A DNA stretch of 64,000 nucleotides from an uncultured bacterium (lineage in GTDB: Bacteria > Planctomycetota > Phycisphaerae > Phycisphaerales > SM1A02), in NCBI GenBank assembly GCA_903891095.1, contig CAITDI010000088.1, positions 1-64,000 on the forward strand. The letters run 5' to 3'. The notes under the pieces are model-generated. The model ran no database searches. It worked only from the letters and a program-made list of their open reading frames with translations, and was not told the origin of the DNA. Every line of letters starts with the position of its first letter. Position 1 is the stretch's first letter. Shown here in pieces: positions 1 through 64,000 of this stretch. Position numbers and translations under genes: made by a program.

Positions 1-153
1 GTTTCGTAGTTTGAGCGCTCCTCAGCGGCGCTTGCCGCCTCGTCGCTCTGGTCGGCCTCGCCGCGAGTGCATCGCGGCGGGCCGCAGGGCGGTTGGCGTC
101 GCGTGGCCCGCTCCGCGGGGCACGCCTCGGTTTTGGGGCGGTTCAGCGTCCGC

Positions 154-372
154 CGTTCCGTGGGCTTCCGCCCAAAGTCTTGAGGTCTCGGGCATTCAAG
201 CTGTTGCAGGCAGCGCGACGCGAGCCGTCGAAGCCGTGAGCCGTCGAAAACCGTGAATGCCCGTCAGGCGTGAGCCTGCGGCGCGGGTTGCGTGAGCCTT
301 CGAAGATCCGACTCCCGCGTCAAGCGTTCCGCGGGCTTCCGCCCAAAGTCTTCAGGACACGGCCATTCGAGC
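154..372. repeat. Direct repeat pair of about 48 bp
   Basis: Positions 154-201 and 325-372 share the block GGGCTTCCGCCCAAAGTCTT and similar flanks, with roughly seven mismatches over 48 bp. GGGCTTCCGCCC is itself a small hairpin. Together with the inverted repeat between them this looks like a cluster of REP-type intergenic repeats. Confidence 0.55.
253..298 (+). repeat. Left arm of a 46-bp inverted repeat flanking the helicase gene
   Basis: This 46-bp block matches the reverse complement of 2725-2770 at 41 of 46 positions. Both start GTGAATGCCCGTCAGGCG (read outward from the helicase) and end in an AGCC core. The pair encloses the lipoprotein and helicase genes. There is no transposase, so a dispersed intergenic repeat is more likely than a transposon end. 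Confidence 0.6.
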
Positions 373-414
373 AACTGGTGGTCAGGAGCCGTCCAGCATG
401 ACCCTTCGCGCCGC

Positions 415-636
415 TCAGTCCTCTTCCGGTTCCTTCGGCTCGCCTGTGATCTTCTCGCCCTGGCGGAACGTCACGCTCTTCGGCGGGTTCTTCGACGCGC
501 GGATGTCGACCTTCTTGCCGCTCTTGGTCGTCCTCGTGGTCTCGCAGGCGCTCGCGCACAGGACGAGCGCGACGGCTGCGGCGAACGCAACGGCGAGGCG
601 GGCTGAACGGTTGGCGGTCTTGGAGTCTCGGGACAT
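415..636 (-). CDS. Small putative lipoprotein (73 aa)
   Basis: A 73-residue protein. It has a charged N-terminus, a hydrophobic stretch at residues 13-29 and a lipobox-like ASAC with Cys31, so it is probably a lipidated envelope protein. The mature part is about 43 residues, polar and Lys/Glu-rich, ending in several acidic residues. The ATG at 636 is preceded by AAGGA at a suitable distance, which sets the start, and TAAGAT lies about 30 nt upstream as a possible -10 element. It is divergent from the helicase gene. I do not recognise a family. Function unknown. Confidence 0.6.
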   Translation of the reverse strand: MSRDSKTANRSARLAVAFAAAVALVLCASACETTRTTKSGKKVDIRASKNPPKSVTFRQGEKITGEPKEPEED

Positions 637-693
637 GCGGGTGAATCCTTCTGCGCGAGTGCGGGCGGGGATCTTACCCGCGGTTTGCCGCGC

Positions 694-699
694 TACTCT
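694..699 (+). promoter_or_regulatory. TACTCT, -10-like hexamer 6 nt before the helicase start
   Basis: TACTCT lies six bases before the GTG at 706. This fits the window-wide pattern of TANNNT boxes placed so that transcription would start at or next to the start codon. No Shine-Dalgarno sequence is visible, consistent with a leaderless transcript. Confidence 0.4.
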
Positions 700-705
700 T
701 GCGGC

Positions 706-2709
706 GTGTCCCTTCTTCCCGCGTATTTCCTTGGTCCGGAGAGCCCGCTTGCTCGCCGCATCGGCGGCTTTGAGTCGCGGCCCGAGCAACTGCGGATGGC
801 GGAAGCGGTGGAGCGCAACCTCGAGTCCAAGGGCCATCTCCTCGTCGAGGCGGGCACGGGCGTCGGCAAGAGCTTTGGCTATCTCGTCCCCGCGATCCGC
901 CGCATCCTCGAGCGGCGCGAGCGCGTCGTCGTGTGCACGCACACGATCTCGCTGCAGGAGCAGATCTTCGACAAGGATGTGCCGCTGCTCAAGGCGGTGA
1001 TTCCCGATGAATTCACCACGGTGCTCTGCAAGGGCCGCGGCAACTACATGTCGCTGCGCCGCATGCGCATCGCCAGCGAGAAGAAGGGCAAGATCTGCCA
1101 CGACGAGGAGGAGCAGCACTCGCTCGACCTCGTCGAGGACTGGGCGTATGAGACGACCGATGGTTCGCTCGCGACGCTGCCGCTGCTGCCGCGGCGCAGC
1201 GTGTGGCAGCATGTCGAGAGCGACGCGGGCAACTGCATGGGCCGCCGCTGCCCGACGTACGACAAGTGCTTCTACCAGTCGGCGCGCCGCCGCATGGAGA
1301 ACGCGGATCTCCTGATCTGCAACCACGCGCTGTTCTTCAGCGATCTCGCGCTGCGTGCAAAGGGCGCGAGCTTTCTGCCCGCGTACGACCACGTGATCTT
1401 CGACGAGGCGCATCACCTCGAGGATGTCGCGAGCGGGCACTTCGGCATCCGCGTGTCCGAGGCGCGCGCGCGCCATGTGCTGCGCACGCTGTACAACGCG
1501 ACGACGGGCAAAGGCACGCTCGCGGGCATCGAGGCGGGCGGGCTTCCGGTCGACGAGGTCGATGGCGCGATCAGCGCGTGCATGGAGGCGCAGGCCGCGT
1601 GCGAGGGATTCTTCGACGGCGTGTGGCGCAAGACCGAGAGCGGCGACGGCGCCAACCGCCAGAGCGGCCGCGTGTCGCAGCCCGATGCGTTCGACAACGA
1701 ACTCTCGCCCGCGCTCGGCGACCTGTCGACGCGGCTCAAGCTGCTGCGCGAGCGCGCGGTCGACGAATCGCTGCAGTTCGACCTCTCGAGCGCCGCGCAG
1801 CGCGTGGCCGATCTCGGGGCGGAAATCGACCTCTTCATCGGCCAGGGCGTCGAGGGCTGCGTCTACTGGGTCGAGCGCGGCAAGCCTGCGTACGGCTCCA
1901 AGCGGCCGTCGATCACGCTGTCGTGCGCGACGATCGACGTCGGCCCGGTGCTGCGCGAACGGCTCTTCTCGATGCCGATCTCGATCACGATGACGAGCGC
2001 CACGCTCGCGGCGACGAGCGACGATTTCTCGCACATCGTCGGCCGCCTCGGCTGCGACGGCGCGCAGAAGCTCGCGCTCGGCAGCCCGTTTGACTACGCG
2101 AGCCAGATGCGCGTGATCGTCGAGGACAACATGCCCGCGCCGGAGAATCCGCGCGCGAACATCGAGCTCGTCCCGCGCATCCTCAAGCATGTCGACGAGA
2201 CCGGCGGCGGCGCGTTCGTGCTGTTCACGAGCTTCCGCGCGCTGCGCGAGGTCGCGGAACGCTGCGCGCCGATCCTGCGCGGCGCGGGCTACCAGGTGTT
2301 CATCCACGGCGAGGACGGCGAGCGCAGCCAGATGCTCAAGAAATTCCGCGAGAGCGAGCGGTCGGTGCTGTTCGGCACGTCGAGCTTCTGGGAAGGCGTC
2401 GACGTGCGCGGCCGCGCGCTGCGCAACGTGATCATCACCAAGCTGCCGTTCGATGTGCCCGACCATCCGCTGATCCAGGCGCGACACGAGCGCATCGAGG
2501 CCAACGGCGGCAATTCGTTCCGCGACGACCAGCTGCCGCGCGCGGTGCTGCGGTTCAAGCAGGGGATCGGACGGCTGATTCGCAGCGCGGATGATTCGGG
2601 GCGGATCGTGATCCTCGATCCGCGGATCGTCACGAAGTTCTACGGCAAGCGGTTCATGGCCGCGCTGCCGGATGGCGTGGAGCCGGAGTTCGCGACGGCG
2701 GTGCAATGA
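706..2709 (+). CDS. dinG: DinG/XPD-family ATP-dependent DNA helicase with Fe-S cluster
   Basis: Superfamily 2 DNA helicase of the Rad3/XPD/DinG type, about 667 residues. Walker A is GTGVGKS near residue 50. The DEAH box in FDEAHHLE is at about 233. Four cysteines (about 108, 177, 182, 188) sit between these motifs, as in the Fe-S domain of XPD and DinG. The C-terminal helicase half has GTSSFWEGVDVRG and QGIGRLIRS, the usual motifs V and VI. Family members unwind 5'-3' at forks, R-loops or damaged DNA. A TTG at 685 is also in frame, but the GTG at 706 follows a -10-like TACTCT and begins where the family usually begins. The gene stands alone, flanked by inverted repeats. Confidence 0.85.
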   Translation: MSLLPAYFLGPESPLARRIGGFESRPEQLRMAEAVERNLESKGHLLVEAGTGVGKSFGYLVPAIRRILERRERVVVCTHTISLQEQIFDKDVPLLKAVIPDEFTTVLCKGRGNYMSLRRMRIASEKKGKICHDEEEQHSLDLVEDWAYETTDGSLATLPLLPRRSVWQHVESDAGNCMGRRCPTYDKCFYQSARRRMENADLLICNHALFFSDLALRAKGASFLPAYDHVIFDEAHHLEDVASGHFGIRVSEARARHVLRTLYNATTGKGTLAGIEAGGLPVDEVDGAISACMEAQAACEGFFDGVWRKTESGDGANRQSGRVSQPDAFDNELSPALGDLSTRLKLLRERAVDESLQFDLSSAAQRVADLGAEIDLFIGQGVEGCVYWVERGKPAYGSKRPSITLSCATIDVGPVLRERLFSMPISITMTSATLAATSDDFSHIVGRLGCDGAQKLALGSPFDYASQMRVIVEDNMPAPENPRANIELVPRILKHVDETGGGAFVLFTSFRALREVAERCAPILRGAGYQVFIHGEDGERSQMLKKFRESERSVLFGTSSFWEGVDVRGRALRNVIITKLPFDVPDHPLIQARHERIEANGGNSFRDDQLPRAVLRFKQGIGRLIRSADDSGRIVILDPRIVTKFYGKRFMAALPDGVEPEFATAVQ

Positions 2710-2724
2710 GCGGGGGTGGGTGTG

Positions 2725-2770
2725 GGCTTGCGCAACCCGTGCCGCAGGCTTGCGCCTGACGGGCATTCAC
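2725..2770 (-). repeat. Right arm of a 46-bp inverted repeat
   Basis: Reverse-complement partner of 253-298, 41 of 46 bases identical. It lies 16 bases after the helicase stop codon, in the convergent gap before the transporter gene. It may act as a 3' mRNA hairpin or as a REP-like element. Confidence 0.6.
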
Positions 2771-2815
2771 CGCTGGTGCAGGCTCGCGCTGCCGAAGTCC
2801 CACGCTGCCGATCCT

Positions 2816-5080
2816 TCACGCTCGCCGCCGCACCAGCACCAGCGGCAGCACCACGCACGCGACGTACATGCAGCAAAGGCTGCCCACGCCCATCACGAGG
2901 CCGAGCGACCGCATGCCGCGATGCTCGGCGAACACCAGCGCGCCGAAGCCGATCGCCGTCGTGAGCGCCGTGAACGCGACCGCGCGCACGGTGCCGCCCA
3001 GCCCTTGGCGATCCTCGTGCGCGCGATGGATGATGTGGATCGCGCTGTCGATGCCGAGGCCGATGAGCATCGGGATCGCAAAGAAATTCGCGAGGTTGAG
3101 CTCGACGCCAAGCGCGGGCATCGCGCCGAGCGACATGCCGACGCCCGCGAGCACCGTTGCCGTCGCGAGCAGCGCCGCGCCGATCTTGCGGAAGTCGAGC
3201 CACGCGATCAGCGTGACCGCGATGATCGACAGCCACGACACGCGCAGAAATGCGTCGCGCATGTCGACGATCGATTCGAGTTGCGTGACCGGCACGCCGG
3301 TGGCGTTCGGATCGATCCACCTTGTGGACTCGACGAACGGCGCGAGCCATCGTTCCTCCCACGCGTCGTTGCGCGGGAAGTATTGCACCAGCAGCTTGCC
3401 GTTCGGCGACACCATGCGGTCACGCACCGCCGCGGGGAGCACGTCGCGCAGGGACAGACGCGCGCCTTCGATGATCTCCCGCGCGGCCCGCGACGCGGGC
3501 GTGGTCTCCGAAAGTGGCGGAAGCGGCTGCGGCGCCGCATCGGCGACCTTCTTGCGAAGTGCGGCGCGCGACGGAGTGTCGAGCTTGACCACGGACAGCG
3601 CGGATTCCGTGCGCGCGATCGCCGGTTGGTTCTTGGCTGCGGCCTCGAATGCCGAGACTTGCTCGAGCGAATCCGCCATCGACACGGCGTACCACGACGC
3701 GCCCGGGCTGTCGTCGAGCAGCCGCCGTTCCCAGCGCACGCTGTCGATTCCCGACGCCTGAAGCTCGAGCAAGTTGGATTGGAATCCGAACGCCCACGGC
3801 AATCCCGCCAGGCATGCGACGACGGGCAGGCAGGCGATGGCCAGCGTCGATGTGCGCGGCCGCGCGAGCACAGGCGCGGGCGGTGTCGGTGGCTCGGCGC
3901 CCTTCGGGTCGCCCGCGATCACGAGCAGCGCGGGCAGCACGGTGACCATCGCGATCGCGCACAGCAGCAGTCCCGCTCCCGCGACGATCCCGAGTTCGCG
4001 CAAGCCGCCGAAATCCGTCGCGAGCGCGAGAAAGAACACGGTCGCCGAACCGATCGCGCCCGTGAGCGTGCCGGGTCCCACCGAGATCAGCGACGCGCGC
4101 ACCGCATCGGCGCGCGACATGCGCCGCCGCATTTCGCCGTATCGGCTCACAACATGCACGCCGTAGTCGAGGCCCGCGCCGACGAGCACCAGCATGAACA
4201 CCACCGAAAGCAGCGTGAGCCGTCCGACCAGGATCGTCGCCGCGCCGTAGGTCCACGCGCTCGCGACCGCGAACGCCGCGACCGCCAGCAGCGGCCGCCG
4301 AATCCCGCGGAACGCGATGATGAACAACGCCGTGATCACGACGAGCGAGCCAAGGCTCGCGCGCGCCATGTCGAGGTTCGCGGTCGACATCTCGTCGGCC
4401 TGCAGCACGGGCTTTCCTGTGAGGCCGATCTCGACGCGCGGATGCGCGGCGCGCACGCCGTCGAGTTCCGCGCGGATCGCCGCGATCGACTCCGCGAACG
4501 GCTCGAGCGCGGTGAAGTCCTTCGCGGGCATCGCCTCGACGACGAGCAGCTTGCCGCCCGGCGCGCGCAGATACTCGGGCTTGCGCGCCTCGCTCAGTTG
4601 CCGCGCGACCAGCGGATGCTCGCGCTCTTGGCCCTGCGCGACCGCCGCGATCGCGGGTGCCGCCGCGGCCATCGCCGCGAGCTCGGCGTCGCTCGCCGCC
4701 CACGATGCGAGTCGCCACTGTTCGACAGGCTCGATGCGCGCGGACACGCGCGTGACGGCGCCGCGTTGCGCGAGTTCCGCGAGTCCCTGCGCGATGTCGT
4801 CGACGGCGCGCTCCGCTTCGGCTGGATCGCCCTTCGGATCGACGGCGATGATCACGCCCTCGAGGTCGCCGAATTCCGCCTGAAACGCGCGGTATTCACG
4901 CATGAACGGACGGCTCGGCGAGATCAGCGAATCGGTGTCGCCGTCGATCGCGAGCCGCGCAACGCCGAGCCAGGCGCCGATCAGCGCAAGCAGCGTCGCG
5001 ACCGCGAGCACGGTCCGCGGCCGTGTCGTCACCAGAGCGGCGAGCCGCGCGATCGGGCTGCGATCGCCGTGATCCGTCAC
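2816..5080 (-). CDS. MMPL/RND-family transporter, HpnN-like
   Basis: A 754-residue inner-membrane protein with the duplicated RND/MMPL plan. TM1 is at about 20-45, then a periplasmic loop to about 245, a five-helix bundle at about 245-385, TM7 at about 415-430, a second loop, and a second bundle from about 615 to the end. Conserved pieces are GAGLDYGVHVVSRYGE in the first bundle and GLGIDSAIHIIHRAHE in the second. The GTG start at 5080 overlaps the aminotransferase stop as GTGA, so the two genes are translationally coupled. The arrangement and the aminotransferase partner recall HpnN, which moves hopanoids to the outer membrane in other bacteria. That substrate is inferred. The family also contains lipid and drug exporters. 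Confidence 0.8.
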   Translation of the reverse strand: MTDHGDRSPIARLAALVTTRPRTVLAVATLLALIGAWLGVARLAIDGDTDSLISPSRPFMREYRAFQAEFGDLEGVIIAVDPKGDPAEAERAVDDIAQGLAELAQRGAVTRVSARIEPVEQWRLASWAASDAELAAMAAAAPAIAAVAQGQEREHPLVARQLSEARKPEYLRAPGGKLLVVEAMPAKDFTALEPFAESIAAIRAELDGVRAAHPRVEIGLTGKPVLQADEMSTANLDMARASLGSLVVITALFIIAFRGIRRPLLAVAAFAVASAWTYGAATILVGRLTLLSVVFMLVLVGAGLDYGVHVVSRYGEMRRRMSRADAVRASLISVGPGTLTGAIGSATVFFLALATDFGGLRELGIVAGAGLLLCAIAMVTVLPALLVIAGDPKGAEPPTPPAPVLARPRTSTLAIACLPVVACLAGLPWAFGFQSNLLELQASGIDSVRWERRLLDDSPGASWYAVSMADSLEQVSAFEAAAKNQPAIARTESALSVVKLDTPSRAALRKKVADAAPQPLPPLSETTPASRAAREIIEGARLSLRDVLPAAVRDRMVSPNGKLLVQYFPRNDAWEERWLAPFVESTRWIDPNATGVPVTQLESIVDMRDAFLRVSWLSIIAVTLIAWLDFRKIGAALLATATVLAGVGMSLGAMPALGVELNLANFFAIPMLIGLGIDSAIHIIHRAHEDRQGLGGTVRAVAFTALTTAIGFGALVFAEHRGMRSLGLVMGVGSLCCMYVACVVLPLVLVRRRA

Positions 5081-6480
5081 GGCGCCGACGCTTCCTTCTT
5101 GCCGCCGAACATCGCGTTGCGCCCGAGCCGCGCGAGCAGGCTCACCGGCGAACTCGCGCGGTGGAGCTGCGTCATCACATCCTCGAACGCACGCAGGAAC
5201 CACTGCACGTCGCTCTCGTCGATCACCAGCGGCGGGATCAGCTTGACCACATCCTGGTTGTGGCCCGCGACCTGGCAGATAATGCGGTGATCCTCCATCA
5301 GCGGGATCACGACGGCCTGCGCGAAGAGATTCTTGTCCATCGCGTGCGTCGCGGTCCACGCCGCGCGCAGCATGAGCGACTTGGGCGCGCCGAACTCGAT
5401 GCCGATCATCAGCCCGCGCTGGCGCACTTCCTTGATCATCTCGAAGCGCGGCTTCATCGCGTCGACGCCGGCCTTGATCATCGCGCCCATCTTTGCGGCG
5501 TTGTCCGCAGCGCGCGCCTCGTCGTACGCGGCGAGCGACGCGAGTCCCGCGGTCATCGCCATCGCGCCCTGGTGGAACGTCGACGAATGCACGATCGCGC
5601 GATCGAGCGTGGTGAAGACCTTCTTCCACACCTCGGCGCGCACGAGCACCGCGCCGACAGGCACGTAGCCGCCCGAGAGCGCCTTCGACAGGATCACCAT
5701 GTCAGGCTCGACATCGCCCTCCTGGTCGATCGCGAGGAACGATCCCGTGCGGCCGAGTCCCGTCTGCACCTCGTCGGCGACAAACAGCGCGCCGTACTTG
5801 TGGCACAGCCGCGCGGCGGCCGCGAGATATCCAGGCGAGTGGATGTTCACGCCCTTGCCTTGGATCGGCTCGATCACGAACGCCGCGACGTCGCCGCGTG
5901 CGAGCTCGCGCTCAAGCGCCGCGAGGTCGTCGAACGCGACCATGCGGCACTCGGGCAGGAACGGCGCGAAACCCTCGCGGAAACTCTCGCAACCGTTGAT
6001 CGACACCGACCCGCTGGAAAGCCCGTGAAACGCCTTCGGTGCGTGGAGCAGGGCGGGCCGACCTGTCGCGCACTTGGCGAACTTGATCGCGGCCTCGACG
6101 CCCTCGGTCCCAGAATTCGTGAAAAACACGTAGTCGAGTCCACGGCCGACGCGGCGCTTGAGTTCCTCCGCCAGCAGCCCCGAAAGCAGCGGCGCCTCGA
6201 ACTGCACCATCGTCGGAAGGTCGAGCGCGAGATAGTCGGCGAGCGCCTTCTTGATCGTCGGGTGGTTGCGCCCGAAGTTGCAGACCGCGTAGCCGCCGAG
6301 GAAGTCGAGGTACTTGTGGCCCCGATCGTCCCACAGATGCGCGCCCTGGGCTCGGGTGTAAACGTTGTCGTAGCCAATGGTTCGGAGCACCGTCGCAAAG
6401 CGCGGATTGATGTGCGCAGCATGCAGCTCAGCGTTGCGGCCGGCGTGCTTGGCGAGCGTTGATGCGAGGTCGAAGGTCAC
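5077..6480 (-). CDS. Class III PLP aminotransferase, HpnO-like
   Basis: A 467-residue fold-type I PLP enzyme. The signature around the cofactor lysine is SKALSGGYVP, with Lys at about residue 266. Upstream are TNSGTEGVEAAIKFAK (phosphate-binding loop) and ADEVQTGLGRTG. It has features I recall from HpnO, which aminates the hopanoid side chain: INPRF near the N-terminus, YLDFLGGYAVCNFGRNHP, IGIEFGAPKSL and a QVAGHNQDVVKL tail. The generic alternative is an ornithine/acetylornithine/GABA-type transaminase. The start is a GTG at 6480, since an in-frame stop lies four codons upstream, and no clear Shine-Dalgarno site is visible. It heads a two-gene operon with the RND transporter. Confidence 0.78.
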   Translation of the reverse strand: MTFDLASTLAKHAGRNAELHAAHINPRFATVLRTIGYDNVYTRAQGAHLWDDRGHKYLDFLGGYAVCNFGRNHPTIKKALADYLALDLPTMVQFEAPLLSGLLAEELKRRVGRGLDYVFFTNSGTEGVEAAIKFAKCATGRPALLHAPKAFHGLSSGSVSINGCESFREGFAPFLPECRMVAFDDLAALERELARGDVAAFVIEPIQGKGVNIHSPGYLAAAARLCHKYGALFVADEVQTGLGRTGSFLAIDQEGDVEPDMVILSKALSGGYVPVGAVLVRAEVWKKVFTTLDRAIVHSSTFHQGAMAMTAGLASLAAYDEARAADNAAKMGAMIKAGVDAMKPRFEMIKEVRQRGLMIGIEFGAPKSLMLRAAWTATHAMDKNLFAQAVVIPLMEDHRIICQVAGHNQDVVKLIPPLVIDESDVQWFLRAFEDVMTQLHRASSPVSLLARLGRNAMFGGKKEASAP

Positions 6481-6738
6481 GGTCGAGAGTCACAGTGCGA
6501 AAGTCACAGTTCGAAAGTCGCGGCGCGTTCGAGAGAAGTTGCTCAAAGAGCCCCGGCGAACTGAGAGACCCGCCGCGCCGAAGCGGAAGTGTAGCGAGCG
6601 CCGCATCGCATTCCCGCGTTCCTCCCCTCGGATGATCTTCGGGGAACAACGGAAGTTCTCGTATTTGTGCATGGAGTTTTTCGCTCCTGCTTTACGATCG
6701 CGACATTCCAGGTGTGAGCTCTCATGGAAGGACGACCC
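6481..6738. promoter_or_regulatory. Divergent intergenic region with 14-bp tandem repeat
   Basis: This separates the minus-strand aminotransferase from the plus-strand haloperoxidase and must hold both promoters. Starting at 6476, units reading GTCACAGTxCGAAA repeat three times with period 13-14 and overlap the aminotransferase start. On the minus strand this places TGTGAC boxes 14 bp apart, which could bind a regulator. The right part is AT-richer (about 6640-6710), a likely promoter zone for the haloperoxidase gene, but I cannot name exact boxes. Confidence 0.35.
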
Positions 6739-8757
6739 ATGTGCGAGTTCGGTAGATGGCTTTCCGGCTGTGTCTTTTCCGCATGCCTGCTCGCAGGCTT
6801 CGCGACTCCCGCGGTCGCCGATCAATCGATCGCGCGACAGTGGGATGACGTGATGCTCTCCGGAATCAAGCGCGACCGAGTGCGGCCGCCGGTGCAGGCT
6901 CGCAACCTCTTCCACATGTCGGTGGCGATGTACGACGCCTGGGGCGCGTACGACCCGACCATTCGCCCGTACTTCTTCAACGAGAAGATCGTCGCCGCCA
7001 ACGTCGACGCGGCGCGCCGCGAGTCGATCTCGTACGCGGCGTATCGCATCCTCAAGTCGCGGTTCGCGCTCAGCCCGAACGTGACCTCGATCTACGCGAC
7101 GCTCGACGCCAAGATGGCTGCGCTCGGCTACTCGACCGCGGTCACCACCACCGTCGGCAACTCGCCGGCGGCCGTGGGCAACCGCATCGCGCTGCAGCTG
7201 ATGGACATCGCGTACAACGACAATTCGCACGAGGAGATCGACCACGCGTCGTATCCCGGCACCTACCTCGACGTGAACCCCGCGCTCATCGTGTCGCTGC
7301 CGTTCAATCCGACGGTGCTCTATCCGACGCGCTACCAGCCGCTGGCGCTGAGCTTCTTCGTCGATCAGAACGGCAATCCCGTGCCGGGCGGCTATCCCGC
7401 CAAGGTCGCGCCGTTCTGGGGATTCGTGACGCCGTTCGGCCTGCAGCCGAGCGACATGGATCCCGCGCGTCCGGGCGTGCTGCTCGCTGCGCCGCAACCG
7501 CCCGTGCTCAACGGCATCGGCGACGACACGTGGCGCGCGGGGCACGAAGGCGTGCTGCACTTCTCGAGCATGCTCACGCCCGACGACGGCGCGCTGATCG
7601 ACATCTCGCCCGCCTCGATGGGCAACAACACGCTCGGCACCAACGATGGCGTCGGACGCCCGCTGAATCCCGTCACGGGCCAGCCGTACGCACCGAACGT
7701 CGTCAAGCGCGGCGACTGGGCGCGCTGCCTCGCCGAATTCTGGGCGGACGGTCCCAACTCCACGACCCCGCCCGGTCACTGGAACGAACTCGCGAGCGCC
7801 GTCGTCGAGAACCCGCTCTTCGTCCGCCGCATGGGTGGCAAGGGCCCCGTGCTCGATCCGCTCGAGTGGGACGTCAAGATGTATCTCGCGCTCAACGGCG
7901 CACTGCATGACGCGGCGATCACCGCGTGGGGCATCAAGGGCTACTACGACACGATGCGCCCGATCGGCGCGATCCGCTACCTCGCGCAGAACGGCCAGTG
8001 CTCCGACACCACGCTGCCCTCGTACAACGCGAACGGCCTGCACCTCGCGCCTGGCGTCGTCGAGCTCATCACGCCCGCGACCACCGCGCCAGGGCAGCGG
8101 CATCAGGATCTCGCGGGATACGAAGGCAAGGTCGCTGCGGTCTCGTGGCCGGGCGCGCCCGCGAGCCCTGCGAACACCTACTCGGGCGTCGAGTGGATCC
8201 TCGCGGGCAACTGGACCTCGTACCAGCGTCCGACGTTCGTGACGCCGCCGTTCCCCGGCTTCGTGTCGGGTCACTCGACGTATAGCCGCGCTGGCGCGGA
8301 GATGCTCACGCGGCTCACCGGCTCGCCGTACTTCCCGGGTGGCATGGCCACCTACACCTGCAATCGCAACGAATTCCTCGTGTTCGAGGATGGTCCGTCG
8401 CAGACGTTCAGCTTCCAGTGGGCGACGTACTACGACGCCGCCGACAACTCGGGACAGTCGCGCATCTACGGCGGCATTCACCCGGAGTTTGACGACCTTC
8501 CCGGCCGCGTGCTCGGCTCGCAGGTCGCGGCGAAGGCGCATGCGAAGGCGATGTCGGTGTTCGTGCCGATCACTCCCGCGTCGTGCCAAGCGGATTTCAA
8601 CCACGACTACCACGTCGACTCGCAGGACCTCGCCTCGCTGCTGAGCGCGTGGGGCAGCCCCAAGTCTGCGTACGACCTCACCGGCGATGGCCAGGTGAAC
8701 GCGGCGGACATCTCGGCGTTCCTCGGAGCGTGGGGGCCGTGCCCGGTGGGCCAGTGA
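6739..8757 (+). CDS. Vanadium-dependent haloperoxidase with dockerin-like tail (paralogue 1)
   Basis: Secreted 672-residue protein. Residues 1-28 form a signal peptide ending A-V-A-D. The PAP2/vanadium-haloperoxidase domain shows the whole vanadate-binding set: K400-x6-R407-P408, S510-G511-H512, and S574-R575-x5-H581-x3-D585. Family enzymes bind vanadate and use H2O2 to oxidise halides, and some act as phosphatases. The last 55 residues hold two EF-hand-like dockerin repeats (D-F-N-H-D-Y... and D-L-T-G-D-G...), typical of planctomycete surface proteins. An ATG at 6724 is also in frame, but GGAAGGA lies correctly before the ATG at 6739. The next gene is a full-length paralogue with the same residue numbering. 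Confidence 0.85.
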   Translation: MCEFGRWLSGCVFSACLLAGFATPAVADQSIARQWDDVMLSGIKRDRVRPPVQARNLFHMSVAMYDAWGAYDPTIRPYFFNEKIVAANVDAARRESISYAAYRILKSRFALSPNVTSIYATLDAKMAALGYSTAVTTTVGNSPAAVGNRIALQLMDIAYNDNSHEEIDHASYPGTYLDVNPALIVSLPFNPTVLYPTRYQPLALSFFVDQNGNPVPGGYPAKVAPFWGFVTPFGLQPSDMDPARPGVLLAAPQPPVLNGIGDDTWRAGHEGVLHFSSMLTPDDGALIDISPASMGNNTLGTNDGVGRPLNPVTGQPYAPNVVKRGDWARCLAEFWADGPNSTTPPGHWNELASAVVENPLFVRRMGGKGPVLDPLEWDVKMYLALNGALHDAAITAWGIKGYYDTMRPIGAIRYLAQNGQCSDTTLPSYNANGLHLAPGVVELITPATTAPGQRHQDLAGYEGKVAAVSWPGAPASPANTYSGVEWILAGNWTSYQRPTFVTPPFPGFVSGHSTYSRAGAEMLTRLTGSPYFPGGMATYTCNRNEFLVFEDGPSQTFSFQWATYYDAADNSGQSRIYGGIHPEFDDLPGRVLGSQVAAKAHAKAMSVFVPITPASCQADFNHDYHVDSQDLASLLSAWGSPKSAYDLTGDGQVNAADISAFLGAWGPCPVGQ

Positions 8758-8806
8758 TCATCGCTTGATGAACCTCGCATGCGTTGTGATAGGCGCTTGC
8801 ACGCGC

Positions 8807-8839
8807 GGCGCGGTCGACGGACCGCGCCGTGCTGTTTTT
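8807..8839 (+). terminator. Rho-independent terminator after haloperoxidase 1
   Basis: GGCGCGGTC and GACCGCGCC pair perfectly around a GACG tetraloop (8807-8828), followed after six bases by TTTTT at 8835-8839. It lies 50 bp after the stop codon and separates the two haloperoxidase genes into independent transcripts. Confidence 0.65.
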
Positions 8840-9241
8840 CCGGCGTTCACTTTCCAGCTCTCGCGGCGTGCGTGCGTCGTATCCCGCGGTGCAAGCGGGA
8901 CCTCTGCGATTTCGCTGAAAATGCCGCGTATGCGTATCTTTCGTGCGCGACGGGGCTCTCGTGTAGTGCGATGCAATAGGCGAACCTGGATCGACGAAAT
9001 CCAGGGGGCACCGGACGACCGCATCGTGCAGGACGACTAGACCACATACTGACTCGTGCGTTTCCACAGGAAACGCGGATGGCGTTCGGCCGTGTGCCGA
9101 TCGCGCGGCCCGGCTCGCATGCGCTTTCGCATGCCTACCGAACCTCGTGGTCCCGCATGGATGCCGCGCGGTGTCCGCTGCCTGCGCCGCGCTCCGGATC
9201 TGCATGATGGCTCTAGGTACTCAACAATCGAGGACCGAAAG
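8840..9241 (+). promoter_or_regulatory. Promoter/leader region of haloperoxidase 2
   Basis: About 400 bp without a supported gene between the terminator and the second haloperoxidase. It holds a perfect 8-bp hairpin, GCGTTTCC-ACA-GGAAACGC, at 9058-9076, about 165 bp before the start codon and without a T-run. An in-frame extension of the downstream gene back to 9056 is open but lacks a signal-peptide logic, so the leader is more likely untranslated. An unrecognised regulatory RNA is possible. Confidence 0.35.
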
Positions 9242-11245
9242 ATGCAGTTCCTTTCACACACGGTGGCCAAGACGCTTCTCGCAGCAGCGGTGCTCTCGGC
9301 CAATGCAACGCTCGCATTCGCAGACCAATCGGTGGCACGGCAGTGGGACGAGACGCTCCTCGCGTCGATCCGCAAGGACACCCCGCGCCCGCCAGTCCAC
9401 GCCCGCAACCTCTTCCACGTTTCCGCCGCGATGTACGACGCGTGGGCCGCGTTCGACTCGACCACGAAGGGCTTCTACTTCCACGAGAAGATCGCCGCCA
9501 ACGACGTCGCGGCCGCACGCAACGAGGCCGTCTCGTACGCCGCGTACCGCGTGATGAAGTACCGCTTCGCCGCGAGCCCGAACATCGCGCTCATCACCTC
9601 GTACCTCGACGGCCGCATGGCCGCGCTCGGCTACTCGACCAGCGTGACCACGACCGTCGGCGATTCGCCGGCCGCCGTCGGCAACCGCGTCGCTGCGGCG
9701 GTCATCACGAGCTGCGCCAACGACGGTGCGCGTGAGCAGTTCAACTACTCGACGCCCGCCGGCACGCCTGGCCCTGTCAATCTGCCGCTGATCTTCGCGC
9801 TCGGTGGCAATCCCACGCTCAGCAACCCCAACCGCTGGCAGCCGCTCGCGTTCAGCTACACGCTCGACGCCAACGGCAATCCAGTCGCGGGTGGCATCCA
9901 AGGCCGGCTCGTTCCGTTCTGGAGCGGAGTGACGACCTTCGCGCTCACCAACGCCGATCGCGATCCGAATCGTCCTGGCGTGTACCTCAACGCGCCGGTC
10001 CCGCCGCAGATCAACGGCATCGGTGACGCCGCGTACCGCCTCGGACACGAGGATGTGATCCACAAGTCCGCGACGTTGTCACCTGACGACGGTGTCACTA
10101 TGGACATCGGGCCTTCCGCGATGGGCAACAACACGCTCGGCACCAACGATGGCAACGGCCGCGCGGTCAATCCCGTCACCGGCCAGCCTTACGGAGCGAA
10201 CGTCGTCAAGCGCGGCGACTGGACGCGCTGCCTCTCCGAGTTCTGGGCCGACGGTCCGACCTCGGCCACGCCGCCCGGCCACTGGAACGAGATCGCCAAC
10301 GCGGTCACCGACCATCCGCTCTTCCAGCGCCGCATGGGTGGCACCGGTCCGGTGCTCGATCCGCTCGAGTACGACATCAAGATGTACGTCACGCTCAACG
10401 GCGCGCTGCATGATGCCGCGATCACCGCGTGGGGCCTCAAGACCTACCACGACACGACCCGCCCGATCAGCGCGATCCGCTCGATGTGCGCGCTCGGTCA
10501 GTGCAGCAATCCGAAGCTTGCGTCGTACAACGTCAACGGCGTGCACCTGGAGCCTGGCGTGGTCGAGCTCATCACCGAGGCGACGACCGCACCCGGCGAG
10601 CGTCACGCTGCGCTCGCTGGCCACGAAGGCGAGATCGCCGTGCTCGCGTGGCCCGGCGCTCCGACCGACGCTGCCAACACCTACTCCGGTGTGCGCTGGG
10701 TCCTCGGCAAGAACTGGATGCCGTACCAGCGTCCGACGTTCGTGACGCCTGCGTTCGCCGGCTACGTCTCGGGTCACTCGACGTTCAGCCGCACGGCGGC
10801 CGAAGTCCTGACCGAGATCACGGGCAGCGAGTACTTCCCCGGCGGCATGGGTGCGTTCACCTGCACGCAGAACCAGTTCCTCGTGTTCGAGGATGGCCCG
10901 TCGGAGTCGATCTCGCTCCAGTGGGCGACCTACTACGACGCGGCGGACAACTCGGGCATCTCGCGTCTCTACGGTGGCATCCATCCGGACTTCGACGACT
11001 TCCCCGGCCGCGTGCTCGGCGCGCAGCTCGGTGCCAAGGCCTTCGCCAAGGCGACGGATCTCTTCGCGCCGGTCACCGCATGCCCGGCCGACTTCAACGC
11101 CGACCATGCGGTCGACGGAGCGGACATCGCGATGCTGCTTTCCGACTGGGGCGTCTCGGGCTCGACCCGCGACCTCACCGGCGACGGAACCGTGAACGGA
11201 GCCGACATCGCGGCACTGCTCTCGGGATGGGGCCTCTGCCCGTAA
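9242..11245 (+). CDS. Vanadium-dependent haloperoxidase with dockerin-like tail (paralogue 2)
   Basis: A 667-residue paralogue of the preceding gene with the same architecture: signal peptide (residues 1-26, ending L-A-F-A-D), PAP2/haloperoxidase domain, and two dockerin-like repeats at the end (D-F-N-A-D-H and D-L-T-G-D-G, each followed by a L-L-x-x-W-G segment). The vanadate-site residues are all present at identical positions: K400, R407-P408, S510-G511-H512, S574-R575, H581, D585. Almost equal length and collinear motifs show a tandem gene duplication without loss of active-site residues. The start is the ATG at 9242, preceded by GAGGA. A terminator on each side suggests monocistronic transcription. 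Confidence 0.85.
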   Translation: MQFLSHTVAKTLLAAAVLSANATLAFADQSVARQWDETLLASIRKDTPRPPVHARNLFHVSAAMYDAWAAFDSTTKGFYFHEKIAANDVAAARNEAVSYAAYRVMKYRFAASPNIALITSYLDGRMAALGYSTSVTTTVGDSPAAVGNRVAAAVITSCANDGAREQFNYSTPAGTPGPVNLPLIFALGGNPTLSNPNRWQPLAFSYTLDANGNPVAGGIQGRLVPFWSGVTTFALTNADRDPNRPGVYLNAPVPPQINGIGDAAYRLGHEDVIHKSATLSPDDGVTMDIGPSAMGNNTLGTNDGNGRAVNPVTGQPYGANVVKRGDWTRCLSEFWADGPTSATPPGHWNEIANAVTDHPLFQRRMGGTGPVLDPLEYDIKMYVTLNGALHDAAITAWGLKTYHDTTRPISAIRSMCALGQCSNPKLASYNVNGVHLEPGVVELITEATTAPGERHAALAGHEGEIAVLAWPGAPTDAANTYSGVRWVLGKNWMPYQRPTFVTPAFAGYVSGHSTFSRTAAEVLTEITGSEYFPGGMGAFTCTQNQFLVFEDGPSESISLQWATYYDAADNSGISRLYGGIHPDFDDFPGRVLGAQLGAKAFAKATDLFAPVTACPADFNADHAVDGADIAMLLSDWGVSGSTRDLTGDGTVNGADIAALLSGWGLCP

Positions 11246-11275
11246 GGAAGACCGACTACTTCTGAGTACCTGCGT

Positions 11276-11317
11276 GGAGGCGGTTCGACCGTGTGCGAGC
11301 CGCCTCCATTTATTTTT
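11276..11317. terminator. Intrinsic terminator between haloperoxidase 2 and pyrC
   Basis: GGAGGCGGTTCG and CGAGCCGCCTCC form a 12-bp stem with one G-T type mismatch and an 8-nt loop, followed by ATTTATTTTT. It serves the plus-strand gene and touches the stop codon of the convergent dihydroorotase gene. Confidence 0.75.
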
Positions 11318-12608
11318 AGGCGAGCTGGAAGCGCACTTCGCCCGCGAGGATCGTCGCGACCGCGCGGCCGCGCACGCGCCAGCCGTCGAACGGACAGTTG
11401 CGGCTCTTCGACGCGAACTTGGACACGTCGATCGTCCACTCGAGGTTCGGGTCGATCACGGTCACGTCGCCGGCCGAGCCTTCGCGCAGCGTGCCGATGC
11501 CGCGCGCGTCGAGTCCGCAGAGTTGCGCGGGCTTGTGCGTGATGAGCTCGATCAGCCGCGGCCAGCCTATGACGCCGTCGTCGATGAGCGCCTTCGCGTA
11601 GAGCGCGAGCGCGCAGTCGAGTCCGATGATGCCGAACGGCGCGCTGGCGAAATCGCGCGCCTTCTCGGCCGCGGTGTGCGGCGCGTGATCGGTGGCGAGG
11701 ACATCGATGGTGCCGTCGGCGACGGCTTCCTTGAGCTGCGCGATGTCGCGCGCGGAGCGCAGCGGGGGATTCATCTTGGCCTGGGTGTTGTAGCCAAGGC
11801 ACGCTTCGTCGGTGAGCAGCAGGTGGTGCGGGCTGACCTCGCCCGAGACCGGCAGGCCTTCGGCGCGCGCGCGACGGATGATCGCGGCGCTGCCGCCCGA
11901 CGAGAGATGCTGCGCGTGGTAGCGCGCGCGCGAGGCGCGGTCGAGGCGCACGTCGCGTTCGAGCATGATCTCCTCGGCTTCACGCGGCCAGGGCACGAGG
12001 CCAAGCCGCGTGGCGGTGGGGCCTTCGTTCATCACGCCGCCTTCGGACAGCTGCGCATCCTGGCAATGCTGCATGAACGTCTTGCCGAGCGAGGCGCAGA
12101 CCTCGAGCACGCGGCGCATCATCGCGGGGTTCGCGACTCCTTCGCCGTCGTCGCTGAATGCGACCGCGCCCGCCGCGGCCATCGCGGCCATCGGCGCGAG
12201 CTGCTCGCCCTTGCGTCCGACCGTCGCGGCGGCGACGACGAACACGCGCGCGCTCGAAGCTTCCTTCGCGGCCTGCTGCACGAAGCGCACGGTCGTCGTC
12301 GTGTCGATCGCGGGGACCGTGTTCGGCATGCAGCAGACGGTGGTAAAGCCGCCTGCGATCGCCGACGCGGTGCCGGTCTTGATCGTCTCCTTCGACTCGC
12401 CGCCCGGCTCGCGCAGGTGGACGTGCGGATCGACGAGTCCCGGCGCGATGATCTTGCCGCCGCAATCGATGCGGCGCGTGCCCGCGGGCACATCGATCGA
12501 ACCGCCCGGCGCGACGCGCGCGATGCGGCCGTCGGCGAGGAGCAGGTCGCCCTCGCGGTCGATGCCCTGCGAGGCGTCGATGATTCGGCCGCGGCTGAGG
12601 AGGAGCAT
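11316..12608 (-). CDS. pyrC: Dihydroorotase (class I type)
   Basis: Amidohydrolase-fold enzyme of about 430 residues that cyclises carbamoyl-aspartate to dihydroorotate in pyrimidine synthesis. Metal ligands are visible in DPHVHLREPGG (about residue 60), in EVSPHHLLL and in the Asp motif ATDHAPH. IIAPGLVDPHVHLREPG is the usual family signature. The ATG at 12608 gives a normal N-terminus (MLLLSRGRIID). An in-frame GTG at 12641 overlaps the stop of the upstream DUF4920 gene as GTGA and would add an odd SNHASNHASN repeat, so translation coupling is possible but I prefer 12608. It ends at a shared terminator facing the haloperoxidase. Confidence 0.88.
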   Translation of the reverse strand: MLLLSRGRIIDASQGIDREGDLLLADGRIARVAPGGSIDVPAGTRRIDCGGKIIAPGLVDPHVHLREPGGESKETIKTGTASAIAGGFTTVCCMPNTVPAIDTTTTVRFVQQAAKEASSARVFVVAAATVGRKGEQLAPMAAMAAAGAVAFSDDGEGVANPAMMRRVLEVCASLGKTFMQHCQDAQLSEGGVMNEGPTATRLGLVPWPREAEEIMLERDVRLDRASRARYHAQHLSSGGSAAIIRRARAEGLPVSGEVSPHHLLLTDEACLGYNTQAKMNPPLRSARDIAQLKEAVADGTIDVLATDHAPHTAAEKARDFASAPFGIIGLDCALALYAKALIDDGVIGWPRLIELITHKPAQLCGLDARGIGTLREGSAGDVTVIDPNLEWTIDVSKFASKSRNCPFDGWRVRGRAVATILAGEVRFQLA

Positions 12609-12637
12609 GTTGCTCGCGTGATTGCTCGCGTGGTTGC

Positions 12638-13207
12638 TCACTTGCTGGCGCCCTCGGTCGATGCCGCCGCCGCTGCGGGCGCCGGCTGAACCGGCGCCTC
12701 GAGGCCGCTGCCCGGCAGGATCACGGCCTGCGCGATGAACACCAGCGACTTCTCCGGCTGCGTGATCGCGTCGATCTCCGCCTGCGGCTTGCCCGCGTCG
12801 GCGGCGAGGTGCTTGAGCATCTCCACCGAATGCTCGGTGTAGGTCGCCTGTCCGATCGCATAGACCTTGCGGCCGCGCGCATTGCGCGGAACGAAGAACG
12901 CGTGGTCCTTGTTCATCACGCGCACCTTGAGGCCCGACGGTCCGGCGATCTCGAGCCAGCAGCCCATCGTGCGGCAGACGTCGGACACGGTGCCGCTGAG
13001 CACCACGAGCTCGGCGGTGTCGGCGTGTTCCTTGAGGTTCTCCGGCGTGACCTCGGGGTTGACGCCGCGGGTCGTCTCGACCGGAGTGCCGAAGGTGATC
13101 CAGCCTTGGTCGATGGCTTTCTGCGCGCGCGTCGGGTGCGTGCAGCCCGCGAGCAGCATGGCCGCGGCGGCGGAGCACATCACGACGGTGTGAAGTCGGT
13201 TGAACAT
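12638..13207 (-). CDS. DUF4920-type lipoprotein
   Basis: A 189-residue protein with a signal peptide and lipobox LLAGC (Cys at about 22), so probably lipid-anchored in the envelope. The middle part has the pattern of DUF4920: a beta-rich domain with the motif TVSDVCRTMGCWLEI, then VRVMNKDHAFFVPRN. The C-x5-C-W pair could bind a metal or form a disulfide. The C-terminus is Pro/Ala-rich. Its stop codon overlaps a possible GTG start of dihydroorotase, so both are probably co-transcribed, although no functional link is evident. TATCAT eight bases before the ATG suggests a leaderless transcript. Confidence 0.72.
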   Translation of the reverse strand: MFNRLHTVVMCSAAAAMLLAGCTHPTRAQKAIDQGWITFGTPVETTRGVNPEVTPENLKEHADTAELVVLSGTVSDVCRTMGCWLEIAGPSGLKVRVMNKDHAFFVPRNARGRKVYAIGQATYTEHSVEMLKHLAADAGKPQAEIDAITQPEKSLVFIAQAVILPGSGLEAPVQPAPAAAAASTEGASK

Positions 13208-13215
13208 GGGGCGGG

Positions 13216-13221
13216 ATGATA
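13216..13221 (-). promoter_or_regulatory. TATCAT, -10-like hexamer 8 nt before the DUF4920 start
   Basis: On the minus strand TATCAT precedes the ATG at 13207 by eight bases. It matches the TANNNT placement seen before other genes in this window. Confidence 0.45.
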
Positions 13222-13261
13222 GGAGAAGCGGCGTGCCGCTTCACACGCTGGGACAGCACGG

Positions 13262-13294
13262 AAAAACACAACGCCCGGCTTGCGCCGGGCGTTG
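13262..13294 (-). terminator. Rho-independent terminator for the Cys-rich lipoprotein gene
   Basis: CAACGCCCGGC and GCCGGGCGTTG form a perfect 11-bp stem with a four-base loop (13269-13294). Read on the minus strand it is followed by a TGTTTTT tract (13262-13268), so it ends the transcript of the small gene at 13428-13670. Confidence 0.75.
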
Positions 13295-13427
13295 TCGTTG
13301 ATGAGTTGGCTCACCCGAGTCTCGACTGGTTCAGGCGGTCCCGTTCAAGTGGTTCCGCAGGATCCGGCCAGACTCGTATCTCTATCGCGTGGAGCGTGGT
13401 TTGAGCCTCGCTCACGCGGGAAGAATC

Positions 13428-13670
13428 TCACTTGCCGGAGACCGGGCACTTGCCGGTGCACTCGCTCTTGGCGGTGCACTCAGACTTGCCGGAGACGGCG
13501 CCGGGGGCGGCAGCCGCGTCCTTCTTGGCAGCGCAGCACTCGGGGGTCTTCGCAGCGCAGCAGTCGGCCTTCTTGGCGCCGACGGCGCCCGGAGCGGCCG
13601 TGTTCTGGGTGCTGCTGCAGGCAGCGAGGAGGGCGGTGAGCGCGAGAGCAGCGAGGGTGGTGATCTTCAT
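13428..13670 (-). CDS. Small Cys-rich lipoprotein (80 aa)
   Basis: An 80-residue protein with a very good Shine-Dalgarno site (AAGGAG, 8 nt before the ATG). Residues 1-17 are a signal peptide and LLAAC makes Cys18 the lipidation site. The mature part is Ala/Lys-rich with paired cysteines CC (37-38) and CC (45-46), then Cys65, Cys71 and Cys75 in a repeat-like SECTAKSECTGKCPVSGK tail. Such spacing suggests metal binding or disulfides at the cell surface. I know no named family. It has its own terminator and is transcribed alone. Confidence 0.7.
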   Translation of the reverse strand: MKITTLAALALTALLAACSSTQNTAAPGAVGAKKADCCAAKTPECCAAKKDAAAAPGAVSGKSECTAKSECTGKCPVSGK

Positions 13671-13929
13671 GTGGTGATCTCCTTGAATGAGCCGGGCTCC
13701 ATGCCCGGCGATGTCCGCGTGTACGGACGGTTTGCGAATGCCCGCGACACGCGGGAGTTTGGCGATGCGACTCGTGCGGTCCGCCCGCCCGAGGCCCCGG
13801 TTCAGAAGCCTGTACCTGGGCGGGTCGAGATCGACCGACCGAGGCAGAAGCCTTGAAGGGTTCGCGAGTGTACAGGGCAACCTTGGCGCGGTTCTAGCCA
13901 CATGCACTGATTTGCTCGGTTATTCCTCC

Positions 13930-13935
13930 TAGATT
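13930..13935 (+). promoter_or_regulatory. TAGATT, -10-like hexamer 8 nt before uvrC
   Basis: TAGATT lies eight bases before the ATG at 13944 in a locally AT-rich patch (TTATTCCTCCTAGATT). The spacing suggests a leaderless uvrC mRNA. Confidence 0.5.
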
Positions 13936-13943
13936 GTGCGGGC

Positions 13944-15533
13944 ATGTTCCCGCCGCCTGACCCGACCGAGCCGCCAGAGTCCCCGAACCCGGGGGCTTTC
14001 AACACGGGGGCTTCAAACCCGGGGGCTTCAAACCCGGGGGCTTTCAACCCGGGGGCTTCAAACACGAATGACGCGGGTGCGGAACGGACAGGTGGCGAAG
14101 CGACGATCCCCGCCGACGAGTCGCGGACCGAGCGCCTCGCGCGCCTCCTTCGCAAGGCGCGCATGCTCCCCGACGTGCCCGGCGTGTACCTGATGAAGGA
14201 CTCCGCGGGCACCGTGCTCTACGTCGGCAAGGCCTCGATGCTGCCGAACCGCGTCTCGAGCTACTTCATTCCGTCCGCCGACCTTGGCGGGCGCAAGCAG
14301 CCGATGCTCGACGAGGTCGTGGACTTCGACTTCATCGCCTGCGAGGGCGAGTGGGAAGCGCTCCTCATGGAGGCGCGCCTCGTCAAGGACATCCACCCGC
14401 CGTACAACGACCGGCTGCAGGACGACAAGACGTTTCCGTATCTCGCGGTGACGATGCGCGACGACTTTCCCGGCGTGTACATCACGCGCAATCCTGCAGA
14501 CGAGCGCTTCAAGGGCGGGCGCATCTACGGGCCGTTCGTGTCGGTCGGCGCGCTGCGGCACGCGATGCAGCTGCTGCAGCGCGTCTTCAAGTACCGCACG
14601 TGCGAGCTCGAGATCATCGACGGCGATCCGAAGAACGCGCGCTTTCGCCCGTGCCTGCTCGCGGCGATCAACCAGTGCACGGCGCCGTGCGCGGCGCGGA
14701 TCTCGAAGGACGCGTATCGCGCGGATGTCGACCGGTTCATTCGCTTCCTCGGCTCAAAGCGCAGCGCGATGCTGCGCGAGATGCGCGAGGAGATGGAGTC
14801 GGCCAGCGCGCGGCTTGACTTCGAGCGCGCGGCCGTGCTGCGCGACCAGATCAAGGCGATCGAGAAGCTCGATGAGCGCGAGACGCGCGGCGACGATGCC
14901 GAGTACGACTGGCAGCCCGAGGCGACGGGCTTCGTGCAGGATCCAGTCGCCGGCGCGCGCAGCCTCGCGCGCGTGCTCGGCGCGGACGAGCCGATTCGCT
15001 GTCTCGAGGCGTTCGATATCGCGCACCTCGCCGGCGGCGAGACGGTCGCGTCGAAGGTGTGCTTCATCGACGGCAAGCCGTTCAAGGAGGGCTACCGCCG
15101 CTACAAGATCCAGACGGTGTCGAACGACGACTTCAAGGCGATGCGCGAGGTCATCAGCCGCCGGTTCCGCGAAGCGGGCGAGGGCGTGGAGCTGTATCCC
15201 GATCTCATCCTGATCGACGGCGGAATCGGACAGCTCAACGCGGCGCTCGAGGCATTCGCGCAGCTGCGCGTGCAGCCGCCGCGCGTCATCTCGCTCTCCA
15301 AGAAGGAGGAGTTGCTGCATGTGCCAGGCGTCGCAGAGCCGATCCGCTTGGGACGCGAGCATCTCGGGCTGAAGCTCTGCCAGGCGATCCGCGACGAGGC
15401 GCATCGTTTCGCGCAGCACTACCACCATCTCCTGCGCGAGAAGAGCCTGATGGGCGAGACCGCGCGTCAGGTGCGGAAGAAGCGCGCGATCAAGAAACTG
15501 CAGGACGAGAAGGACGCGGGCGGGGACGCGTGA
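13944..15533 (+). CDS. uvrC: UvrC-like excinuclease subunit, short form
   Basis: A 529-residue nucleotide-excision-repair nuclease. The GIY-YIG domain starts with PGVYLMKD...VLYVGKA (about 79-98). A Cys-containing segment RPCLLAAINQCTAPC follows, then the UVR domain (DFERAAVLRDQIKAI). The RNase H-like 5'-incision domain has IRCLEAFDIAHLAGGE, GYRRYKI and LILIDGGIGQLNAA. The protein ends soon after this domain and lacks the C-terminal helix-hairpin-helix pair of the roughly 610-residue E. coli enzyme. Residues 17-41 are encoded by five 15-bp tandem repeats (NPGAS/NPGAF) and have no counterpart in the family. The stop overlaps the GTG start of the DUF167 gene. Confidence 0.85.
   Translation: MFPPPDPTEPPESPNPGAFNTGASNPGASNPGAFNPGASNTNDAGAERTGGEATIPADESRTERLARLLRKARMLPDVPGVYLMKDSAGTVLYVGKASMLPNRVSSYFIPSADLGGRKQPMLDEVVDFDFIACEGEWEALLMEARLVKDIHPPYNDRLQDDKTFPYLAVTMRDDFPGVYITRNPADERFKGGRIYGPFVSVGALRHAMQLLQRVFKYRTCELEIIDGDPKNARFRPCLLAAINQCTAPCAARISKDAYRADVDRFIRFLGSKRSAMLREMREEMESASARLDFERAAVLRDQIKAIEKLDERETRGDDAEYDWQPEATGFVQDPVAGARSLARVLGADEPIRCLEAFDIAHLAGGETVASKVCFIDGKPFKEGYRRYKIQTVSNDDFKAMREVISRRFREAGEGVELYPDLILIDGGIGQLNAALEAFAQLRVQPPRVISLSKKEELLHVPGVAEPIRLGREHLGLKLCQAIRDEAHRFAQHYHHLLREKSLMGETARQVRKKRAIKKLQDEKDAGGDA
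13991..14065 (+). repeat. In-frame 15-bp tandem repeat in uvrC, five units
   Basis: Five units of GGGGGCTTCAAACCC, alternating with variants containing CTTTCAA, cover 75 bp. Each unit adds five residues (G-A-S/F-N-P), so changes in copy number keep the reading frame. Confidence 0.85.
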
Positions 15534-15829
15534 GCCTTCCGGCCTTCATGAACCTGCGTGGCGATGATCTCGAGATCCGCGTGAAGGCGGTGCCCGGTGC
15601 GAAGCGCGACGAGATCGCGGGACCGCTCGGAGATCGGCTGAAGATCCGCGTCGCGCAGCCGCCCGAGGGTGGACGCGCGAATGAGGCGATCCGCACGCTG
15701 CTGGCAAAGGCGCTTGCCGTCGGCGAACGCGACATCGAGCTCACGCAAGGGCCGACGAATCCGCAGAAGGTGTTTCGCGTGCGCGCGGGTGCGGCGCGTG
15801 CCGCGGAGTTCGCCGCGTCCCTCGCCTAA
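15530..15829 (+). CDS. DUF167 (YggU-family) protein
   Basis: A 99-residue protein of the small alpha/beta DUF167 family, with the conserved VKAVPGAKRDEI near the N-terminus and VAQPPEGGRANEAIRTLLAKAL, including the GxAN core, in the middle. Biochemical role unknown, conserved from bacteria to humans. The GTG at 15530 overlaps the uvrC stop (GTGA), so it is translationally coupled to uvrC. An internal ATG at 15548 is the alternative start. The 3' end is followed at once by a large palindrome. Confidence 0.82.
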   Translation: MSLPAFMNLRGDDLEIRVKAVPGAKRDEIAGPLGDRLKIRVAQPPEGGRANEAIRTLLAKALAVGERDIELTQGPTNPQKVFRVRAGAARAAEFAASLA

Positions 15830-15831
15830 CT

Positions 15832-15884
15832 GTGCACGGCACGTGCCGCGCAGTGCCAGGCACTGCATGGCACGTGCCGTGCAC
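15832..15884. repeat. 53-bp palindromic element, copy 1
   Basis: GTGCACGGCACGTGCC and its exact reverse complement enclose a 21-bp core that is itself palindromic (CAGTGCCAGGCACTG). It lies three bases after the DUF167 stop. No T-run follows, so it is more REP/BIME-like than a classic terminator, although it would form a very stable mRNA hairpin. Confidence 0.75.
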
Positions 15885-15939
15885 GATCTCCCCCACAACA
15901 AATCTCGGGTGTGCTGCGCCGAAAGCGCGCAGGTGTCAT

Positions 15940-15992
15940 GTGCGCGGCACGTGCCACCCAGTGCCAGGCACAGGGCGGCACGTGCCGTGCAC
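15940..15992. repeat. 53-bp palindromic element, copy 2
   Basis: Second copy of the element at 15832-15884, same length and same direction, with arms GTGCGCGGCACGTGCC and GGCACGTGCCGTGCAC and a related core. It ends seven bases from the ftsH stop. The two copies occupy the convergent gap between the uvrC operon and ftsH. Confidence 0.75.
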
Positions 15993-15998
15993 AGCGTT

Positions 15999-18182
15999 TT
16001 AGTTGCGGGCGGGCGACGGCATTGCGCCGCCGAGCCCCGTCTCCGGCTCGTCCTTCGGCTTCGCCTCGACGACCGCGGGCTTCACGCGCGCGCTCTCCGC
16101 TGCGAGCAGATCCGCCACCGTCGGCTTGGCCATCTGCTCGCCGCGCATCAGGCGATCGACATCGTCCTTCTGCAGGGTCTCGTAGCGCAGCAGCGCCTCG
16201 GCGACCGCGACGACCTTGTCCCAGTTCTGCTCGAGCATGCGGCGCGCCTCTTCGTACGCCTCGTCGATGAACCGACGCGTCTCCTCGTCGATCACGCGCG
16301 CCGTCTCCGGCGAGTAGTCCTTCTCAGGAAGGAACGACTCGCGCGTATCGGATCCCGCGTAGTTCACGAAGCCAAGGCGATCGGACATGCCCCATTGCAG
16401 GATCATCGCACGCGAGTACTGCGTGGCCATCTTGATGTCCATCGAAGCGCCCGAGCTGATGTCGCTGGTCTTGCGCTCCTCCGCGATGCGTCCGCCGCAC
16501 AGCACGCGCAGCGTCGCGAGGACATGCTTGCGGCCGTAGCCGTAGCGGTCCTTGTCGGGCAGCGAGAACGTCGCGCCCATCGCCTGGCCGCGCGGAATGA
16601 TCGTGACCTTGTGCAGCGGATCGGCGTGCTCGAGCAGCACCTGCAGCACGGCGTGGCCGGCCTCGTGGTACGCCGTCGCGACGCGCTCCTGCTGCTCGAT
16701 CTTGCGCGACTTGTTCGCGCGGCCCCAGCGGACCTTGTCGCGAGCTTCCTCGAGATCGGCGAGCTCGACCTGGTCCTTGTCGGCCATGGTCGCGATGATC
16801 GCGGCCTCGTTGATCAGCGCCGCGAGATCGGCGCCGGAGAACATCGGGGTTCCGCGGGCGACCTTCTCGAGATCGACATCCTCGGCGAGCTTCACCTTCT
16901 TCGCGTGGACCGAGAGGATCTGGCGACGGCCGACGAGGTCGGGCAGGTTCACCGCGACCTGACGGTCGAAGCGACCCGGGCGCGTGAGCGCAGGATCGAG
17001 CACGTCCGGCCGGTTGGTGGACGCGATGACGATCACCTGCGTGTTCGCATCGAAGCCGTCCATCTCGACGAGGATCGCGTTGAGCGTCTGCTCGCGCTCG
17101 TCGTGTCCGCCCGACGAGAATCCACCGCCGCGGCGTCGGCCGACGGCGTCGATCTCATCGAGGAAGATGATGCACGGCGAATTCTCCTTGGCCTGCTTGA
17201 AGAGGTCGCGCACGCGGCTCGCGCCGACGCCCACGAACATCTCGACGAAGTCCGAACCAGAGATCGAGTAGAAGGGCGCGTCGGCCTCGCCGGCGATCGC
17301 CTTCGCGAGCAGCGTCTTGCCGCAGCCCGGAGGACCCGACAGCAGCACGCCGCGCGGAATGCGTCCGCCGAGGCGCGTGAAGCGCTTCGGGTTCTTGAGG
17401 AACTCGACGATCTCCTGGACCTCTTCCTTGGCCTCGTCGACGCCGGCGACATCGCCGAACGTGACCTTGACCTGCTCCTTGGTCTGCACCTTGTGACGGC
17501 TCTTGCCGAAGCTGCCGAGCATGCCGCCCGGACCGCCGCCCGCGCCGCGCATAGAGCGCGCGACGAACCAGACGATGCCGATCACGAGCACGATCGGAAG
17601 GAGTTGGAGCAGGTAGATCGGCCAGGTCGACGGTTCAACCTCGGTATACCGCTTGCGGTGTTCGTCGAGGAAATTCTTGTAGCGCGGGTCGCCGCGCTCG
17701 ATGCCGACGGTGATCTGCTTGGCGGGCGTTTCAGCGCCGGTCTGCGGGTTGACGGTGTAGCCCGGCACGCCCGGCTTGATCCACGCGGTCAGGCGCGTGC
17801 CGTCGATCACGATCGGTCCCGCCGCAGGATTCTGCGCGTCGGTGCCGTCGAGGATCTTCTTCTGCTCGACGAACGTGCGGAAGTCGGTCCACTCCATGTC
17901 CATCGGCTTGCTAAACGACTGCAGCGCGACCACAACCAGGCCGACCATAGCCGCGATCATGACCCAGGTCATGACCTGCTGGCTGCCGCGCTGTTGCTGT
18001 GGCGGCACCGGAGGGCCACCGTTGGATCCGCTGTCCTTGCTGCCGCCATCCTTGCCGCCATCCTTGCCACCATCCTTGCCAGCCATGAGCATCGGCGCGG
18101 CGGCTTCGAGCGATTCGGACCGCGATGTCTCGCGGGTCGCGGGGCGGAGGAACGAGGGAAGACGCGAGAGGAGATTCTTCAT
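15999..18182 (-). CDS. ftsH: ATP-dependent zinc metalloprotease FtsH
   Basis: Membrane-bound AAA+ protease of 727 residues that degrades misfolded and regulatory membrane proteins. TM1 is at about 70-88, a periplasmic domain follows, then TM2 (about 175-195). The AAA domain has GPPGCGKT (about 285), [11 protein letters not shown] and the SRH region. The zinc motif HEAGH in [10 protein letters not shown] is at about 503. The N-terminal cytoplasmic segment is longer than usual and contains a low-complexity [13 protein letters not shown] stretch. The start is the ATG at 18182. It lies in the same orientation as the downstream-positioned lptE and BamD-like genes (at higher coordinates), a region of envelope functions. 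Confidence 0.93.
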
Positions 18183-18491
18183 GCGTACCTGCTTAGTCCT
18201 GCATTGGTCGAACATCTGACCTTCGCTACCGACGTGCGCTATCAAGACGGGCGCTATCAACTGGCGGAACGGACCTGCAATCCTGACCTTCATTTTGACC
18301 CGCCAACTATCGGTCCGCAGGGGACCTCGGCTCTGCAAAGAGCGGGTTCTTTTCAGCATTCCCTGGATGGAGCCCTGATCAAGGGTCGCCAGCCGCTCGC
18401 ATTGCGCTGGACCGCCCCGAAACCCGGTACTTGCCGACTGTCCTTGCCGTTCGCTTCACGACTCGTCTCATCACTCGCTTCACCACTTGCT
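18183..18491 (-). promoter_or_regulatory. ftsH upstream region with 10-bp direct repeats
   Basis: About 300 bp without a supported gene between lptE and ftsH, presumably holding the ftsH promoter. On the minus strand TTGATAGCGC occurs twice with period 15 (18236-18245 and 18251-18260), 54-78 nt before the ftsH ATG. This looks like a tandem regulator site or a -35 element with a duplicate. No terminator is obvious for the lptE operon here. Confidence 0.4.
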
Positions 18492-19022
18492 TCACCACTT
18501 GGACTGCATCGCTGCAACCAAGTCGTTCGCGAGCTGCTGCACGGCGGCGAACCGCCCGAGTTCGAGCGGTTCACGAGCAGGATAGGAGGGCACGAAGAGC
18601 GCGGACGACTCCACGCCTTCCTTTGCGACGATTCGTTCGCCGGTGCGGAGATCGACCCACTCGAAGTCCACCCGCACCCGCACCATCATCTCGTTCGCGA
18701 GACCGGTGGCGGGGTCCTTCGACAGCTCGACGAGCTCGACCGCGGTGATCGTGCCGCGCATCGCCGTGTCGGCGCTCGCCTCGGAGCGAACCTTGTACGG
18801 CGTCGACTGCTCGACCTGCTTGACCAGCGCGTCGGCGAGATCTTGCTCGAAGCCGCGCATGTAGCTCTGGTTGCGGAACACCGACAGCGCGACGCTGCGG
18901 TACTTGGTCGGATACGGCGTGGTCGCCGCGTAGCCCTCGGTCGGCGTCGAGGCGCAGCCGGACATCCAGCCCGTCACGACCGCGGCCGCAGCGACAAAGG
19001 CAAGCGTTGCGATGCGCGCCAT
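18492..19022 (-). CDS. lptE: LptE-like LPS-assembly lipoprotein
   Basis: A 176-residue outer-membrane lipoprotein with lipobox M-S-G-C (Cys23). The mature part begins with the family's pattern: YRSVALSVFRNQSYMRGFE, then DLADALVKQVEQ, then a strand series (RGTITAVELVELSKDP, MMVRVRVDFEWVD). In proteobacteria LptE plugs the LptD barrel and helps insert lipopolysaccharide. Here the role is inferred from the pattern. The ATG at 19022 overlaps the stop of the BamD-like gene (ATGA), so the two envelope proteins are translationally coupled. Confidence 0.75.
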   Translation of the reverse strand: MARIATLAFVAAAAVVTGWMSGCASTPTEGYAATTPYPTKYRSVALSVFRNQSYMRGFEQDLADALVKQVEQSTPYKVRSEASADTAMRGTITAVELVELSKDPATGLANEMMVRVRVDFEWVDLRTGERIVAKEGVESSALFVPSYPAREPLELGRFAAVQQLANDLVAAMQSKW

Positions 19023-20158
19023 CACTTGGACTCTCCCGCCGCGGGCGTCTTCTCGGGGTGTTCCATCGCGTCCTGCATGGCGTCGGGCGCGGGCATCTGG
19101 TCCCACTCGATCTGCAGCAGCTGCTTGCGGAGCGCGCGGTAGTCGGGCCCGTCGTCGATCACCGACTTCGGCAGCCGCGTGAGCACGCTGGGGATGATCC
19201 GCATCGCCTCGAGCGTCGCGACGGAGCGCGGATGACGCTGCACAAGGCGACGGATGAACAGCTCCGCCGAGATCGGATCGTTGACCTCGAGGTACCACGA
19301 TGCGGTCGAGAGGAACTTGGCCGCTTCCGACTCCTCGATGCGCACGAGGATGCTGTCCGCGCCGACCTGCTGCGCGAGTCCAGGCTGGAGCGCCTGGAGC
19401 GAACGCAGCTTGGCGCGCGCCTCGAGCAGTCCGCTCGCGTCGTACTCAGGCCCGCGGAATCCCGCGAGGTACGAGTAGATCAGGCGCAGCCGCGCCTTGC
19501 TGACCTTCGCGCTGCGCGGGAAGTTCTCGATAAAGATCGAATACGCCTCGGCCGCCATGAGCATCTCGCGGCGGTCGAAGTAGAAGTCCGCGAGCCGCAT
19601 GCACGCGCGCTCCGCAAGCTCGCTGCCCGGGAGGCGCTCCTGCACGCGGATGAGGAGCTCCTGCGCATCCTCCGACGCGTCGACCCAGCGGAACGTTCCG
19701 AAGAACTTGCGGTGCAGACCGTCGGCGTACGCGTTTGCGATCTCGAGCTCGCGCTCCAGCGCGGGCACGAACGTGCTCGAACTCGCGTACCGACGGCAGA
19801 TCTCCTCGTAGTCGAAGAGCGCGCCGTACTCGTCGTCGGACTCGCGCAGCGCGTCGCCGCGGATCAAGAGCGCATCGGCGCGGAATCGCGACAGCGGGTA
19901 GCGGTCGAGGAACGCGTTGATGAGGTTCTTGGCGCGCGCGGGCTCGTGGTTGACGAGCGCGCGGCGGGCGGCGAGGAGCTGCGCTTCCTCGCTCGCGGGG
20001 TCGATGTCGGCGACCTTCTTCCAGCGGTCGAGCGAGTCGAGCTCGTACTTCTCCGCCTGTGCGTGCGCGGGCGTGGCCGCCGCGAGGGCAACAAGGACCG
20101 CCGCGCAGAGGCTGGCGGGGGAGAAGGTCGAAGTCCAACGGGCCAAGGGACCGATCAT
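19022..20158 (-). CDS. TPR protein resembling outer-membrane assembly factor BamD
   Basis: Exported 378-residue protein with a signal peptide ending A-H-A-Q at about 25-28, followed by TPR-like helices. KARLRLIYSYL and RADALLIRGDALR are TPR-type helices, and the spacing matches BamD/YbgF relatives. BamD in proteobacteria is a lipoprotein of the barrel-assembly complex. This one lacks a lipobox and is longer, so it may be periplasmic or anchored otherwise. Coupling to the LptE-like gene supports an outer-membrane role. The start is the ATG at 20158, eight bases after a TACCAT box and without a Shine-Dalgarno site. Confidence 0.7.
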   Translation of the reverse strand: MIGPLARWTSTFSPASLCAAVLVALAAATPAHAQAEKYELDSLDRWKKVADIDPASEEAQLLAARRALVNHEPARAKNLINAFLDRYPLSRFRADALLIRGDALRESDDEYGALFDYEEICRRYASSSTFVPALERELEIANAYADGLHRKFFGTFRWVDASEDAQELLIRVQERLPGSELAERACMRLADFYFDRREMLMAAEAYSIFIENFPRSAKVSKARLRLIYSYLAGFRGPEYDASGLLEARAKLRSLQALQPGLAQQVGADSILVRIEESEAAKFLSTASWYLEVNDPISAELFIRRLVQRHPRSVATLEAMRIIPSVLTRLPKSVIDDGPDYRALRKQLLQIEWDQMPAPDAMQDAMEHPEKTPAAGESK

Positions 20159-20166
20159 GGGGTGCG

Positions 20167-20172
20167 ATGGTA
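20167..20172 (-). promoter_or_regulatory. TACCAT, -10-like hexamer 8 nt before the BamD-like gene
   Basis: On the minus strand TACCAT ends eight bases before the ATG at 20158, matching the leaderless-promoter pattern of this window. Confidence 0.45.
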
Positions 20173-20231
20173 CGCGCCGATCGAGTTCTCGGGGGCGCGT
20201 TGACGGAGTCCCGTGCGCGGCAGGAGATGGC

Positions 20232-21110
20232 GTGATCGGAATCGTCTTCAACCCAATTTCAGGCACTGGGCGGGCGCGAGTCGTCGCCGAGCGGATGCTC
20301 GCGGGTCTCGACCGCCTTGGCCTGCGCGCCGAGTTGATCGAGAGCGCACGAAGCGGCGCGGAGCAGTGGCTGCGGCCGAGGCTTGCGGGCGCTGAGCTTG
20401 TCGTCGTGGCAGGGGGCGACGGCGCCGTGCGAACGGCCGCGCCCGAAGCCGCGCGCGCGGGCGTTTCGCTCTGGCACGCGCCGTGTGGAACGGAAAATCT
20501 CTTCGCGCGCGCCTTCGGGATGCGCGCTGATGCGGCGATGATCGCCGCTGCGATCCGCGCCGGCCGCACGCGCAACATCGACCTGGCCTCCGCCTCAGGC
20601 GAGCCGTTCGCCATCATGGCGTCGGTCGGGTTGGACGCCGAAGTGGTGCACGACCTCAGCTCGCGGCGATCGGGCGGGATCTCGCACCTGTCCTACGTCG
20701 GTCCAGTGCTCCGGCAACTGAGCGCCTGGCGTCCCTCCGAGCTGGCCTGGTCGATCGACGGCGAGCGGGAGCAGCTCGGCCGCGGCATGGTCGTCGTCGG
20801 CAACCTGCCCGACTACGGCGTTCGTCTCAACCCGGCGGCCGAGGCGATCCCCGACGATGGCCTGCTCGACGCAGTCTTCATCCCCGCCGACGGGCCGATC
20901 AGCCTGCTCCCCTGGGCGGTCCTGATGCGCGCGGGACTCCACCTGCGCTGCCCTGGGGTCCGCGTCCGCCGAGGGCGGGAGCTCCGCATCCACGCCGACC
21001 GGCCCGTTCGGCTTCAGCTGGATGGCGATCCGGCGGGGAGCGCGGCAGGGGCCTCCGAGTACCTGCTGACCCCGTCTCCGGGCGCGTTGCGGGTCCTCCT
21101 CCCGGCCTAA
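20232..21110 (+). CDS. Diacylglycerol-kinase-family lipid kinase
   Basis: A 292-residue protein of the DAGK/sphingosine kinase/YegS superfamily. It starts VIGIVFNPISGTG (phosphate-loop strand), has the nucleotide motif GGDGAV at 61-66, and HAPCGTENLFARAFG, the P-x-G-T-x-N-x-x-A motif of the family. The C-terminal half is the beta-sandwich with PDDGLLDAVFI. The usual GGDGT is GGDGA here, a mild deviation. It phosphorylates a lipid hydroxyl with ATP, probably at the inner membrane, substrate unknown. GTG start with GGAG six bases upstream. Divergent from the BamD-like gene. Confidence 0.8.
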   Translation: MIGIVFNPISGTGRARVVAERMLAGLDRLGLRAELIESARSGAEQWLRPRLAGAELVVVAGGDGAVRTAAPEAARAGVSLWHAPCGTENLFARAFGMRADAAMIAAAIRAGRTRNIDLASASGEPFAIMASVGLDAEVVHDLSSRRSGGISHLSYVGPVLRQLSAWRPSELAWSIDGEREQLGRGMVVVGNLPDYGVRLNPAAEAIPDDGLLDAVFIPADGPISLLPWAVLMRAGLHLRCPGVRVRRGRELRIHADRPVRLQLDGDPAGSAAGASEYLLTPSPGALRVLLPA

Positions 21111-21159
21111 ATCCGCGCCAGTTCGGGTGGGGTGAATGCTCCCGAGCCTGGGAGTCCGC

Positions 21160-21187
21160 TCAAGTCGCCCCTCTCTGCCGCCGATGC
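21160..21187 (+). promoter_or_regulatory. Possible sigma-28-type promoter before fliL
   Basis: TCAAGTCG and GCCGATGC are 12 bases apart, close to the flagellar sigma-28 consensus (TAAAGTTT, 11 bases, GCCGATAA). It lies 61 bases before the fliL ATG and a FliA-type sigma factor is encoded downstream. GCCGAT is common in GC-rich DNA, so this is tentative. Confidence 0.3.
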
Positions 21188-21248
21188 CCTCGGCACGGTG
21201 TGCCGATTTTTCGGCCGCCGAAAGCGTGAGATCCCGGAGGTACCACCC

Positions 21249-21809
21249 ATGTCCGACAAGAAGCCCGACGCCAAGGAATCGAAGGACGCCAAGCCCGAGG
21301 GCGCCGCAGAGGCCCCCAAGAAGAAGGGCGGCATGAAGTTCATCGCCATCACCGTCGCGCTCCTCGCGATCGAGGGCGGCGTGCTCTTCGCGGTGTTCTC
21401 GATGGGCGGCCCCAAGGACGCGCAGGCCTCGCATGTCGAGGAGCCCAAGCACGACGCCGGCAACGACTCGTGCGAGGTGCAGGTCTTCAATGGCCCGCTC
21501 TTCAACGACGCGACCGGCATCAACTACGGCTTCAAGGTCGAGATCTTCGTGACCACCAAGGCCAAGCACCGCGACGCGATCACCAAGAAGGTCGAGGACA
21601 GCAAGGCTGCTCTTCGCGCCGAGATCGCGGGCATCTGGCGCATGGCCAGCTCGGAAGACCTGTCCGACCCGCTGTTCGAGTCGCTCCGTCGCCGCATCGA
21701 GGCGAAGCTCAAGGAGCGCATCAACGGCGAGGCGATCGGCGAGGGCGAGGCCCCGACGGTCGAGAGCGCGGTCGTGATCTCCACTCCGGCGGTTCGTCAG
21801 GAGCGCTGA
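21249..21809 (+). CDS. fliL: Flagellar basal-body protein FliL
   Basis: A 186-residue single-pass membrane protein. It has a charged cytoplasmic N-terminus (residues 1-30, Lys/Asp/Glu-rich), TM at about 31-52, and a periplasmic domain of FliL type with CEVQVFNGPLFND, then YGFKVEIFVTTK, a long helix and a C-terminal helix rich in Glu/Arg. FliL surrounds the stator and modulates torque or surface sensing. GGAGG eight bases before the ATG sets the start. A strong terminator follows the gene, so it is transcribed apart from the fliN-flhG run although it opens the flagellar cluster. Confidence 0.75.
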   Translation: MSDKKPDAKESKDAKPEGAAEAPKKKGGMKFIAITVALLAIEGGVLFAVFSMGGPKDAQASHVEEPKHDAGNDSCEVQVFNGPLFNDATGINYGFKVEIFVTTKAKHRDAITKKVEDSKAALRAEIAGIWRMASSEDLSDPLFESLRRRIEAKLKERINGEAIGEGEAPTVESAVVISTPAVRQER

Positions 21810-21838
21810 GCGCCGACCTGCGACAAGTTCAACCCTCT

Positions 21839-21873
21839 CCGCCGCCCCGGTCCGCCGGGGCGGCGGTCGTTTT
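21839..21873 (+). terminator. Rho-independent terminator between fliL and fliN
   Basis: CCGCCGCCCCGG and CCGGGGCGGCGG pair over 12 bp with a TCCG tetraloop (21839-21866), followed by TCGTTTT. It is one of the strongest hairpins of the window and cuts the flagellar cluster into two transcription units. The remaining 170 bp to fliN must contain a new promoter. Confidence 0.85.
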
Positions 21874-22042
21874 GCCCGCGCGCAGAATCTGCAGGTGAAA
21901 GGCAAACCCCGCGCCGACGATTCTCTACAGGCGCAAGCCTTGCGCGACCGATCAACGCACGTCCGAAATGCACGCTGGGCAGGACGCCCTTCGTTTCGGA
22001 AGGTCAGCAGGCAGTCAGGCGGAGCCTGAAGGAAGCCGAACC

Positions 22043-22378
22043 ATGCCAGATCCCACCACCACCTCAGCAGCCGGCGCCGCGACTCCCGTGGGGCTTCCCG
22101 ATTTCGGATCGCCTTCCGCTGGCGGCGCTGCTCCCAGCGCGATCGGCCTGCTTTCCGACGTCTCGCTGCAGGTTCGCATCGAGCTCGGTCGCACCAAGAT
22201 GCTGGTCGAGGACGTGCTCAAGCTCAATCCCGATTCGGTGGTCGAGCTCGACAAGGCTGCAGGCGACCCCGTCGACATCTACGTGAACGGCCGCCGCATC
22301 GCGCGCGGCGAGGTGCTCGTCCTCAACGAGAACTTCTGCGTGCGCGTGAGTGAAATCCTCGAGCCGCTCGAGGGTTGA
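22043..22378 (+). CDS. fliN: Flagellar motor switch protein FliN
   Basis: A 111-residue C-ring protein. Residues 1-33 are a Gly/Ser/Pro-rich linker. The SpoA domain follows with [14 protein letters not shown], the hydrophobic patch [35 protein letters not shown] and the ending FCVRVSEIL. It forms the bottom of the switch complex and docks the FliH-FliI ATPase. The start ATG has AAGGAAG at an 8-base spacing. It heads the fliN-O-P-Q-R-flhB run. Confidence 0.93.
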
Positions 22379-22451
22379 GAGTTCCGCTGCAATCGAGTGT
22401 GGATGTTCGAAGCCCCGGCGGAGCCGGTCAGCAAGCAAGCCAGGATGGCGC

Positions 22452-23273
22452 ATGCGGAACCCAATGATCAACTTCGCGATGGCGGTGCTTGCGCTCGGCG
22501 CTTGCGCCATCATCGCCACGCCAGCCTCGGCGCAGAACCGCCCGCTCATGCGCAGCACGCCGAACGCCGCGATGTCGGTGGAGCCGGCCGCGGCGCCAGC
22601 GGCTGATGCGGAGCCGACTTCTGCGAGTGCGGAGCCGCGCAAGACTGACGTGCGGCCGTCGCAGGGTCTCGCGTCCGGTGCCTTGTCGGGGTCTACGTCG
22701 GGGTCCATGTCGGCATCTACGTCGGGCTCCTCGCAAGCCAAGGGCTCGCTCGGCAACGCAGCTGCTTCGCGCGGTCTCTCCAGCGAACTTGTCACCACCG
22801 GTGTCGCGCTCGGCGCGACGCTCCTCGTGATCGTCCTCGCGCGCAGCGCGGTCAAGCGTTTCGGTGGCGGCGGCGCCGCGGGCAAGCGTCCGTCGGGCGT
22901 CGTCGAGGTCCTCGCGCGCTATCCGCTCGCGCGCGGTCAGAGCATCGTGCTCATCAAGGTCGCGCGCCGCGTGATCGTCGCGCACCAGAGCTCCGACGGC
23001 ATGAAGCCGCTCAGCGAGTTCTCGAGCGAAGAAGACGTCGCCGACCTGCTCGCCCGCTGCGAGGCGGGTGCGCGCGGAACGTCGCAGTTCTCCTTCGATG
23101 CGCTGCTCCGCCAGTCGGGCAAGGCGTTCGATGGATTCGGCTCCTCGGCAAAGGATCGCGCCGGCAAGGCTGACGAGCGCATCGACCCGCGCGACACGCT
23201 GCCCGCCGTCATGCGCGGCGCCGAGATCGAGACCGTCGACCTGACCCGCCCCCGCAAGGGAGGCGCGCGATGA
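22452..23273 (+). CDS. fliO: Flagellar export-gate assembly protein FliO
   Basis: A 273-residue protein. It has an N-terminal signal-like segment (residues 5-27), a Ser/Ala/Pro-rich periplasmic linker with an STSGSMSASTSGS repeat (about 80-95), TM at about 111-131, and a short SH3-like cytoplasmic domain with VEVLARYPLARGQSIVLIKV, characteristic of FliO. FliO stabilises FliP during assembly of the FliPQR gate. The C-terminal 80 residues are longer than in enterobacterial FliO. The stop overlaps the fliP start (ATGA). Confidence 0.8.
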   Translation: MRNPMINFAMAVLALGACAIIATPASAQNRPLMRSTPNAAMSVEPAAAPAADAEPTSASAEPRKTDVRPSQGLASGALSGSTSGSMSASTSGSSQAKGSLGNAAASRGLSSELVTTGVALGATLLVIVLARSAVKRFGGGGAAGKRPSGVVEVLARYPLARGQSIVLIKVARRVIVAHQSSDGMKPLSEFSSEEDVADLLARCEAGARGTSQFSFDALLRQSGKAFDGFGSSAKDRAGKADERIDPRDTLPAVMRGAEIETVDLTRPRKGGAR

Positions 23274-24091
23274 TGCTTGGTGTCGTCGCCCATCAGGTCG
23301 TCACGCTCGCGCATGCTGCCGCCGCCACTGCGAGCACGGCCGCGCCGTCGCTCGACAACATCAACCCGATCGGTGTCCTCGAGGACGCCACGAAGACCGT
23401 CCCTGGCTTCGAAGGCGGCCTCAGCGCGGCGCTCAACATCGTCCTGCTGCTCACGGTCCTTACCGTCGCGCCGGCGATCCTGATCCTCTGCACATGCTTT
23501 ACGCGCATGGTCGTCGTGCTCGGCCTGCTCCGTCAGGCGCTCGGCACGCAGACGCTGCCGCCGTCGCAGGTCATCGTCGGCCTCTCGGTGCTCCTCACCG
23601 CGGTCGCGATGGGCGGAACCTTCGAGCGCATGTGGAACGAAGGCCTCGGCCCGTACGCGCGCGGCGAGCAGAAGAACCAGATGGTCGCCTGGGAAGGCGC
23701 CAAGAAGCCGCTCCGCGAATTCATGGTCGCGCAGATCGAGGCGACCGGCAACACGCCGACCGTGCTCATGATCCTCTCGCACCGCGGCGTCGACGTGAGC
23801 GAGCCCGAGCGTCTCACGTGGGACAAGGACGTCGACATGCTCACGCTGGTCCCGAGCTTCGTGATCTCCGAGCTCAAGACGTCGTTCCTCATCGGATTCC
23901 GCGTGTACCTGCCGTTCCTCGTCATCGACATGGTCATCTCGAGCCTGCTTGTCTCGATGGGCATGATGATGCTCCCGCCGGTGCTGGTGTCGCTGCCGTT
24001 CAAGCTGCTGCTCTTCGTGCTCGTCGACGGCTGGACGCTCGTCGCGGGCGGTCTGCTCACTGGCGTGATGGCGCCGCTTGGAGGCACGTGA
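23270..24091 (+). CDS. fliP: Flagellar export-gate protein FliP
   Basis: A 273-residue integral membrane protein, the pentameric core of the flagellar type III export gate. The family signatures CTCFTRMVVVLGLLRQALG and FRVYLPFLVIDMVISSLLVS are intact. Four TM segments are expected, plus an N-terminal signal-like region. The ATG at 23270 overlaps the fliO stop and is preceded by GGGAGG. The stop shares one base with the fliQ start (TGATG). Confidence 0.96.
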   Translation: MMLGVVAHQVVTLAHAAAATASTAAPSLDNINPIGVLEDATKTVPGFEGGLSAALNIVLLLTVLTVAPAILILCTCFTRMVVVLGLLRQALGTQTLPPSQVIVGLSVLLTAVAMGGTFERMWNEGLGPYARGEQKNQMVAWEGAKKPLREFMVAQIEATGNTPTVLMILSHRGVDVSEPERLTWDKDVDMLTLVPSFVISELKTSFLIGFRVYLPFLVIDMVISSLLVSMGMMMLPPVLVSLPFKLLLFVLVDGWTLVAGGLLTGVMAPLGGT

Positions 24092-24357
24092 TGGATCTGG
24101 AAGCACTCGATGTCGTGCGCGAGGCCTTCATGCTGATGCTCCTCATCAGCGCGCCGATCCTTGCGGTCGGACTGGTCGTCGGTCTCGTGGTCAGCATCAT
24201 CCAGGCGGTCACGCAGATCCAGGAGCAGACGCTGGTGTTCGTGCCCAAGATCCTCGCGATGGTCGGCACGACGCTGATCCTCCTCGGCTGGATCACCGTG
24301 AAGATCATGGAGTTCTCCACCGAGATGTTCTCGTGGTCGCCGGTGTCCGGAACGTGA
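24091..24357 (+). CDS. fliQ: Flagellar export-gate protein FliQ
   Basis: An 88-residue protein with two TM helices (about 13-38 and 52-72) and the family motif VSIIQAVTQIQEQTLVFVPK between them. It forms the outer layer of the FliPQR helical gate. Start and fliP stop overlap by one base. Confidence 0.96.
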   Translation: MDLEALDVVREAFMLMLLISAPILAVGLVVGLVVSIIQAVTQIQEQTLVFVPKILAMVGTTLILLGWITVKIMEFSTEMFSWSPVSGT

Positions 24358-24367
24358 ACCAACACCG

Positions 24368-25168
24368 ATGAACGCGCTCGAAACCCTCTCGCAGCATCTC
24401 GTGCCGGCAACGCTGGTCGTGGCGCGCGTGTCGGGTCTCGCGGTGCAGGGGCCGGTGCTCTCGTCGCCCGCGATCCCGATGCGGATCAAGGGACTGCTCG
24501 TCGCGTCGCTCGGCCTCGCGGTGTATCCGTCGGTCGCGGCGGGGGCGTCGCTTCCCACGGGCATCTCGCTCGGCGCGACGCTGCCGCTGATCGTGTTTGA
24601 GTTCGGCATCGGCGCGTTCATCGGGTTCATGGCCTCGATGCCGCTGCTCGCCGCGCAGTTCGGCGGACTCTCGATGGGCCAGCAGATCGGCCTCGGATTC
24701 GCGCGTTTCTACAACCCCGCGATGGGCGAGGAATCCGACGCGCTCGAGCAGATCCTGTTCTTCCTCGCGCTTGCGACGTTCCTCTCGCTCGGCGGCCTCG
24801 AGTCGATGTTCTCGTCGCTGGTCGCGAGCTTCGACTCGCTGCCCGCGGGCGCGGTCCCCGGAATGATCATGGGCGAATCCGACATCGCGCCGATCGCCGT
24901 CTTCACCGGCGCGATCAAGGCCGCGTTCGAACTCGGCCTGCGCGTCGCCGCGCCGCTTCTCGCCATCGTGTGCCTCGAGACCGTCGTGATGGGATACCTC
25001 TCCAAGAGCGTGCCCCAGCTCAACGTCATGTCGATCGGCTTTCCCGTCCGCATCATCGTCGGCCTGGCCGTCATCATTGCGTCGCTTGCGGCGATCAACG
25101 AGGCGCTTGTCGACGGAACCTCCGGCGCGCTGGAAGCCCTGCTTCTCGCGAGCGGGGCTCGAACCTAA
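24368..25168 (+). CDS. fliR: Flagellar export-gate protein FliR
   Basis: A 266-residue polytopic membrane protein with about six TM segments, the single-copy component that closes the FliPQR gate. It has VARVSGLAVQGPVLSSPAIP at the start and AAQFGGLSMGQQIGLGFA, both typical of FliR, plus PQLNVMSIGFPVRI near the end. The gap to fliQ is 10 bp and to flhB 9 bp, so the whole run is one operon. Confidence 0.95.
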   Translation: MNALETLSQHLVPATLVVARVSGLAVQGPVLSSPAIPMRIKGLLVASLGLAVYPSVAAGASLPTGISLGATLPLIVFEFGIGAFIGFMASMPLLAAQFGGLSMGQQIGLGFARFYNPAMGEESDALEQILFFLALATFLSLGGLESMFSSLVASFDSLPAGAVPGMIMGESDIAPIAVFTGAIKAAFELGLRVAAPLLAIVCLETVVMGYLSKSVPQLNVMSIGFPVRIIVGLAVIIASLAAINEALVDGTSGALEALLLASGART

Positions 25169-25177
25169 GGAGGCGCG

Positions 25178-26248
25178 ATGTCGGAGGATCTCGGCGAACG
25201 TACCGAAGACGCGACGCCCAAGCGGCGCCAGGAGGCACGCGAGGAGGGCAACATCGCCCGCTCGCAGGACGCCTCGAACGCGCTGCTGCTGTTCGGCGCG
25301 ATCCTGCTGCTTGCGTCCGGCATCAAGCCGCTGCTGCTCGCGCTCGCGTCGATGCTCGAGAAATCCCTCGCCGCCGACTACCTCGAGGGCGGCGTGCGCC
25401 CCGACCAGGTGACGGCGATGATCCTGCCCACGCTGATGGAAGGCGCGTATGCCGCGGCGCCGATCGTGCTCGGCGCGACGGCGATCGCCATCCTCGCGCA
25501 CCTCTGGCAGGTCGGCCTCATGGTCACGACCAAGCCGCTGGTGCCGAGCTTCGACCGCCTCAATCCGGCGAAGGGCTTCGGCCGCATCTTCGGCATGCAG
25601 GGCGTGATCAAGACCGCGATGGACGTGTTCAAGCTCGTCGTCGTGGCGTGGATCACCTACACGGTCGGTGCGGCGGTGCTCCCGCAGATCGTCGGCCTTC
25701 CGGGCCTCGGCGTGGTGGAGGGCTTCGAGCACATCGGATCGATCGGCCTCGGTCTCGCGATGCAGGTCGGCGCGGCGCTCCTCGTCCTCGGCATCGCCGA
25801 CTACGCGGTGCGCCGCATCAAGCACGAGAGCGACCTGCGCATGACCAAGCAGCAGGTCAAGGAAGAGTTCAAGGAATCCGACGGCAACCCCGAGGTCAAG
25901 AAGCGCCGCATGCAGGTCGCGCGGCAGCTCGCGATGCGCCGCCTCCAGACCGCGGTGCCCAAGGCCGACGTGATCGTGACCAACCCCGAGCACATCTCGG
26001 TGGCGATCCAGTACGACCCGCAGTCGATGGGCGCGCCGCGCATCGTGGCGATGGGCGCGGATCACCTCGCGATGCGCATCAGGCAGATCGCGACGCAGCA
26101 CGGCATTCCGATCGTCGAGCGCAAGCCGCTCGCGCGCGCGCTGTACGCGCAGGCCAAGGTCGGCCAGGAGATCCCCGCGGACCACTACAAGGCCGTCGCG
26201 GAGATCCTCGCCTACGTGTACAGGCTCAAGGGCAAGATGGTGGCGTGA
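25178..26248 (+). CDS. flhB: Flagellar export switch protein FlhB
   Basis: A 356-residue substrate-specificity switch of the flagellar export gate. The N-terminus is ERTEDATPKRRQEAREEGNI, then four TM helices, then the cytoplasmic domain. The normally conserved autocleavage motif N-P-T-H is N269-P270-E271-H272 here (VTNPEHISVAIQYDP). Asn and Pro of the scissile bond are kept but Thr is Glu. AAGGAGG precedes the ATG. All other family features (KQQVKEEFKESDGNPE, the C-terminal ADHYKAVAEILAYVYRLKG) are intact. Confidence 0.95.
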   Translation: MSEDLGERTEDATPKRRQEAREEGNIARSQDASNALLLFGAILLLASGIKPLLLALASMLEKSLAADYLEGGVRPDQVTAMILPTLMEGAYAAAPIVLGATAIAILAHLWQVGLMVTTKPLVPSFDRLNPAKGFGRIFGMQGVIKTAMDVFKLVVVAWITYTVGAAVLPQIVGLPGLGVVEGFEHIGSIGLGLAMQVGAALLVLGIADYAVRRIKHESDLRMTKQQVKEEFKESDGNPEVKKRRMQVARQLAMRRLQTAVPKADVIVTNPEHISVAIQYDPQSMGAPRIVAMGADHLAMRIRQIATQHGIPIVERKPLARALYAQAKVGQEIPADHYKAVAEILAYVYRLKGKMVA

Positions 26249-26311
26249 GCAGGGCGTGAGTGGCCGGCGGACGGCAGCAAGCGTTGACGGAAGCGATCAA
26301 GGACGAAACCC

Positions 26312-28480
26312 ATGGCGAACCAGGCACCAGCAACAGGCGACGGCATCCCTCCGATCTTCCACGCGATCGCGAAGTACAGCCATCTCATCGTGCCGCTGTC
26401 GTTCCTCGGACTCGTCGGCGTGCTCGTCGTCCCGCTGCCCGCGATGATCCTCGACCTCCTCATCTGCATGAACATCGCGCTCGCCGCGATCGTGCTGATG
26501 ACGACGGTGTACATGCGCAAGCCGCTTGATTTCAGCGTGTTTCCCGCGCTTCTGCTCGGCACGACGCTGTTCCGCCTCGTGCTCAACGTGGCGTCGACGC
26601 GCCTGATCCTCTCGATCGAGTCCAAGGATCCCGCGACCTCGATGACCGCCGCGGGCCACGTGATCCAGGCGTTCGCCAACTTCGTCGCGGGCTCGAACGC
26701 GATCGTCGGAACGATCATCTTCATCATCCTCGTGGTCGTGCAGTTCGTCGTGATCACCAAGGGCGCCACCCGCATGTCGGAAGTCGCCGCGCGATTCACC
26801 CTCGACGCGATGCCCGGCAAGCAGATGGCGATCGACGCCGACCTCTCCGCCGGCACCATCGACGAGAAGGAAGCCCGCGCCCGCCGCGACGAAGTGTCGC
26901 GCGAGGCCGACTTCTACGGCGCGATGGACGGCGCCTCCAAGTTCGTGCGCGGCGATGCGATCGCGGGCATCGTGATCACGATCATCAACATCGTCGGTGG
27001 ATTCGCGATCGCCAAGTTCCAGCTCGGCTGGAGCGCGGTCGACGCGATGAAGACCTTCATGCTGCTCGCGATCGGCGACGGCCTGGTCTCGCAGCTGCCC
27101 GCGTTCCTCGTGGCGATCGCCTCGGGCCTCATCGTCGCGCGCGCCGGCGGCGGCCGCACGGTCGGCGAGGAAATCCCGCACCAGCTCGCCTCGCAGCCGA
27201 TGGCGCTGTACCTGATCGGCGGGTTCCTCATCCTCCTGTCGTTCACGCCGCTGCCGACGATCCCGCTCATGGGCGCGGGCCTCCTCCTCGGCGGCACCGC
27301 CTATTCGATGCAGTGGATCAAGAAGCAGAAGACCGTCGCCAGCGCCGCCAAGGCGCGCTCCGACGCGGCCAACAAGCCGGTCGATCCGCCCAAGGTCGAG
27401 GAGCTCCTCGCAGTCGACACCCTCGAACTCGAGATCGGCTACGCGCTGGTCGGGCTCGTCGATGCTTCCCGCGGCGGCGACCTGCTCGATCGCATCGCGG
27501 GCATCCGCCGCCAGCTTGCGGTGGAGCTCGGTCTGGTCATGCCGGCGGTCCGCATCCGCGACAACATGCAGCTCGATCCCAACGAGTACCGCGTCAAGGT
27601 GCGCGGCGCGGTGATCGCGACGGGCAAGGTGTTCCCCGACCTGCTGATGGCGATGGACTCTGGCCTCGCCCACGGTCGGCTCGATGGCATGGCGACCAAG
27701 GAGCCCGCGTTCGGCCTCGACGCCATCTGGATCGACCGAACCCTCCGCGAGAAGGCCGAGAGCGCCAACTGGACCGTCGTCGACGCGACCAGCGTGCTCG
27801 CGACCCACATTTCCGAGCTCGTCCGCACCCACGCCGACGAACTGCTCACCCGCGAGGAGGTCAGCAATCTCCTCGCCCAGCTCAAGCAGAAGACCCCGAA
27901 GCTGGTCGAGGACCTCGTCCCCGCCGTGGTCAAGCCGAGCGACCTCCAGAAGATCCTTCAGGCGCTCCTCCGCGAGCGCGTGGCGATCCGCGACCTCGAG
28001 ACCATCATCGAGACCCTGGCCGAGTGGATCCCGCACACCAAGGACCACGACGTGCTGGTCGAGTATGTCCGCAACGGCCTGCGGCGCGCGATCTGCGCGC
28101 AGCACTGCGAAGTCGACGAGCGTGGCCGCGCGCGCCTGCGCTGCGTGACCATGGATCCGGCGCTCGAAGACACGATCTCCGGGTACATCGACCGCAGCCC
28201 GTCGGGCACGACCTTCACGATTCCGCCGCAGCTCGCGACGCGCATCGCGCGCTCGGTCGCCGAGTCGGCGCGCCCGCTGGCCGAGGTCGGTCGACCTGTG
28301 GTCGTCCTGGCGTCGCCGTCGGTCCGCGCCCAAGTGCGGCAGATCCTCGAGCCGCACATTGCGGGTGTTGCCGTCCTCGGGTACAACGAGGTGGTTCGCG
28401 GCACCGACCTTGAAAGCGTCGGCCTCGTGCAACTGACCTCCGCCGGCGCGTCCCAGCACGCGCCCGCAGCGGTCGGTTGA
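26312..28480 (+). CDS. flhA: Flagellar export protein FlhA
   Basis: A 722-residue export-gate protein that uses the proton-motive force and docks chaperone-substrate pairs. About eight TM helices occupy residues 25-325. The FHIPEP loop region reads FTLDAMPGKQMAIDADLSAG and EADFYGAMDGASKFVRGDAI, as in the family. The cytoplasmic ring domain (from about 365) starts DTLELEIGYALVGLVD and includes RDNMQLDPNEYRVKVRGA. The start is the ATG at 26312 with an AAGGA upstream. The gap to flhB is 63 bp. Confidence 0.96.
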   Translation: MANQAPATGDGIPPIFHAIAKYSHLIVPLSFLGLVGVLVVPLPAMILDLLICMNIALAAIVLMTTVYMRKPLDFSVFPALLLGTTLFRLVLNVASTRLILSIESKDPATSMTAAGHVIQAFANFVAGSNAIVGTIIFIILVVVQFVVITKGATRMSEVAARFTLDAMPGKQMAIDADLSAGTIDEKEARARRDEVSREADFYGAMDGASKFVRGDAIAGIVITIINIVGGFAIAKFQLGWSAVDAMKTFMLLAIGDGLVSQLPAFLVAIASGLIVARAGGGRTVGEEIPHQLASQPMALYLIGGFLILLSFTPLPTIPLMGAGLLLGGTAYSMQWIKKQKTVASAAKARSDAANKPVDPPKVEELLAVDTLELEIGYALVGLVDASRGGDLLDRIAGIRRQLAVELGLVMPAVRIRDNMQLDPNEYRVKVRGAVIATGKVFPDLLMAMDSGLAHGRLDGMATKEPAFGLDAIWIDRTLREKAESANWTVVDATSVLATHISELVRTHADELLTREEVSNLLAQLKQKTPKLVEDLVPAVVKPSDLQKILQALLRERVAIRDLETIIETLAEWIPHTKDHDVLVEYVRNGLRRAICAQHCEVDERGRARLRCVTMDPALEDTISGYIDRSPSGTTFTIPPQLATRIARSVAESARPLAEVGRPVVVLASPSVRAQVRQILEPHIAGVAVLGYNEVVRGTDLESVGLVQLTSAGASQHAPAAVG

Positions 28481-28700
28481 CGGCCAACGCTGAAACGAAT
28501 CGCTGCCCCGATTGGTTTTGTTGAGGGCGCACCGCGGACAGGATGTCCTTCGCGCGCGCCAGAGAATGAAAGACGACCGCCTCGCGGACAGCGTGGCGTT
28601 TGCCAGGAGGGCAGCGCGTGCAACTCAACCCATACCAGACGAATCCTGAGGCCTCGCGGCAGTTTGCTGCGCGCGTTGTTGCCGGCTGCGGGGTGCTCGC
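28481..28700 (+). other. Intergenic region before flhF
   Basis: 220 bp between flhA and flhF without a supported gene. There is a short hairpin GGACA-GGA-TGTCC near 28537-28549 without a T-run. flhF starts with GTG and has no good Shine-Dalgarno site. A promoter could lie here, but I cannot place it. Confidence 0.35.
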
Positions 28701-30482
28701 GTGAAGCTCAAGACCTACCAGGCCTGGACGATGGCCGAGGCGCTGGCGTTCGTGAAGACGGACCTCGGCGCGGATGCGGTGATCCTCCATACGCGTACCT
28801 TCGAACGCGGCGGTTTCTTCGGCATCGGGCGCAAGTCCGTGGTCGAGATCACGGCCGCACGCGCAAAGGACATGCCCATGCCGCAGAAGGACCTTCCCAA
28901 GCGGCCCGAGCCTCGTGCAGCAGTGCGTGGCCCGGCGCAGTCGGAGCGAAGCGCGTCCCCGGAGCGAAGCGCGACCTCGGAGCGAAGCGCGACCTCGGAG
29001 CGTGCGGGTGATGTGTTGCGTGCGTCTGCCGCGGCGCGCGCCTACGGAGCGCAGCCGAGTGGTGGGATGGGCGGTGGTACTGGCGCAGTTCCGGCGGCAA
29101 CGCCGGCCGTCGCCGTCAACAAGCCGCTCGACATGGACAGCGAGCGCGAGAAGACGCGCCGCCTCGCGCAGGCGATGGCCGTGCAACTTGAGAAGCAGGC
29201 GATGGAACGCGCCACCGCGACCCGCAATGAGGACGTCGTGCGCGAGGTCGCCATCCGCGGTGCGCAGAGCGCGGCGGCCGCCGCTGCGTCGTCGGCTGCA
29301 TCGAATAGTGCGGCGCCAAACAACGGCCCTGCGCAGCGTTTCGTGCTGGTTCCCGAGCCGAGCGAGAGCGGGGGCGCCACGCGCCTGACCGCCGCGGTCG
29401 TTCGCGTGCCCGAGCCAACGCCGTCGATCTCGCCGACCCATTCGAGCCTCGAGCTTGCGCAGTCCGATGCGGGCAAGCCCGCCGCTCGCGCGACGACTCC
29501 CAGCGACGGTGAACTCGACGCGATCTCTGCCTTCGTCGGCCGAGTGCTGCAGCGCGGCGGCGCCGATGCCGCGGCTGGACCCGCGTCCAATCCCGTGTCT
29601 CCCCCCGGGTCCATCCCCGTGCGCGAAGTCGTCGAGATCCGCGCCGTCGCCGCCAAGCCCGCGCGCGCGCGCTCGCTCGAGACCGCCTACGCCAAGCTGA
29701 TCGAACAGGAAGTCGCCGAGGAACTCGCGACCCGCGTGCTCGCCGACATCGGCGCGCAGTTTGAGTCGCAGATCGAGGCCGGCGTCGAGCCTTCGCAGGA
29801 CGACCTTCGCATCGCCATCGAGCGCAGGCTTGCCGCGATGCTGCCGTCGGATGAGGGCGACGCGTTTGAGGTGCTCTCGGGACGCAACGGCGCGCGCCGC
29901 ATTGCGTTCGTCGGACCAACCGGCGTCGGCAAGACCACCACGCTCGCCAAGCTCGCCGCGCACCTCAAGCTCAAGCGCGGCCTGCGCGTGGGCATCGTCG
30001 CCGCCGACACCTACCGCATCGCCGCGGTCGACCAGCTGCGCACCTACGCGGAAATCCTCGGCCTTCCCGTCGAGATCGCCGCGTCTCCCAAGGACGCCGC
30101 GCGTGCCTGCGAACGCCTTTCCGACGTCGATGTCATCCTCATCGACACCGCGGGCCGCAGCCAGAACGACCACATGAAACTCTCCGAGCTGCGCGCGTTC
30201 CTCGCGAGCGCCAAGCCCGATGAGACGCATCTCGTCCTCTCCGCCACCGCAAGCGCACGCACGCTCGCGCGCGAGGCAGAGGCATTCGGCGCCGTCGGCG
30301 TCGATCGCATCGCACTGACTAAGCTTGATGAAGCGGCCACATTCGGCACGCTCGTCACGCTGGTCGAGAAGCTGGGGAAGCGCGTGAGCTTCTTCACGAA
30401 CGGGCAGGAAGTTCCGGATCACATCGAGTCCGCGCGAAGCCGTCGTCTGGCAGCGCTCGTACTGGGGAGCGAAGTCCGCTGA
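28701..30482 (+). CDS. flhF: Flagellar placement GTPase FlhF
   Basis: A 593-residue SRP-type GTPase that sets where flagella are built. The N-terminal B domain starts MKLKTYQAWTMAEALAFVK and DLGADAVILHTRTF. A long low-complexity linker (about 70-320) contains an 18-bp in-frame tandem repeat encoding SERSAT units (28942-29007). The NG domain starts at about 325, with GPTGVGKTTTLAKLA (about 405), ADTYRIAAVDQLRTYA and the DTAGR motif. It is longer than most FlhF proteins (about 360-500 residues) because of the linker. The stop shares bases with the flhG start (TGATG). Confidence 0.92.
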   Translation: MKLKTYQAWTMAEALAFVKTDLGADAVILHTRTFERGGFFGIGRKSVVEITAARAKDMPMPQKDLPKRPEPRAAVRGPAQSERSASPERSATSERSATSERAGDVLRASAAARAYGAQPSGGMGGGTGAVPAATPAVAVNKPLDMDSEREKTRRLAQAMAVQLEKQAMERATATRNEDVVREVAIRGAQSAAAAAASSAASNSAAPNNGPAQRFVLVPEPSESGGATRLTAAVVRVPEPTPSISPTHSSLELAQSDAGKPAARATTPSDGELDAISAFVGRVLQRGGADAAAGPASNPVSPPGSIPVREVVEIRAVAAKPARARSLETAYAKLIEQEVAEELATRVLADIGAQFESQIEAGVEPSQDDLRIAIERRLAAMLPSDEGDAFEVLSGRNGARRIAFVGPTGVGKTTTLAKLAAHLKLKRGLRVGIVAADTYRIAAVDQLRTYAEILGLPVEIAASPKDAARACERLSDVDVILIDTAGRSQNDHMKLSELRAFLASAKPDETHLVLSATASARTLAREAEAFGAVGVDRIALTKLDEAATFGTLVTLVEKLGKRVSFFTNGQEVPDHIESARSRRLAALVLGSEVR

Positions 30483-31465
30483 TGCACGACGGCACCATTT
30501 CGACAGACAAGATCACCAACGATCAGGCTGAGAAGCTGCGGAGACTCGTTTCCGCACCGCGGCTCACGCCTGATGTTGCCGCTTCAGCGAACGCGGCCGC
30601 GGGGCTGAGCGTGAGCCCGATCAATGCCAGCGAGCGAACGCGCCCGATGCGCATCGCGCGCGCCATCGCGGTCTCGAGCGGCAAGGGCGGCGTCGGCAAG
30701 ACCAACCTCTCGGTCAACCTCGCGGTCGCCTTCGCGGCGCGCGGTCAGCGCGTGGTGCTGCTCGATGCGGACCTCGGACTCGCCAACGCCGACGTGCTGT
30801 GCGGCATCACGCCGCGCGCGACGCTCGAGGACGTTGTGTCGGGCGAGCGCACGCTTGAGGAAGTCATGGTCAGCGCGCCTGGCGGATTCCGTCTCGTGCC
30901 TGGTGCGTCGGGCGTCTCGCGCCTGGCCGACATGGGCCAGATGCAGCGTCGCAGCCTGCTCGAGCAGCTGCTCATGCTCGAGCGCACGACCGACGTCCTG
31001 ATCGTCGACACCGGCGCAGGCATCGGCGCCAATTCGATGGCGTTTGCCGCGGCAGCGCACTCGATCCTGGTCACGACCACCCCCGAGCCGACCTCGATCG
31101 CCGACGCGTACGGCGCGATCAAGACCCTGGTCGCCCGCGGGTGTCGCGACGGCCTGCAGCTGGTCGTGAACATGGCCGCCAGCGACGAGGAAGCCCGCGC
31201 CGTCCACGGCCGCATCGAGCGCGTCGCGCGCGCGTTCCTCAGCACGCGCATCGACTACGCGGGCGCGGTTCCGCTCGACCCGGCGATCCCCGCCGCAGTC
31301 CGCCGCCGCAGCCCCGTGACCGTGCTTTCGCCCGAGGCCGCATCGTCTCGCGCGATCCGCCAGCTCGCCCGCACGCTTTCCGGTGAAAGCGCGACGGCCG
31401 TTCGAGCCGATCAACGACAAGGGTTCCTCGCTCGGCTCGCCGGTTTCCTCGGCACCACGCGCTGA
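30482..31465 (+). CDS. flhG: Flagellar number regulator FlhG/FleN (MinD-like ATPase)
   Basis: A 327-residue ParA/MinD-type ATPase. The deviant Walker A is SSGKGGVGKTNLSVNLA (about 64-80), followed by LLDADLGLANADVLCG and LIVDTGAGIGANSMAF. FlhG works with FlhF to limit flagellar number and to feed FliM/FliN into the C-ring. The N-terminal 55 residues contain a helix ITNDQAEKLRRLV that resembles the DQAxxLR motif by which FlhG activates the FlhF GTPase. Coupled to flhF by a one-base overlap. Confidence 0.93.
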   Translation: MHDGTISTDKITNDQAEKLRRLVSAPRLTPDVAASANAAAGLSVSPINASERTRPMRIARAIAVSSGKGGVGKTNLSVNLAVAFAARGQRVVLLDADLGLANADVLCGITPRATLEDVVSGERTLEEVMVSAPGGFRLVPGASGVSRLADMGQMQRRSLLEQLLMLERTTDVLIVDTGAGIGANSMAFAAAAHSILVTTTPEPTSIADAYGAIKTLVARGCRDGLQLVVNMAASDEEARAVHGRIERVARAFLSTRIDYAGAVPLDPAIPAAVRRRSPVTVLSPEAASSRAIRQLARTLSGESATAVRADQRQGFLARLAGFLGTTR

Positions 31466-31544
31466 CCCCGCGAACGGTTTCCCCGGCTCGCGAATCCTCT
31501 GAAGCGGGGCGCTCTCCCCGCTGGTCCGTTCGCTGCTGAGTGCC

Positions 31545-31934
31545 ATGACGAAGCCCGCGCCGAAACTTCCGATCCCGCAGTCCGCTGCCGCGTGCACGGC
31601 GTTCGCCGCGTTCAGCGTGTCGATCTTCGTGGGCATCGCGAGCAACAATCCATTCGACGTCGTGCTCACGCGCGCACTGGTCGCGATGGCGGGCGGATTC
31701 GTCGGTGGATTCCTCGTGGGTCTTGTGTGCGATTGGATCGTGAACCAGGAAGTCGCCCGCGTCGAGAGCGCGATGGAGGCTGATCTCGCTGCTGCAGACG
31801 CCGAAGAGGTTGATCTGGATGGCCTGACCGGCGTCGATGTGCTCGAAGACGAGCCTGGTTCGGTGGCATCGCGAGCCGTTCAAACGGAAAATCGCGAAGC
31901 AGTCGGTCGCCGTCGAGAAAAGAACGCGGCCTGA
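31545..31934 (+). CDS. Unknown two-TM protein in the flagellar cluster
   Basis: A 129-residue protein with two predicted TM helices (about 15-35 and 40-65, Gly-rich second helix GGFVGGFLVGLVCDWIV) and an acidic cytoplasmic or periplasmic tail (EEVDLDGLTGVDVLEDE). I do not recognise a family. It sits between flhG and the FliA-type sigma factor, on the same strand. Codon usage matches its neighbours. The position suggests a flagellar or regulatory accessory role, which is inference only. Confidence 0.65.
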   Translation: MTKPAPKLPIPQSAAACTAFAAFSVSIFVGIASNNPFDVVLTRALVAMAGGFVGGFLVGLVCDWIVNQEVARVESAMEADLAAADAEEVDLDGLTGVDVLEDEPGSVASRAVQTENREAVGRRREKNAA

Positions 31935-31943
31935 CCCGAAAGG

Positions 31944-31988
31944 CACTTGCACATTCTGGATTCTCGTTATACTGACGTCGTGCAAGTG
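31944..31988 (+). promoter_or_regulatory. Promoter-like element flanked by a perfect inverted repeat
   Basis: CACTTGCAC (31944-31952) and GTGCAAGTG (31980-31988) are exact reverse complements 27 bases apart. Between them lies TATACT (31968-31973) in a locally AT-rich stretch, with a weak TTGCAC upstream. This is the layout of a promoter bracketed by two half-sites of an operator. It would drive the sigma-factor gene at 32392. Confidence 0.45.
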
Positions 31989-32391
31989 GACATGGATGTT
32001 CATGCAGCACGACGCACGTTGGTTCGAGGCTCTCCGAAACATCGGAGAAACCAGCGAAAAACGAGCGGTCCCGCGGAGCACGCGTCGGCGACTTGTCCGA
32101 CACGAGCAAAGCAGGATTCAGGGCGCATCTTCTTGTGCCCGCAGCGAATGGATCTCGCTCACGCGACCTTTCATATGGTCGCGCCCCGCGTACATCCCTT
32201 CGCTTCGGTCTTGGAAGAGCGCTGCTAGCGGTCCGTCTGGAGAACGGTCTGCTGGAGGTGGTCCCGATGGTCTCGCGTTGCTTGCAACGCACGGCCGCCG
32301 GGAAAGGTGAGCGGGTTCTTCGAGGCGTCGCAATGTGCGTCGCACCGACGGACCCCACGAACAGAGGACGACTGGTCAAGGAGCCGACCGA
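31989..32391 (+). other. Long leader of the FliA-type sigma gene
   Basis: About 400 bp between the inverted-repeat promoter and the sigma-factor start. Frames here look like shadows. The last part contains the sigma gene's Shine-Dalgarno AAGGAG. If the promoter at about 31970 is used, the mRNA has an unusually long 5' leader that could carry regulation, but I cannot identify a known riboswitch. Confidence 0.35.
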
Positions 32392-33600
32392 ATGTCCAGG
32401 ACTGCACGCGAGAACACCATCGTTTCGAAATCGTCCGCCTCGAAGTCCGCCAGTGCCAAGAGCACGAGCGGAAAGCCTTCGGTCACGAAGGCTGCCGGTA
32501 CTCCGGCCGCGACCGCCTTGCCGGCACGCAAGCAACCCAACAACAGCACTGCCGGTGGCAAGAAGGGCGCAGCTTCGTCTGCGCTCATGACCACCAAGCG
32601 TCCCTCGCTCGCCGAGGCCGCTGCCGCCGCGATGCCGCGCACGCGCTCGCGCGTTGCCTCTGCGGCCATTCCGGCCATCGAGGTTCAGCCGCAGGTTGCT
32701 GCGAAGCCGGCGGCGAAGACCCCCGCCAAGCCTCGCGCTGCCAAACCCGCGCCTGCGCCGCGCACGGTTGCCAAGGCGACCGCTGCCTCCGCCGCCGCGA
32801 CGCGCGCTGCAAAGGCTCCGCCGAAGCCGCTTCCGCTCGCGGAGCGCCCGATCGACCAGGTCTGGCGTCAGTACCGCGCGGAACCCACCGAGGAAATCCG
32901 CAACTTCCTCATCGCCCGTCACCTTGATCTCGTCGCCTACGCCGCCGAGCGCCTTCACAAGCGCCTGCCGAGCGAGGTCGAGGTCAACGACCTCAAGAGC
33001 GCCGGCGCGTTCGGCCTCATGGACGCAGTCGAGTCGTTCGACCCTGACCGCGGCGTGAAGTTCGAGACGTTCTGCACGCAGCGCATCCGTGGCGCCATGT
33101 TCGACGAGCTCCGCTCGATGGACTGGGTGCCGCGCCTCGTGCGCAGCCGCACCGCCAAGGTCGAGAAGGTCCGCAAGTCGATCGAGATGGAAACCGGCGC
33201 GCGTCCGACCGAGGACGAGGTCGCGACCCGTCTCAATGTCTCGGGCGACGAGTTCGAGAAGCTCCAGAAGGACTCGCGTCCGATCTCGATGGTCAGCCTC
33301 ACCCGCAAGTGCTTCGAGACCGACAGCTCGAAGGACGTGCGCGAGATCGACGTCGTCGAGGACGGCCGCCAGGAGAACCCGCTGCAGGCCGTGCAGAAGC
33401 AGGACCTCCAGGCGCTCATCACCAAGGGCCTCTCGCGCGCCGAGCGCCTGATCGTGATCCTCTACTACTACGAGGAGATGACGATGAAGGAAATCGGCGC
33501 CACGCTCGACCTCAGCGAGTCGCGCGTGAGCCAGATGCACTCGTCGATCCTCGCGCGCCTCAAGGCGCAGATGCAGCACCGCGAGACCGTCGAGGAGTGA
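32392..33600 (+). CDS. fliA: FliA/WhiG-family sigma factor with H1-like N-terminal tail
   Basis: A 402-residue sigma-70-family factor. The core from about residue 151 has region 2 (LIARHLDLVAYAAERLHKRL, then DLKSAGAFGLMDAVESFDPD and FETFCTQRIRGAMFDELR), region 3 with TARPTEDEVATRLNV-like sequence, and region 4 with MKEIGATLDLSESRVSQMH. These are the signatures of the flagellar sigma-28 class. Residues 1-150 are a Lys/Ala/Pro/Ser-rich tail (AAKPAAKTPAKPRAAKPAPA) resembling histone H1 or AlgP-type DNA-binding tails, absent from ordinary FliA (about 240 residues). AAGGAG nine bases before the ATG at 32392 confirms that the tail is translated. Confidence 0.9.
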   Translation: MSRTARENTIVSKSSASKSASAKSTSGKPSVTKAAGTPAATALPARKQPNNSTAGGKKGAASSALMTTKRPSLAEAAAAAMPRTRSRVASAAIPAIEVQPQVAAKPAAKTPAKPRAAKPAPAPRTVAKATAASAAATRAAKAPPKPLPLAERPIDQVWRQYRAEPTEEIRNFLIARHLDLVAYAAERLHKRLPSEVEVNDLKSAGAFGLMDAVESFDPDRGVKFETFCTQRIRGAMFDELRSMDWVPRLVRSRTAKVEKVRKSIEMETGARPTEDEVATRLNVSGDEFEKLQKDSRPISMVSLTRKCFETDSSKDVREIDVVEDGRQENPLQAVQKQDLQALITKGLSRAERLIVILYYYEEMTMKEIGATLDLSESRVSQMHSSILARLKAQMQHRETVEE

Positions 33601-33643
33601 GCCAGGAGCAGCAAGCGACCTCCGCAACCAATCCAAAAACAAT

Positions 33644-33680
33644 CCCGGCGCACGATCAATCGTGCGCCGGGTTCGTTTTT
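33644..33680. terminator. Bidirectional intrinsic terminator
   Basis: CCCGGCGCACGAT and ATCGTGCGCCGGG form a perfect 13-bp stem. TTCGTTTTT follows on the plus strand and AAAAAC precedes it, so it also works for the convergent DUF1080 gene. It ends the flagellar sigma transcript. Confidence 0.9.
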
Positions 33681-33705
33681 CAAACTTGGGTTTGCTGGCG
33701 GCGCG

Positions 33706-35082
33706 TCACTTCTTGTCGAGCCGACGCACCATCACGTTGGTGAACTCCACCGGGCAGCCGTGGCACTGCAGCGCGATCGGGCCGCTCTTCGGCACGCCGG
33801 GAAGCTTGGCGTCGATGATGACTTCCTTGTCGTTGAGCCACACGTTGAGCGTCTCGCCGACCATGCGGATGCGGAAGCGGTTCCACTCGCCGATCGGCGC
33901 GTCGGCGTTCACGCGCGGAGTGACCGCGGCGCGCACTTCGGGCGGCATCTTGGCATCGGTGCGGTAGCCGTAGACCTCGCCCGAGCCGCACGGCCAGAGC
34001 CACATGTTGACCTGGCTCTTGGAATTGCCGCGGAGGTAGATGCCGCTGTCGCGCTCCTCGACCTCGATGGTCTTGTCGGTGCCGTCGGCGTTCTTGACGA
34101 TGTTGCCGTCGAGGCCGATGTACGGACGCTGCATCTTGCCCTGGTGCTCGGCGGTCCACTTCCAGTCGACGAGCATCTCGAAGTCGCCGTACGACTCGTC
34201 GGTCCAGAGCGACTGGCCCTTGCCGTCGAAGTGGAGGACGTTGCCGCCGACCTTCCAGTGTTCGCCTGCGGGCTTCTCGCCCTTGTCCGCGCCTTCCTTC
34301 CAGCCGGTCGTCGACAGGCCGTCGAAGATCGGGCGGAAGCCTGCGGAATCCATGTCGCAGATGCGATCAGGCGTGAGTTCGTAGTCGGGGCGCGGGAGCT
34401 CGGTGAGCTTGAGGTTCTTGAACCAGATCTCGGTGCCTTCGCTCTCGAGGCAGATGAAGCCCTTGCGCGGCGTCACGCCCGTGCAGCCCGAAACCTCGGT
34501 GCCGTTGATCTCGAGCTTGATCGCGCCGTCCTTCGCGGTGACCTTGTAGTGGTTCCACTCACCCTTGCCCTTGGTGGTGCGCGCCATGGGAAGGCAGCGC
34601 TCCCAACCGGCCGGATGCGGACGGTCCGGCTTCATGCTCGCGCCCCAGATCGAGAAGATGTCGCCCTGGCCCGTGTACAGCGTGCGGCCCTGCGCGTCGA
34701 CATTGTCGGGCGTGAGCATGATCTGCACCTCGATCGATCGCGAGAAGGGCACGCCCTTCGAGCAGATCGGATCGCTCCACACGAAGAGACCCGCGTTGCC
34801 CGGCTCCGAGAGGTGCTTCCAGTCGAGCTCGAGTACGAAGTTCTCGTACGCCTTCTCGGTGCGCATGATGCCCGTCGGCTTGCCCGTGCACTTGATGACG
34901 GGCGCGCCCGTCTCGTCCTTGGCGACGGTGAAGGTCGACGGCGCGGTGTTCACGTTGACCCAGCCGCTGAGGTCGCGGCCATTGAACAGGTCGACGGGGC
35001 CGGCGGTTGGTTCAACTGCGAGGGACGGCAGCGCGACGAGGAGCGCTGCGCACGAAGCAACGAAGCGGATGGCGGTCTTCAT
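33706..35082 (-). CDS. Secreted double-DUF1080 (3-keto-disaccharide hydrolase-like) protein
   Basis: A 458-residue exported protein with a signal peptide ending S-L-A-V-E (about 23). Two DUF1080 concanavalin-like jelly-roll domains follow: residues about 28-230 (FNGRDLSGWVNVN, then WNHYKVTAKDGAIKLEINGTE) and about 250-458 (IFDGLSTTGWKEG, then WNRFRIRMVGETLNVWLNDKE). The family is expanded in planctomycetes and includes 3-keto-glycoside hydrolases that cut oxidised disaccharides. The start is the ATG at 35082, nine bases after a TAGTGT box. Ends at the shared terminator with the sigma gene. Confidence 0.82.
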   Translation of the reverse strand: MKTAIRFVASCAALLVALPSLAVEPTAGPVDLFNGRDLSGWVNVNTAPSTFTVAKDETGAPVIKCTGKPTGIMRTEKAYENFVLELDWKHLSEPGNAGLFVWSDPICSKGVPFSRSIEVQIMLTPDNVDAQGRTLYTGQGDIFSIWGASMKPDRPHPAGWERCLPMARTTKGKGEWNHYKVTAKDGAIKLEINGTEVSGCTGVTPRKGFICLESEGTEIWFKNLKLTELPRPDYELTPDRICDMDSAGFRPIFDGLSTTGWKEGADKGEKPAGEHWKVGGNVLHFDGKGQSLWTDESYGDFEMLVDWKWTAEHQGKMQRPYIGLDGNIVKNADGTDKTIEVEERDSGIYLRGNSKSQVNMWLWPCGSGEVYGYRTDAKMPPEVRAAVTPRVNADAPIGEWNRFRIRMVGETLNVWLNDKEVIIDAKLPGVPKSGPIALQCHGCPVEFTNVMVRRLDKK

Positions 35083-35091
35083 AGGTCGGGC

Positions 35092-35097
35092 ACACTA
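35092..35097 (-). promoter_or_regulatory. TAGTGT, -10-like hexamer 9 nt before the DUF1080 gene
   Basis: On the minus strand TAGTGT is nine bases upstream of the ATG at 35082, again in the leaderless position. Confidence 0.4.
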
Positions 35098-35194
35098 GCG
35101 CAAAGCCCGCGCGGGTAGGCGGGCTTTCGCGGCGTTCGCGCGCGAGAATGCGCATTCGCGCGCGTGACGCGCAGCCGCGCTTGCTTCTGCACGC

Positions 35195-35254
35195 GCTCGT
35201 GTATGTGCGCGTGTACCTGCTCGTGTACCTGCTCGTGTGCATGCTCGTGCGCGC
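35195..35254 (+). repeat. 12-bp tandem repeat in the intergenic region
   Basis: Five units of GCTCGTGTACCT or close variants fill 60 bp of the 306-bp gap between the DUF1080 gene and protease A. Alternating purine-pyrimidine runs make it a candidate for unusual DNA structure. I see no gene in this gap. Confidence 0.75.
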
Positions 35255-35388
35255 ACGCGCGGATCGGGCTGGGATTCGCGGTGTTTCCGCGCCCAGTCGG
35301 CGGCCACTGCTTGACAGAACCCGTCGCCGCGGACTAGAACATGTCCTGAGGCTTGGACTCAGCGTTCCGTTCATGTCGGGGAGAAGAG

Positions 35389-36249
35389 ATGGCAATGCAG
35401 CACACGCATCGGCTCGTTTACTTGGCTCGGCACATGTTCATCGACCTGCCCGAGGGGCGGTTCCTCGTCGACACGGGCTGCCCTGTCAGCTTTGGCAGCC
35501 CGGGCAGCTTTGGCAGCACGGGCAGCTTTGGCAGCACGGGCAGCTTTGGCAGCACGGGCACGGCGTCGTACGGCGGAACGACGCACCAACTGCCACGCAG
35601 CTACGGCTCGCTCACCATCGAGTCGCTGGCGGGGCTCGACCTCGATGCCCGCATCGGCCAGCGCTGCGCGGGGCTCATCGGCATGGACATCCTCGGTCGC
35701 GACCCTGTGTTGTGGGACGGTCCGCGCGGTCGGGCCGTGGTGCGGCCGTCGCCGGCGCCGGCAGGGGCGGTGCGCATTCCGGTGCAGCAGGTGCAGACGA
35801 TCCCCGTGATCGAGGTCACCGTCGCTGGTCGCTCCGCGCGGTGCATCTTCGATACCGGGGCGCAGTACGGATTCCTGACCGAGCAGCCCGTGAGCGATCC
35901 GCCCTTGAGCGATCCGTCCTTGAGCGATCCGCCCTTGAGCGATCCGCCCTTGAGCGATCCGCCCTTGAGCGAGCCGTTCATGATCGATCCCGCGTTGGAA
36001 GACGGCGAGTTCGACGACTTCCATCCCATGCTGCTCGGGTTCCGCTCGAAGGCGTGGAAGCTGCCCGTCGATGCGCAGGGCGTTCGCTTTCGCGAGCGGT
36101 TCGGGTTTCACGAGCCGCTGTCGTCGAGCATGCTGCGGCCGTTCGGCGTCGACGGGTTGATCGGCTGCTCCTGGCTGCCCACGCGGCGGGTGTGGTTCGT
36201 GCCCTCGGCGCCATCGATCGAATCGTGTCTCTTTGTCGCGGCGGGGTAA
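35389..36249 (+). CDS. Two-lobed retropepsin-like aspartic protease A
   Basis: A 286-residue protein with two aspartic-protease half-sites in one chain. Lobe 1: FLVDTGCP with D28-T29-G30, then the hydrophobic-Gly element CAGLIGMDILG (93-103). Lobe 2: CIFDTGAQYGF with D155-T156-G157, then VDGLIGCSWL (254-263). These pairs are what retropepsins show once per ~100-residue subunit, so this looks like a fused, self-contained dimer, smaller than pepsins. No signal peptide is visible. Two loops are expanded by in-frame repeats (18-bp units, residues about 34-57, and 15-bp units, about 168-197) absent from its neighbour. GGGGAGA precedes the ATG. Substrate unknown. Confidence 0.72.
   Translation: MAMQHTHRLVYLARHMFIDLPEGRFLVDTGCPVSFGSPGSFGSTGSFGSTGSFGSTGTASYGGTTHQLPRSYGSLTIESLAGLDLDARIGQRCAGLIGMDILGRDPVLWDGPRGRAVVRPSPAPAGAVRIPVQQVQTIPVIEVTVAGRSARCIFDTGAQYGFLTEQPVSDPPLSDPSLSDPPLSDPPLSDPPLSEPFMIDPALEDGEFDDFHPMLLGFRSKAWKLPVDAQGVRFRERFGFHEPLSSSMLRPFGVDGLIGCSWLPTRRVWFVPSAPSIESCLFVAAG
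35488..35559 (+). repeat. 18-bp in-frame tandem repeat in protease A
   Basis: Four units of AGCTTTGGCAGCACGGGC (one variant has CCG) encode G-S-F-G-S-T repeats right after the first DTG motif. The paralogue has a short loop here. Confidence 0.85.
35891..35980 (+). repeat. 15-bp in-frame tandem repeat in protease A
   Basis: Six units of TGAGCGATCCGCCCT or variants encode S-D-P-P-L repeats shortly after the second DTG motif. The last unit is degenerate. Confidence 0.85.
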
Positions 36250-36313
36250 GACCGGCGCGCCGTTCGCTTGTTTGCATGTCTGTCTGTCACAACTCATTCG
36301 GGAGAAAAGAAAG

Positions 36314-37009
36314 ATGCCACAGGACTCTGTTTCTGCGTTTGCCTATCCGCTCGTCTATGAGGCCAACCACATGTTCGTCGAGCTGCCCGAGGGCAAGTTC
36401 CTCGTCGACACCGGCGCGCCGCACACCTTTGGGCGCACGGGTTCGGTCACCTACGGCGCGCGTCGTGTCGCGATCCCCAGCGCCACGCTGGGCGCGAACG
36501 TCGACTCGCTTGAGAAGCTCCCCGGCGTCCGCTGCGACGGCCTCCTCGGCATGGATCTCATGTCGACCGCGCAGGTGCTGTGGGACGGTCCGACAGGCAA
36601 GGCGATTGTGGGCGAGACGGTCGTCGCGGCGGGTGCTCGGCGCGTGCCGTACCGATCGCTGATGGGTGTGCCCGTCGTCGACGCGAGCATCGGCGGCCGC
36701 AAGCTCTCGTGCATCTACGACACCGGCGCGCAGTACGGCTACGTGCTGCGCCGCGAGTTCGCCGAGTGCGGCGAGGACGACGGTGCGATCGAGGACTACA
36801 ACCCCATCATGGGCAAGATCCACTCGCCCGCGTGGCGCGTGCCTGTCGACATGCACGGCGTGCAGTTCCAGGAGCGCGTGGGCGTGCTGACGGGGATGTT
36901 CGCGGGGATGCTCGGCATGGTCGGCGTCGACGCGATCGTCGGCTGCTCGTGGATGCCTTCGCGCCGCGTGTGGTTCATGCCGGAACAGGCGTCGTTCGCG
37001 GTCGCGTGA
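36314..37009 (+). CDS. Two-lobed retropepsin-like aspartic protease B
   Basis: A 231-residue paralogue of protease A without the repeat insertions. Lobe 1: KFLVDTGAPHTFG with D32-T33-G34 and CDGLLGMDLM (74-83). Lobe 2: CIYDTGAQYGYV with D136-T137-G138 and VDAIVGCSWM (205-214). Shared blocks with A include VLWDGP, PAWRVPVD / KAWKLPVD, VQFQERVG / VRFRERFG and RRVWFMP / RRVWFVP. It shows the minimal form of this design: two ~100-residue lobes, each with catalytic D-T-G and a hydrophobic-hydrophobic-Gly motif. GGAG nine bases before the ATG. It lies 64 bp after A and its end overlaps the convergent next gene by 35 bp. Confidence 0.75.
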   Translation: MPQDSVSAFAYPLVYEANHMFVELPEGKFLVDTGAPHTFGRTGSVTYGARRVAIPSATLGANVDSLEKLPGVRCDGLLGMDLMSTAQVLWDGPTGKAIVGETVVAAGARRVPYRSLMGVPVVDASIGGRKLSCIYDTGAQYGYVLRREFAECGEDDGAIEDYNPIMGKIHSPAWRVPVDMHGVQFQERVGVLTGMFAGMLGMVGVDAIVGCSWMPSRRVWFMPEQASFAVA

Positions 37010-37502
37010 ACGCGAGCACCCGAGCGCGCGGCCACGGCAGGAGCTTGCAGAGCACGTCGATCTCGGCGGTGTCGACCTCTGGGTCGAGCCGCGCGATCGC
37101 CTCCTGCATCTCCATCACATGCGGGAACCCAGGCTGCTGGAACGACGCGAGCAGGTTCGCAGCCAGCGTCATCAGGTGGTCGAAGTCGGTCACACCCTCG
37201 CGGTGGTCGCGCTCGTGCGCCGCCGCGAGGGCCGCCGCCTCCATCGCGGGCGCGCCGAGGTTGGCGCGCGCGTTGGCGCAGGCGACCAATTGGTGCGCAC
37301 GGAGCATCTCGACGGCGCCTTCATCGCGAACAGCCGACCGCCACAGCGCGCGTGCGGCGTATGCGCAGTCGAGCATCTCGATGACCTCGGCGCGCGTGCG
37401 CTCGCTGGCCTCGACGAGGTCCCACGCGCGATTGTTGAAGCCAGCGGCAAGCTCCCGCACCGAGCGCTGAGGATCGGTGAGGTTGGTTCGGTTCGCGTGC
37501 AT
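36975..37502 (-). CDS. Alpha-helical TPR-like protein of unknown function
   Basis: A 175-residue, mostly helical soluble protein. The opening FNNRAWDLVEASERT, a middle FDHLMTLAANLLA and a run of Ala-rich helices resemble a family of small TPR-like proteins of unknown function that I recall from several phyla. It is the last gene of a minus-strand run (CoA-transferase subunit, ABC-F ATPase, this gene), starting three bases after the ABC-F stop. Its 3' end overlaps the 3' end of protease B by 35 bp on the opposite strand. Confidence 0.65.
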   Translation of the reverse strand: MHANRTNLTDPQRSVRELAAGFNNRAWDLVEASERTRAEVIEMLDCAYAARALWRSAVRDEGAVEMLRAHQLVACANARANLGAPAMEAAALAAAHERDHREGVTDFDHLMTLAANLLASFQQPGFPHVMEMQEAIARLDPEVDTAEIDVLCKLLPWPRARVLAFTRPRTTPVPA

Positions 37503-37505
37503 GTG

Positions 37506-39454
37506 TCAGCCTCGCTTTGCTTCGAGTTCCTGCCAGCGCGCGTAGAGGCGCGCCACCTCGGACTGCGCCGCGCTCAGGGCGTCGCACGCCTTGGCATAGG
37601 CGACATGATCGGCGATCAGCTTGGGGTCGTTCACCTTGGCGTCTGCCTCGGTGGCCTTCCGTTCCGCTGCTGCGATGGATGCTTCTATACCACCCAGCTC
37701 TCGCTGCTCGTTGTAGGAAAGTTTCCCCTTCGGAGCGGGATTGGCTGCGGCGGCAGCGGGCTTTGCGGGCGCGGGAGCAGGAGTCGGAGCAGGCGTGGGC
37801 ACAGGCGCTGTCGCAGGCGCCGCCGCGGCATTCGCTGCATTGCGTGCCGCAGTGCGCGTCTCGGAGCGCGCGGCGGCATCGGCTGCGTTTGCCGCGTGCT
37901 CGAACTCGCCGAGCGCACGCAGCGCTTGCGCGAGACTCGTGACCACGCGCGGCGTGCGGTCAGGCGAGCCGAGCACGACGATGCGCGACGCGAGCGTTGC
38001 GAGCATCGAGCGGTCGTGCGTGACCAGCAGCGTCGCGCCGGGAAAGGTCGCGATCGCCTCTTCGAGCACTTCGAGCGTGGGGATGTCGAGGTCGTTGGTC
38101 GGTTCGTCGAGCACGAGGACGTCCGCCGTCTCGAGCATCATGCGCGCGACATGCGCGCGCGCGAGCTCGCCGCCCGAGAGCATCGACACGGCCTGCAGCA
38201 GCTGCTCGTCGCGGAAGAGAAACCGCCGCGACCAGCTCTTCACATGCATCTCGGTGTCGCGGAAGCGCACCTTCTCGCCGAGCGGCGAGATCGCCTCCTG
38301 CAGCAGCGCGCCCTTGGGAAACTCCGCGCGCGTCTGCGACATGGTCACGATGCGCGGCTTGGGATCGGCCAGGCGCACGGTGCCCGAGTCGGGCGCGAGC
38401 TCTCCCGTGAGGATGCGCAGCAGCGTGGTCTTGCCCGCGCCGTTCGGACCCATCAGGCCGATGCACTCGCCGGGCACGACCTCGAGCTCGAGGTTCTGGA
38501 ACAGCAGGTTGCCGCCGAGCGATTTCGAGATGCCCTCGGCCGAGATCAGCTTGCGCGTCTTGCGGCCGCTCGCGGAGAAGTCGATGCCCGCGCTCGCGCC
38601 TGCGGCAACGCTGTTGCGCTCGGCGAGACCCGCGAGTTCAGCGCGCCGGTCGGCGCTCTCGTTGATGCGCGACTGCGCCTTGGTTCGCCGCGCCTTGGCG
38701 CTGCGGCCGAGCCAGCGGTCGTCCTCGCGCACGGTGTTCGCGAGGCTCTCCTGCGCGCGCGCCTGCATCTGGAGGAACTCATCCTTGCGGCGGCAGAACT
38801 CGGAGTAGTTGCCGTCGACCGAGAGCGTGCCCTCGGGGTATGCGCGCGACAGCTCGATCACGCGCGTCGCGCAGTTCTCGAGGAACACGCGGTCGTGCGT
38901 CACGAAGATCACCGCGCGCGCGCTCAGGTCGTGGCTGCCGTAGAGGAGGAACTCCTCCATCCACTGCAGGCCCTCGACGTCGAGATGGTTGGTCGGTTCG
39001 TCGAGGTACAGGATGTCCGGCGTACCGCCCGCGCTCGCGAGCGCGCAGGCGACCGAGAGCCGCTTGCGCCAGCCGCCCGAAAGCTTGTCGGCCAGGAACG
39101 CCATGCGCGTCTCATCGAAGCCGATCTTGCCGAGGATCACGGTGGCGAGCACCTCGGCCTCGTGCTGGTCGCCGTGGGTGGCGGCGCACTTGAGCGCCGA
39201 CGCGGTCGCGGCTTCAAGCGCGGTCAGGCCCGCGGGAAAGTTGTCCGACTGCGGGACATACACCGTGACGGTGCCGCGCGGCGAGCGGATCGTGCCCTCG
39301 TCGGGTTCCTCGCGCGAAGCGAGCATGCGGAGCAGCGTCGACTTGCCAGCGCCGTTCGGCCCGATCATGCCGATGCGTTCGCCGTCGTCGATCGAGACGC
39401 AGACACCACTGAAGAGTTCGCGCAGGCCGTGCGACTTGGACAGGTTGTTGGCGG

Positions 39455-39464
<10 letters not shown>
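37506..39464 (-). CDS. ABC-F family ATPase (Uup-like)
   Basis: A 652-residue soluble twin-ABC protein without TM segments. ABC1 has GPNGAGKST (about 36), LSGGWRKR and [12 protein letters not shown]2 has GPNGAGKTT (about 335), LSGGELARA and LDEPTNDLD. After an Ala/Pro/Thr-rich linker (about 535-580) a coiled-coil C-terminal domain follows ([18 protein letters not shown]), as in Uup. ABC-F proteins act on ribosomes, relieving stalls or giving antibiotic protection. Uup also affects branched DNA. The GTG at 39464 overlaps the stop of the CoA-transferase gene by 10 bp, so the two are co-translated. Confidence 0.87.
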
Positions 39465-40120
<656 letters not shown>

Positions 40121-40130
40121 AGGGAGGGGG

Positions 40131-40136
40131 ATGATA
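40131..40136 (-). promoter_or_regulatory. TATCAT, -10-like hexamer 10 nt before scoB
   Basis: On the minus strand TATCAT lies ten bases before the ATG at 40120. No purine-rich ribosome site is present between them. Confidence 0.45.
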
Positions 40137-40172
40137 GGGGAGCCGCGGCGATGCGTGCTTCGCCTTCTTCCG

Positions 40173-40429
40173 TCACTCGCCGCGCTTGCCCGCGATGAAG
40201 TCCTGCACGGAAAGCCCGATGTCCTTGGCGATCCTCCGGAGAAGGATCGGCGAGATGTCGTGTGCATGAAAGGGGACGGTGGTTGCCCGGCCGTCAGCAT
40301 GGCGGTACTGGCGGTGAGATCCTCGTTGCCGTGCGACGGAGAATCCGAGAATGAACAGCCGGCACGAACAGCCGGCACGAACAGCCGAGCCTCGACTTCA
40401 CGGGGCTTGAGGACGGGTATGTCTCCCAT
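40173..40429 (-). pseudogene. hicA: hicA toxin gene disrupted by a 13-bp tandem repeat
   Basis: Read on the minus strand it begins [17 protein letters not shown], a normal HicA start, then leaves frame. In another frame the rest of HicA is complete: [19 protein letters not shown] (with the catalytic-type G-S-H), [18 protein letters not shown] and [14 protein letters not shown] before TGA. The break is an exact insertion of two 13-bp units (26 bp). Removing 26 bp restores a 76-residue HicA. HicA toxins are mRNA interferases. It lies three bases after the hicB stop, as in intact hicBA pairs. Confidence 0.85.
40354..40387. repeat. 13-bp tandem repeat that shifts the hicA frame
   Basis: AACAGCCGGCACG occurs twice in a row (40354-40366, 40367-40379) and is followed by AACAGCCG. 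The two extra units add 26 bp to hicA. One more unit would restore the frame with 13 extra codons. Confidence 0.9.
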
Positions 40430-40432
40430 GCG

Positions 40433-40642
40433 TCAGGCCACCCGAAGTTGGTCGGTCCCGACGAAGGTGGCTTCGAGTTTCGGCTCGCCCTCCTCGAGAA
40501 GCATCGCAACGACCTCCTCGAGGTTCGAGCGGAGTTCCTCGACGGTGGCTCCCTGCGAGTGGGCGCCAGTCCAGCCGGGGACATACCCAACGAACAAGCC
40601 AGTCTGCCCGTCGCGCTCGATGATGAAGGTGTAGGACTTCGT
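40433..40642 (-). pseudogene. hicB: hicB antitoxin relic with lost start codon
   Basis: A 70-codon frame encodes KSYTFIIERDGQTGLFVGYV, then PGWTGAHSQGATVEELRSNL and EEVVAMLLEEGEP, a clear short HicB (partial RNase H-like antitoxin fold). The codon where the family starts with Met is ACG (40640-40642), and no ATG, GTG or TTG occurs nearby in this frame. TAGACT lies seven bases upstream of this ACG, exactly where other genes here have their -10 box before ATG. This supports a mutated ATG. The whole toxin-antitoxin pair seems decayed, unless ACG initiation is used. Confidence 0.75.
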
Positions 40643-40710
40643 GGGAAGGAGTCTACTGCGGGTGGCAGCGTTCGCCAGCCGAGTGAGCGATGCTCGATGG
40701 CGATAGACCG

Positions 40711-40729
40711 AATCTGCGCCGCGCAGATT
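40711..40729. promoter_or_regulatory. Perfect 19-bp palindrome upstream of the ALDH gene
   Basis: AATCTGCGC-C-GCGCAGATT is a perfect inverted repeat, 35 bases before a TATCCT box. Size and position fit a dimeric repressor or activator site that controls the dehydrogenase gene. Confidence 0.45.
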
Positions 40730-40763
40730 TGTCGCTCGATCGCGAAACCGAGCGAAGGAACGC

Positions 40764-40769
40764 TATCCT
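40764..40769 (+). promoter_or_regulatory. TATCCT, -10-like hexamer 10 nt before the ALDH gene
   Basis: TATCCT lies ten bases before the ATG at 40780. There is no Shine-Dalgarno site in between. Confidence 0.5.
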
Positions 40770-40779
40770 GACCACCCTT

Positions 40780-42321
40780 ATGCATCCCGTCCTCATCCGC
40801 CTCGGTCTCGCGAACAACTCCCGCATCTGCGCCCCCGGCACCGCCAACTCGGTCACCAGCGACGAGCCGGCGACCGGCCAGCCGATCGCCGCCGTGCGGC
40901 TCGAGTCGCGCGCCGACTACGAGTCGGCGATGGCGCGCGCGGTCAAGGCGCAGGCGTCGTGGCGTCAGCTCCCCGCGCCGCAGCGCGGCGAGATCGTGCG
41001 CCGCATGGGCAACGCCTTCCGCGAGCAGAAGGACGCGCTCGGCGAGCTCGTCTCGCTCGAGATGGGCAAGATCAAGGCCGAGGGCCTCGGCGAAGTGCAG
41101 GAGTCGGTCGACATCGCCGACTTCTCCGTCGGCCTCGCGCGCCAGCTCTACGGCCTCTCGATGCACTCGGAGCGCCCGGGCCACCGCATGTACGAGCAGT
41201 GGCATCCGCTCGGCGTGATCGGCTGCATCACGGCCTTCAACTTCCCCAACGCGGTGTGGGCGTGGAACGCGATGGTCGCCGCCGTCTGCGGCGACGCCTG
41301 CATCTGGAAGCCGTCGCTCATCACGCCGCTCACCGCGATCGCGACCAGCGAGATCTGCTGGAAGGTGCTGCGCGAGCAGGAACTCTGGCGTCCCGCGGGC
41401 ATCGATCCCGCGGATCTCTTCCCGCTGATCATCGGCACCGACGCCGAAGTCGGCGAGACCATGATCGCCGACCGCCGCCTGCCGCTGATCTCCGCGACGG
41501 GTTCGTGCCGCATGGGCCGCCGCGTGGGTGAAGTCGTCGCCAAGCGCCTCGGCCGCTGCCTGCTCGAGCTCGGCGGCAACAACGCGATCATCGTGATGGA
41601 CGACGCCGACATGGAGCTCGTCGCGCGCGCCGTGCTCTTTGGCTCGGTCGGCACCGCGGGTCAGCGCTGCACGACCACGCGTCGCCTGCTCGTCCACGAG
41701 AAGGTCGTCGACGCGCTCTGCGAGCGACTCGCCAAGGCCTACAAGTCGGTGCCGATCGGCGATCCGCTCAAGGCGGGCACGCTCATGGGGCCGCTCGTCA
41801 ACAAGCAGGCCGTCGCCGGCATGCGCCACGCGTGCGTCGAGGCGGAGAAGGAAGGCTGCACGCTCCTCGCGGGCGGCGTCGCGGGCATCGACCGCTTCGC
41901 GGGCAAGCCGGGCAACTTTGTCGAGCCCACGCTCTACCGCGTGCCCAAGGGCGCGCGTCCGCGCATCTGCTGCGAGGAGACCTTCGCGCCGATCCTGTAC
42001 GTCTACTCGGTGTCGTCGCTCGACGAGGCGATCGAGATCCAGAACTCGGTGGACCAGGGTCTCTCGAGCGCGATCTTCACGCTCAACATGCGCACGGCGG
42101 AGCGCTTCCTCTCGACCGAGGGTTCCGACTGCGGCATCGCGAACGTGAACATCGGCACCTCGGGCGCCGAGATCGGCGGAGCGTTCGGCGGCGAGAAGGA
42201 CACCGGCGGCGGCCGCGAGTCCGGCTCCGACAGCTGGAAGCAGTACATGCGTCGCCAGACCTGCACGATCAACTGGTCGAAGGATCTGCCGCTCGCGCAG
42301 GGCATCAAGTTCGAGGCTTGA
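40780..42321 (+). CDS. Aldehyde dehydrogenase, ALDH7/aminoadipate-semialdehyde type
   Basis: A 513-residue NAD(P)-dependent aldehyde dehydrogenase. Catalytic motifs are ELGGNNAIIVMDDAD (general base Glu) and GQRCTTTRRLLVH (nucleophile Cys). NFPNAVWAWNAMVA and KPSLITPLTAIA build the cofactor site. The pattern, including FGGEKDTGGGRESGSDSWKQYMRR, is that of the antiquitin/ALDH7 group, which oxidises aminoadipate semialdehyde in lysine breakdown. The upstream frame is open to 40690, but the ATG at 40780 follows a TATCCT box by ten bases and starts at the usual place. A palindrome and that box form its control region, and a terminator follows. Confidence 0.88.
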   Translation: MHPVLIRLGLANNSRICAPGTANSVTSDEPATGQPIAAVRLESRADYESAMARAVKAQASWRQLPAPQRGEIVRRMGNAFREQKDALGELVSLEMGKIKAEGLGEVQESVDIADFSVGLARQLYGLSMHSERPGHRMYEQWHPLGVIGCITAFNFPNAVWAWNAMVAAVCGDACIWKPSLITPLTAIATSEICWKVLREQELWRPAGIDPADLFPLIIGTDAEVGETMIADRRLPLISATGSCRMGRRVGEVVAKRLGRCLLELGGNNAIIVMDDADMELVARAVLFGSVGTAGQRCTTTRRLLVHEKVVDALCERLAKAYKSVPIGDPLKAGTLMGPLVNKQAVAGMRHACVEAEKEGCTLLAGGVAGIDRFAGKPGNFVEPTLYRVPKGARPRICCEETFAPILYVYSVSSLDEAIEIQNSVDQGLSSAIFTLNMRTAERFLSTEGSDCGIANVNIGTSGAEIGGAFGGEKDTGGGRESGSDSWKQYMRRQTCTINWSKDLPLAQGIKFEA

Positions 42322-42347
42322 GCCGCGCGACCGTGAGGACAAAAACG

Positions 42348-42384
42348 ACAGGAGCTGGCGCGTGCGCGCCAGCTCCTGTTGCTT
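42348..42384. terminator. Bidirectional intrinsic terminator
   Basis: ACAGGAGCTGGCGCG and CGCGCCAGCTCCTGT pair perfectly over 15 bp around TG, followed by TGCTTTT and preceded by AAAAAC. It ends both the ALDH gene and the convergent cyclophilin gene. Confidence 0.85.
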
Positions 42385-42402
42385 TTCAGCGTTCGGTTGC
42401 GA

Positions 42403-43251
42403 TCACGGCGTCGGCGATGCCGGGGTGCCTGGCTTGGTCTTGGGTGCGTCCGGCGCGCCAGCGGGCGCGGCGGGAGCCGTCGCCGGAGCAGCGGGAGCCG
42501 TCGCCGGAGCGGCGGGAGCCTTGGCCGGCGCGGCCGGCGCGGTTGCGGGAGCGGTTGCTGGCCTGGTCGCGGCCGGGAGACCCTGGATCGGCACCGGCGC
42601 GTTCTTGGCGAGTTCCTCGGCCTTTTCCTTGCTGATGAGCTCGGCCTTGGTGACGATCACATCCTGCACCGGCCAGTCGCGCATGCCGTGCTTGGTGGTG
42701 CACTGCGAGGCGGCGATCAGGTCGACGATCGCCATGCCCGAAGTGACCCTGCCGAACACCGCGTAGCCCGCGCCGCCCGAGATCGGCTGGTCGAGCGAGT
42801 CGTTGTCCTTGAGGCTCACGAAGAACTGGCTGGTCGCGCTGTTCGGATCGTTGGTGCGCGCCATCGAAAGCGTGCCGCGCTTGTTCTTGAGGCCGTTCTG
42901 CCACTCGTTGGCGATCGGCTTCTTGGTGGTCTTCTGGGCGCCGTCCATGCTAAAGCCGCCGCCCTGGATCACGAAGCCCGGCACCACGCGGTGGAACACC
43001 GTCTCGTTGTAGAAGCCGTCCTTGATGTAGCTCTCGAAGTTCTCGACGCTGATCGGCGCCTTGGCGCGGTCGAGCTCGATCACGATGTAGCCCTTGTTGG
43101 TGTAGAAGACGGCGTACTCCATCGCGGCCGCCGCAGTCGCAGCAGGCTGTGCGGCGGGCGCAGCGGGCTTGGCGGGCGCCTCGGCCTGGCCGAAGGCAAG
43201 CGAAGCGGAGGCGAGCAGGGTCACGGAGACGGTGAGAAGGGTCTTTGTCAT
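42403..43251 (-). CDS. Secreted cyclophilin-type peptidyl-prolyl isomerase
   Basis: A 282-residue exported PPIase. It has a signal peptide ending A-F-G-Q (about 21), an Ala/Pro linker, then the cyclophilin barrel (about 44-215) with FHRVVPGFVIQGGGF (active-site Arg), SMARTNDPNSATSQFF and YAVFGRVTSG. The last 50 residues are a Pro/Ala/Thr-rich tail made of ATAPAAPA-type repeats, seen also as 24-bp-like repetition in the DNA. It probably assists folding of exported proteins. AGGAAA precedes the ATG, and a TATGAT box lies about 25 bases upstream. Confidence 0.88.
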   Translation of the reverse strand: MTKTLLTVSVTLLASASLAFGQAEAPAKPAAPAAQPAATAAAAMEYAVFYTNKGYIVIELDRAKAPISVENFESYIKDGFYNETVFHRVVPGFVIQGGGFSMDGAQKTTKKPIANEWQNGLKNKRGTLSMARTNDPNSATSQFFVSLKDNDSLDQPISGGAGYAVFGRVTSGMAIVDLIAASQCTTKHGMRDWPVQDVIVTKAELISKEKAEELAKNAPVPIQGLPAATRPATAPATAPAAPAKAPAAPATAPAAPATAPAAPAGAPDAPKTKPGTPASPTP

Positions 43252-43449
43252 GGTGTTTCCTGAGTTTGGGGCGGCGATCATATCCCGATGCAGTGGTTCG
43301 GTTGCCTCTTTGACGATTGGGCGAACCAAGACGCGTGAAGTCGGTACGCGCATTCCCCAGTCTGCGCGGAGCCCGCGTAGCATCGGCATTCGTCCAGTCG
43401 TCGGGTGAGTCCCGAGCTCTGGTTTCGCAGGACCCCGACAGGCAACCGC

Positions 43450-45969
43450 ATGCAGCAAGCCGACCCGACGCCGAGCGCGCCACGAACTGACTCCGCCGAC
43501 GCGCCCGCCGCGGCGAGCAGGGGACTCGGCGGCGCCGTGCTCGACCTCTTCTCGAGCGTGCGGTTCGGCATCGTCCTGCTGGTGCTCCTGTTCGTGTACT
43601 CGACGATCGGCTCGGCGGGCGTGCTGTACCCCGAGGGCTGGAACATCCTCTCCGCCGACAACTGGGCGCATGACCAGCTGCGCCAGTGGCGGCCGTTCGA
43701 GATGACCGAGTTCGAGTGGTTCAACTGGTGGCCGTTCAGCACGCTCATGCTGCTGATCGCGGCCAATGTGATCGTGACCACGCTGCGGCGCATCCCGTTC
43801 AAGCCCGTCAACTACGGCGTCTGGGCGATCCACACGGGCATCGTGGTGCTGATCGTCGGGTCGTTCGTGTACTTCGGCAGCAAGGTCGAGGGCGACACGC
43901 CCGTCGCGCGGCGCGTGGTCGTCGCGGAGTTCGACGCGACGCAGCCCGACGGCAGCACAAAGCGCGAGCGCGTGCAGTTTCTCGCGTCGCCCGGCCAGCG
44001 TGTCGAGAGCGGCAGCGGCGCGCTGCGCACGTCGTTCGCGGTCACGCAGGTCGATCCCGCGTGGGAGCTGCTCACGGGCGATGACAAGGGCAAGCGCGTC
44101 TACAGCGTGACGGTGATGGTCGAGCGCAACGGCAAGCGCTTCATGCGCCAGCTGCTCGCGGGCAAGCCCGAGCTCACCGAGGACCTGATCTTCACCAACG
44201 ACCAGAAGCAGCCCGTCAAGCGCGCGATCAAGGAGATCGGCAAGCCGATCTTCGACGACACGCTTGCGCTGAGCCTCGACTACGCGCCGCAGGAGTGGTT
44301 CTACCTGCGCAACGACCTCGTCAAGTCGTGGGCGCTGTACGTGCGGCCGCTTGGCGAGACGAAATGGACGGAGCGCCCGATCCGCGGATTGCCGCTCTAC
44401 AACGATCGCATCGGCAGTCGCGACGATGTCTACCAGCAGCCGGGCGACGACGTGCTCGCGCTCGATCCGATCGATGTCGCGGTCGGGCCCGCGGCCGCGG
44501 ATGATCCGTTTGCCGACGTGACGTTCCGCGTGAGCGGCTACCTTCGCTATGCGATGGAGCGCACGAAGATCGTCGACGGCGGACCGAGCGCGCCGCTCAA
44601 TCCCGTTGTGTTTCTCGAGGTCGCCGACGGCCGTGGACAGAAGGCGAGCTACAGGCTCGTCGCGCGAGATCCCGAGCGTTCGCGCGCCGACGCGGGCGCG
44701 CTGCGTTTCGTCTCGCTCGCGGGTGAAGGCGAGATCGAGCGCTTCAAGCGGCAGCCGTCGCTCACGGTGCGCGTGCCCGCCAAGAACATCGAGATCCACG
44801 AGGACATCCGCGATGTCGCGAGCTCGAACCCCGACGCGCCGTTTGTCGAGATCAAGGGCTCGGAGATCGATCTCGGTGGCGGCAAGTTGTCCGCGCCGTA
44901 TGCGTACCGCGTGATCAGCGTGCGCGACGATGTTCCGCTGCGCGATCAGTTTCTCGCGCTCGCGACCGTCGAGGTGCGCACGCCGAAGGGCGTCTTCCGC
45001 CGCTGGGTGTTCGACGATGCGTCGCTCACGCGCGACGTGGTCAAGGCCGACGCCTCCGACGCGCACGGCGCGCCGAGCATTGCGGATCCGTCCATCGAGC
45101 TCGCGTTCGAGCCCGGCAACGGGCTCGCGCTGGTCGTTCTCGCGCACGGACCCGAAGCGGGGCGCCTGCGCATGGTCTCGACGATCGCGGGCGCGGCGCA
45201 GGTCAAGGAACTCAAGCCGCGCGAGGCGACCGAGCTCGCCGCGGGCGTGACGGTGCGCGTCGACGAACTCTTCGAGCGCGCCGCGACCGAGTCCAAGCCG
45301 CTGGTGATCCCGCGCGCGGAACGGCAGCGCGACGCGATGGAGACGTTCGCGCAGATCAAGCTCGACGTGCCCGGCGCGACCGCCGGCAGCGCGTCGCAGT
45401 GGATCCCGTTCAACCGCTGGGTGTTTGACGCGCAGGAGGACGCCCTCCGCCGCACGCCGTACGAGCCGCGCGTCGTCACGCTTGCGGACGGCCGCAAGGT
45501 TGAAGTGATGTTCTCGCGCCAGCGCCTGCCGCTCGGCACCGCGGTGGCGCTCGAGGAGTTCGTGCTGACGTCGCACATCGGCGGATTCACGGGTTCGCAG
45601 GGGAGCATCCGCGACTACATGAGCGCGGTTCGGTTCAAGGGCGTGCACGCCGCGGCCTGGAGCGAGCCGCAGCGCGTGAGCGTCAACGAACCCGTCGAAC
45701 ACGACGGCCTGTGGTACTTCCAGGCGCAGTGGGATCCGCCCGACATGCGGCAGGCCGAGGACGGCACCGCGAGCGCGGGCCTCAACTACACCGTGCTCGG
45801 CGTGGGTAACCGCGTGGGCGTCCATGTGCAGCTCGCGGGCTGCTGCATCGCGGTGCTCGGCATGATCTACGCGTTCTACGTCAAGCCCGTGATCAAGCGT
45901 CGTCGGCAAGACGAGGTCCTCGCGGGCCTCGGCCGCGGTCGCGACGGCGGAAGGCAGGTGCAGCCATGA
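43450..45969 (+). CDS. Cytochrome c biogenesis protein ResB/Ccs1-like
   Basis: An 839-residue membrane protein of system II cytochrome c maturation. TM segments lie at about 40-60, 98-117 and 125-145 near the N-terminus and one near residue 800. A very large periplasmic domain lies between. The start VRFGIVLLVLLFVYSTIGSA resembles ResB. ResB/Ccs1 works with CcsA to export heme and keep apocytochrome cysteines reduced. This protein is clearly longer than typical ResB (about 450-550 residues). A GTG at 43405 is an alternative start. The stop overlaps the ccsA start (ATGA). Confidence 0.75.
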   Translation: MQQADPTPSAPRTDSADAPAAASRGLGGAVLDLFSSVRFGIVLLVLLFVYSTIGSAGVLYPEGWNILSADNWAHDQLRQWRPFEMTEFEWFNWWPFSTLMLLIAANVIVTTLRRIPFKPVNYGVWAIHTGIVVLIVGSFVYFGSKVEGDTPVARRVVVAEFDATQPDGSTKRERVQFLASPGQRVESGSGALRTSFAVTQVDPAWELLTGDDKGKRVYSVTVMVERNGKRFMRQLLAGKPELTEDLIFTNDQKQPVKRAIKEIGKPIFDDTLALSLDYAPQEWFYLRNDLVKSWALYVRPLGETKWTERPIRGLPLYNDRIGSRDDVYQQPGDDVLALDPIDVAVGPAAADDPFADVTFRVSGYLRYAMERTKIVDGGPSAPLNPVVFLEVADGRGQKASYRLVARDPERSRADAGALRFVSLAGEGEIERFKRQPSLTVRVPAKNIEIHEDIRDVASSNPDAPFVEIKGSEIDLGGGKLSAPYAYRVISVRDDVPLRDQFLALATVEVRTPKGVFRRWVFDDASLTRDVVKADASDAHGAPSIADPSIELAFEPGNGLALVVLAHGPEAGRLRMVSTIAGAAQVKELKPREATELAAGVTVRVDELFERAATESKPLVIPRAERQRDAMETFAQIKLDVPGATAGSASQWIPFNRWVFDAQEDALRRTPYEPRVVTLADGRKVEVMFSRQRLPLGTAVALEEFVLTSHIGGFTGSQGSIRDYMSAVRFKGVHAAAWSEPQRVSVNEPVEHDGLWYFQAQWDPPDMRQAEDGTASAGLNYTVLGVGNRVGVHVQLAGCCIAVLGMIYAFYVKPVIKRRRQDEVLAGLGRGRDGGRQVQP

Positions 45970-47780
45970 AGCGCTGGATGAACGCACTTCGCACGCTTCT
46001 GGCGACGGCCTGCGTGATCGCATGCGGCGTCGTTTGCGCGCAGCCCGCGCGCGGCCATGCGTCGGCGGATGCGTCGGTGGTTGCGTCGGCGGATGCGCCG
46101 GCGGATGCGCCGGCGGATACGCCGTTCGCACAGCGCGTCGACCTCACGCCGCTCGCGACGGTCGCCGTGCAGAACGACGGCCGGCTCAAGAGCATGTCGA
46201 GCCTCGCGAGCGAGCTCATGAGCGCGGTGTCAGGGCCGAAGGAGATCGCGGGGCAGCCGCCGCTCTTCACCTACATCGACATGGTGCTGCGCCCCGACGC
46301 GTACCGCGACGCCGACGTGATCTACGTCAAGAGCGCGGGTCCGCGCGCGCGCATCGCCGAGGCGGTGCTCGCCGACGATCTCCTGCCCGAAACGCGCACG
46401 CGCATGGACGCGTTCCGCGCCAGCGGCCTGATCTCCGAGACGATGCTCTCGCGGCCCGGCGTGCTCAAGGTCCTGCGCGAGATGCAGCAGGATCTCGTGC
46501 GCACCGCGAAGTCCATGGACGCGATCGAGTCGGCGCTCGCCGTCAAGGACCCGCGCTTTCTCCTCGCGCGCATGCAGATCGTCCCGCGCGGCGACGGCGA
46601 CACGCAGAAGCCGTGGCACACGATCGCCGACGTGATGTTCGCCGACGGCAAGGAGCCCGTGCCTGGCTCGATGCTGCTGCTCGCCGAGAAGCGCGATCCG
46701 CCCGCCGATCTCTCGCCCGAGGTTCGCGGCGCGGTCGGCGACGCGTGGCGTGCGTTCGTCAACGCGTGGCTCAAGACCGACGCCGACGGCGTGAACACCG
46801 CCGCCGCCAAGCTCGCCGCGGTGCTGCCGACGATCGATCCCGCGAACTATCCCGATCGCGGCCGCCTTGCGTGGGAGCACTGGTACTTCGCCAACGGCCA
46901 CATGACCAAGACATGGCTCGTCTACATGGCGAGCGCGATCTTTCTCCTGCTCGGGTTCGTGTGGAAATGGCCGCGCGCGCGACGCATCGGCTTCGGCATC
47001 TTCGCCGTCGCGGTGGTGCTGCACACGGCGGCGGTGTTCCTGCGTTGGTACATCGCGGGCCGCTGGCCGAACTCGAACATGTTCGAGGCCGTCACGACCA
47101 GCGCGTGGTTCGGCTGCCTCGGCGCGATCGCGATCGAGTGCTTCGTACGACGCACCGCGATGTGCGGGCTGTTCGCGCTCGGCGGCGCGGTGACGGCGAT
47201 GGTCGCGCTGATGGCCGCGTATTTCCTGCCCGTGCAGCTCAACGCGAACATCTCGAACATGATGCCCGTGCTGCACGACGTGTGGCTCTACATCCACACC
47301 AACGTGGTGATCTTCAGCTATGTGCTGATCTTCATGGCGGCGATCTCGGCGCTGCTCTATCTCGGGCACCGCGCGCTCGGCGGTGCCGCGACCTTCGCGC
47401 GCGTCGGCGGGGCGGGCAGCCTGATCGTCGCTGGCAACCACGGCGAGGAGCGCATGGCCACGGGGCGCGCGGCATTCGGCGAGATCCTCGACGGCGTGAC
47501 GATGGTGCTCATGGAGCTGTCGTTCGTCATGCTCTGGACCGGCATCGTGATGGGCGCGATCTGGGCCGACCACTCGTGGGGGCGCCCATGGGGCTGGGAC
47601 CCGAAGGAAGTGTTCGCGCTGAACACGTTCATCGTGTTCGCGGTGCTGGTGCACGTGCGGCTGAAGGTCAAGGACAAGGGGCTGTGGACCGCCGTGCTCG
47701 CCGTCGTCGGCGCCGCGGTGATGCTCTTCAACTGGATCGTGATCAACTTTGTGATCACGGGGTTGCATAGCTACGCGTGA
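45966..47780 (+). CDS. ccsA: Cytochrome c heme-lyase subunit CcsA/CcsB-like
   Basis: A 604-residue protein. Residues 1-310 are a signal peptide with an extracytoplasmic domain not found in short CcsA proteins. The C-terminal half has about eight TM segments and the heme-handling tryptophan motif WADHSWGRPWGWDPKE (WWD domain), with NMFEAVTTSAWF upstream. With the overlapping ResB-like gene it forms a complete system II cytochrome c synthase. The N-terminus contains short SADA/PADA repeats (about 33-52). The 3' end (last 28 bp plus 17 bp) is duplicated at 47860-47904. Confidence 0.88.
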   Translation: MKRWMNALRTLLATACVIACGVVCAQPARGHASADASVVASADAPADAPADTPFAQRVDLTPLATVAVQNDGRLKSMSSLASELMSAVSGPKEIAGQPPLFTYIDMVLRPDAYRDADVIYVKSAGPRARIAEAVLADDLLPETRTRMDAFRASGLISETMLSRPGVLKVLREMQQDLVRTAKSMDAIESALAVKDPRFLLARMQIVPRGDGDTQKPWHTIADVMFADGKEPVPGSMLLLAEKRDPPADLSPEVRGAVGDAWRAFVNAWLKTDADGVNTAAAKLAAVLPTIDPANYPDRGRLAWEHWYFANGHMTKTWLVYMASAIFLLLGFVWKWPRARRIGFGIFAVAVVLHTAAVFLRWYIAGRWPNSNMFEAVTTSAWFGCLGAIAIECFVRRTAMCGLFALGGAVTAMVALMAAYFLPVQLNANISNMMPVLHDVWLYIHTNVVIFSYVLIFMAAISALLYLGHRALGGAATFARVGGAGSLIVAGNHGEERMATGRAAFGEILDGVTMVLMELSFVMLWTGIVMGAIWADHSWGRPWGWDPKEVFALNTFIVFAVLVHVRLKVKDKGLWTAVLAVVGAAVMLFNWIVINFVITGLHSYA

Positions 47781-47904
47781 GGGGCTGGGCGGTCGAGCCG
47801 CGCGCTCCCTGCCAAAGCACCGACGCGGCGTGAGCCGCGTTGGTGCGCTCAGATGACGGGTGATCACGGGGTTGCACAGCTACGCGTGAGGGGCTGGGCG
47901 GTCG
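47751..47904 (+). repeat. Duplicated 45-bp tail of ccsA
   Basis: 47751-47795, which includes the ccsA stop codon, recurs at 47860-47904 with one mismatch (the C of GCACAG for the T of GCATAG). Between them a hairpin GCACCGACGCGGC/GCCGCGTTGGTGC (47817-47846) could stop transcription, although there is no T-run. Confidence 0.85.
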
Positions 47905-47913
47905 TTGGGCCAG

Positions 47914-48098
47914 TCATGGGTGCCCTCACGGCCGCCGAGTCGATGGACGTGTGGTGTCGTTCGACGTCCGCGGCGAGCCTGAGGGTGGGGGTTGGGAATC
48001 TCACAGGTCGTCGTGCTTCCTTACGCCCACCCGCAGGCTCGGCCATGACGAGTTGCCGAGACGACGTGTCCACTGACTGGCCGGCCATGCGGGCACCC
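47914..48098. mobile_element. 185-bp fold-back (MITE-like) element, copy 1
   Basis: The block begins TCATGGGTGCCC and ends GGGCACCC. Its left half is similar to the reverse complement of its right half along the whole length, so it can fold into one long imperfect hairpin. It is about 93 percent identical to copy 2. No open frame looks real. It resembles a miniature inverted-repeat element. The right terminus has lost the last four bases of the inverted repeat. Confidence 0.6.
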
Positions 48099-48161
48099 GC
48101 CGAGGTCGACGTCTTGCGACGTTCGTACCCACAGGCTCAGCCGACCCGCCGGACTCGACAC

Positions 48162-49753
<1,592 letters not shown>

Positions 49754-49813
49754 GCGAAACCTCCTCCGCAGAGTCGGCATATCGTGCGCGCCTCGCATCC
49801 CGAAGCTCCGTAG

Positions 49814-50406
49814 GAGGATTTCGGGTCTGCAGGCATTCGCTCGCGCATCGCATGCGCTGTCGTTCTTGCGTCCGTCATCTCTGGCGTCGCCCACGCGCAG
49901 TGGGCGATCACCAATCTGGCCCCGCTTTCGGGCGATGACCGGTGCGAGGCGCGTGCGGTGTCGAATCACGGACTCGTGATCTCCGGCGTCTCGTACAGCG
50001 CGGTCAATCCGAGCCGACCTGTGCGTTGGTCGTCCGCGGGCGTGGCGCAGGCGCTGCAGCTGCCCACGGGCTACACGATGGGCGTCGCGCGGAGCCTTTC
50101 CAACGATGGTTCGATCGCCGTCGGCGAGGTCAGCTCGGCAACCGTGGTAATGCCCGTGAAGTGGACCGCCACGGGCACCGCGCAGCTGCTCACGCTCATC
50201 CCGGGCTGCAACATGGGCTACGCGACGGGAATCTCGATCGACGGCACCATGGCTCGGTGGTCGCGGGCGGGATGCGTCGCACCGACGGTACGCGGTACGC
50301 GGTCAAGTGGGCGCCGCCGGCCTGCCCCGCGGACGTCAACGGTGATCGCATCGTCTCGGGCGCCGACCTCGGTCTGCTGCTGACTTCGTGGGGGGCGTTC
50401 CCGTGA
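49814..50406 (+). pseudogene. Broken secreted dockerin-tailed protein with HAF-type repeats
   Basis: A frame without any standard start codon encodes a signal-peptide-like AVVLASVISGVAHAQ, then repeats of the HAF kind: PVRWSSAGVAQAL, GVARSLSNDGSIAVGE and PVKWTATGTAQLLT. At about 50249 the frame is lost. A two-base excess (or one missing base) moves the remainder, VVAGGMRRTDGTRYAVKW and the dockerin-like PADVNGDRIVSGADLGLLL, into another frame. An AGGAGGA stands at 49812-49818. Missing start plus frameshift suggests a decayed gene, unless the sequence has an error. Confidence 0.6.
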
Positions 50407-50418
50407 CAAAAATGAGCG

Positions 50419-50482
50419 CCGAGGCGCGGCGCATCCGCGGTGTGCATCTCCGCGGATCTCCCCCATGTGCGCCGCGCCTCGG
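50419..50482 (-). terminator. Nested long hairpin, probable terminator
   Basis: CCGAGGCGCGGCGCA and its exact complement (50468-50482) enclose a second perfect stem, ATCCGCGG/CCGCGGAT. On the minus strand it is followed by CGCTCATTTTTGTCA, giving a T5 tract. It lies just after the gene at 50524-50859 and would end the sigma-factor transcript. Confidence 0.6.
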
Positions 50483-50523
50483 ATTGCCTCGATGGAGCTG
50501 CGAGGGCTTTCCCCTCCCTCGGC

Positions 50524-50859
50524 TTACTTGCCGACGAGAATCGGCCGCATGACAGCGACCTCGGCCCGAAGCGACGACGAGTCGCCCGCCTGGCGCACGC
50601 GAAGCGCCGAACCGCGGTCGCGTGCCTCGGCGCTGGCCGCTGTTCCAGATTCGATGACCTGCGTGCGAGCCGGCTCGGCGCGGGCGATCACGCCGCTCGG
50701 GACGAGATTTTGCTCGGCCCGGTTGCCCAACAGGTAGCTCGCGCTGAGCGCGAGGAAGAGCGAGCCGGCCGCGACGGTCGCGATCAAGCCGCGGCTCCCC
50801 TCGATGCGGTCAGCAAAGGTGTCGGGGCATTCGGTCGAGTTGAGGTGTTGCCTGTGCAT
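50524..50859 (-). CDS. Small single-TM protein downstream of an ECF sigma factor
   Basis: A 111-residue protein. The N-terminal cytoplasmic part is 25 residues, then a TM helix GLIATVAAGSLFLALSASYLL, then a polar extracytoplasmic part. AAGGAG eight bases upstream gives a very good ribosome site. It lies 109 bp downstream of a sigma-factor gene on the same strand. It could modulate that sigma factor, but it has no anti-sigma domain that I can recognise and is rather small for one. Confidence 0.65.
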   Translation of the reverse strand: MHRQHLNSTECPDTFADRIEGSRGLIATVAAGSLFLALSASYLLGNRAEQNLVPSGVIARAEPARTQVIESGTAASAEARDRGSALRVRQAGDSSSLRAEVAVMRPILVGK

Positions 50860-50968
50860 GTCTCTGCTCCTTGCTTGGTGGGGGTGCGCAGCAAGCGCCG
50901 CGTCAACACCAAGAGCGCAGGACATCCCGAGGTCTAACACCCTTTCGTACGAATTTTCCGACGGATCA

Positions 50969-51625
50969 TCAGCCGAGCACGTTGGTGGTGCCGCCTTCGC
51001 GCTGCATGAGCTCGCGCAGCGCTTTGCGCGCACGCGATTCGAGCATCGCGGTCGCGTCGGTCGTCCGACCAAGTTCCGCCGCGGTCGATTCGAGCGACAG
51101 CTGGTTCTTGACCCGAAGCAGCAGGACGCGCCGCTGGTCGTCGGGGAGCCGAGCGAGGCACCGCGCGAGCTGCTCGCGGAACTCGTCACGCGTGGCGATG
51201 CGCGATGGGGAGGGATCGCGGCTGCCAACTTCACGAGGCCCTTCGTTGGTCTCGATGAAGAGCTCGCCGCGTTCGCTGCGCTTGCGGGCTTTCCAGCGGC
51301 GTGCCTCGTCGCGGATCCTGTTGTCCACGATCCTGACTGCGAGGGCCCTGACTTCGGCCTCGCGCCCCGGCTTGAACATCTCGCGATAGCCCCAGAGATC
51401 GAGTAGCGCTTTCTGGGTGAGGTCCTCGTGCTCGACGCGCGTGAGCAGGTACGCGCTGGTGCGCGACTGCGCGAGTTCCAGCATCAACTTGCCGTACCGC
51501 TTGAGGAAATCATCAAGCGCCCGAGGATCGCCCTGCGCGAGCCGGGCGAAGATGACGAATGTCTCGCCGCGGTCATCCGCGCGGGGAGGTTGGTCATCGG
51601 CGCTGGGCTGGTCTGGATTGGACAT
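50969..51625 (-). CDS. ECF-type RNA polymerase sigma factor
   Basis: A 218-residue sigma factor with region 2 at about 30-105 (LDDFLKRYGKLMLELAQS, then HEDLTQKALLDLWGYREMF) and region 4 at about 155-210 (LARCLARLPDDQRRVLLLR, then LSLESTAAELGRTTDATAM helix-turn-helix). It resembles the ECF sigma factors expanded in planctomycetes. The target regulon is unknown. The small membrane protein downstream may be co-transcribed. No strong ribosome site is seen before the ATG at 51625. Confidence 0.85.
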   Translation of the reverse strand: MSNPDQPSADDQPPRADDRGETFVIFARLAQGDPRALDDFLKRYGKLMLELAQSRTSAYLLTRVEHEDLTQKALLDLWGYREMFKPGREAEVRALAVRIVDNRIRDEARRWKARKRSERGELFIETNEGPREVGSRDPSPSRIATRDEFREQLARCLARLPDDQRRVLLLRVKNQLSLESTAAELGRTTDATAMLESRARKALRELMQREGGTTNVLG

Positions 51626-51735
51626 GGAGGCGAGTCAAGGCAGGGCTGTGAGCGGTGCATCGATTAGACAGCAATTCCGTTGGAAACAGAAGAGAAAAAC
51701 CACGCGGCGGCGGTCGGAATTCACATGTCGGTCAT

Positions 51736-52365
51736 TCACGCGCCGTAGACGCGGCGTCGCGCTCGGTCGATGGTGTCCTGCACCTCGTTGCGACGCGCTG
51801 CCAGCGGAGCATCCGCAGGCAACGCCATCAGCGCCGCAGGCAGCAGCGTGAACAGCGGCCGGTACTTGGTGGCGAGGCCTGGCCGTGCAACGGGGTCGAC
51901 GCGGACGCCGTTGTCGAGAAAATCCGCGAGTTTCACGGTCAGCGCGTCGGTGGACGCGCGGATCGCTCCTGCGATCTCGTCGGCGTAGATCTCGTTGCGG
52001 ATCGCGTCGTGGCTGCGCGTGTCGCCTGCGGCGGCGCGGTCGCGTGCAAGGGCGTCGATGTCGGGCAGCGTGACGAGCTCCACGGTCCGCGCGACGCGCG
52101 GGCCGAATATCGCCTCGATGCTGCCGAGTGCGCGTGCGCGCGGCTCGCCATCAGGGGCATTGGCTGGGACATGCTCCGCAGCGTCCTCCACGACATCGTG
52201 CAGCAGGGCGGCGATCACGAGGCCGGCGTCGGTCACGCCAAGTTGAAGGAGCACATTGCTCGCAACGCGCAGCGTGTGATCGACTGGCGATGAGCCAATT
52301 TTGCGAGGACCTGCGCTACCGAGCGTGTCGCGCATGAGACCTTCCGCGCGCGAGAGAACGGGCAC
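51736..52365 (-). CDS. HD-domain hydrolase related to (p)ppGpp hydrolases
   Basis: A 209-residue metal-dependent phosphohydrolase. The core motifs are DHTLRVASNVLLQLG, AALLHDVVEDAAE (HD pair plus the E-D of the SpoT/MESH1 type), IFGPRVARTVELVTLP and TVKLADFLDNGV. This arrangement is that of the small alarmone hydrolases that degrade (p)ppGpp. The usual first helix with an early metal-binding His is not seen in this frame, and GTG at 52365 (or ATG at 52335) is a weak start. In another frame MDPAIQARFHEAV just upstream looks like a plausible N-terminus, so a frameshift is possible. It follows the dehydrogenase gene by 54 bp. Confidence 0.65.
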   Translation of the reverse strand: MPVLSRAEGLMRDTLGSAGPRKIGSSPVDHTLRVASNVLLQLGVTDAGLVIAALLHDVVEDAAEHVPANAPDGEPRARALGSIEAIFGPRVARTVELVTLPDIDALARDRAAAGDTRSHDAIRNEIYADEIAGAIRASTDALTVKLADFLDNGVRVDPVARPGLATKYRPLFTLLPAALMALPADAPLAARRNEVQDTIDRARRRVYGA

Positions 52366-52419
52366 TCGCGCACCGCTTCATGAAAACGCGCTTGGATCGC
52401 TGGGTCCATCGTGCGTCAT

Positions 52420-53385
52420 TCACGCAGGGTGCTTCGGCTTCCGCCCCTCAAGCACCGCCGCGACATCGCGCACGACCCAGCTCATGTTGTCCATCGCCGT
52501 CATCGTGCGGCTCGCGAGATGCGGCGCGAGGTGCACGTTCGGCAATCCGAGAAGGGGGCACGAGTCGGTGATCGGCTCGGGGTCGTGCACGTCGAGCAGC
52601 GCCGCGGCCGCGGGATTCGCGCGCATCCACTCGGCCAGCGCGTCGGTGTCGATCACGCAGCCGCGCGAGGTGTTGATCAGGATCGCATCGGGCCGCAGCA
52701 GCGCGATCAGCTCGCGCCCGACAAAGCGCTTGTTGCTCGCGCGGCCGTCGATGTGCACCGTGATCACATCGCACTCGGCGAAGAGTTCCTCGACCGACAC
52801 CGGCTCCGCGCCCTTGCGGTGTTCCGCCGCGATCTCCGTGACATCGTTGTAGACCACGGTGAATCCGATCGCGCGCGCGACCTCGGCCACGCGCTTGCCG
52901 ATGCGCCCGAGCCCGAGGATGCCGAGCACGAGCTCGTCCATCTGCCAGAGCCCGACGACGTCCTGGCGGAGTTCGTCCCACTCGTTCTTCGTCACCGGCT
53001 CCTCGAGAAAGAGCCGCGGCCGCAGCGCGTCGCACAGCAGGCACACGACGTACTCCACGACCGCCTGCGTGTTGGCGTCGGGGGTGGACACGACCTCGAC
53101 CCCACGCGCCTTGCACGCCGCGATGTCGATGTTGTCGGTTCCGACGCCCGCGCGACCGACCACCTTGAGGTTCGGGAGCCTGGCGAGCAGCTTCGCGTCG
53201 ACCTGCGTGTAGGTCCGCACGACCAACGCCTCGACGGCGTGCGCAGCCTCCGCGAACCGCGGGTCGTCCACGCCTGCGTGGATCACCTCGCAGCGCTCGG
53301 CGAGCCAGGAGGCGGCTTCATCCGCGAGATGCTCGGTGACGACTGCAAGCGGCTTGGGCGATTTCGGTGCGGATGTCTGGTCCAT
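52420..53385 (-). CDS. D-isomer-specific 2-hydroxyacid dehydrogenase (phosphoglycerate dehydrogenase-like)
   Basis: A 321-residue NAD-dependent dehydrogenase. VVGRAGVGTDNIDIAACKARG and LGILGLGRIGKRVAEVA (nucleotide-binding GxGxxG) are canonical. Catalytic Arg is in INTSRGCVIDTDAL, Glu in DVHDPEP and His in APHLAS. It lacks the C-terminal ACT domain of long SerA, so it is the short form that starts serine synthesis or acts on a related hydroxyacid. The start is the ATG at 53385. A TATCCT lies 17 bases upstream. Divergent from motA. Confidence 0.87.
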   Translation of the reverse strand: MDQTSAPKSPKPLAVVTEHLADEAASWLAERCEVIHAGVDDPRFAEAAHAVEALVVRTYTQVDAKLLARLPNLKVVGRAGVGTDNIDIAACKARGVEVVSTPDANTQAVVEYVVCLLCDALRPRLFLEEPVTKNEWDELRQDVVGLWQMDELVLGILGLGRIGKRVAEVARAIGFTVVYNDVTEIAAEHRKGAEPVSVEELFAECDVITVHIDGRASNKRFVGRELIALLRPDAILINTSRGCVIDTDALAEWMRANPAAAALLDVHDPEPITDSCPLLGLPNVHLAPHLASRTMTAMDNMSWVVRDVAAVLEGRKPKHPA

Positions 53386-53624
53386 GGGCGGCAAGGTCGG
53401 CGAGGATAGGCGCAAACCCGCCTTCATGCCGTCCGAGAACGGGCGACGACCCCGCGCCATCCCGTCGGACCCTCACAGACGGTCCCCGCCTGCGCGCGTT
53501 GCGCGGATGTCACGAATGGAACCCCCGCGCCGCGCCGATCACGCTTCGGGTCCTCTTCCTGCGCTCGCCGAGCGCGGGTTGCGGGCTTCTTGCGGTGAAT
53601 CCCACCGCGCCGGAGGCGAGAGTC

Positions 53625-54404
53625 ATGGACAAGGCCAGCGTCATTGGAAGCATCATCGGACTCGTCGCGTGCGTCGTCGTCATGTGGATGGCGTCGCACG
53701 GCCACTTCGAGATGTTCTATTCGCCCAAGGGCGTGATCATGGTCTTCGGCGGCACGATCTCCGTGCTCCTCATGGCGATGCCGTTCGAGAACCTGAAGTG
53801 CGTCCCCGGCTACTTCAAGCGCTTCTTCTTCAACAAGGGCCTCAGCGCGATCGAGACCGTCAAGCTCATGAGCACGCTCTCCGACAAGGCGCGCCGCGAC
53901 GGCATCCTCGCCCTCGAGAACGAGATCGAGAAGATCGAAGACCCGTTCCTGTCGAAGGGCCTCCGCATGGCCGTCGACGGCACCGACGAGGAGATCATCG
54001 AGACGACCCTTCGCCTCGAGGTGATGGCGATGCAGGAACGCCACAAGTCGGGCAAGAAGTTCTTCGACCTCATCAAGCTCTATTCGCCCGGCTACGGCCT
54101 GGTCGCGACGCTCATCGGTCAGGTCGGCATGTTCGGCAGCCTCGGCGGCGACATCGCGACCCTCGGTCACATGCTCGCGATCGCCGTCGTTGCGACGATG
54201 TACGGCACCGTGCTCGCGAACGCGATCGCTGGTCCCGTCGGCGACAAGCTCGCGCTGCGCTCGGGCGAGGAGATCCTGTCCAAGGAGATGATGCTGCAGG
54301 GCATCCTCTCGATCCAGGCCGGCGACAACCCGCGCGCCACGCAGGAGAAGATGCTCGCGTTCATCCCGAACACCGTGCGTCGCAACCTCAAGCTCGCGGC
54401 TTGA
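53625..54404 (+). CDS. motA: Flagellar stator protein MotA
   Basis: A 259-residue four-TM protein of the MotA/TolQ/ExbB family. TM1 is at about 5-24 and TM2 at about 32-52, then a cytoplasmic loop with charged helix LSDKARRDGILALENEIEKI, then YSPGYGLVATLIGQVGMFGSL (TM3 with conserved Pro) and TM4 near 185-205. It forms the proton- or sodium-driven rotor around MotB. GGAGG eight bases upstream sets the start. It is followed 50 bp later by motB. Confidence 0.93.
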   Translation: MDKASVIGSIIGLVACVVVMWMASHGHFEMFYSPKGVIMVFGGTISVLLMAMPFENLKCVPGYFKRFFFNKGLSAIETVKLMSTLSDKARRDGILALENEIEKIEDPFLSKGLRMAVDGTDEEIIETTLRLEVMAMQERHKSGKKFFDLIKLYSPGYGLVATLIGQVGMFGSLGGDIATLGHMLAIAVVATMYGTVLANAIAGPVGDKLALRSGEEILSKEMMLQGILSIQAGDNPRATQEKMLAFIPNTVRRNLKLAA

Positions 54405-54453
54405 TCCAGCACTGATTCTGCACTGATTCCGCAGCACCGAAAGCGCACGCACC

Positions 54454-55356
54454 ATGGCCGACGCCAAGCACGACAACCACGGAAAGAAGGACGCCGGTCA
54501 CGGCTCCGGCGGTGGCGGTCACGGCGACGACGGCGGTCACAAGAAGAAGCACGGCGGCCACGGTGGTGGCGGTCACGGCGGCGGTTCGCACGAGGAGCAC
54601 GAGGGCGCGCCCGAGTGGCTGATCTCGTTCGCCGACATGGTGATGCTCATGATGGGCTTCTTCGTGATCATGTTCGCGCTCAACGCGCAGCCGAAGGGCG
54701 GCAACGCGGGCGGCGGCGGCGAGCAGGCCGAGGGCGTCGCGACCGAGCAGAACTTCGTCGATCTTGCGATCGCGGTGCGTCGCGCGTTCAACAACGACGT
54801 CGACCTCAACTCGACCGATCCCAACGACAAGGCGCTCATCGAGCGCATCAAGCAGCTCGAGAAGAACGGCGCCGGCACCAGCCGCGACGAAGGCACGGCG
54901 GGCAAGGACCGCAATGTCCAGAGCGTGCGCCCCGGCGACCGCTTTGGCCGCGGCACCAGCGTGATGTTCCGTGCGGGCACCGCCGAGCTCACCACCACCG
55001 CGCAGAAGACCATCGACGAGCTCGCCAAGCAGCTCGACGGCCAGACCCCGCTCGTCGAGGTCTACGGCCATGTCGGCGCGGGCGAATGCGTGGGCGACCC
55101 GCAGAAGGCCATGAAGCTCTCGACCGAGCGTTCGCTCGCCGTCGCCCAGCGCCTTGCGGGCGCGGGACTCGACTACTGGCGCATGCGTGTCCGTGCTGCC
55201 GGCGACGGCGACCGCGTGGAGCCGTATCCCACTGGCGCGACTTCCGATGCGCGGAACCAGCGCGTCGAGATCCGCGTGCTCGATGAGGCTGCCCCCTCGC
55301 GGGAGCGCATGCGCCCGATGTCGGGCGCCGACGGCCCGCGCGGCCGCGCAGAGTGA
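54454..55356 (+). CDS. motB: Stator protein MotB with His/Gly-rich N-terminus
   Basis: A 300-residue stator subunit. Residues 1-50 are cytoplasmic and built of HGGHGGGGHGGG-like sequence with more than a dozen histidines. The single TM (about 55-76) has PEWLISFADMVMLMMGFF, with the essential ion-binding Asp in F-A-D-M. A plug/linker follows, then an OmpA/MotB peptidoglycan-binding domain (about 165-275, ending SDARNQRVEIRVL). The plan is that of MotB, but the His-rich tail is unusual and could bind metal ions. Confidence 0.9.
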   Translation: MADAKHDNHGKKDAGHGSGGGGHGDDGGHKKKHGGHGGGGHGGGSHEEHEGAPEWLISFADMVMLMMGFFVIMFALNAQPKGGNAGGGGEQAEGVATEQNFVDLAIAVRRAFNNDVDLNSTDPNDKALIERIKQLEKNGAGTSRDEGTAGKDRNVQSVRPGDRFGRGTSVMFRAGTAELTTTAQKTIDELAKQLDGQTPLVEVYGHVGAGECVGDPQKAMKLSTERSLAVAQRLAGAGLDYWRMRVRAAGDGDRVEPYPTGATSDARNQRVEIRVLDEAAPSRERMRPMSGADGPRGRAE

Positions 55357-55554
55357 CCAATCGTCACAACCCAAACGGGCAATTGGACGCCGTCTGCGGG
55401 ACGAGCCTTGTTTTCCGCGATCTCGGTGGTAGTTTCAAAGGCGCGTTATGGCCCGAACCATCGGGGCATTCGCGCGTAGCCTGCACCACCTCAGCTCGAC
55501 CAACCCAGCTTGAACACCTCAAACTGGGAAACCTCAGACTGGGACACCACGAAG
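55357..55554 (+). other. Intergenic region before the subtilase-like gene
   Basis: About 200 bp after motB. I see a short direct repeat of AACCTCAGACTGGGA type (about 55515-55550) and no gene. A promoter for the next gene probably lies here, possibly in the AT-richer part around 55400-55445. Confidence 0.35.
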
Positions 55555-57198
55555 ATGAAGACGATGCCGAAGCCCATGCTGAAGCCCATGCTGAAGCCCA
55601 TGCTGAAGATGACGACGTCGCAGTCTGCTCACGCGCGTCTGCTGCTCTCGATGCCGCTGTCGCTCTGCGTCGTCGTCGGCGCCGTGGCGTCCATCGCGAG
55701 TGCGGACACCTTCACGGACATCAAGTACACCGATCTCGTCGCGCGTCTTGGCGCGAATGTTCCGACTGGCGCCGGCATCGGCATGGGCCAGGTCGAGGCG
55801 CCGGAGAACACCCAGGGTTCGTACGCGCCGGATCTTGCCAACCCTGAGTTCGTGGGCAAGACCGTCACGCTGCTTTCGGGCAACACGCAGTTGCCAAGCT
55901 GGCACGGCACCGAGGTCGGCAAGGCGTACTACGGCAACACGCAGTCGATCTCCAAGGGCGTCACCAGCATCTCGGTGTGGGAAGTCAACCCGTGGATCCA
56001 GAGCGCGTACCTTCGCGTCGGGCAGGGCGTGACGCAGCCGCTGACGCCGCCGGCGGGATTGCGCGTCTTCAACCACTCGTGGATCGGATCGTTCGGCTCG
56101 GCCGCAAGCGACAACGACGCGCTGCGCCGCCTCGACTACACGGTCACGCGCGACAACATCTTCATCGCCGCGGGCGTGAACAACGGCGCGGGCAGCGTCG
56201 GCCAGGCGATGATGGCGTACTGCTTCAATGGCGTCGCCGTCGGCTTGCCCGACGGCAATCACTCGACCAGCCTGACGCCCACGGGTGTCGACGGCGCGGG
56301 TCGGCGCAAGCCCGACCTCGTCGCGCCAGGGCAGTTCACGAGCTTCGCGACGCCCGTGGTCGGCTCGGCTGCGGCGCTGCTCTTCGACGCCGCGGACAGC
56401 GATCCCGCCGTCGCGACCAATCCCAACGCCAACAAGGCGCTCACGGTGAAGGCCTGCCTCATGGCCGGCACCACGCACCGCGCTGCCTGGACCAACAACA
56501 CGCCCACCAGCGGCGCAAGCCGCGGTATCGCGACCACGCCGCTCGACACGACCTACGGCGCCGACCTGCTCAACGTCGATCGCGCGCACCGCATCTTCAC
56601 CGGCGGCGAGGCGAGCGATTTCCCGACGCCGCAGACGACCGCGTTCACCCGCCACCAGGGCTGGGACTACGTGACGAGCATCGCCTCGAACACGAGCGTC
56701 TACTGGACCTTCCGTGTGCACAAGCCCGTCGCCGAGGCGAGCGTGCTCGCCACCTGGCACCGTCAGGTCGCGACCAACTTCACCACATGGAACGTGCAGG
56801 ATCTCGACCTCCGCCTCTGGAAGCTCGAAGGCGGCGCGCTCGTGTCGATCACCGGCGACGCCGGCGCGGCGTGGTTCGCCAGCGGCAACTGCGAGAGCAA
56901 GAGCACCGTCGACAACACCGAGCACCTCTACCTCAAGAACCTCTCGGCGGGCGACTACGTGCTTGAGCTCCGTCGCGTGGCCGGCACGCAGACCGCGCTG
57001 CCCGTGGCGGTGGCGTGGTACATGCCTGACACGCAGATGACCGCCGATCTCGACGGCAACGGCGTCGTCGGCCCTGGCGACCTCGCGATCCTGCTCAACA
57101 GCTGGGGGGGATCGGGCCTGCCCGATCTCAGCGGCGACGGCGTCGTGAATGCCGCCGACATCAGCATCATGCTCAGCCAGTGGGGGCCTGTCCTCTGA
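55555..57198 (+). CDS. Secreted subtilase-like protein with dockerin tail
   Basis: A 547-residue exported protein. An N-terminal positively charged run of three 12-bp repeats (PMLK) precedes a signal peptide ending A-S-A-D (about 50). The central region follows an S8 subtilisin plan: SWHGTEVGKAYYGN carries the His, FNHSWIG and FIAAGVNNG the oxyanion region, and TSFATPVVGSAAALLF the Ser. The usual catalytic Asp region reads GIGMGQVEAPE, so Asp may be lost or replaced. A C-terminal beta domain follows, then two dockerin-like repeats (DLDGNGVVGPGDLAILL and DLSGDGVVNAADISIML). Activity is therefore uncertain. The start could also be 55510 or 55609. Confidence 0.75.
   Translation: MKTMPKPMLKPMLKPMLKMTTSQSAHARLLLSMPLSLCVVVGAVASIASADTFTDIKYTDLVARLGANVPTGAGIGMGQVEAPENTQGSYAPDLANPEFVGKTVTLLSGNTQLPSWHGTEVGKAYYGNTQSISKGVTSISVWEVNPWIQSAYLRVGQGVTQPLTPPAGLRVFNHSWIGSFGSAASDNDALRRLDYTVTRDNIFIAAGVNNGAGSVGQAMMAYCFNGVAVGLPDGNHSTSLTPTGVDGAGRRKPDLVAPGQFTSFATPVVGSAAALLFDAADSDPAVATNPNANKALTVKACLMAGTTHRAAWTNNTPTSGASRGIATTPLDTTYGADLLNVDRAHRIFTGGEASDFPTPQTTAFTRHQGWDYVTSIASNTSVYWTFRVHKPVAEASVLATWHRQVATNFTTWNVQDLDLRLWKLEGGALVSITGDAGAAWFASGNCESKSTVDNTEHLYLKNLSAGDYVLELRRVAGTQTALPVAVAWYMPDTQMTADLDGNGVVGPGDLAILLNSWGGSGLPDLSGDGVVNAADISIMLSQWGPVL
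55573..55608 (+). repeat. 12-bp in-frame tandem repeat at the start of the subtilase-like gene
   Basis: Three exact units of CCCATGCTGAAG encode P-M-L-K repeats before the signal peptide. Each unit carries an ATG, so several initiation points exist. Confidence 0.85.
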
Positions 57199-57240
57199 GC
57201 CCGCGCCGCTGAGGCCGCGGCTCGCCACGCGCGCAGTCAC

Positions 57241-57246
57241 TAGACT
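57241..57246 (+). promoter_or_regulatory. TAGACT, -10-like hexamer 9 nt before the permease gene
   Basis: TAGACT precedes the ATG at 57256 by nine bases, the same layout as before several other genes in this window. Confidence 0.45.
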
Positions 57247-57255
57247 CCGCGCCTG

Positions 57256-58977
57256 ATGCGTCCGATGACCCAACGCGTTTGGCTCGTGCTGCTGCTCCTC
57301 GTGATCGGGGTGCCGCTGCTCTATCCGATCTGGCTGGGCGTCGCGAGCGCATTCGTCGCCGACGACGGATCGCTCACGCTCTTCCACGTGCTCAACGTGT
57401 TCCGCGATCCCGTCCTGCGCGAAGGCCTGCTCAATGCGTTCCTGATCGCGACCGCGACCACCGCGGCCGCGGTGTGCATCGCGCTGCCGCTGGCGCTTGT
57501 CTCGGCGCGCATGGTGTTCCCTGGCAAGGCGCTGCTCTCGACGCTGGTGCTGGCGCCGATCATCCTGCCGCCGTTCGTCGGCGCGATCGGCATGCGCCAG
57601 CTGCTCGGCCGCGAAGGCGCGATCAACGCGCTGCTGCTGGACCTGCACGCGATCTCCGCGCCGATCGACTTTCTCGGCACGGGCGGATTCGCGCTGATCG
57701 TGCTGCTCGAGGCGTTCGCGCTCTTCCCGGTGCTCTATCTCAATCTCGTCGCCGCGATCGCGAACCTCGATCCCGCGATGGAGGAAGCCGCGACCAACGC
57801 GGGCGCGGGTCGGTGGACGCGGTTCTTCCGCATCACGCTGCCGTTGATTCGGCCTGGCCTGTTCGCGGGCGGCACGATCGTGTTCGTGTGGAGCTTTACC
57901 GAGCTGGGCACGCCGCTCATGATGGAGTTCGGCAAGACGACTTCGGTCCAGATCTTCAACGGCATCAAGGAGATGGAGGCGTCGCGCCAGCCGTATGCGC
58001 TCACGGCGGTCATGCTCGCGGCCACGATCCTGTCGTACACCGTTGGTCGACTCGTCCTCGGTGGCAAGGGCCACGAGATGCTCGCCAAGGCCAGCGCGGG
58101 CGCGGGGCTCAAGACGCTCGTCGGATGGCCCGCGCGGCTTGCGACGGCGGCGTTCGCGCTCGTGGCCTTGGTCGCGCTGCTCCCGCATCTCGGCGTGATC
58201 GGCGTTGCGATTGCGACGAACGGCCGCTGGTACGGCTCGATCCTGCCCGCGAGCGTGACGGGCGACCATTTCGTGCAGGCGCTCACGCATCCGCTCGCCG
58301 CGGGTTCGGTGCGCAACTCGCTGGTCTTTGCGGGCATCGCGACGGCGATCGACGTCGTGGTCGGCCTCTTCGTCGCGCGGCTGCTCGTGCGGGGAACGGT
58401 GCGCGGCCGCGCGCTGCTCGACGCGCTGGTCATGTTGCCGCTCGCAGTGCCGGGGCTCGTGTTTGCGTTCGGTCTCGTCGCAGCGAGCCTGCGCTGGCCG
58501 TTCAACGAGGGCGCGCCGCTGCATTTCGTCGGCGACATCCTCGGACCGATGCCGAATCCGATTCCGTTCCTGGTGCTCGCGTACGCGGTGCGTCGGTTGC
58601 CGTATGTCGTGCGCTCCGCCGCGGCGGGGCTCGAGCAGACATCGGTCGCGCTGGAGGAAGCCGCGTTCAACGTCGGCGCCTCCCGCTGGCGCGTGACCCG
58701 CAAGATCGTGCTGCCGTTGCTCGCGGCCAACCTCGCGGCGGGCGCGATCCTCGCGTTCTGCTTCGCGATGCTCGAGGTGTCCGACAGCCTGATCCTCGCG
58801 CAGCGCGAGAGCGACTTCCCGATCACGAAGGCGATCTTCTCGCTCACCGAGCGCCTCGGCGACGGTCCCGGCGTGGCGAGCGCGCTCGGCGTGTGGGCGA
58901 TGGCGTTCCTCGGCGTGGCGCTCGCGACCGCGGCGGCGCTGGTCGGCAAGAGGGCTGGCGCGATCTTTCGCGGGTGA
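57256..58977 (+). CDS. ABC transporter permease, fused two-domain (iron/thiamine type)
   Basis: A 573-residue inner-membrane permease with two homologous halves of about six TM each. Both halves carry the ATPase-contact EAA loop: EEAATNAGAGRWTRFFRITLP (about 175-195) and EEAAFNVGASRWRVTRKIVLP (about 470-490). This fused arrangement is typical of FbpB/SfuB ferric-iron and ThiP thiamine permeases. No ATPase or binding protein is adjacent in the window, so the partners must be encoded elsewhere. Convergent with recQ. Confidence 0.87.
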   Translation: MRPMTQRVWLVLLLLVIGVPLLYPIWLGVASAFVADDGSLTLFHVLNVFRDPVLREGLLNAFLIATATTAAAVCIALPLALVSARMVFPGKALLSTLVLAPIILPPFVGAIGMRQLLGREGAINALLLDLHAISAPIDFLGTGGFALIVLLEAFALFPVLYLNLVAAIANLDPAMEEAATNAGAGRWTRFFRITLPLIRPGLFAGGTIVFVWSFTELGTPLMMEFGKTTSVQIFNGIKEMEASRQPYALTAVMLAATILSYTVGRLVLGGKGHEMLAKASAGAGLKTLVGWPARLATAAFALVALVALLPHLGVIGVAIATNGRWYGSILPASVTGDHFVQALTHPLAAGSVRNSLVFAGIATAIDVVVGLFVARLLVRGTVRGRALLDALVMLPLAVPGLVFAFGLVAASLRWPFNEGAPLHFVGDILGPMPNPIPFLVLAYAVRRLPYVVRSAAAGLEQTSVALEEAAFNVGASRWRVTRKIVLPLLAANLAAGAILAFCFAMLEVSDSLILAQRESDFPITKAIFSLTERLGDGPGVASALGVWAMAFLGVALATAAALVGKRAGAIFRG

Positions 58978-59000
58978 TGCGCCGCGCGTCGCGCGTCCCG

Positions 59001-61244
59001 CTATCGCTTCGCCTGCGCCGCGAGCGCGAGATGCACGCGCAGCACGCCGTACGACACGCGCCCCTCGAGGCGCTCGTGGATCGCCTTCAGGCCCATGCCG
59101 CGTTCGGCTGCGAACGCCGCTTCAACCTCGCGTGCCATGTCGTCGCTCATGAAGCGCGAGCGGGGGAGTTCCTCGCCCGACTCGATCGCTGCGATGAGAT
59201 GCGACTCGATGGTCGTGGTGGCGAGCCCGCGTTCCGCAGCGATCTCGTCGATCGAACGGCCCGCGCGGAACATCGCCAGCGTCTCGCGCGTGGTCTCGTT
59301 GAGCGCGCCGTCGGTGCGCGGCTTGCGCGCGGGCGCCGCGCTCGCAGGCGCGACCTGCGCGAACGCCATCCGCGGATGCGACTCGAGCCACGACGCGATC
59401 TCGGCGAGGAACTCGCGACCAAAGTCCGCGAGCTTCTTCTCGCCGACGCCCGGCACGCGCAGCATCTCCGCGTCGCTCGTCGGATACAGCCGCGCCATGT
59501 AGCGGAGCGTCGCGTCGCTGAACACGACGTACGGCGGCACGCCGCGCGCATCGGCGAGCGTCTTGCGCACGCCGCGCAGTCGCGTGAACAGCTCCTCGTC
59601 GCACTCGACCGCGCCTGCCTTGAGCGACGGCTTGGCGGCGGCTTCGTCGTCGCTCGCCTTGACGACGGGCTTGACGAGCATGATCGGCGCGCGCTGCCTC
59701 AGCGCGTCGAGGCCCAGCTCGGTGATCTCGATCGTCGGGAACTGCCCCTCGCCGAGCGCGAGATGCCCCGACTGCACGAGCTGCCGCCCGAGCGAGACCC
59801 ACGCCGCGCGCGGGCGGTCCTTGCCGATGCCGTAGGTCGTGAGCTCGGTGTGGAACCAGCGGCGGATCTTCTCGGTGTCGGCGCCCGCGAGGACATCGGC
59901 CACATGCTGGAGCCCGACGCCGAAGCCCGACTTCTGCGCGATGCGCAGCACGCAGCTCAGGAGCTTCTGCGAATCGAGCGTCGCGTCGTAGCTTTCGCGC
60001 GGCTCGAGGCAGTTGTCGCACCCGTCGCAGCGGCCGGCTTCCCACGTCTCGCCAAAGTAGCCGAGGAGCTCCACGCGGCGGCACTTCGCGCTGTCGGCGA
60101 ATCCCGCCATGCGGTCGAGCTGCGCGCGCGACACGCGGCGCGCGTCCTCGTCCTCGATCTCGTTGATGAAGCCGACGTACTTGGCGACGTCGCCGCGCGA
60201 GTAGAGCAGCAGGCACTCGCTCGGCAGTCCGTCGCGGCCCGCGCGGCCGGTCTCCTGGTAGTAGCCCTCGACGTTCTTGGGGAGATCGGCGTGGATCACG
60301 AAGCGCACGTTCGGCTTGTTGATGCCCATGCCGAACGCGACCGTCGCGCACACGACGCGCACCTCGTCGCGCAGGAACGCGTCCTGGTTGCGCGCGCGCG
60401 TCTCGGCCTCGAGCCCCGCGTGATACGCGAGCGCCGACACGCCGGCCTTCGACAGCGCGGCGGCCATCGCCTCGGTCGACTTGCGCGACTGGCAGTAGAC
60501 GATGCCCGAGTCGTCGTTCCGTCCGCGCACGAACTCGACGACCTGCGCCGCAGCGCCGTCCTTCGCGACCACGCGGTACATCAGGTTCGGGCGGTTGAAG
60601 CTCGCGACGAACACCTCGGGTTCATCGAGCCGCAGCTGCGACACAATGTCCTCGCGCACGCGCGGCGTGGCGGTCGCGGTCAGCGCGAGCGTCGGAACGC
60701 CGGGCAGCGCTTGCCGCACCGAAAGCAGACGCCGGTATTCCGGGCGAAAATCATGGCCCCACTCGCTGATGCAGTGCGCTTCGTCGACGGCGAGCGCGCT
60801 CACGTTCCAACGCGCGACGCGCGCGAGAAAGTCGGGCATCACCAGCCGCTCGGGCGCGACGAAGAGGATCTTCGTGCGGCCGTTCTCGAGGTCCGCGAGC
60901 CGTCGGCGCGCCTCGCCATCCTCGAGCGAGGAGTTGAGCGCCGTTGCTGCGACGCCCGCCGCCTGCAGCTGGTCGACCTGGTCCTTCATCAGCGCGATGA
61001 GCGGCGAGACGACGACCGTCAGTCCGTCGCGCACGAGCGCGGGCAGCTGGTAGCACAGGCTCTTGCCTGCGCCGGTCGGCAGGATCGCGACCGCGTCGCG
61101 CCCCGCGAGCGAGACTTCCATGATCTCGCGCTGCAGCGGGCGGAACTCGTCGTAGCCGAACACCTGCTTGAGCAGCAGCGGAAGGCGCGAGGTTGGTGAT
61201 GGCGTTGGCGTCATCTTTGTCGGGGTCGTCGTCGTCGTCGTCAT
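59001..61244 (-). CDS. recQ: ATP-dependent DNA helicase RecQ
   Basis: A 747-residue 3'-5' helicase. Motif I is LPTGAGKSLCYQLPA (about 53), motif II VDEAHCISEWGHDFRP (DEAH), motif VI QETGRAGRDG. The zinc cysteines of the RQC domain are in CRR...CDGCDNCLEP, followed by a winged helix, an HRDC domain (about 570-640, LRGVRKTLADARGVPPYVVF) and a C-terminal helix-turn-helix segment with TRETLAMFRAGRSIDEIA. The N-terminus starts with a Thr run encoded by a GTC-type microsatellite (61223-61240). RecQ resolves recombination and fork intermediates. Confidence 0.93.
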   Translation of the reverse strand: MTTTTTTPTKMTPTPSPTSRLPLLLKQVFGYDEFRPLQREIMEVSLAGRDAVAILPTGAGKSLCYQLPALVRDGLTVVVSPLIALMKDQVDQLQAAGVAATALNSSLEDGEARRRLADLENGRTKILFVAPERLVMPDFLARVARWNVSALAVDEAHCISEWGHDFRPEYRRLLSVRQALPGVPTLALTATATPRVREDIVSQLRLDEPEVFVASFNRPNLMYRVVAKDGAAAQVVEFVRGRNDDSGIVYCQSRKSTEAMAAALSKAGVSALAYHAGLEAETRARNQDAFLRDEVRVVCATVAFGMGINKPNVRFVIHADLPKNVEGYYQETGRAGRDGLPSECLLLYSRGDVAKYVGFINEIEDEDARRVSRAQLDRMAGFADSAKCRRVELLGYFGETWEAGRCDGCDNCLEPRESYDATLDSQKLLSCVLRIAQKSGFGVGLQHVADVLAGADTEKIRRWFHTELTTYGIGKDRPRAAWVSLGRQLVQSGHLALGEGQFPTIEITELGLDALRQRAPIMLVKPVVKASDDEAAAKPSLKAGAVECDEELFTRLRGVRKTLADARGVPPYVVFSDATLRYMARLYPTSDAEMLRVPGVGEKKLADFGREFLAEIASWLESHPRMAFAQVAPASAAPARKPRTDGALNETTRETLAMFRAGRSIDEIAAERGLATTTIESHLIAAIESGEELPRSRFMSDDMAREVEAAFAAERGMGLKAIHERLEGRVSYGVLRVHLALAAQAKR

Positions 61245-61265
61245 TCCGCGATTCTTGCCGCGAAA

Positions 61266-63113
61266 TCAACCTTGTGCGGCGATGCGACGCTCTTCCGAAG
61301 AGATCCACGCGCGGATGTTCTGCTCGAGCACGTCGAGCGGCAGCGGTCCGTCGAGGAGCACCGCGTCGTGGAAGCGACGGATGTCGAACTTCGCCCCGAG
61401 CGCCTTCTCCGCGTCGGCGCGCAGGCGGCGGATCGTGAGTTCGCCGATCTTGTAGCCGCACGCCTGACCCGGCCACGAGATGTAGCGGTCGACCTCGTTG
61501 GCGATGTTGATCTCGCTGAGCGCCGTGTTCGCCGTCATGAACGCGATTGCCTGCTCGCGCGTCCAACCGAACTGGTGGATGCCCGTGTCGACCACGAGCC
61601 GGCACGAACGCCACATCTCGTAGAGCAGGCGACCGAAGTCGTCGTAGGGATTCTCGAAGAAGCCCATCTCGATCCCGAGCCGCTCGGCGTAGAGCGCCCA
61701 GCCCTCGGTGAATGCCGTCGAACCGAGATCCTTGCGGAACTCGCGCACATTCGTGAGTTCCTGCGCGAGCGCGATCTGGAAGTGATGCCCCGGCACCGCC
61801 TCATGCAGCGACAGCGGGATGAACTCGTAGGTCGGCCGCTGGTCGAGCGCATAGGTGTTGGCGTAGAAGTTGCCCGCCTCGCCGCGCAGCGGTGCACCAG
61901 GCTGGTAGTAGGCGGTCGTCTGCGCGGGCGCCATGAAGCGCGGGATCTCGCGCACGCCGTAGGTCAGGCGCGGGCAGGTCGCGAACAGCGTCGGCAGCTT
62001 GGGGTCGATCTTCTTGCACACGTCGCGGTAGCGCGCGAGGAGCTCCTCCGCAGTCTTGCAGTAGAAGCGCGGGTCGGTGTGCAGGAACTCGATGAACGCG
62101 GCGAAACGCGCGTCGTCGGTCATCTTCGCGCGCGAAGCATCGGCCGCGAACCAGTCGGTCTTCGCGATCACCGTCATCATCTCTGCGCGGATGCGCGCGA
62201 CCTCGCTCTTGCCGATGTCGTGGATTTCCTGCGGCGTGAGCGCGGTCGTGGTGTGCGACTTGAGCTCGTGCGCGTACCACGCGGAGCCGTCCTTCATCGC
62301 GCTCGCGCCGATCGTGTCGCGGCACTTGGGCAGGTACTCGTCGATGAAGAACGCCTCGAACTGCGTGAGCGCGGTGTCGATCGGATCGATCGTGCGCTCG
62401 AAGTCGGCGAGCAGGCGCTCGCGGTCGGCGGGCGCGATCGTCTTGGGCATCGACGCGAACGGCTTGCGCAGCGTCTCGCGCAGCGACTGGCGCACGGTGC
62501 GGATCTGCAGCGGAACCTGCACCACGGTGACCTTCGGCGGCATCGCGCCCGAGTCGATGCCTGCGTGCATGACCTCCATCGTGCCGATGAGCATGCCCGG
62601 CACGCCGAGCAGGCGCTTGTTGTACGCGTCGTAGTCGGCGAGGTCGGCGAACGTGCCGAGCTCGCCCATCTGCGCGATGTCCTGGTGCGGGCCGTTGCGG
62701 CCGCTGACTGGCATCATCCAGCCGTTGAAGCGAAAGCCTTCCGAGCCGAGCTCGAGCTCGCGGCGCATGAGCGCGTAGTCGCGCGCGTCGGCAGGGGAGA
62801 GCTTGCCCGCGTCGATCGCGCGGAGTTCCTCGAGGAACTGCTCGCTTGTCGCTTGTCGCTTGTTGATGCCTGCGAGCGACGCGTCGGTGAGCTCGCCTGC
62901 GCGCGCGCGGATTCCCCGGCGGAGTGCGTACTCCGGGTACACGATCATGCGCCACGCGTCCTGCGCCTCGACGATCGCGTTGAACTTGGCGGTCGCGTCG
63001 GCGCTCGCTGCGGTCGTCGGCGTCGTCGCCGCCGGTTGAACGACGGCCGGCGGGCCCTGCAAGGCGAAGGCGAGAAGCGAACCGGCGATGGAAACGAGCG
63101 CTGCGGAGGCCAT
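61266..63113 (-). CDS. DUF885-family putative metallopeptidase
   Basis: A 615-residue exported protein (hydrophobic N-terminus, residues 3-20). The family motif HEAVPGHHFQIA is at about 435 and ERLGIEMGF plus a conserved WALYAERLG segment follow, as in DUF885 proteins, which are thought to be zinc peptidases. LSLHEAVPGHH gives the two probable zinc-binding histidines with Glu as base. Substrate unknown. It lies 21 bp upstream of recQ on the same strand. TACCCT is six bases before the ATG. Confidence 0.82.
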   Translation of the reverse strand: MASAALVSIAGSLLAFALQGPPAVVQPAATTPTTAASADATAKFNAIVEAQDAWRMIVYPEYALRRGIRARAGELTDASLAGINKRQATSEQFLEELRAIDAGKLSPADARDYALMRRELELGSEGFRFNGWMMPVSGRNGPHQDIAQMGELGTFADLADYDAYNKRLLGVPGMLIGTMEVMHAGIDSGAMPPKVTVVQVPLQIRTVRQSLRETLRKPFASMPKTIAPADRERLLADFERTIDPIDTALTQFEAFFIDEYLPKCRDTIGASAMKDGSAWYAHELKSHTTTALTPQEIHDIGKSEVARIRAEMMTVIAKTDWFAADASRAKMTDDARFAAFIEFLHTDPRFYCKTAEELLARYRDVCKKIDPKLPTLFATCPRLTYGVREIPRFMAPAQTTAYYQPGAPLRGEAGNFYANTYALDQRPTYEFIPLSLHEAVPGHHFQIALAQELTNVREFRKDLGSTAFTEGWALYAERLGIEMGFFENPYDDFGRLLYEMWRSCRLVVDTGIHQFGWTREQAIAFMTANTALSEINIANEVDRYISWPGQACGYKIGELTIRRLRADAEKALGAKFDIRRFHDAVLLDGPLPLDVLEQNIRAWISSEERRIAAQG

Positions 63114-63119
63114 TCGCGG

Positions 63120-63125
63120 AGGGTA
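63120..63125 (-). promoter_or_regulatory. TACCCT, -10-like hexamer 6 nt before the DUF885 gene
   Basis: On the minus strand TACCCT ends six bases before the ATG at 63113, in the leaderless position. Confidence 0.4.
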
Positions 63126-63233
63126 TCGCGTCTCGCAGGCCGAGGCGGCGCCTGCGACGCGCGCTCTGCGCGATCGACTCAGACCCGCCGTATTTCAGCG
63201 GGATTTCCCCTGTGGCCTGCGCGGATGTTCGGG

Positions 63234-63239
63234 TAGCAT
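63234..63239 (+). promoter_or_regulatory. TAGCAT, -10-like hexamer 9 nt before the ACT gene
   Basis: TAGCAT is nine bases before the ATG at 63249. No Shine-Dalgarno site is present in the C-rich spacer. Confidence 0.45.
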
Positions 63240-63248
63240 CCCCGCCCC

Positions 63249-63719
63249 ATGAGCATGATGCGACCTGAAACGGAACTCGGATACGCGCCCCCGATGGTGC
63301 GTCACTTCAGCATCTTTCTCGACAACCGCGTTGGAAAGCTGCTCGAGCTGCTGGGCAGCCTGAGCGACGAGGGCAACATCTCCGTCCGCGCGATCTCGAT
63401 CCTCGACAGCTCCGACTACGCGGTCATCCGCCTGGTCGTCGACCAGCCTGACCTCGCGCGCACGATCCTCGATCGCCACGAGTTCGCGGTGTGCCAGACC
63501 GACGTGCTCGTCGCCGAGCTCAGCAAGGATCACGAACTGCATCACCTCTGCAAGTTCCTTCTCGCTGCGGAGCTCAACATCCACTTCGCGTTCCCCACCA
63601 TGCCGCGCCCGTCGGGCGAGGCGACGGTGGTGCTGTCGACCGACGACAACACGCTGGCGGGACAGATCCTGCGCCGCAAGGGCTTCCGCCTGTTCGGCGA
63701 AGCTGATCTTGAGCACTGA
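63249..63719 (+). CDS. Double-ACT-domain regulatory protein
   Basis: A 156-residue protein with two ACT-like folds: VRHFSIFLDNRVGKLLELLG with SVRAISILDSSDYAVIRLVV (about 17-70) and CKFLLAAELNIHFAFPTM with ATVVLSTDDNTLAGQIL (about 100-145). Such free-standing ACT proteins sense amino acids and regulate metabolic enzymes. The ligand is not predictable here. It is followed by a tandem repeat and the CDGSH gene. Confidence 0.78.
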   Translation: MSMMRPETELGYAPPMVRHFSIFLDNRVGKLLELLGSLSDEGNISVRAISILDSSDYAVIRLVVDQPDLARTILDRHEFAVCQTDVLVAELSKDHELHHLCKFLLAAELNIHFAFPTMPRPSGEATVVLSTDDNTLAGQILRRKGFRLFGEADLEH

Positions 63720-63730
63720 AGCGCCACGCT

Positions 63731-63794
63731 CGTCCCCAATCATCGGCGTCCCCAATCATCGGCGTCCCCAGCCATCAGCGTCCCCAACCATCAG
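63731..63794 (+). repeat. 16-bp intergenic tandem repeat, four units
   Basis: CGTCCCCAATCATCGG occurs twice exactly and twice with changes (GCCATCAG, ACCATCAG), filling the gap between the ACT and CDGSH genes. The last unit ends just before the Shine-Dalgarno AGGAG. Confidence 0.9.
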
Positions 63795-63811
63795 CTAGGA
63801 GCACGATTTTC

Positions 63812-64000
63812 ATGGCACGCATCGTCAAGTTGGAAGCCACCGGCCCCGTCAAGGTCGAACCGAGCGACAAGCCGGTCTTCGTCTGCGCCTGCGGACTCTC
63901 GAAGAAGTTCCCGTTCTGCGACGGCGCGCACAAGCCGACGCGCGAGGAAGAGCCCGGCTGCACGTACCGCTACGACGCGGCGACCGGCGCGGTGCTCGAC
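63812..64000 (+). CDS. CDGSH iron-sulfur protein (cut by the window end)
   Basis: First 63 codons of a gene that continues beyond the window. CACGLSKKFPFCDGAH is the CDGSH-type [2Fe-2S] site: three cysteines and a histidine in C-x-C-x8-C-D-G-A-H. Small proteins of this kind serve in redox or Fe-S transfer. AGGAG lies 12 bases before the ATG. The preceding gap is filled by a 16-bp tandem repeat. Confidence 0.88.
   Translation, partial: MARIVKLEATGPVKVEPSDKPVFVCACGLSKKFPFCDGAHKPTREEEPGCTYRYDAATGAVLD

Follow-up and report, generated by a model that had tools for sequence, protein, structure and literature searches.

The relation of the two-lobed pepsins to the dimeric retropepsins is an old question (PMC2761423), and two adjacent genes in a 64,000-nucleotide stretch of DNA from an uncultured member of the Planctomycetota, hereafter the window, raise it in a compact form. 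Each of these genes, here called A and B, encodes a single chain in which the half-site of an aspartic protease occurs twice. A preliminary reading of the letters alone (the sequence-only reading) had described them as fused retropepsin-like halves and had proposed a natural single-chain retropepsin, a possible link between the two protease classes and either a maintained function or a partner pair. The question is what kind of protein such a chain is, where it comes from, and whether the two copies belong together. The genes and their motifs are located in the window as follows.

35378..35386, + strand: Shine-Dalgarno-like sequence of A (direct sequence reading)
35389..36249, + strand: gene A, a 286-aa two-lobed aspartic protease-like protein (ORF translation, AlphaFold2 model, VIA-align)
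35470..35478, + strand: A, lobe 1 active-site motif D28-T-G (translation, alignment)
35674..35682, + strand: A, lobe 1 hydrophobic-hydrophobic-Gly, LIG 96-98
35851..35859, + strand: A, lobe 2 active-site motif D155-T-G; in the orthologue at locus L018, Arg replaces Asp
36157..36165, + strand: A, lobe 2 hydrophobic-hydrophobic-Gly, LIG 257-259
36300..36309, + strand: Shine-Dalgarno-like sequence of B (direct sequence reading)
36314..37009, + strand: gene B, a 231-aa minimal two-lobed aspartic protease-like protein (ORF translation, AlphaFold2, Foldseek, VIA-align)
36407..36415, + strand: B, lobe 1 active-site motif D32-T-G (translation, alignment)
36542..36550, + strand: B, lobe 1 hydrophobic-hydrophobic-Gly, LLG 77-79; D32 to G79 is 47 residues, against 73-81 in 12 longer relatives
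36719..36727, + strand: B, lobe 2 active-site motif D136-T-G, followed by A139; DTGA in 14 of 15 aligned rows
36935..36943, + strand: B, lobe 2 hydrophobic-hydrophobic-Gly, IVG 208-210

The two complete half-sites per chain, DTG plus a downstream hydrophobic-hydrophobic-Gly (hhG) motif, have exactly the residues that had been claimed, and the observation is confirmed in both proteins. The window has 206 stop-to-stop frames that reach 150 aa or more, and among them A and B were the only ones to carry double D[TS]G plus hhG half-sites, with hhG sought 40-110 residues past the Asp and the two sites 60-180 apart. A residue-shuffle control gave a mean of 0.045 double-site frames per window, and two such frames were found in none of the 200 shuffles, which rules out chance motifs as their source.

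Structure prediction agrees with a two-lobed chain. The AlphaFold2 model of B, built from a 10-sequence alignment without templates, had a mean pLDDT of 92.2 and a pTM of 0.88, and that of A, built from 13 sequences, had values of 83.6 and 0.81. A Foldseek search of the PDB with the B model returned 496 chains at E <= 0.001, the best 50 of which were bilobed chains of the pepsin fold (one of them a xylanase inhibitor) together with 9iy9. The same entry was the best match in VIA-align 2 for B (Z 15.9, 216 residues aligned, 3.7 A) and for A (Z 16.3, 223 residues aligned, 3.5 A); it was followed for both by pepsin-fold chains at Z of about 13 over about 200 residues and both lobes, rhizopuspepsin among those of B (Z 13.7, 198 aligned, 3.2 A). 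The matches to B span residues 5-231 and hence both lobes. In the models, then, the lobes of A and B pack as in pepsins, which, to the extent that predictions can decide it, speaks for the sequence-only reading on its own refuting condition of a fold whose two DTG loops stay apart. By prediction and structural alignment both proteins share with the pepsin family (A1) a bilobed single chain with a DTG in each lobe. The retropepsin (A2) arrangement of one lobe per chain is absent, both proteins being predicted to have two lobes, with two DTG sites per chain. If the models are right, the two DTG loops would join at a pseudo-twofold axis within one chain, each lobe being a retropepsin-like half of the Asp_protease_2 type and contributing one catalytic Asp, and since the loops would meet within one chain, no dimer would be needed.

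The sequences point in a different direction from the layout. A and B are identical at 98 of 225 aligned positions (44%) and are, judged by this similarity, homologous paralogues. Both fell just short of or below the Pfam gathering cut-off of 24.3 bits for PF13650 (Asp_protease_2), with 24.2 bits for B and 20.7 for A and in lobe 2 only, and scored 15.0 and 14.3 for RVP against a cut-off of 20.7. No pepsin-family Pfam match was listed for either up to E 10 (HMMER filters on), no NCBIfam protease model matched, and PF13650 had no match at E 0.01 in the genome to which the window belongs. When a profile of the clade formed by A, B and their closest relatives was compared with PDB sequences, the first match was a tethered HIV-1 protease dimer (E 2.4e-5, in two stretches), and after such tethered dimers the profile reached Ddi1 and other retropepsins; no pepsins occurred among the best 60 of 200 matches. 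In these profile searches, which the sequence-only reading had proposed, retropepsins thus come first and sequence similarity to the pepsin family was not found. The halves appear retropepsin-like in sequence and the arrangement is pepsin-like by prediction, so that "single-chain retropepsin with pepsin layout" is a fair label for A and B. They share with retropepsins and Ddi1 a sequence profile and the DTGA motif, but retropepsins have one lobe per chain, dimerise and carry a flap on each chain; the bacterial retropepsin-like dimer RloA is likewise described with one lobe and one flap per chain (PMC12239564). Of eight clade members scanned with Pfam, seven lay under every protease cut-off and one (from locus L074) passed RVP with 23.0 against 20.7; as such, the clade tends to escape routine annotation.

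Fusion of two such halves is more widespread than the two genes alone would indicate. A profile search across the phylum matched 25 of 392 genomes; three matches were strong and full-length (G000, G045 and G480, two of which were already in the alignment behind the profile) and the others weak and partial. Two D[TS]G sites are present in 21 of 25 distant, longer ORFs, of which 24 came from this search and one from a search of the order; among the other four, L048 has DTA at its first site and three have a single site in the frame that was used. Twelve of the 25 were aligned and ten were scanned with Pfam; reasons for leaving others out included doubt about the start codon, a frame that was very long or had one site, and fusion to ankyrin. 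The scan found PF13650 in nine of the ten, in two stretches in seven, and PDZ in five, with no match for L051. The profile of the 12 longer relatives has 9iy9 as its best PDB match (E 5e-14, both lobes) and reaches polyporopepsin at E 7.1e-5, and it aligns with the clade over both lobes in hhalign (probability 98.8, E 4.4e-17).

These tandem Asp_protease_2 proteins of the Planctomycetota resemble A and B in having two homologous lobes and two DTG or DSG sites. They differ from the clade in their length (312-501 aa, n = 12), in a flap region in both lobes, in a strongly hydrophobic N-terminus in 10 of 12 and in the PDZ domains found by the scan. By a crude hydrophobicity index the 13 clade rows reach at most 1.78, whereas those 10 longer relatives lie between 1.89 and 2.99, a narrow margin; in the remaining two we read such a stretch further into the ORF, whose annotated start is probably wrong. 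PDB 9iy9, released in 2025 for Bacteroides fragilis as a "putative endopeptidase", is of a similar kind: two Asp_protease_2-type lobes and two DTG motifs in one chain. It is the best structural match to A and B, at 13-14% identity over the structural alignment, but it is a 420-residue chain named as an exported protein, and the matched part begins at its residue 156, so that it has an additional N-terminal region. To judge by these sequences, fused Asp_protease_2 halves are seemingly an existing and mostly exported kind. The bilobed single-chain class itself is therefore not new, and the unusual part is the minimal clade with its short lobe 1. The proposed natural single-chain retropepsin stands as regards two lobes, retropepsin-like halves and, by the crude index, the lack of an export signal, but not as a singular form, given the double-site longer ORFs, the seven proteins with two Asp_protease_2 stretches and the solved 9iy9.

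A most likely cytosolic location of the clade, as its N-termini suggest, does not by itself set it apart from pepsins. The contrast that had been drawn with pepsins as secreted zymogens does not extend to bacterial pepsin homologues, for which an intracellular location has been either predicted or demonstrated (PMC2761423, PMC4814920). Among these, the shewasins are, like A and B, bilobed, single-chain and intracellular, but have pepsin-family sequences, and it is by this description that they are set apart here; shewasin D is reported at about 49 kDa (PMC4814920). An argument for activity at neutral pH from the Ala after DTG was set aside, as shewasin A has the same Ala and is reported to be most active at pH 4 (PMC4814920).

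What distinguishes the clade is its size, mostly 200-240 aa, with the smallest bilobed forms seen here at 202-231 aa, and the way in which this size is reached. In the clan AA fold the flap sits between DTG and hhG, and the spacing between these motifs differs between the lobes. All nine cellular rows outside the A copies that cover lobe 1 have 46-47 residues from the catalytic Asp to the Gly of hhG in lobe 1 and 73-83 in lobe 2. The lobe-1 spacing is 52, 70 and 77 in the A copies and 32 and 30 in two phage proteins described below; in lobe 2 it is 71-83 across the clade, with 97 and 104 in two expanded A copies. For the 12 longer relatives the corresponding ranges are 73-81 (lobe 1) and 67-82 (lobe 2). 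Moreover, when lobe 1 of the clade is aligned with that of the longer proteins, the gaps fall after the DTG loop and before the post-flap strands. As read from these alignments, about 30 residues, corresponding to the flap region, are gone from lobe 1 only, relative to the longer tandem proteins. The AlphaFold2 model of B has a short hairpin (44-53) in lobe 1 and a long one in lobe 2:

36773..36853, + strand: B, lobe 2 long hairpin, residues 154-180, with D161 and P164 (AlphaFold2 model, alignment; putative flap)

Pepsin has a single flap, which comes from its N lobe (lobe 1). We infer that hairpin 154-180 of B is the only full flap and that it lies on lobe 2, the reverse of pepsin. With lobe 1 lacking the flap stretch, the substrate cleft would probably lie under this single lobe-2 flap, which bears an invariant D-x-x-P, mostly D-[FYH]-x-P.

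Conservation follows the same features. The Asp of site 1 is kept in all 14 rows that cover it (once as DSG), one row (L009) having no site 1 at a contig end, and the Asp of site 2 in 14 of 15, the exception being the A copy of L018. In D161-[FYH]-x-P164 of lobe 2 the D and P are present in every one of the 15 rows, and the residue after D is Phe, Tyr or His in all but one. Three contig-end or degenerate copies (L010, L013 and L015) were excluded from the sets of 13 and 15 rows. Catalysis by A and B may be inferred from such sites. Taken together, it is likely that A and B are paralogues in a small clade of clan AA aspartic proteases that are minimal in size and have two lobes in a single chain, in which the lobe-1 flap region has been lost and a single flap is carried by lobe 2.

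The distribution of this clade is patchy. Matches to B were found in 10 of 151 genomes of the family and 11 of 301 of the order, the weakest order-level match (L017) being of the longer type. The clade is present in 6 of 16 genomes of the genus and, on our own reading of the 16 matching at E <= 1e-5, in 12 of 181 of the family, a count that excludes four weak partial matches and includes G042, whose copy looks decayed. A contig scan with B alone gave 25 candidates and no relative among them.

Two members lie on phage-like contigs. On a 36-kb IMG/VR contig (L074) the gene adjoins those for SSB, an Erf-like and a RecE-like protein, with an endolysin nearby, and a 43-kb contig (L077) encodes a member together with an endolysin and a tail assembly chaperone. 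The proteins, of 202 and 207 aa, respectively, both keep two DTG sites and the D-x-x-P, the first hhG of the second being VRG. It is conceivable, though we consider it unlikely, that the whole clade has been spread by phages, serving phage takeover or maturation, and that the chromosomal copies are domesticated cargo. Besides the patchy host distribution, this would fit with the two proteins matching the clade profile far better (E 2.5e-22 and 1.5e-16; scores 143 and 108) than that of the longer family (5.4e-6 and 3.2e-5; 44 and 40). They are, however, just 20-29% identical to the other alignment rows. In addition, tblastn of B and both phage proteins against 50,697 phage records gave no match, viral-contig scans with the two phage proteins recovered their own contigs only, a viral scan with alignment A5 gave no relative, and the window copies adjoin sigma-factor, DUF1080-type and ABC-F-like genes. 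No PHROGs family was found for A, B or either phage protein. Retropepsin-like phage proteins in BFVD (from a crAss-like virus, Myoviridae sp. ctNQV2 and phage cr111_1) share the clan AA fold with A and B, but at 170-182 aa, matched over 120-147 columns, they are read as about one lobe. No bilobed aspartic protease used by phages inside bacteria was found in open-licence PubMed Central, a weak absence. Tentatively, and as a doubtful rather than a favoured extension of the main reading, the clade may be an undescribed one of minimal (mostly 200-240 aa) cytosolic single-chain retropepsins, both phage-borne and chromosomal, which lost the flap of lobe 1 and kept that of lobe 2, a mirror image of the N-lobe flap of pepsin that arose independently, through a separate fusion of retropepsin halves, and is employed by phages within the host cell.

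The evolution of the chromosomal copies bears on whether they are enzymes at all. At L018, from the same genus, the A-B pair recurs next to the counterpart of the window's DUF1080-type gene (76% identity), and the sigma-factor gene (81%) is farther away by one gene than it is in the window. At L055 (genome G707) the gene after the A copy encodes an SBF-family transporter, an order shared with L018; no second match came from that genome. A tandem or assembly-duplication artefact is ruled out by the 44% identity of A and B and the recurrence of the pair in L018. The A copies form one clade (support 100/99), which makes the A/B duplication older than the separation of these lineages; the placement of the B copies is poorly supported. 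Between the window and L018, dN/dS by a simple count method is 0.32 for A, 0.66 for B and 0.39 and 0.28 for two neighbours; dN is 0.35-0.36 for A and B and 0.13-0.17 for the neighbours, a protein change at least twice as fast. On these estimates A and B are constrained, but loosely. The L018 A copy has insertions of its own and reads R-T-G-A at the second site, with Arg for the catalytic Asp. The window's A has two tandem repeat arrays, both in-frame and of low confidence in the AlphaFold2 model:

35487..35560, + strand: A, 18-bp tandem array just past the first DTG loop; low model confidence
35886..35976, + strand: A, 15-bp tandem array past the second DTG loop, with overlapping longer-period rows to 35990

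These two expansions explain most of the surplus length of A over B. The top Pfam row for A, Extensin_1, falls on its repeats.

With such a record, A and B could be pseudoproteases or peptide-binding proteins that have kept the pepsin-like fold and bind or inhibit rather than cut. The Arg in the L018 orthologue indicates that catalysis need not extend to every member of the clade, the structural matches of A and B in the pepsin fold include the non-proteolytic xylanase inhibitors of Triticum, and evolution is fast, with a dN/dS of B that is high for a constrained enzyme. Against this, both Asp are kept in all rows but that one copy, the two very diverged phage proteins retain them, and DTGA at site 2 is otherwise invariant, which leaves a general loss of catalysis rather improbable. 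Under the preferred reading as proteases, B is read from its sequence as the conserved, predicted enzyme of the two, and A as the older, drifting duplicate, repeat-laden here and, in another lineage, on the way to losing its catalytic site.

That the clade is a primary fusion of retropepsin halves, an ancestral step towards pepsins, is very unlikely, and the suggested link between the two classes loses ground with it. It would accord with sequences closest to retropepsins, a pepsin layout and the smallest bilobed forms seen here. When single-lobe profiles were compared (built without the L018 A copy and L009), however, lobe 1 of the clade scored 62 against lobe 1 of the longer proteins and 38 against their lobe 2, with internal gaps as from trimming, and a derived origin of the clade is on this account likelier than an ancestral one. 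For lobe 2 of the clade the scores were 64 with lobe 1 and 53 with lobe 2 of the longer proteins, so that it does not discriminate. The rarity and patchiness of the clade also stand against an ancestral position. The profile scores suggest a fusion shared with the longer proteins and a later trimming of lobe 1, so that the clade is probably derived from the tandem Asp_protease_2 class through loss of the lobe-1 flap region.

No conserved operon partner was found in the ORFs around the loci of nine relatives, neighbours being shared only by the window, L018 and in part L055. The least probable reading is that A and B depend on each other as an obligate two-protein system, or partner pair as had been proposed: the genes are adjacent on the + strand at an intergenic distance of 64 bp, the pair recurs in L018 by the same DUF1080-type gene and the A clade is well supported, but most relatives' genomes give a single match (those of L008, L011, L012, L014, L016 and L027 one each), that of L055 holds an A copy only, and the loss of one active-site Asp from the L018 A copy makes an obligate pair unlikely.

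If A and B are as we read them, an enzyme of 200-230 residues with a reversed, asymmetric flap would allow the contribution of each lobe and of the flap to be tested, free both of the two-fold symmetry of retropepsins and of the bulk of pepsins. The phage members suggest that a bilobed aspartic protease may be employed by phages within bacteria. The clade thus offers a possibly surprising structural twist together with a connection to phages.

The smallest members seen of the clade of minimal two-lobed aspartic protease-like proteins, which includes A and B, are two relatives encoded on phage-like contigs:

L074:2944-3552, +, relative of 202 aa
L077:5953-6576, +, relative of 207 aa

The following genes neighbour the protease locus in other relatives:

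L018:8651-9379, -, SBF-family transporter gene, after the protease locus
L055:1219-2706, -, SBF-family transporter gene, after the protease locus
L012:177-1344, -, RES-domain gene and Xre/MbcA/ParS-like gene, toxin-antitoxin type

In the window, the place matching that of the transporter gene in L018 and L055 is taken up by an uncharacterised ORF together with an ABC-F-like gene. The L012 pair, whose Xre/MbcA/ParS-like gene scores slightly below the Pfam cut-off, immediately adjoins the sole protease gene of its genome (G045). In the window, a convergent ORF without a Pfam match overlaps the 3' end of B by 35 bp, and minisatellite-like arrays (unit length 12-21 bp) seem abundant:

36975-37502, -, 175-aa ORF
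35487-35560; 35886-35976, short tandem arrays inside gene A
13986-14063; 28941-29002; 42467-42554; 46057-46118, further short tandem arrays

Two relatives are altered at the second catalytic site:

L015:1321-1779, -, relative in genome G042, first DTG retained, second site DTD
L018:6864-7745, +, A orthologue, second catalytic Asp replaced by Arg (CGC)

The former, from its DTD and a mostly absent middle part, looks like a decayed copy. The latter, which also carries Gly-rich and PGNLV-type insertions, is likely a pseudo-enzyme in the making.
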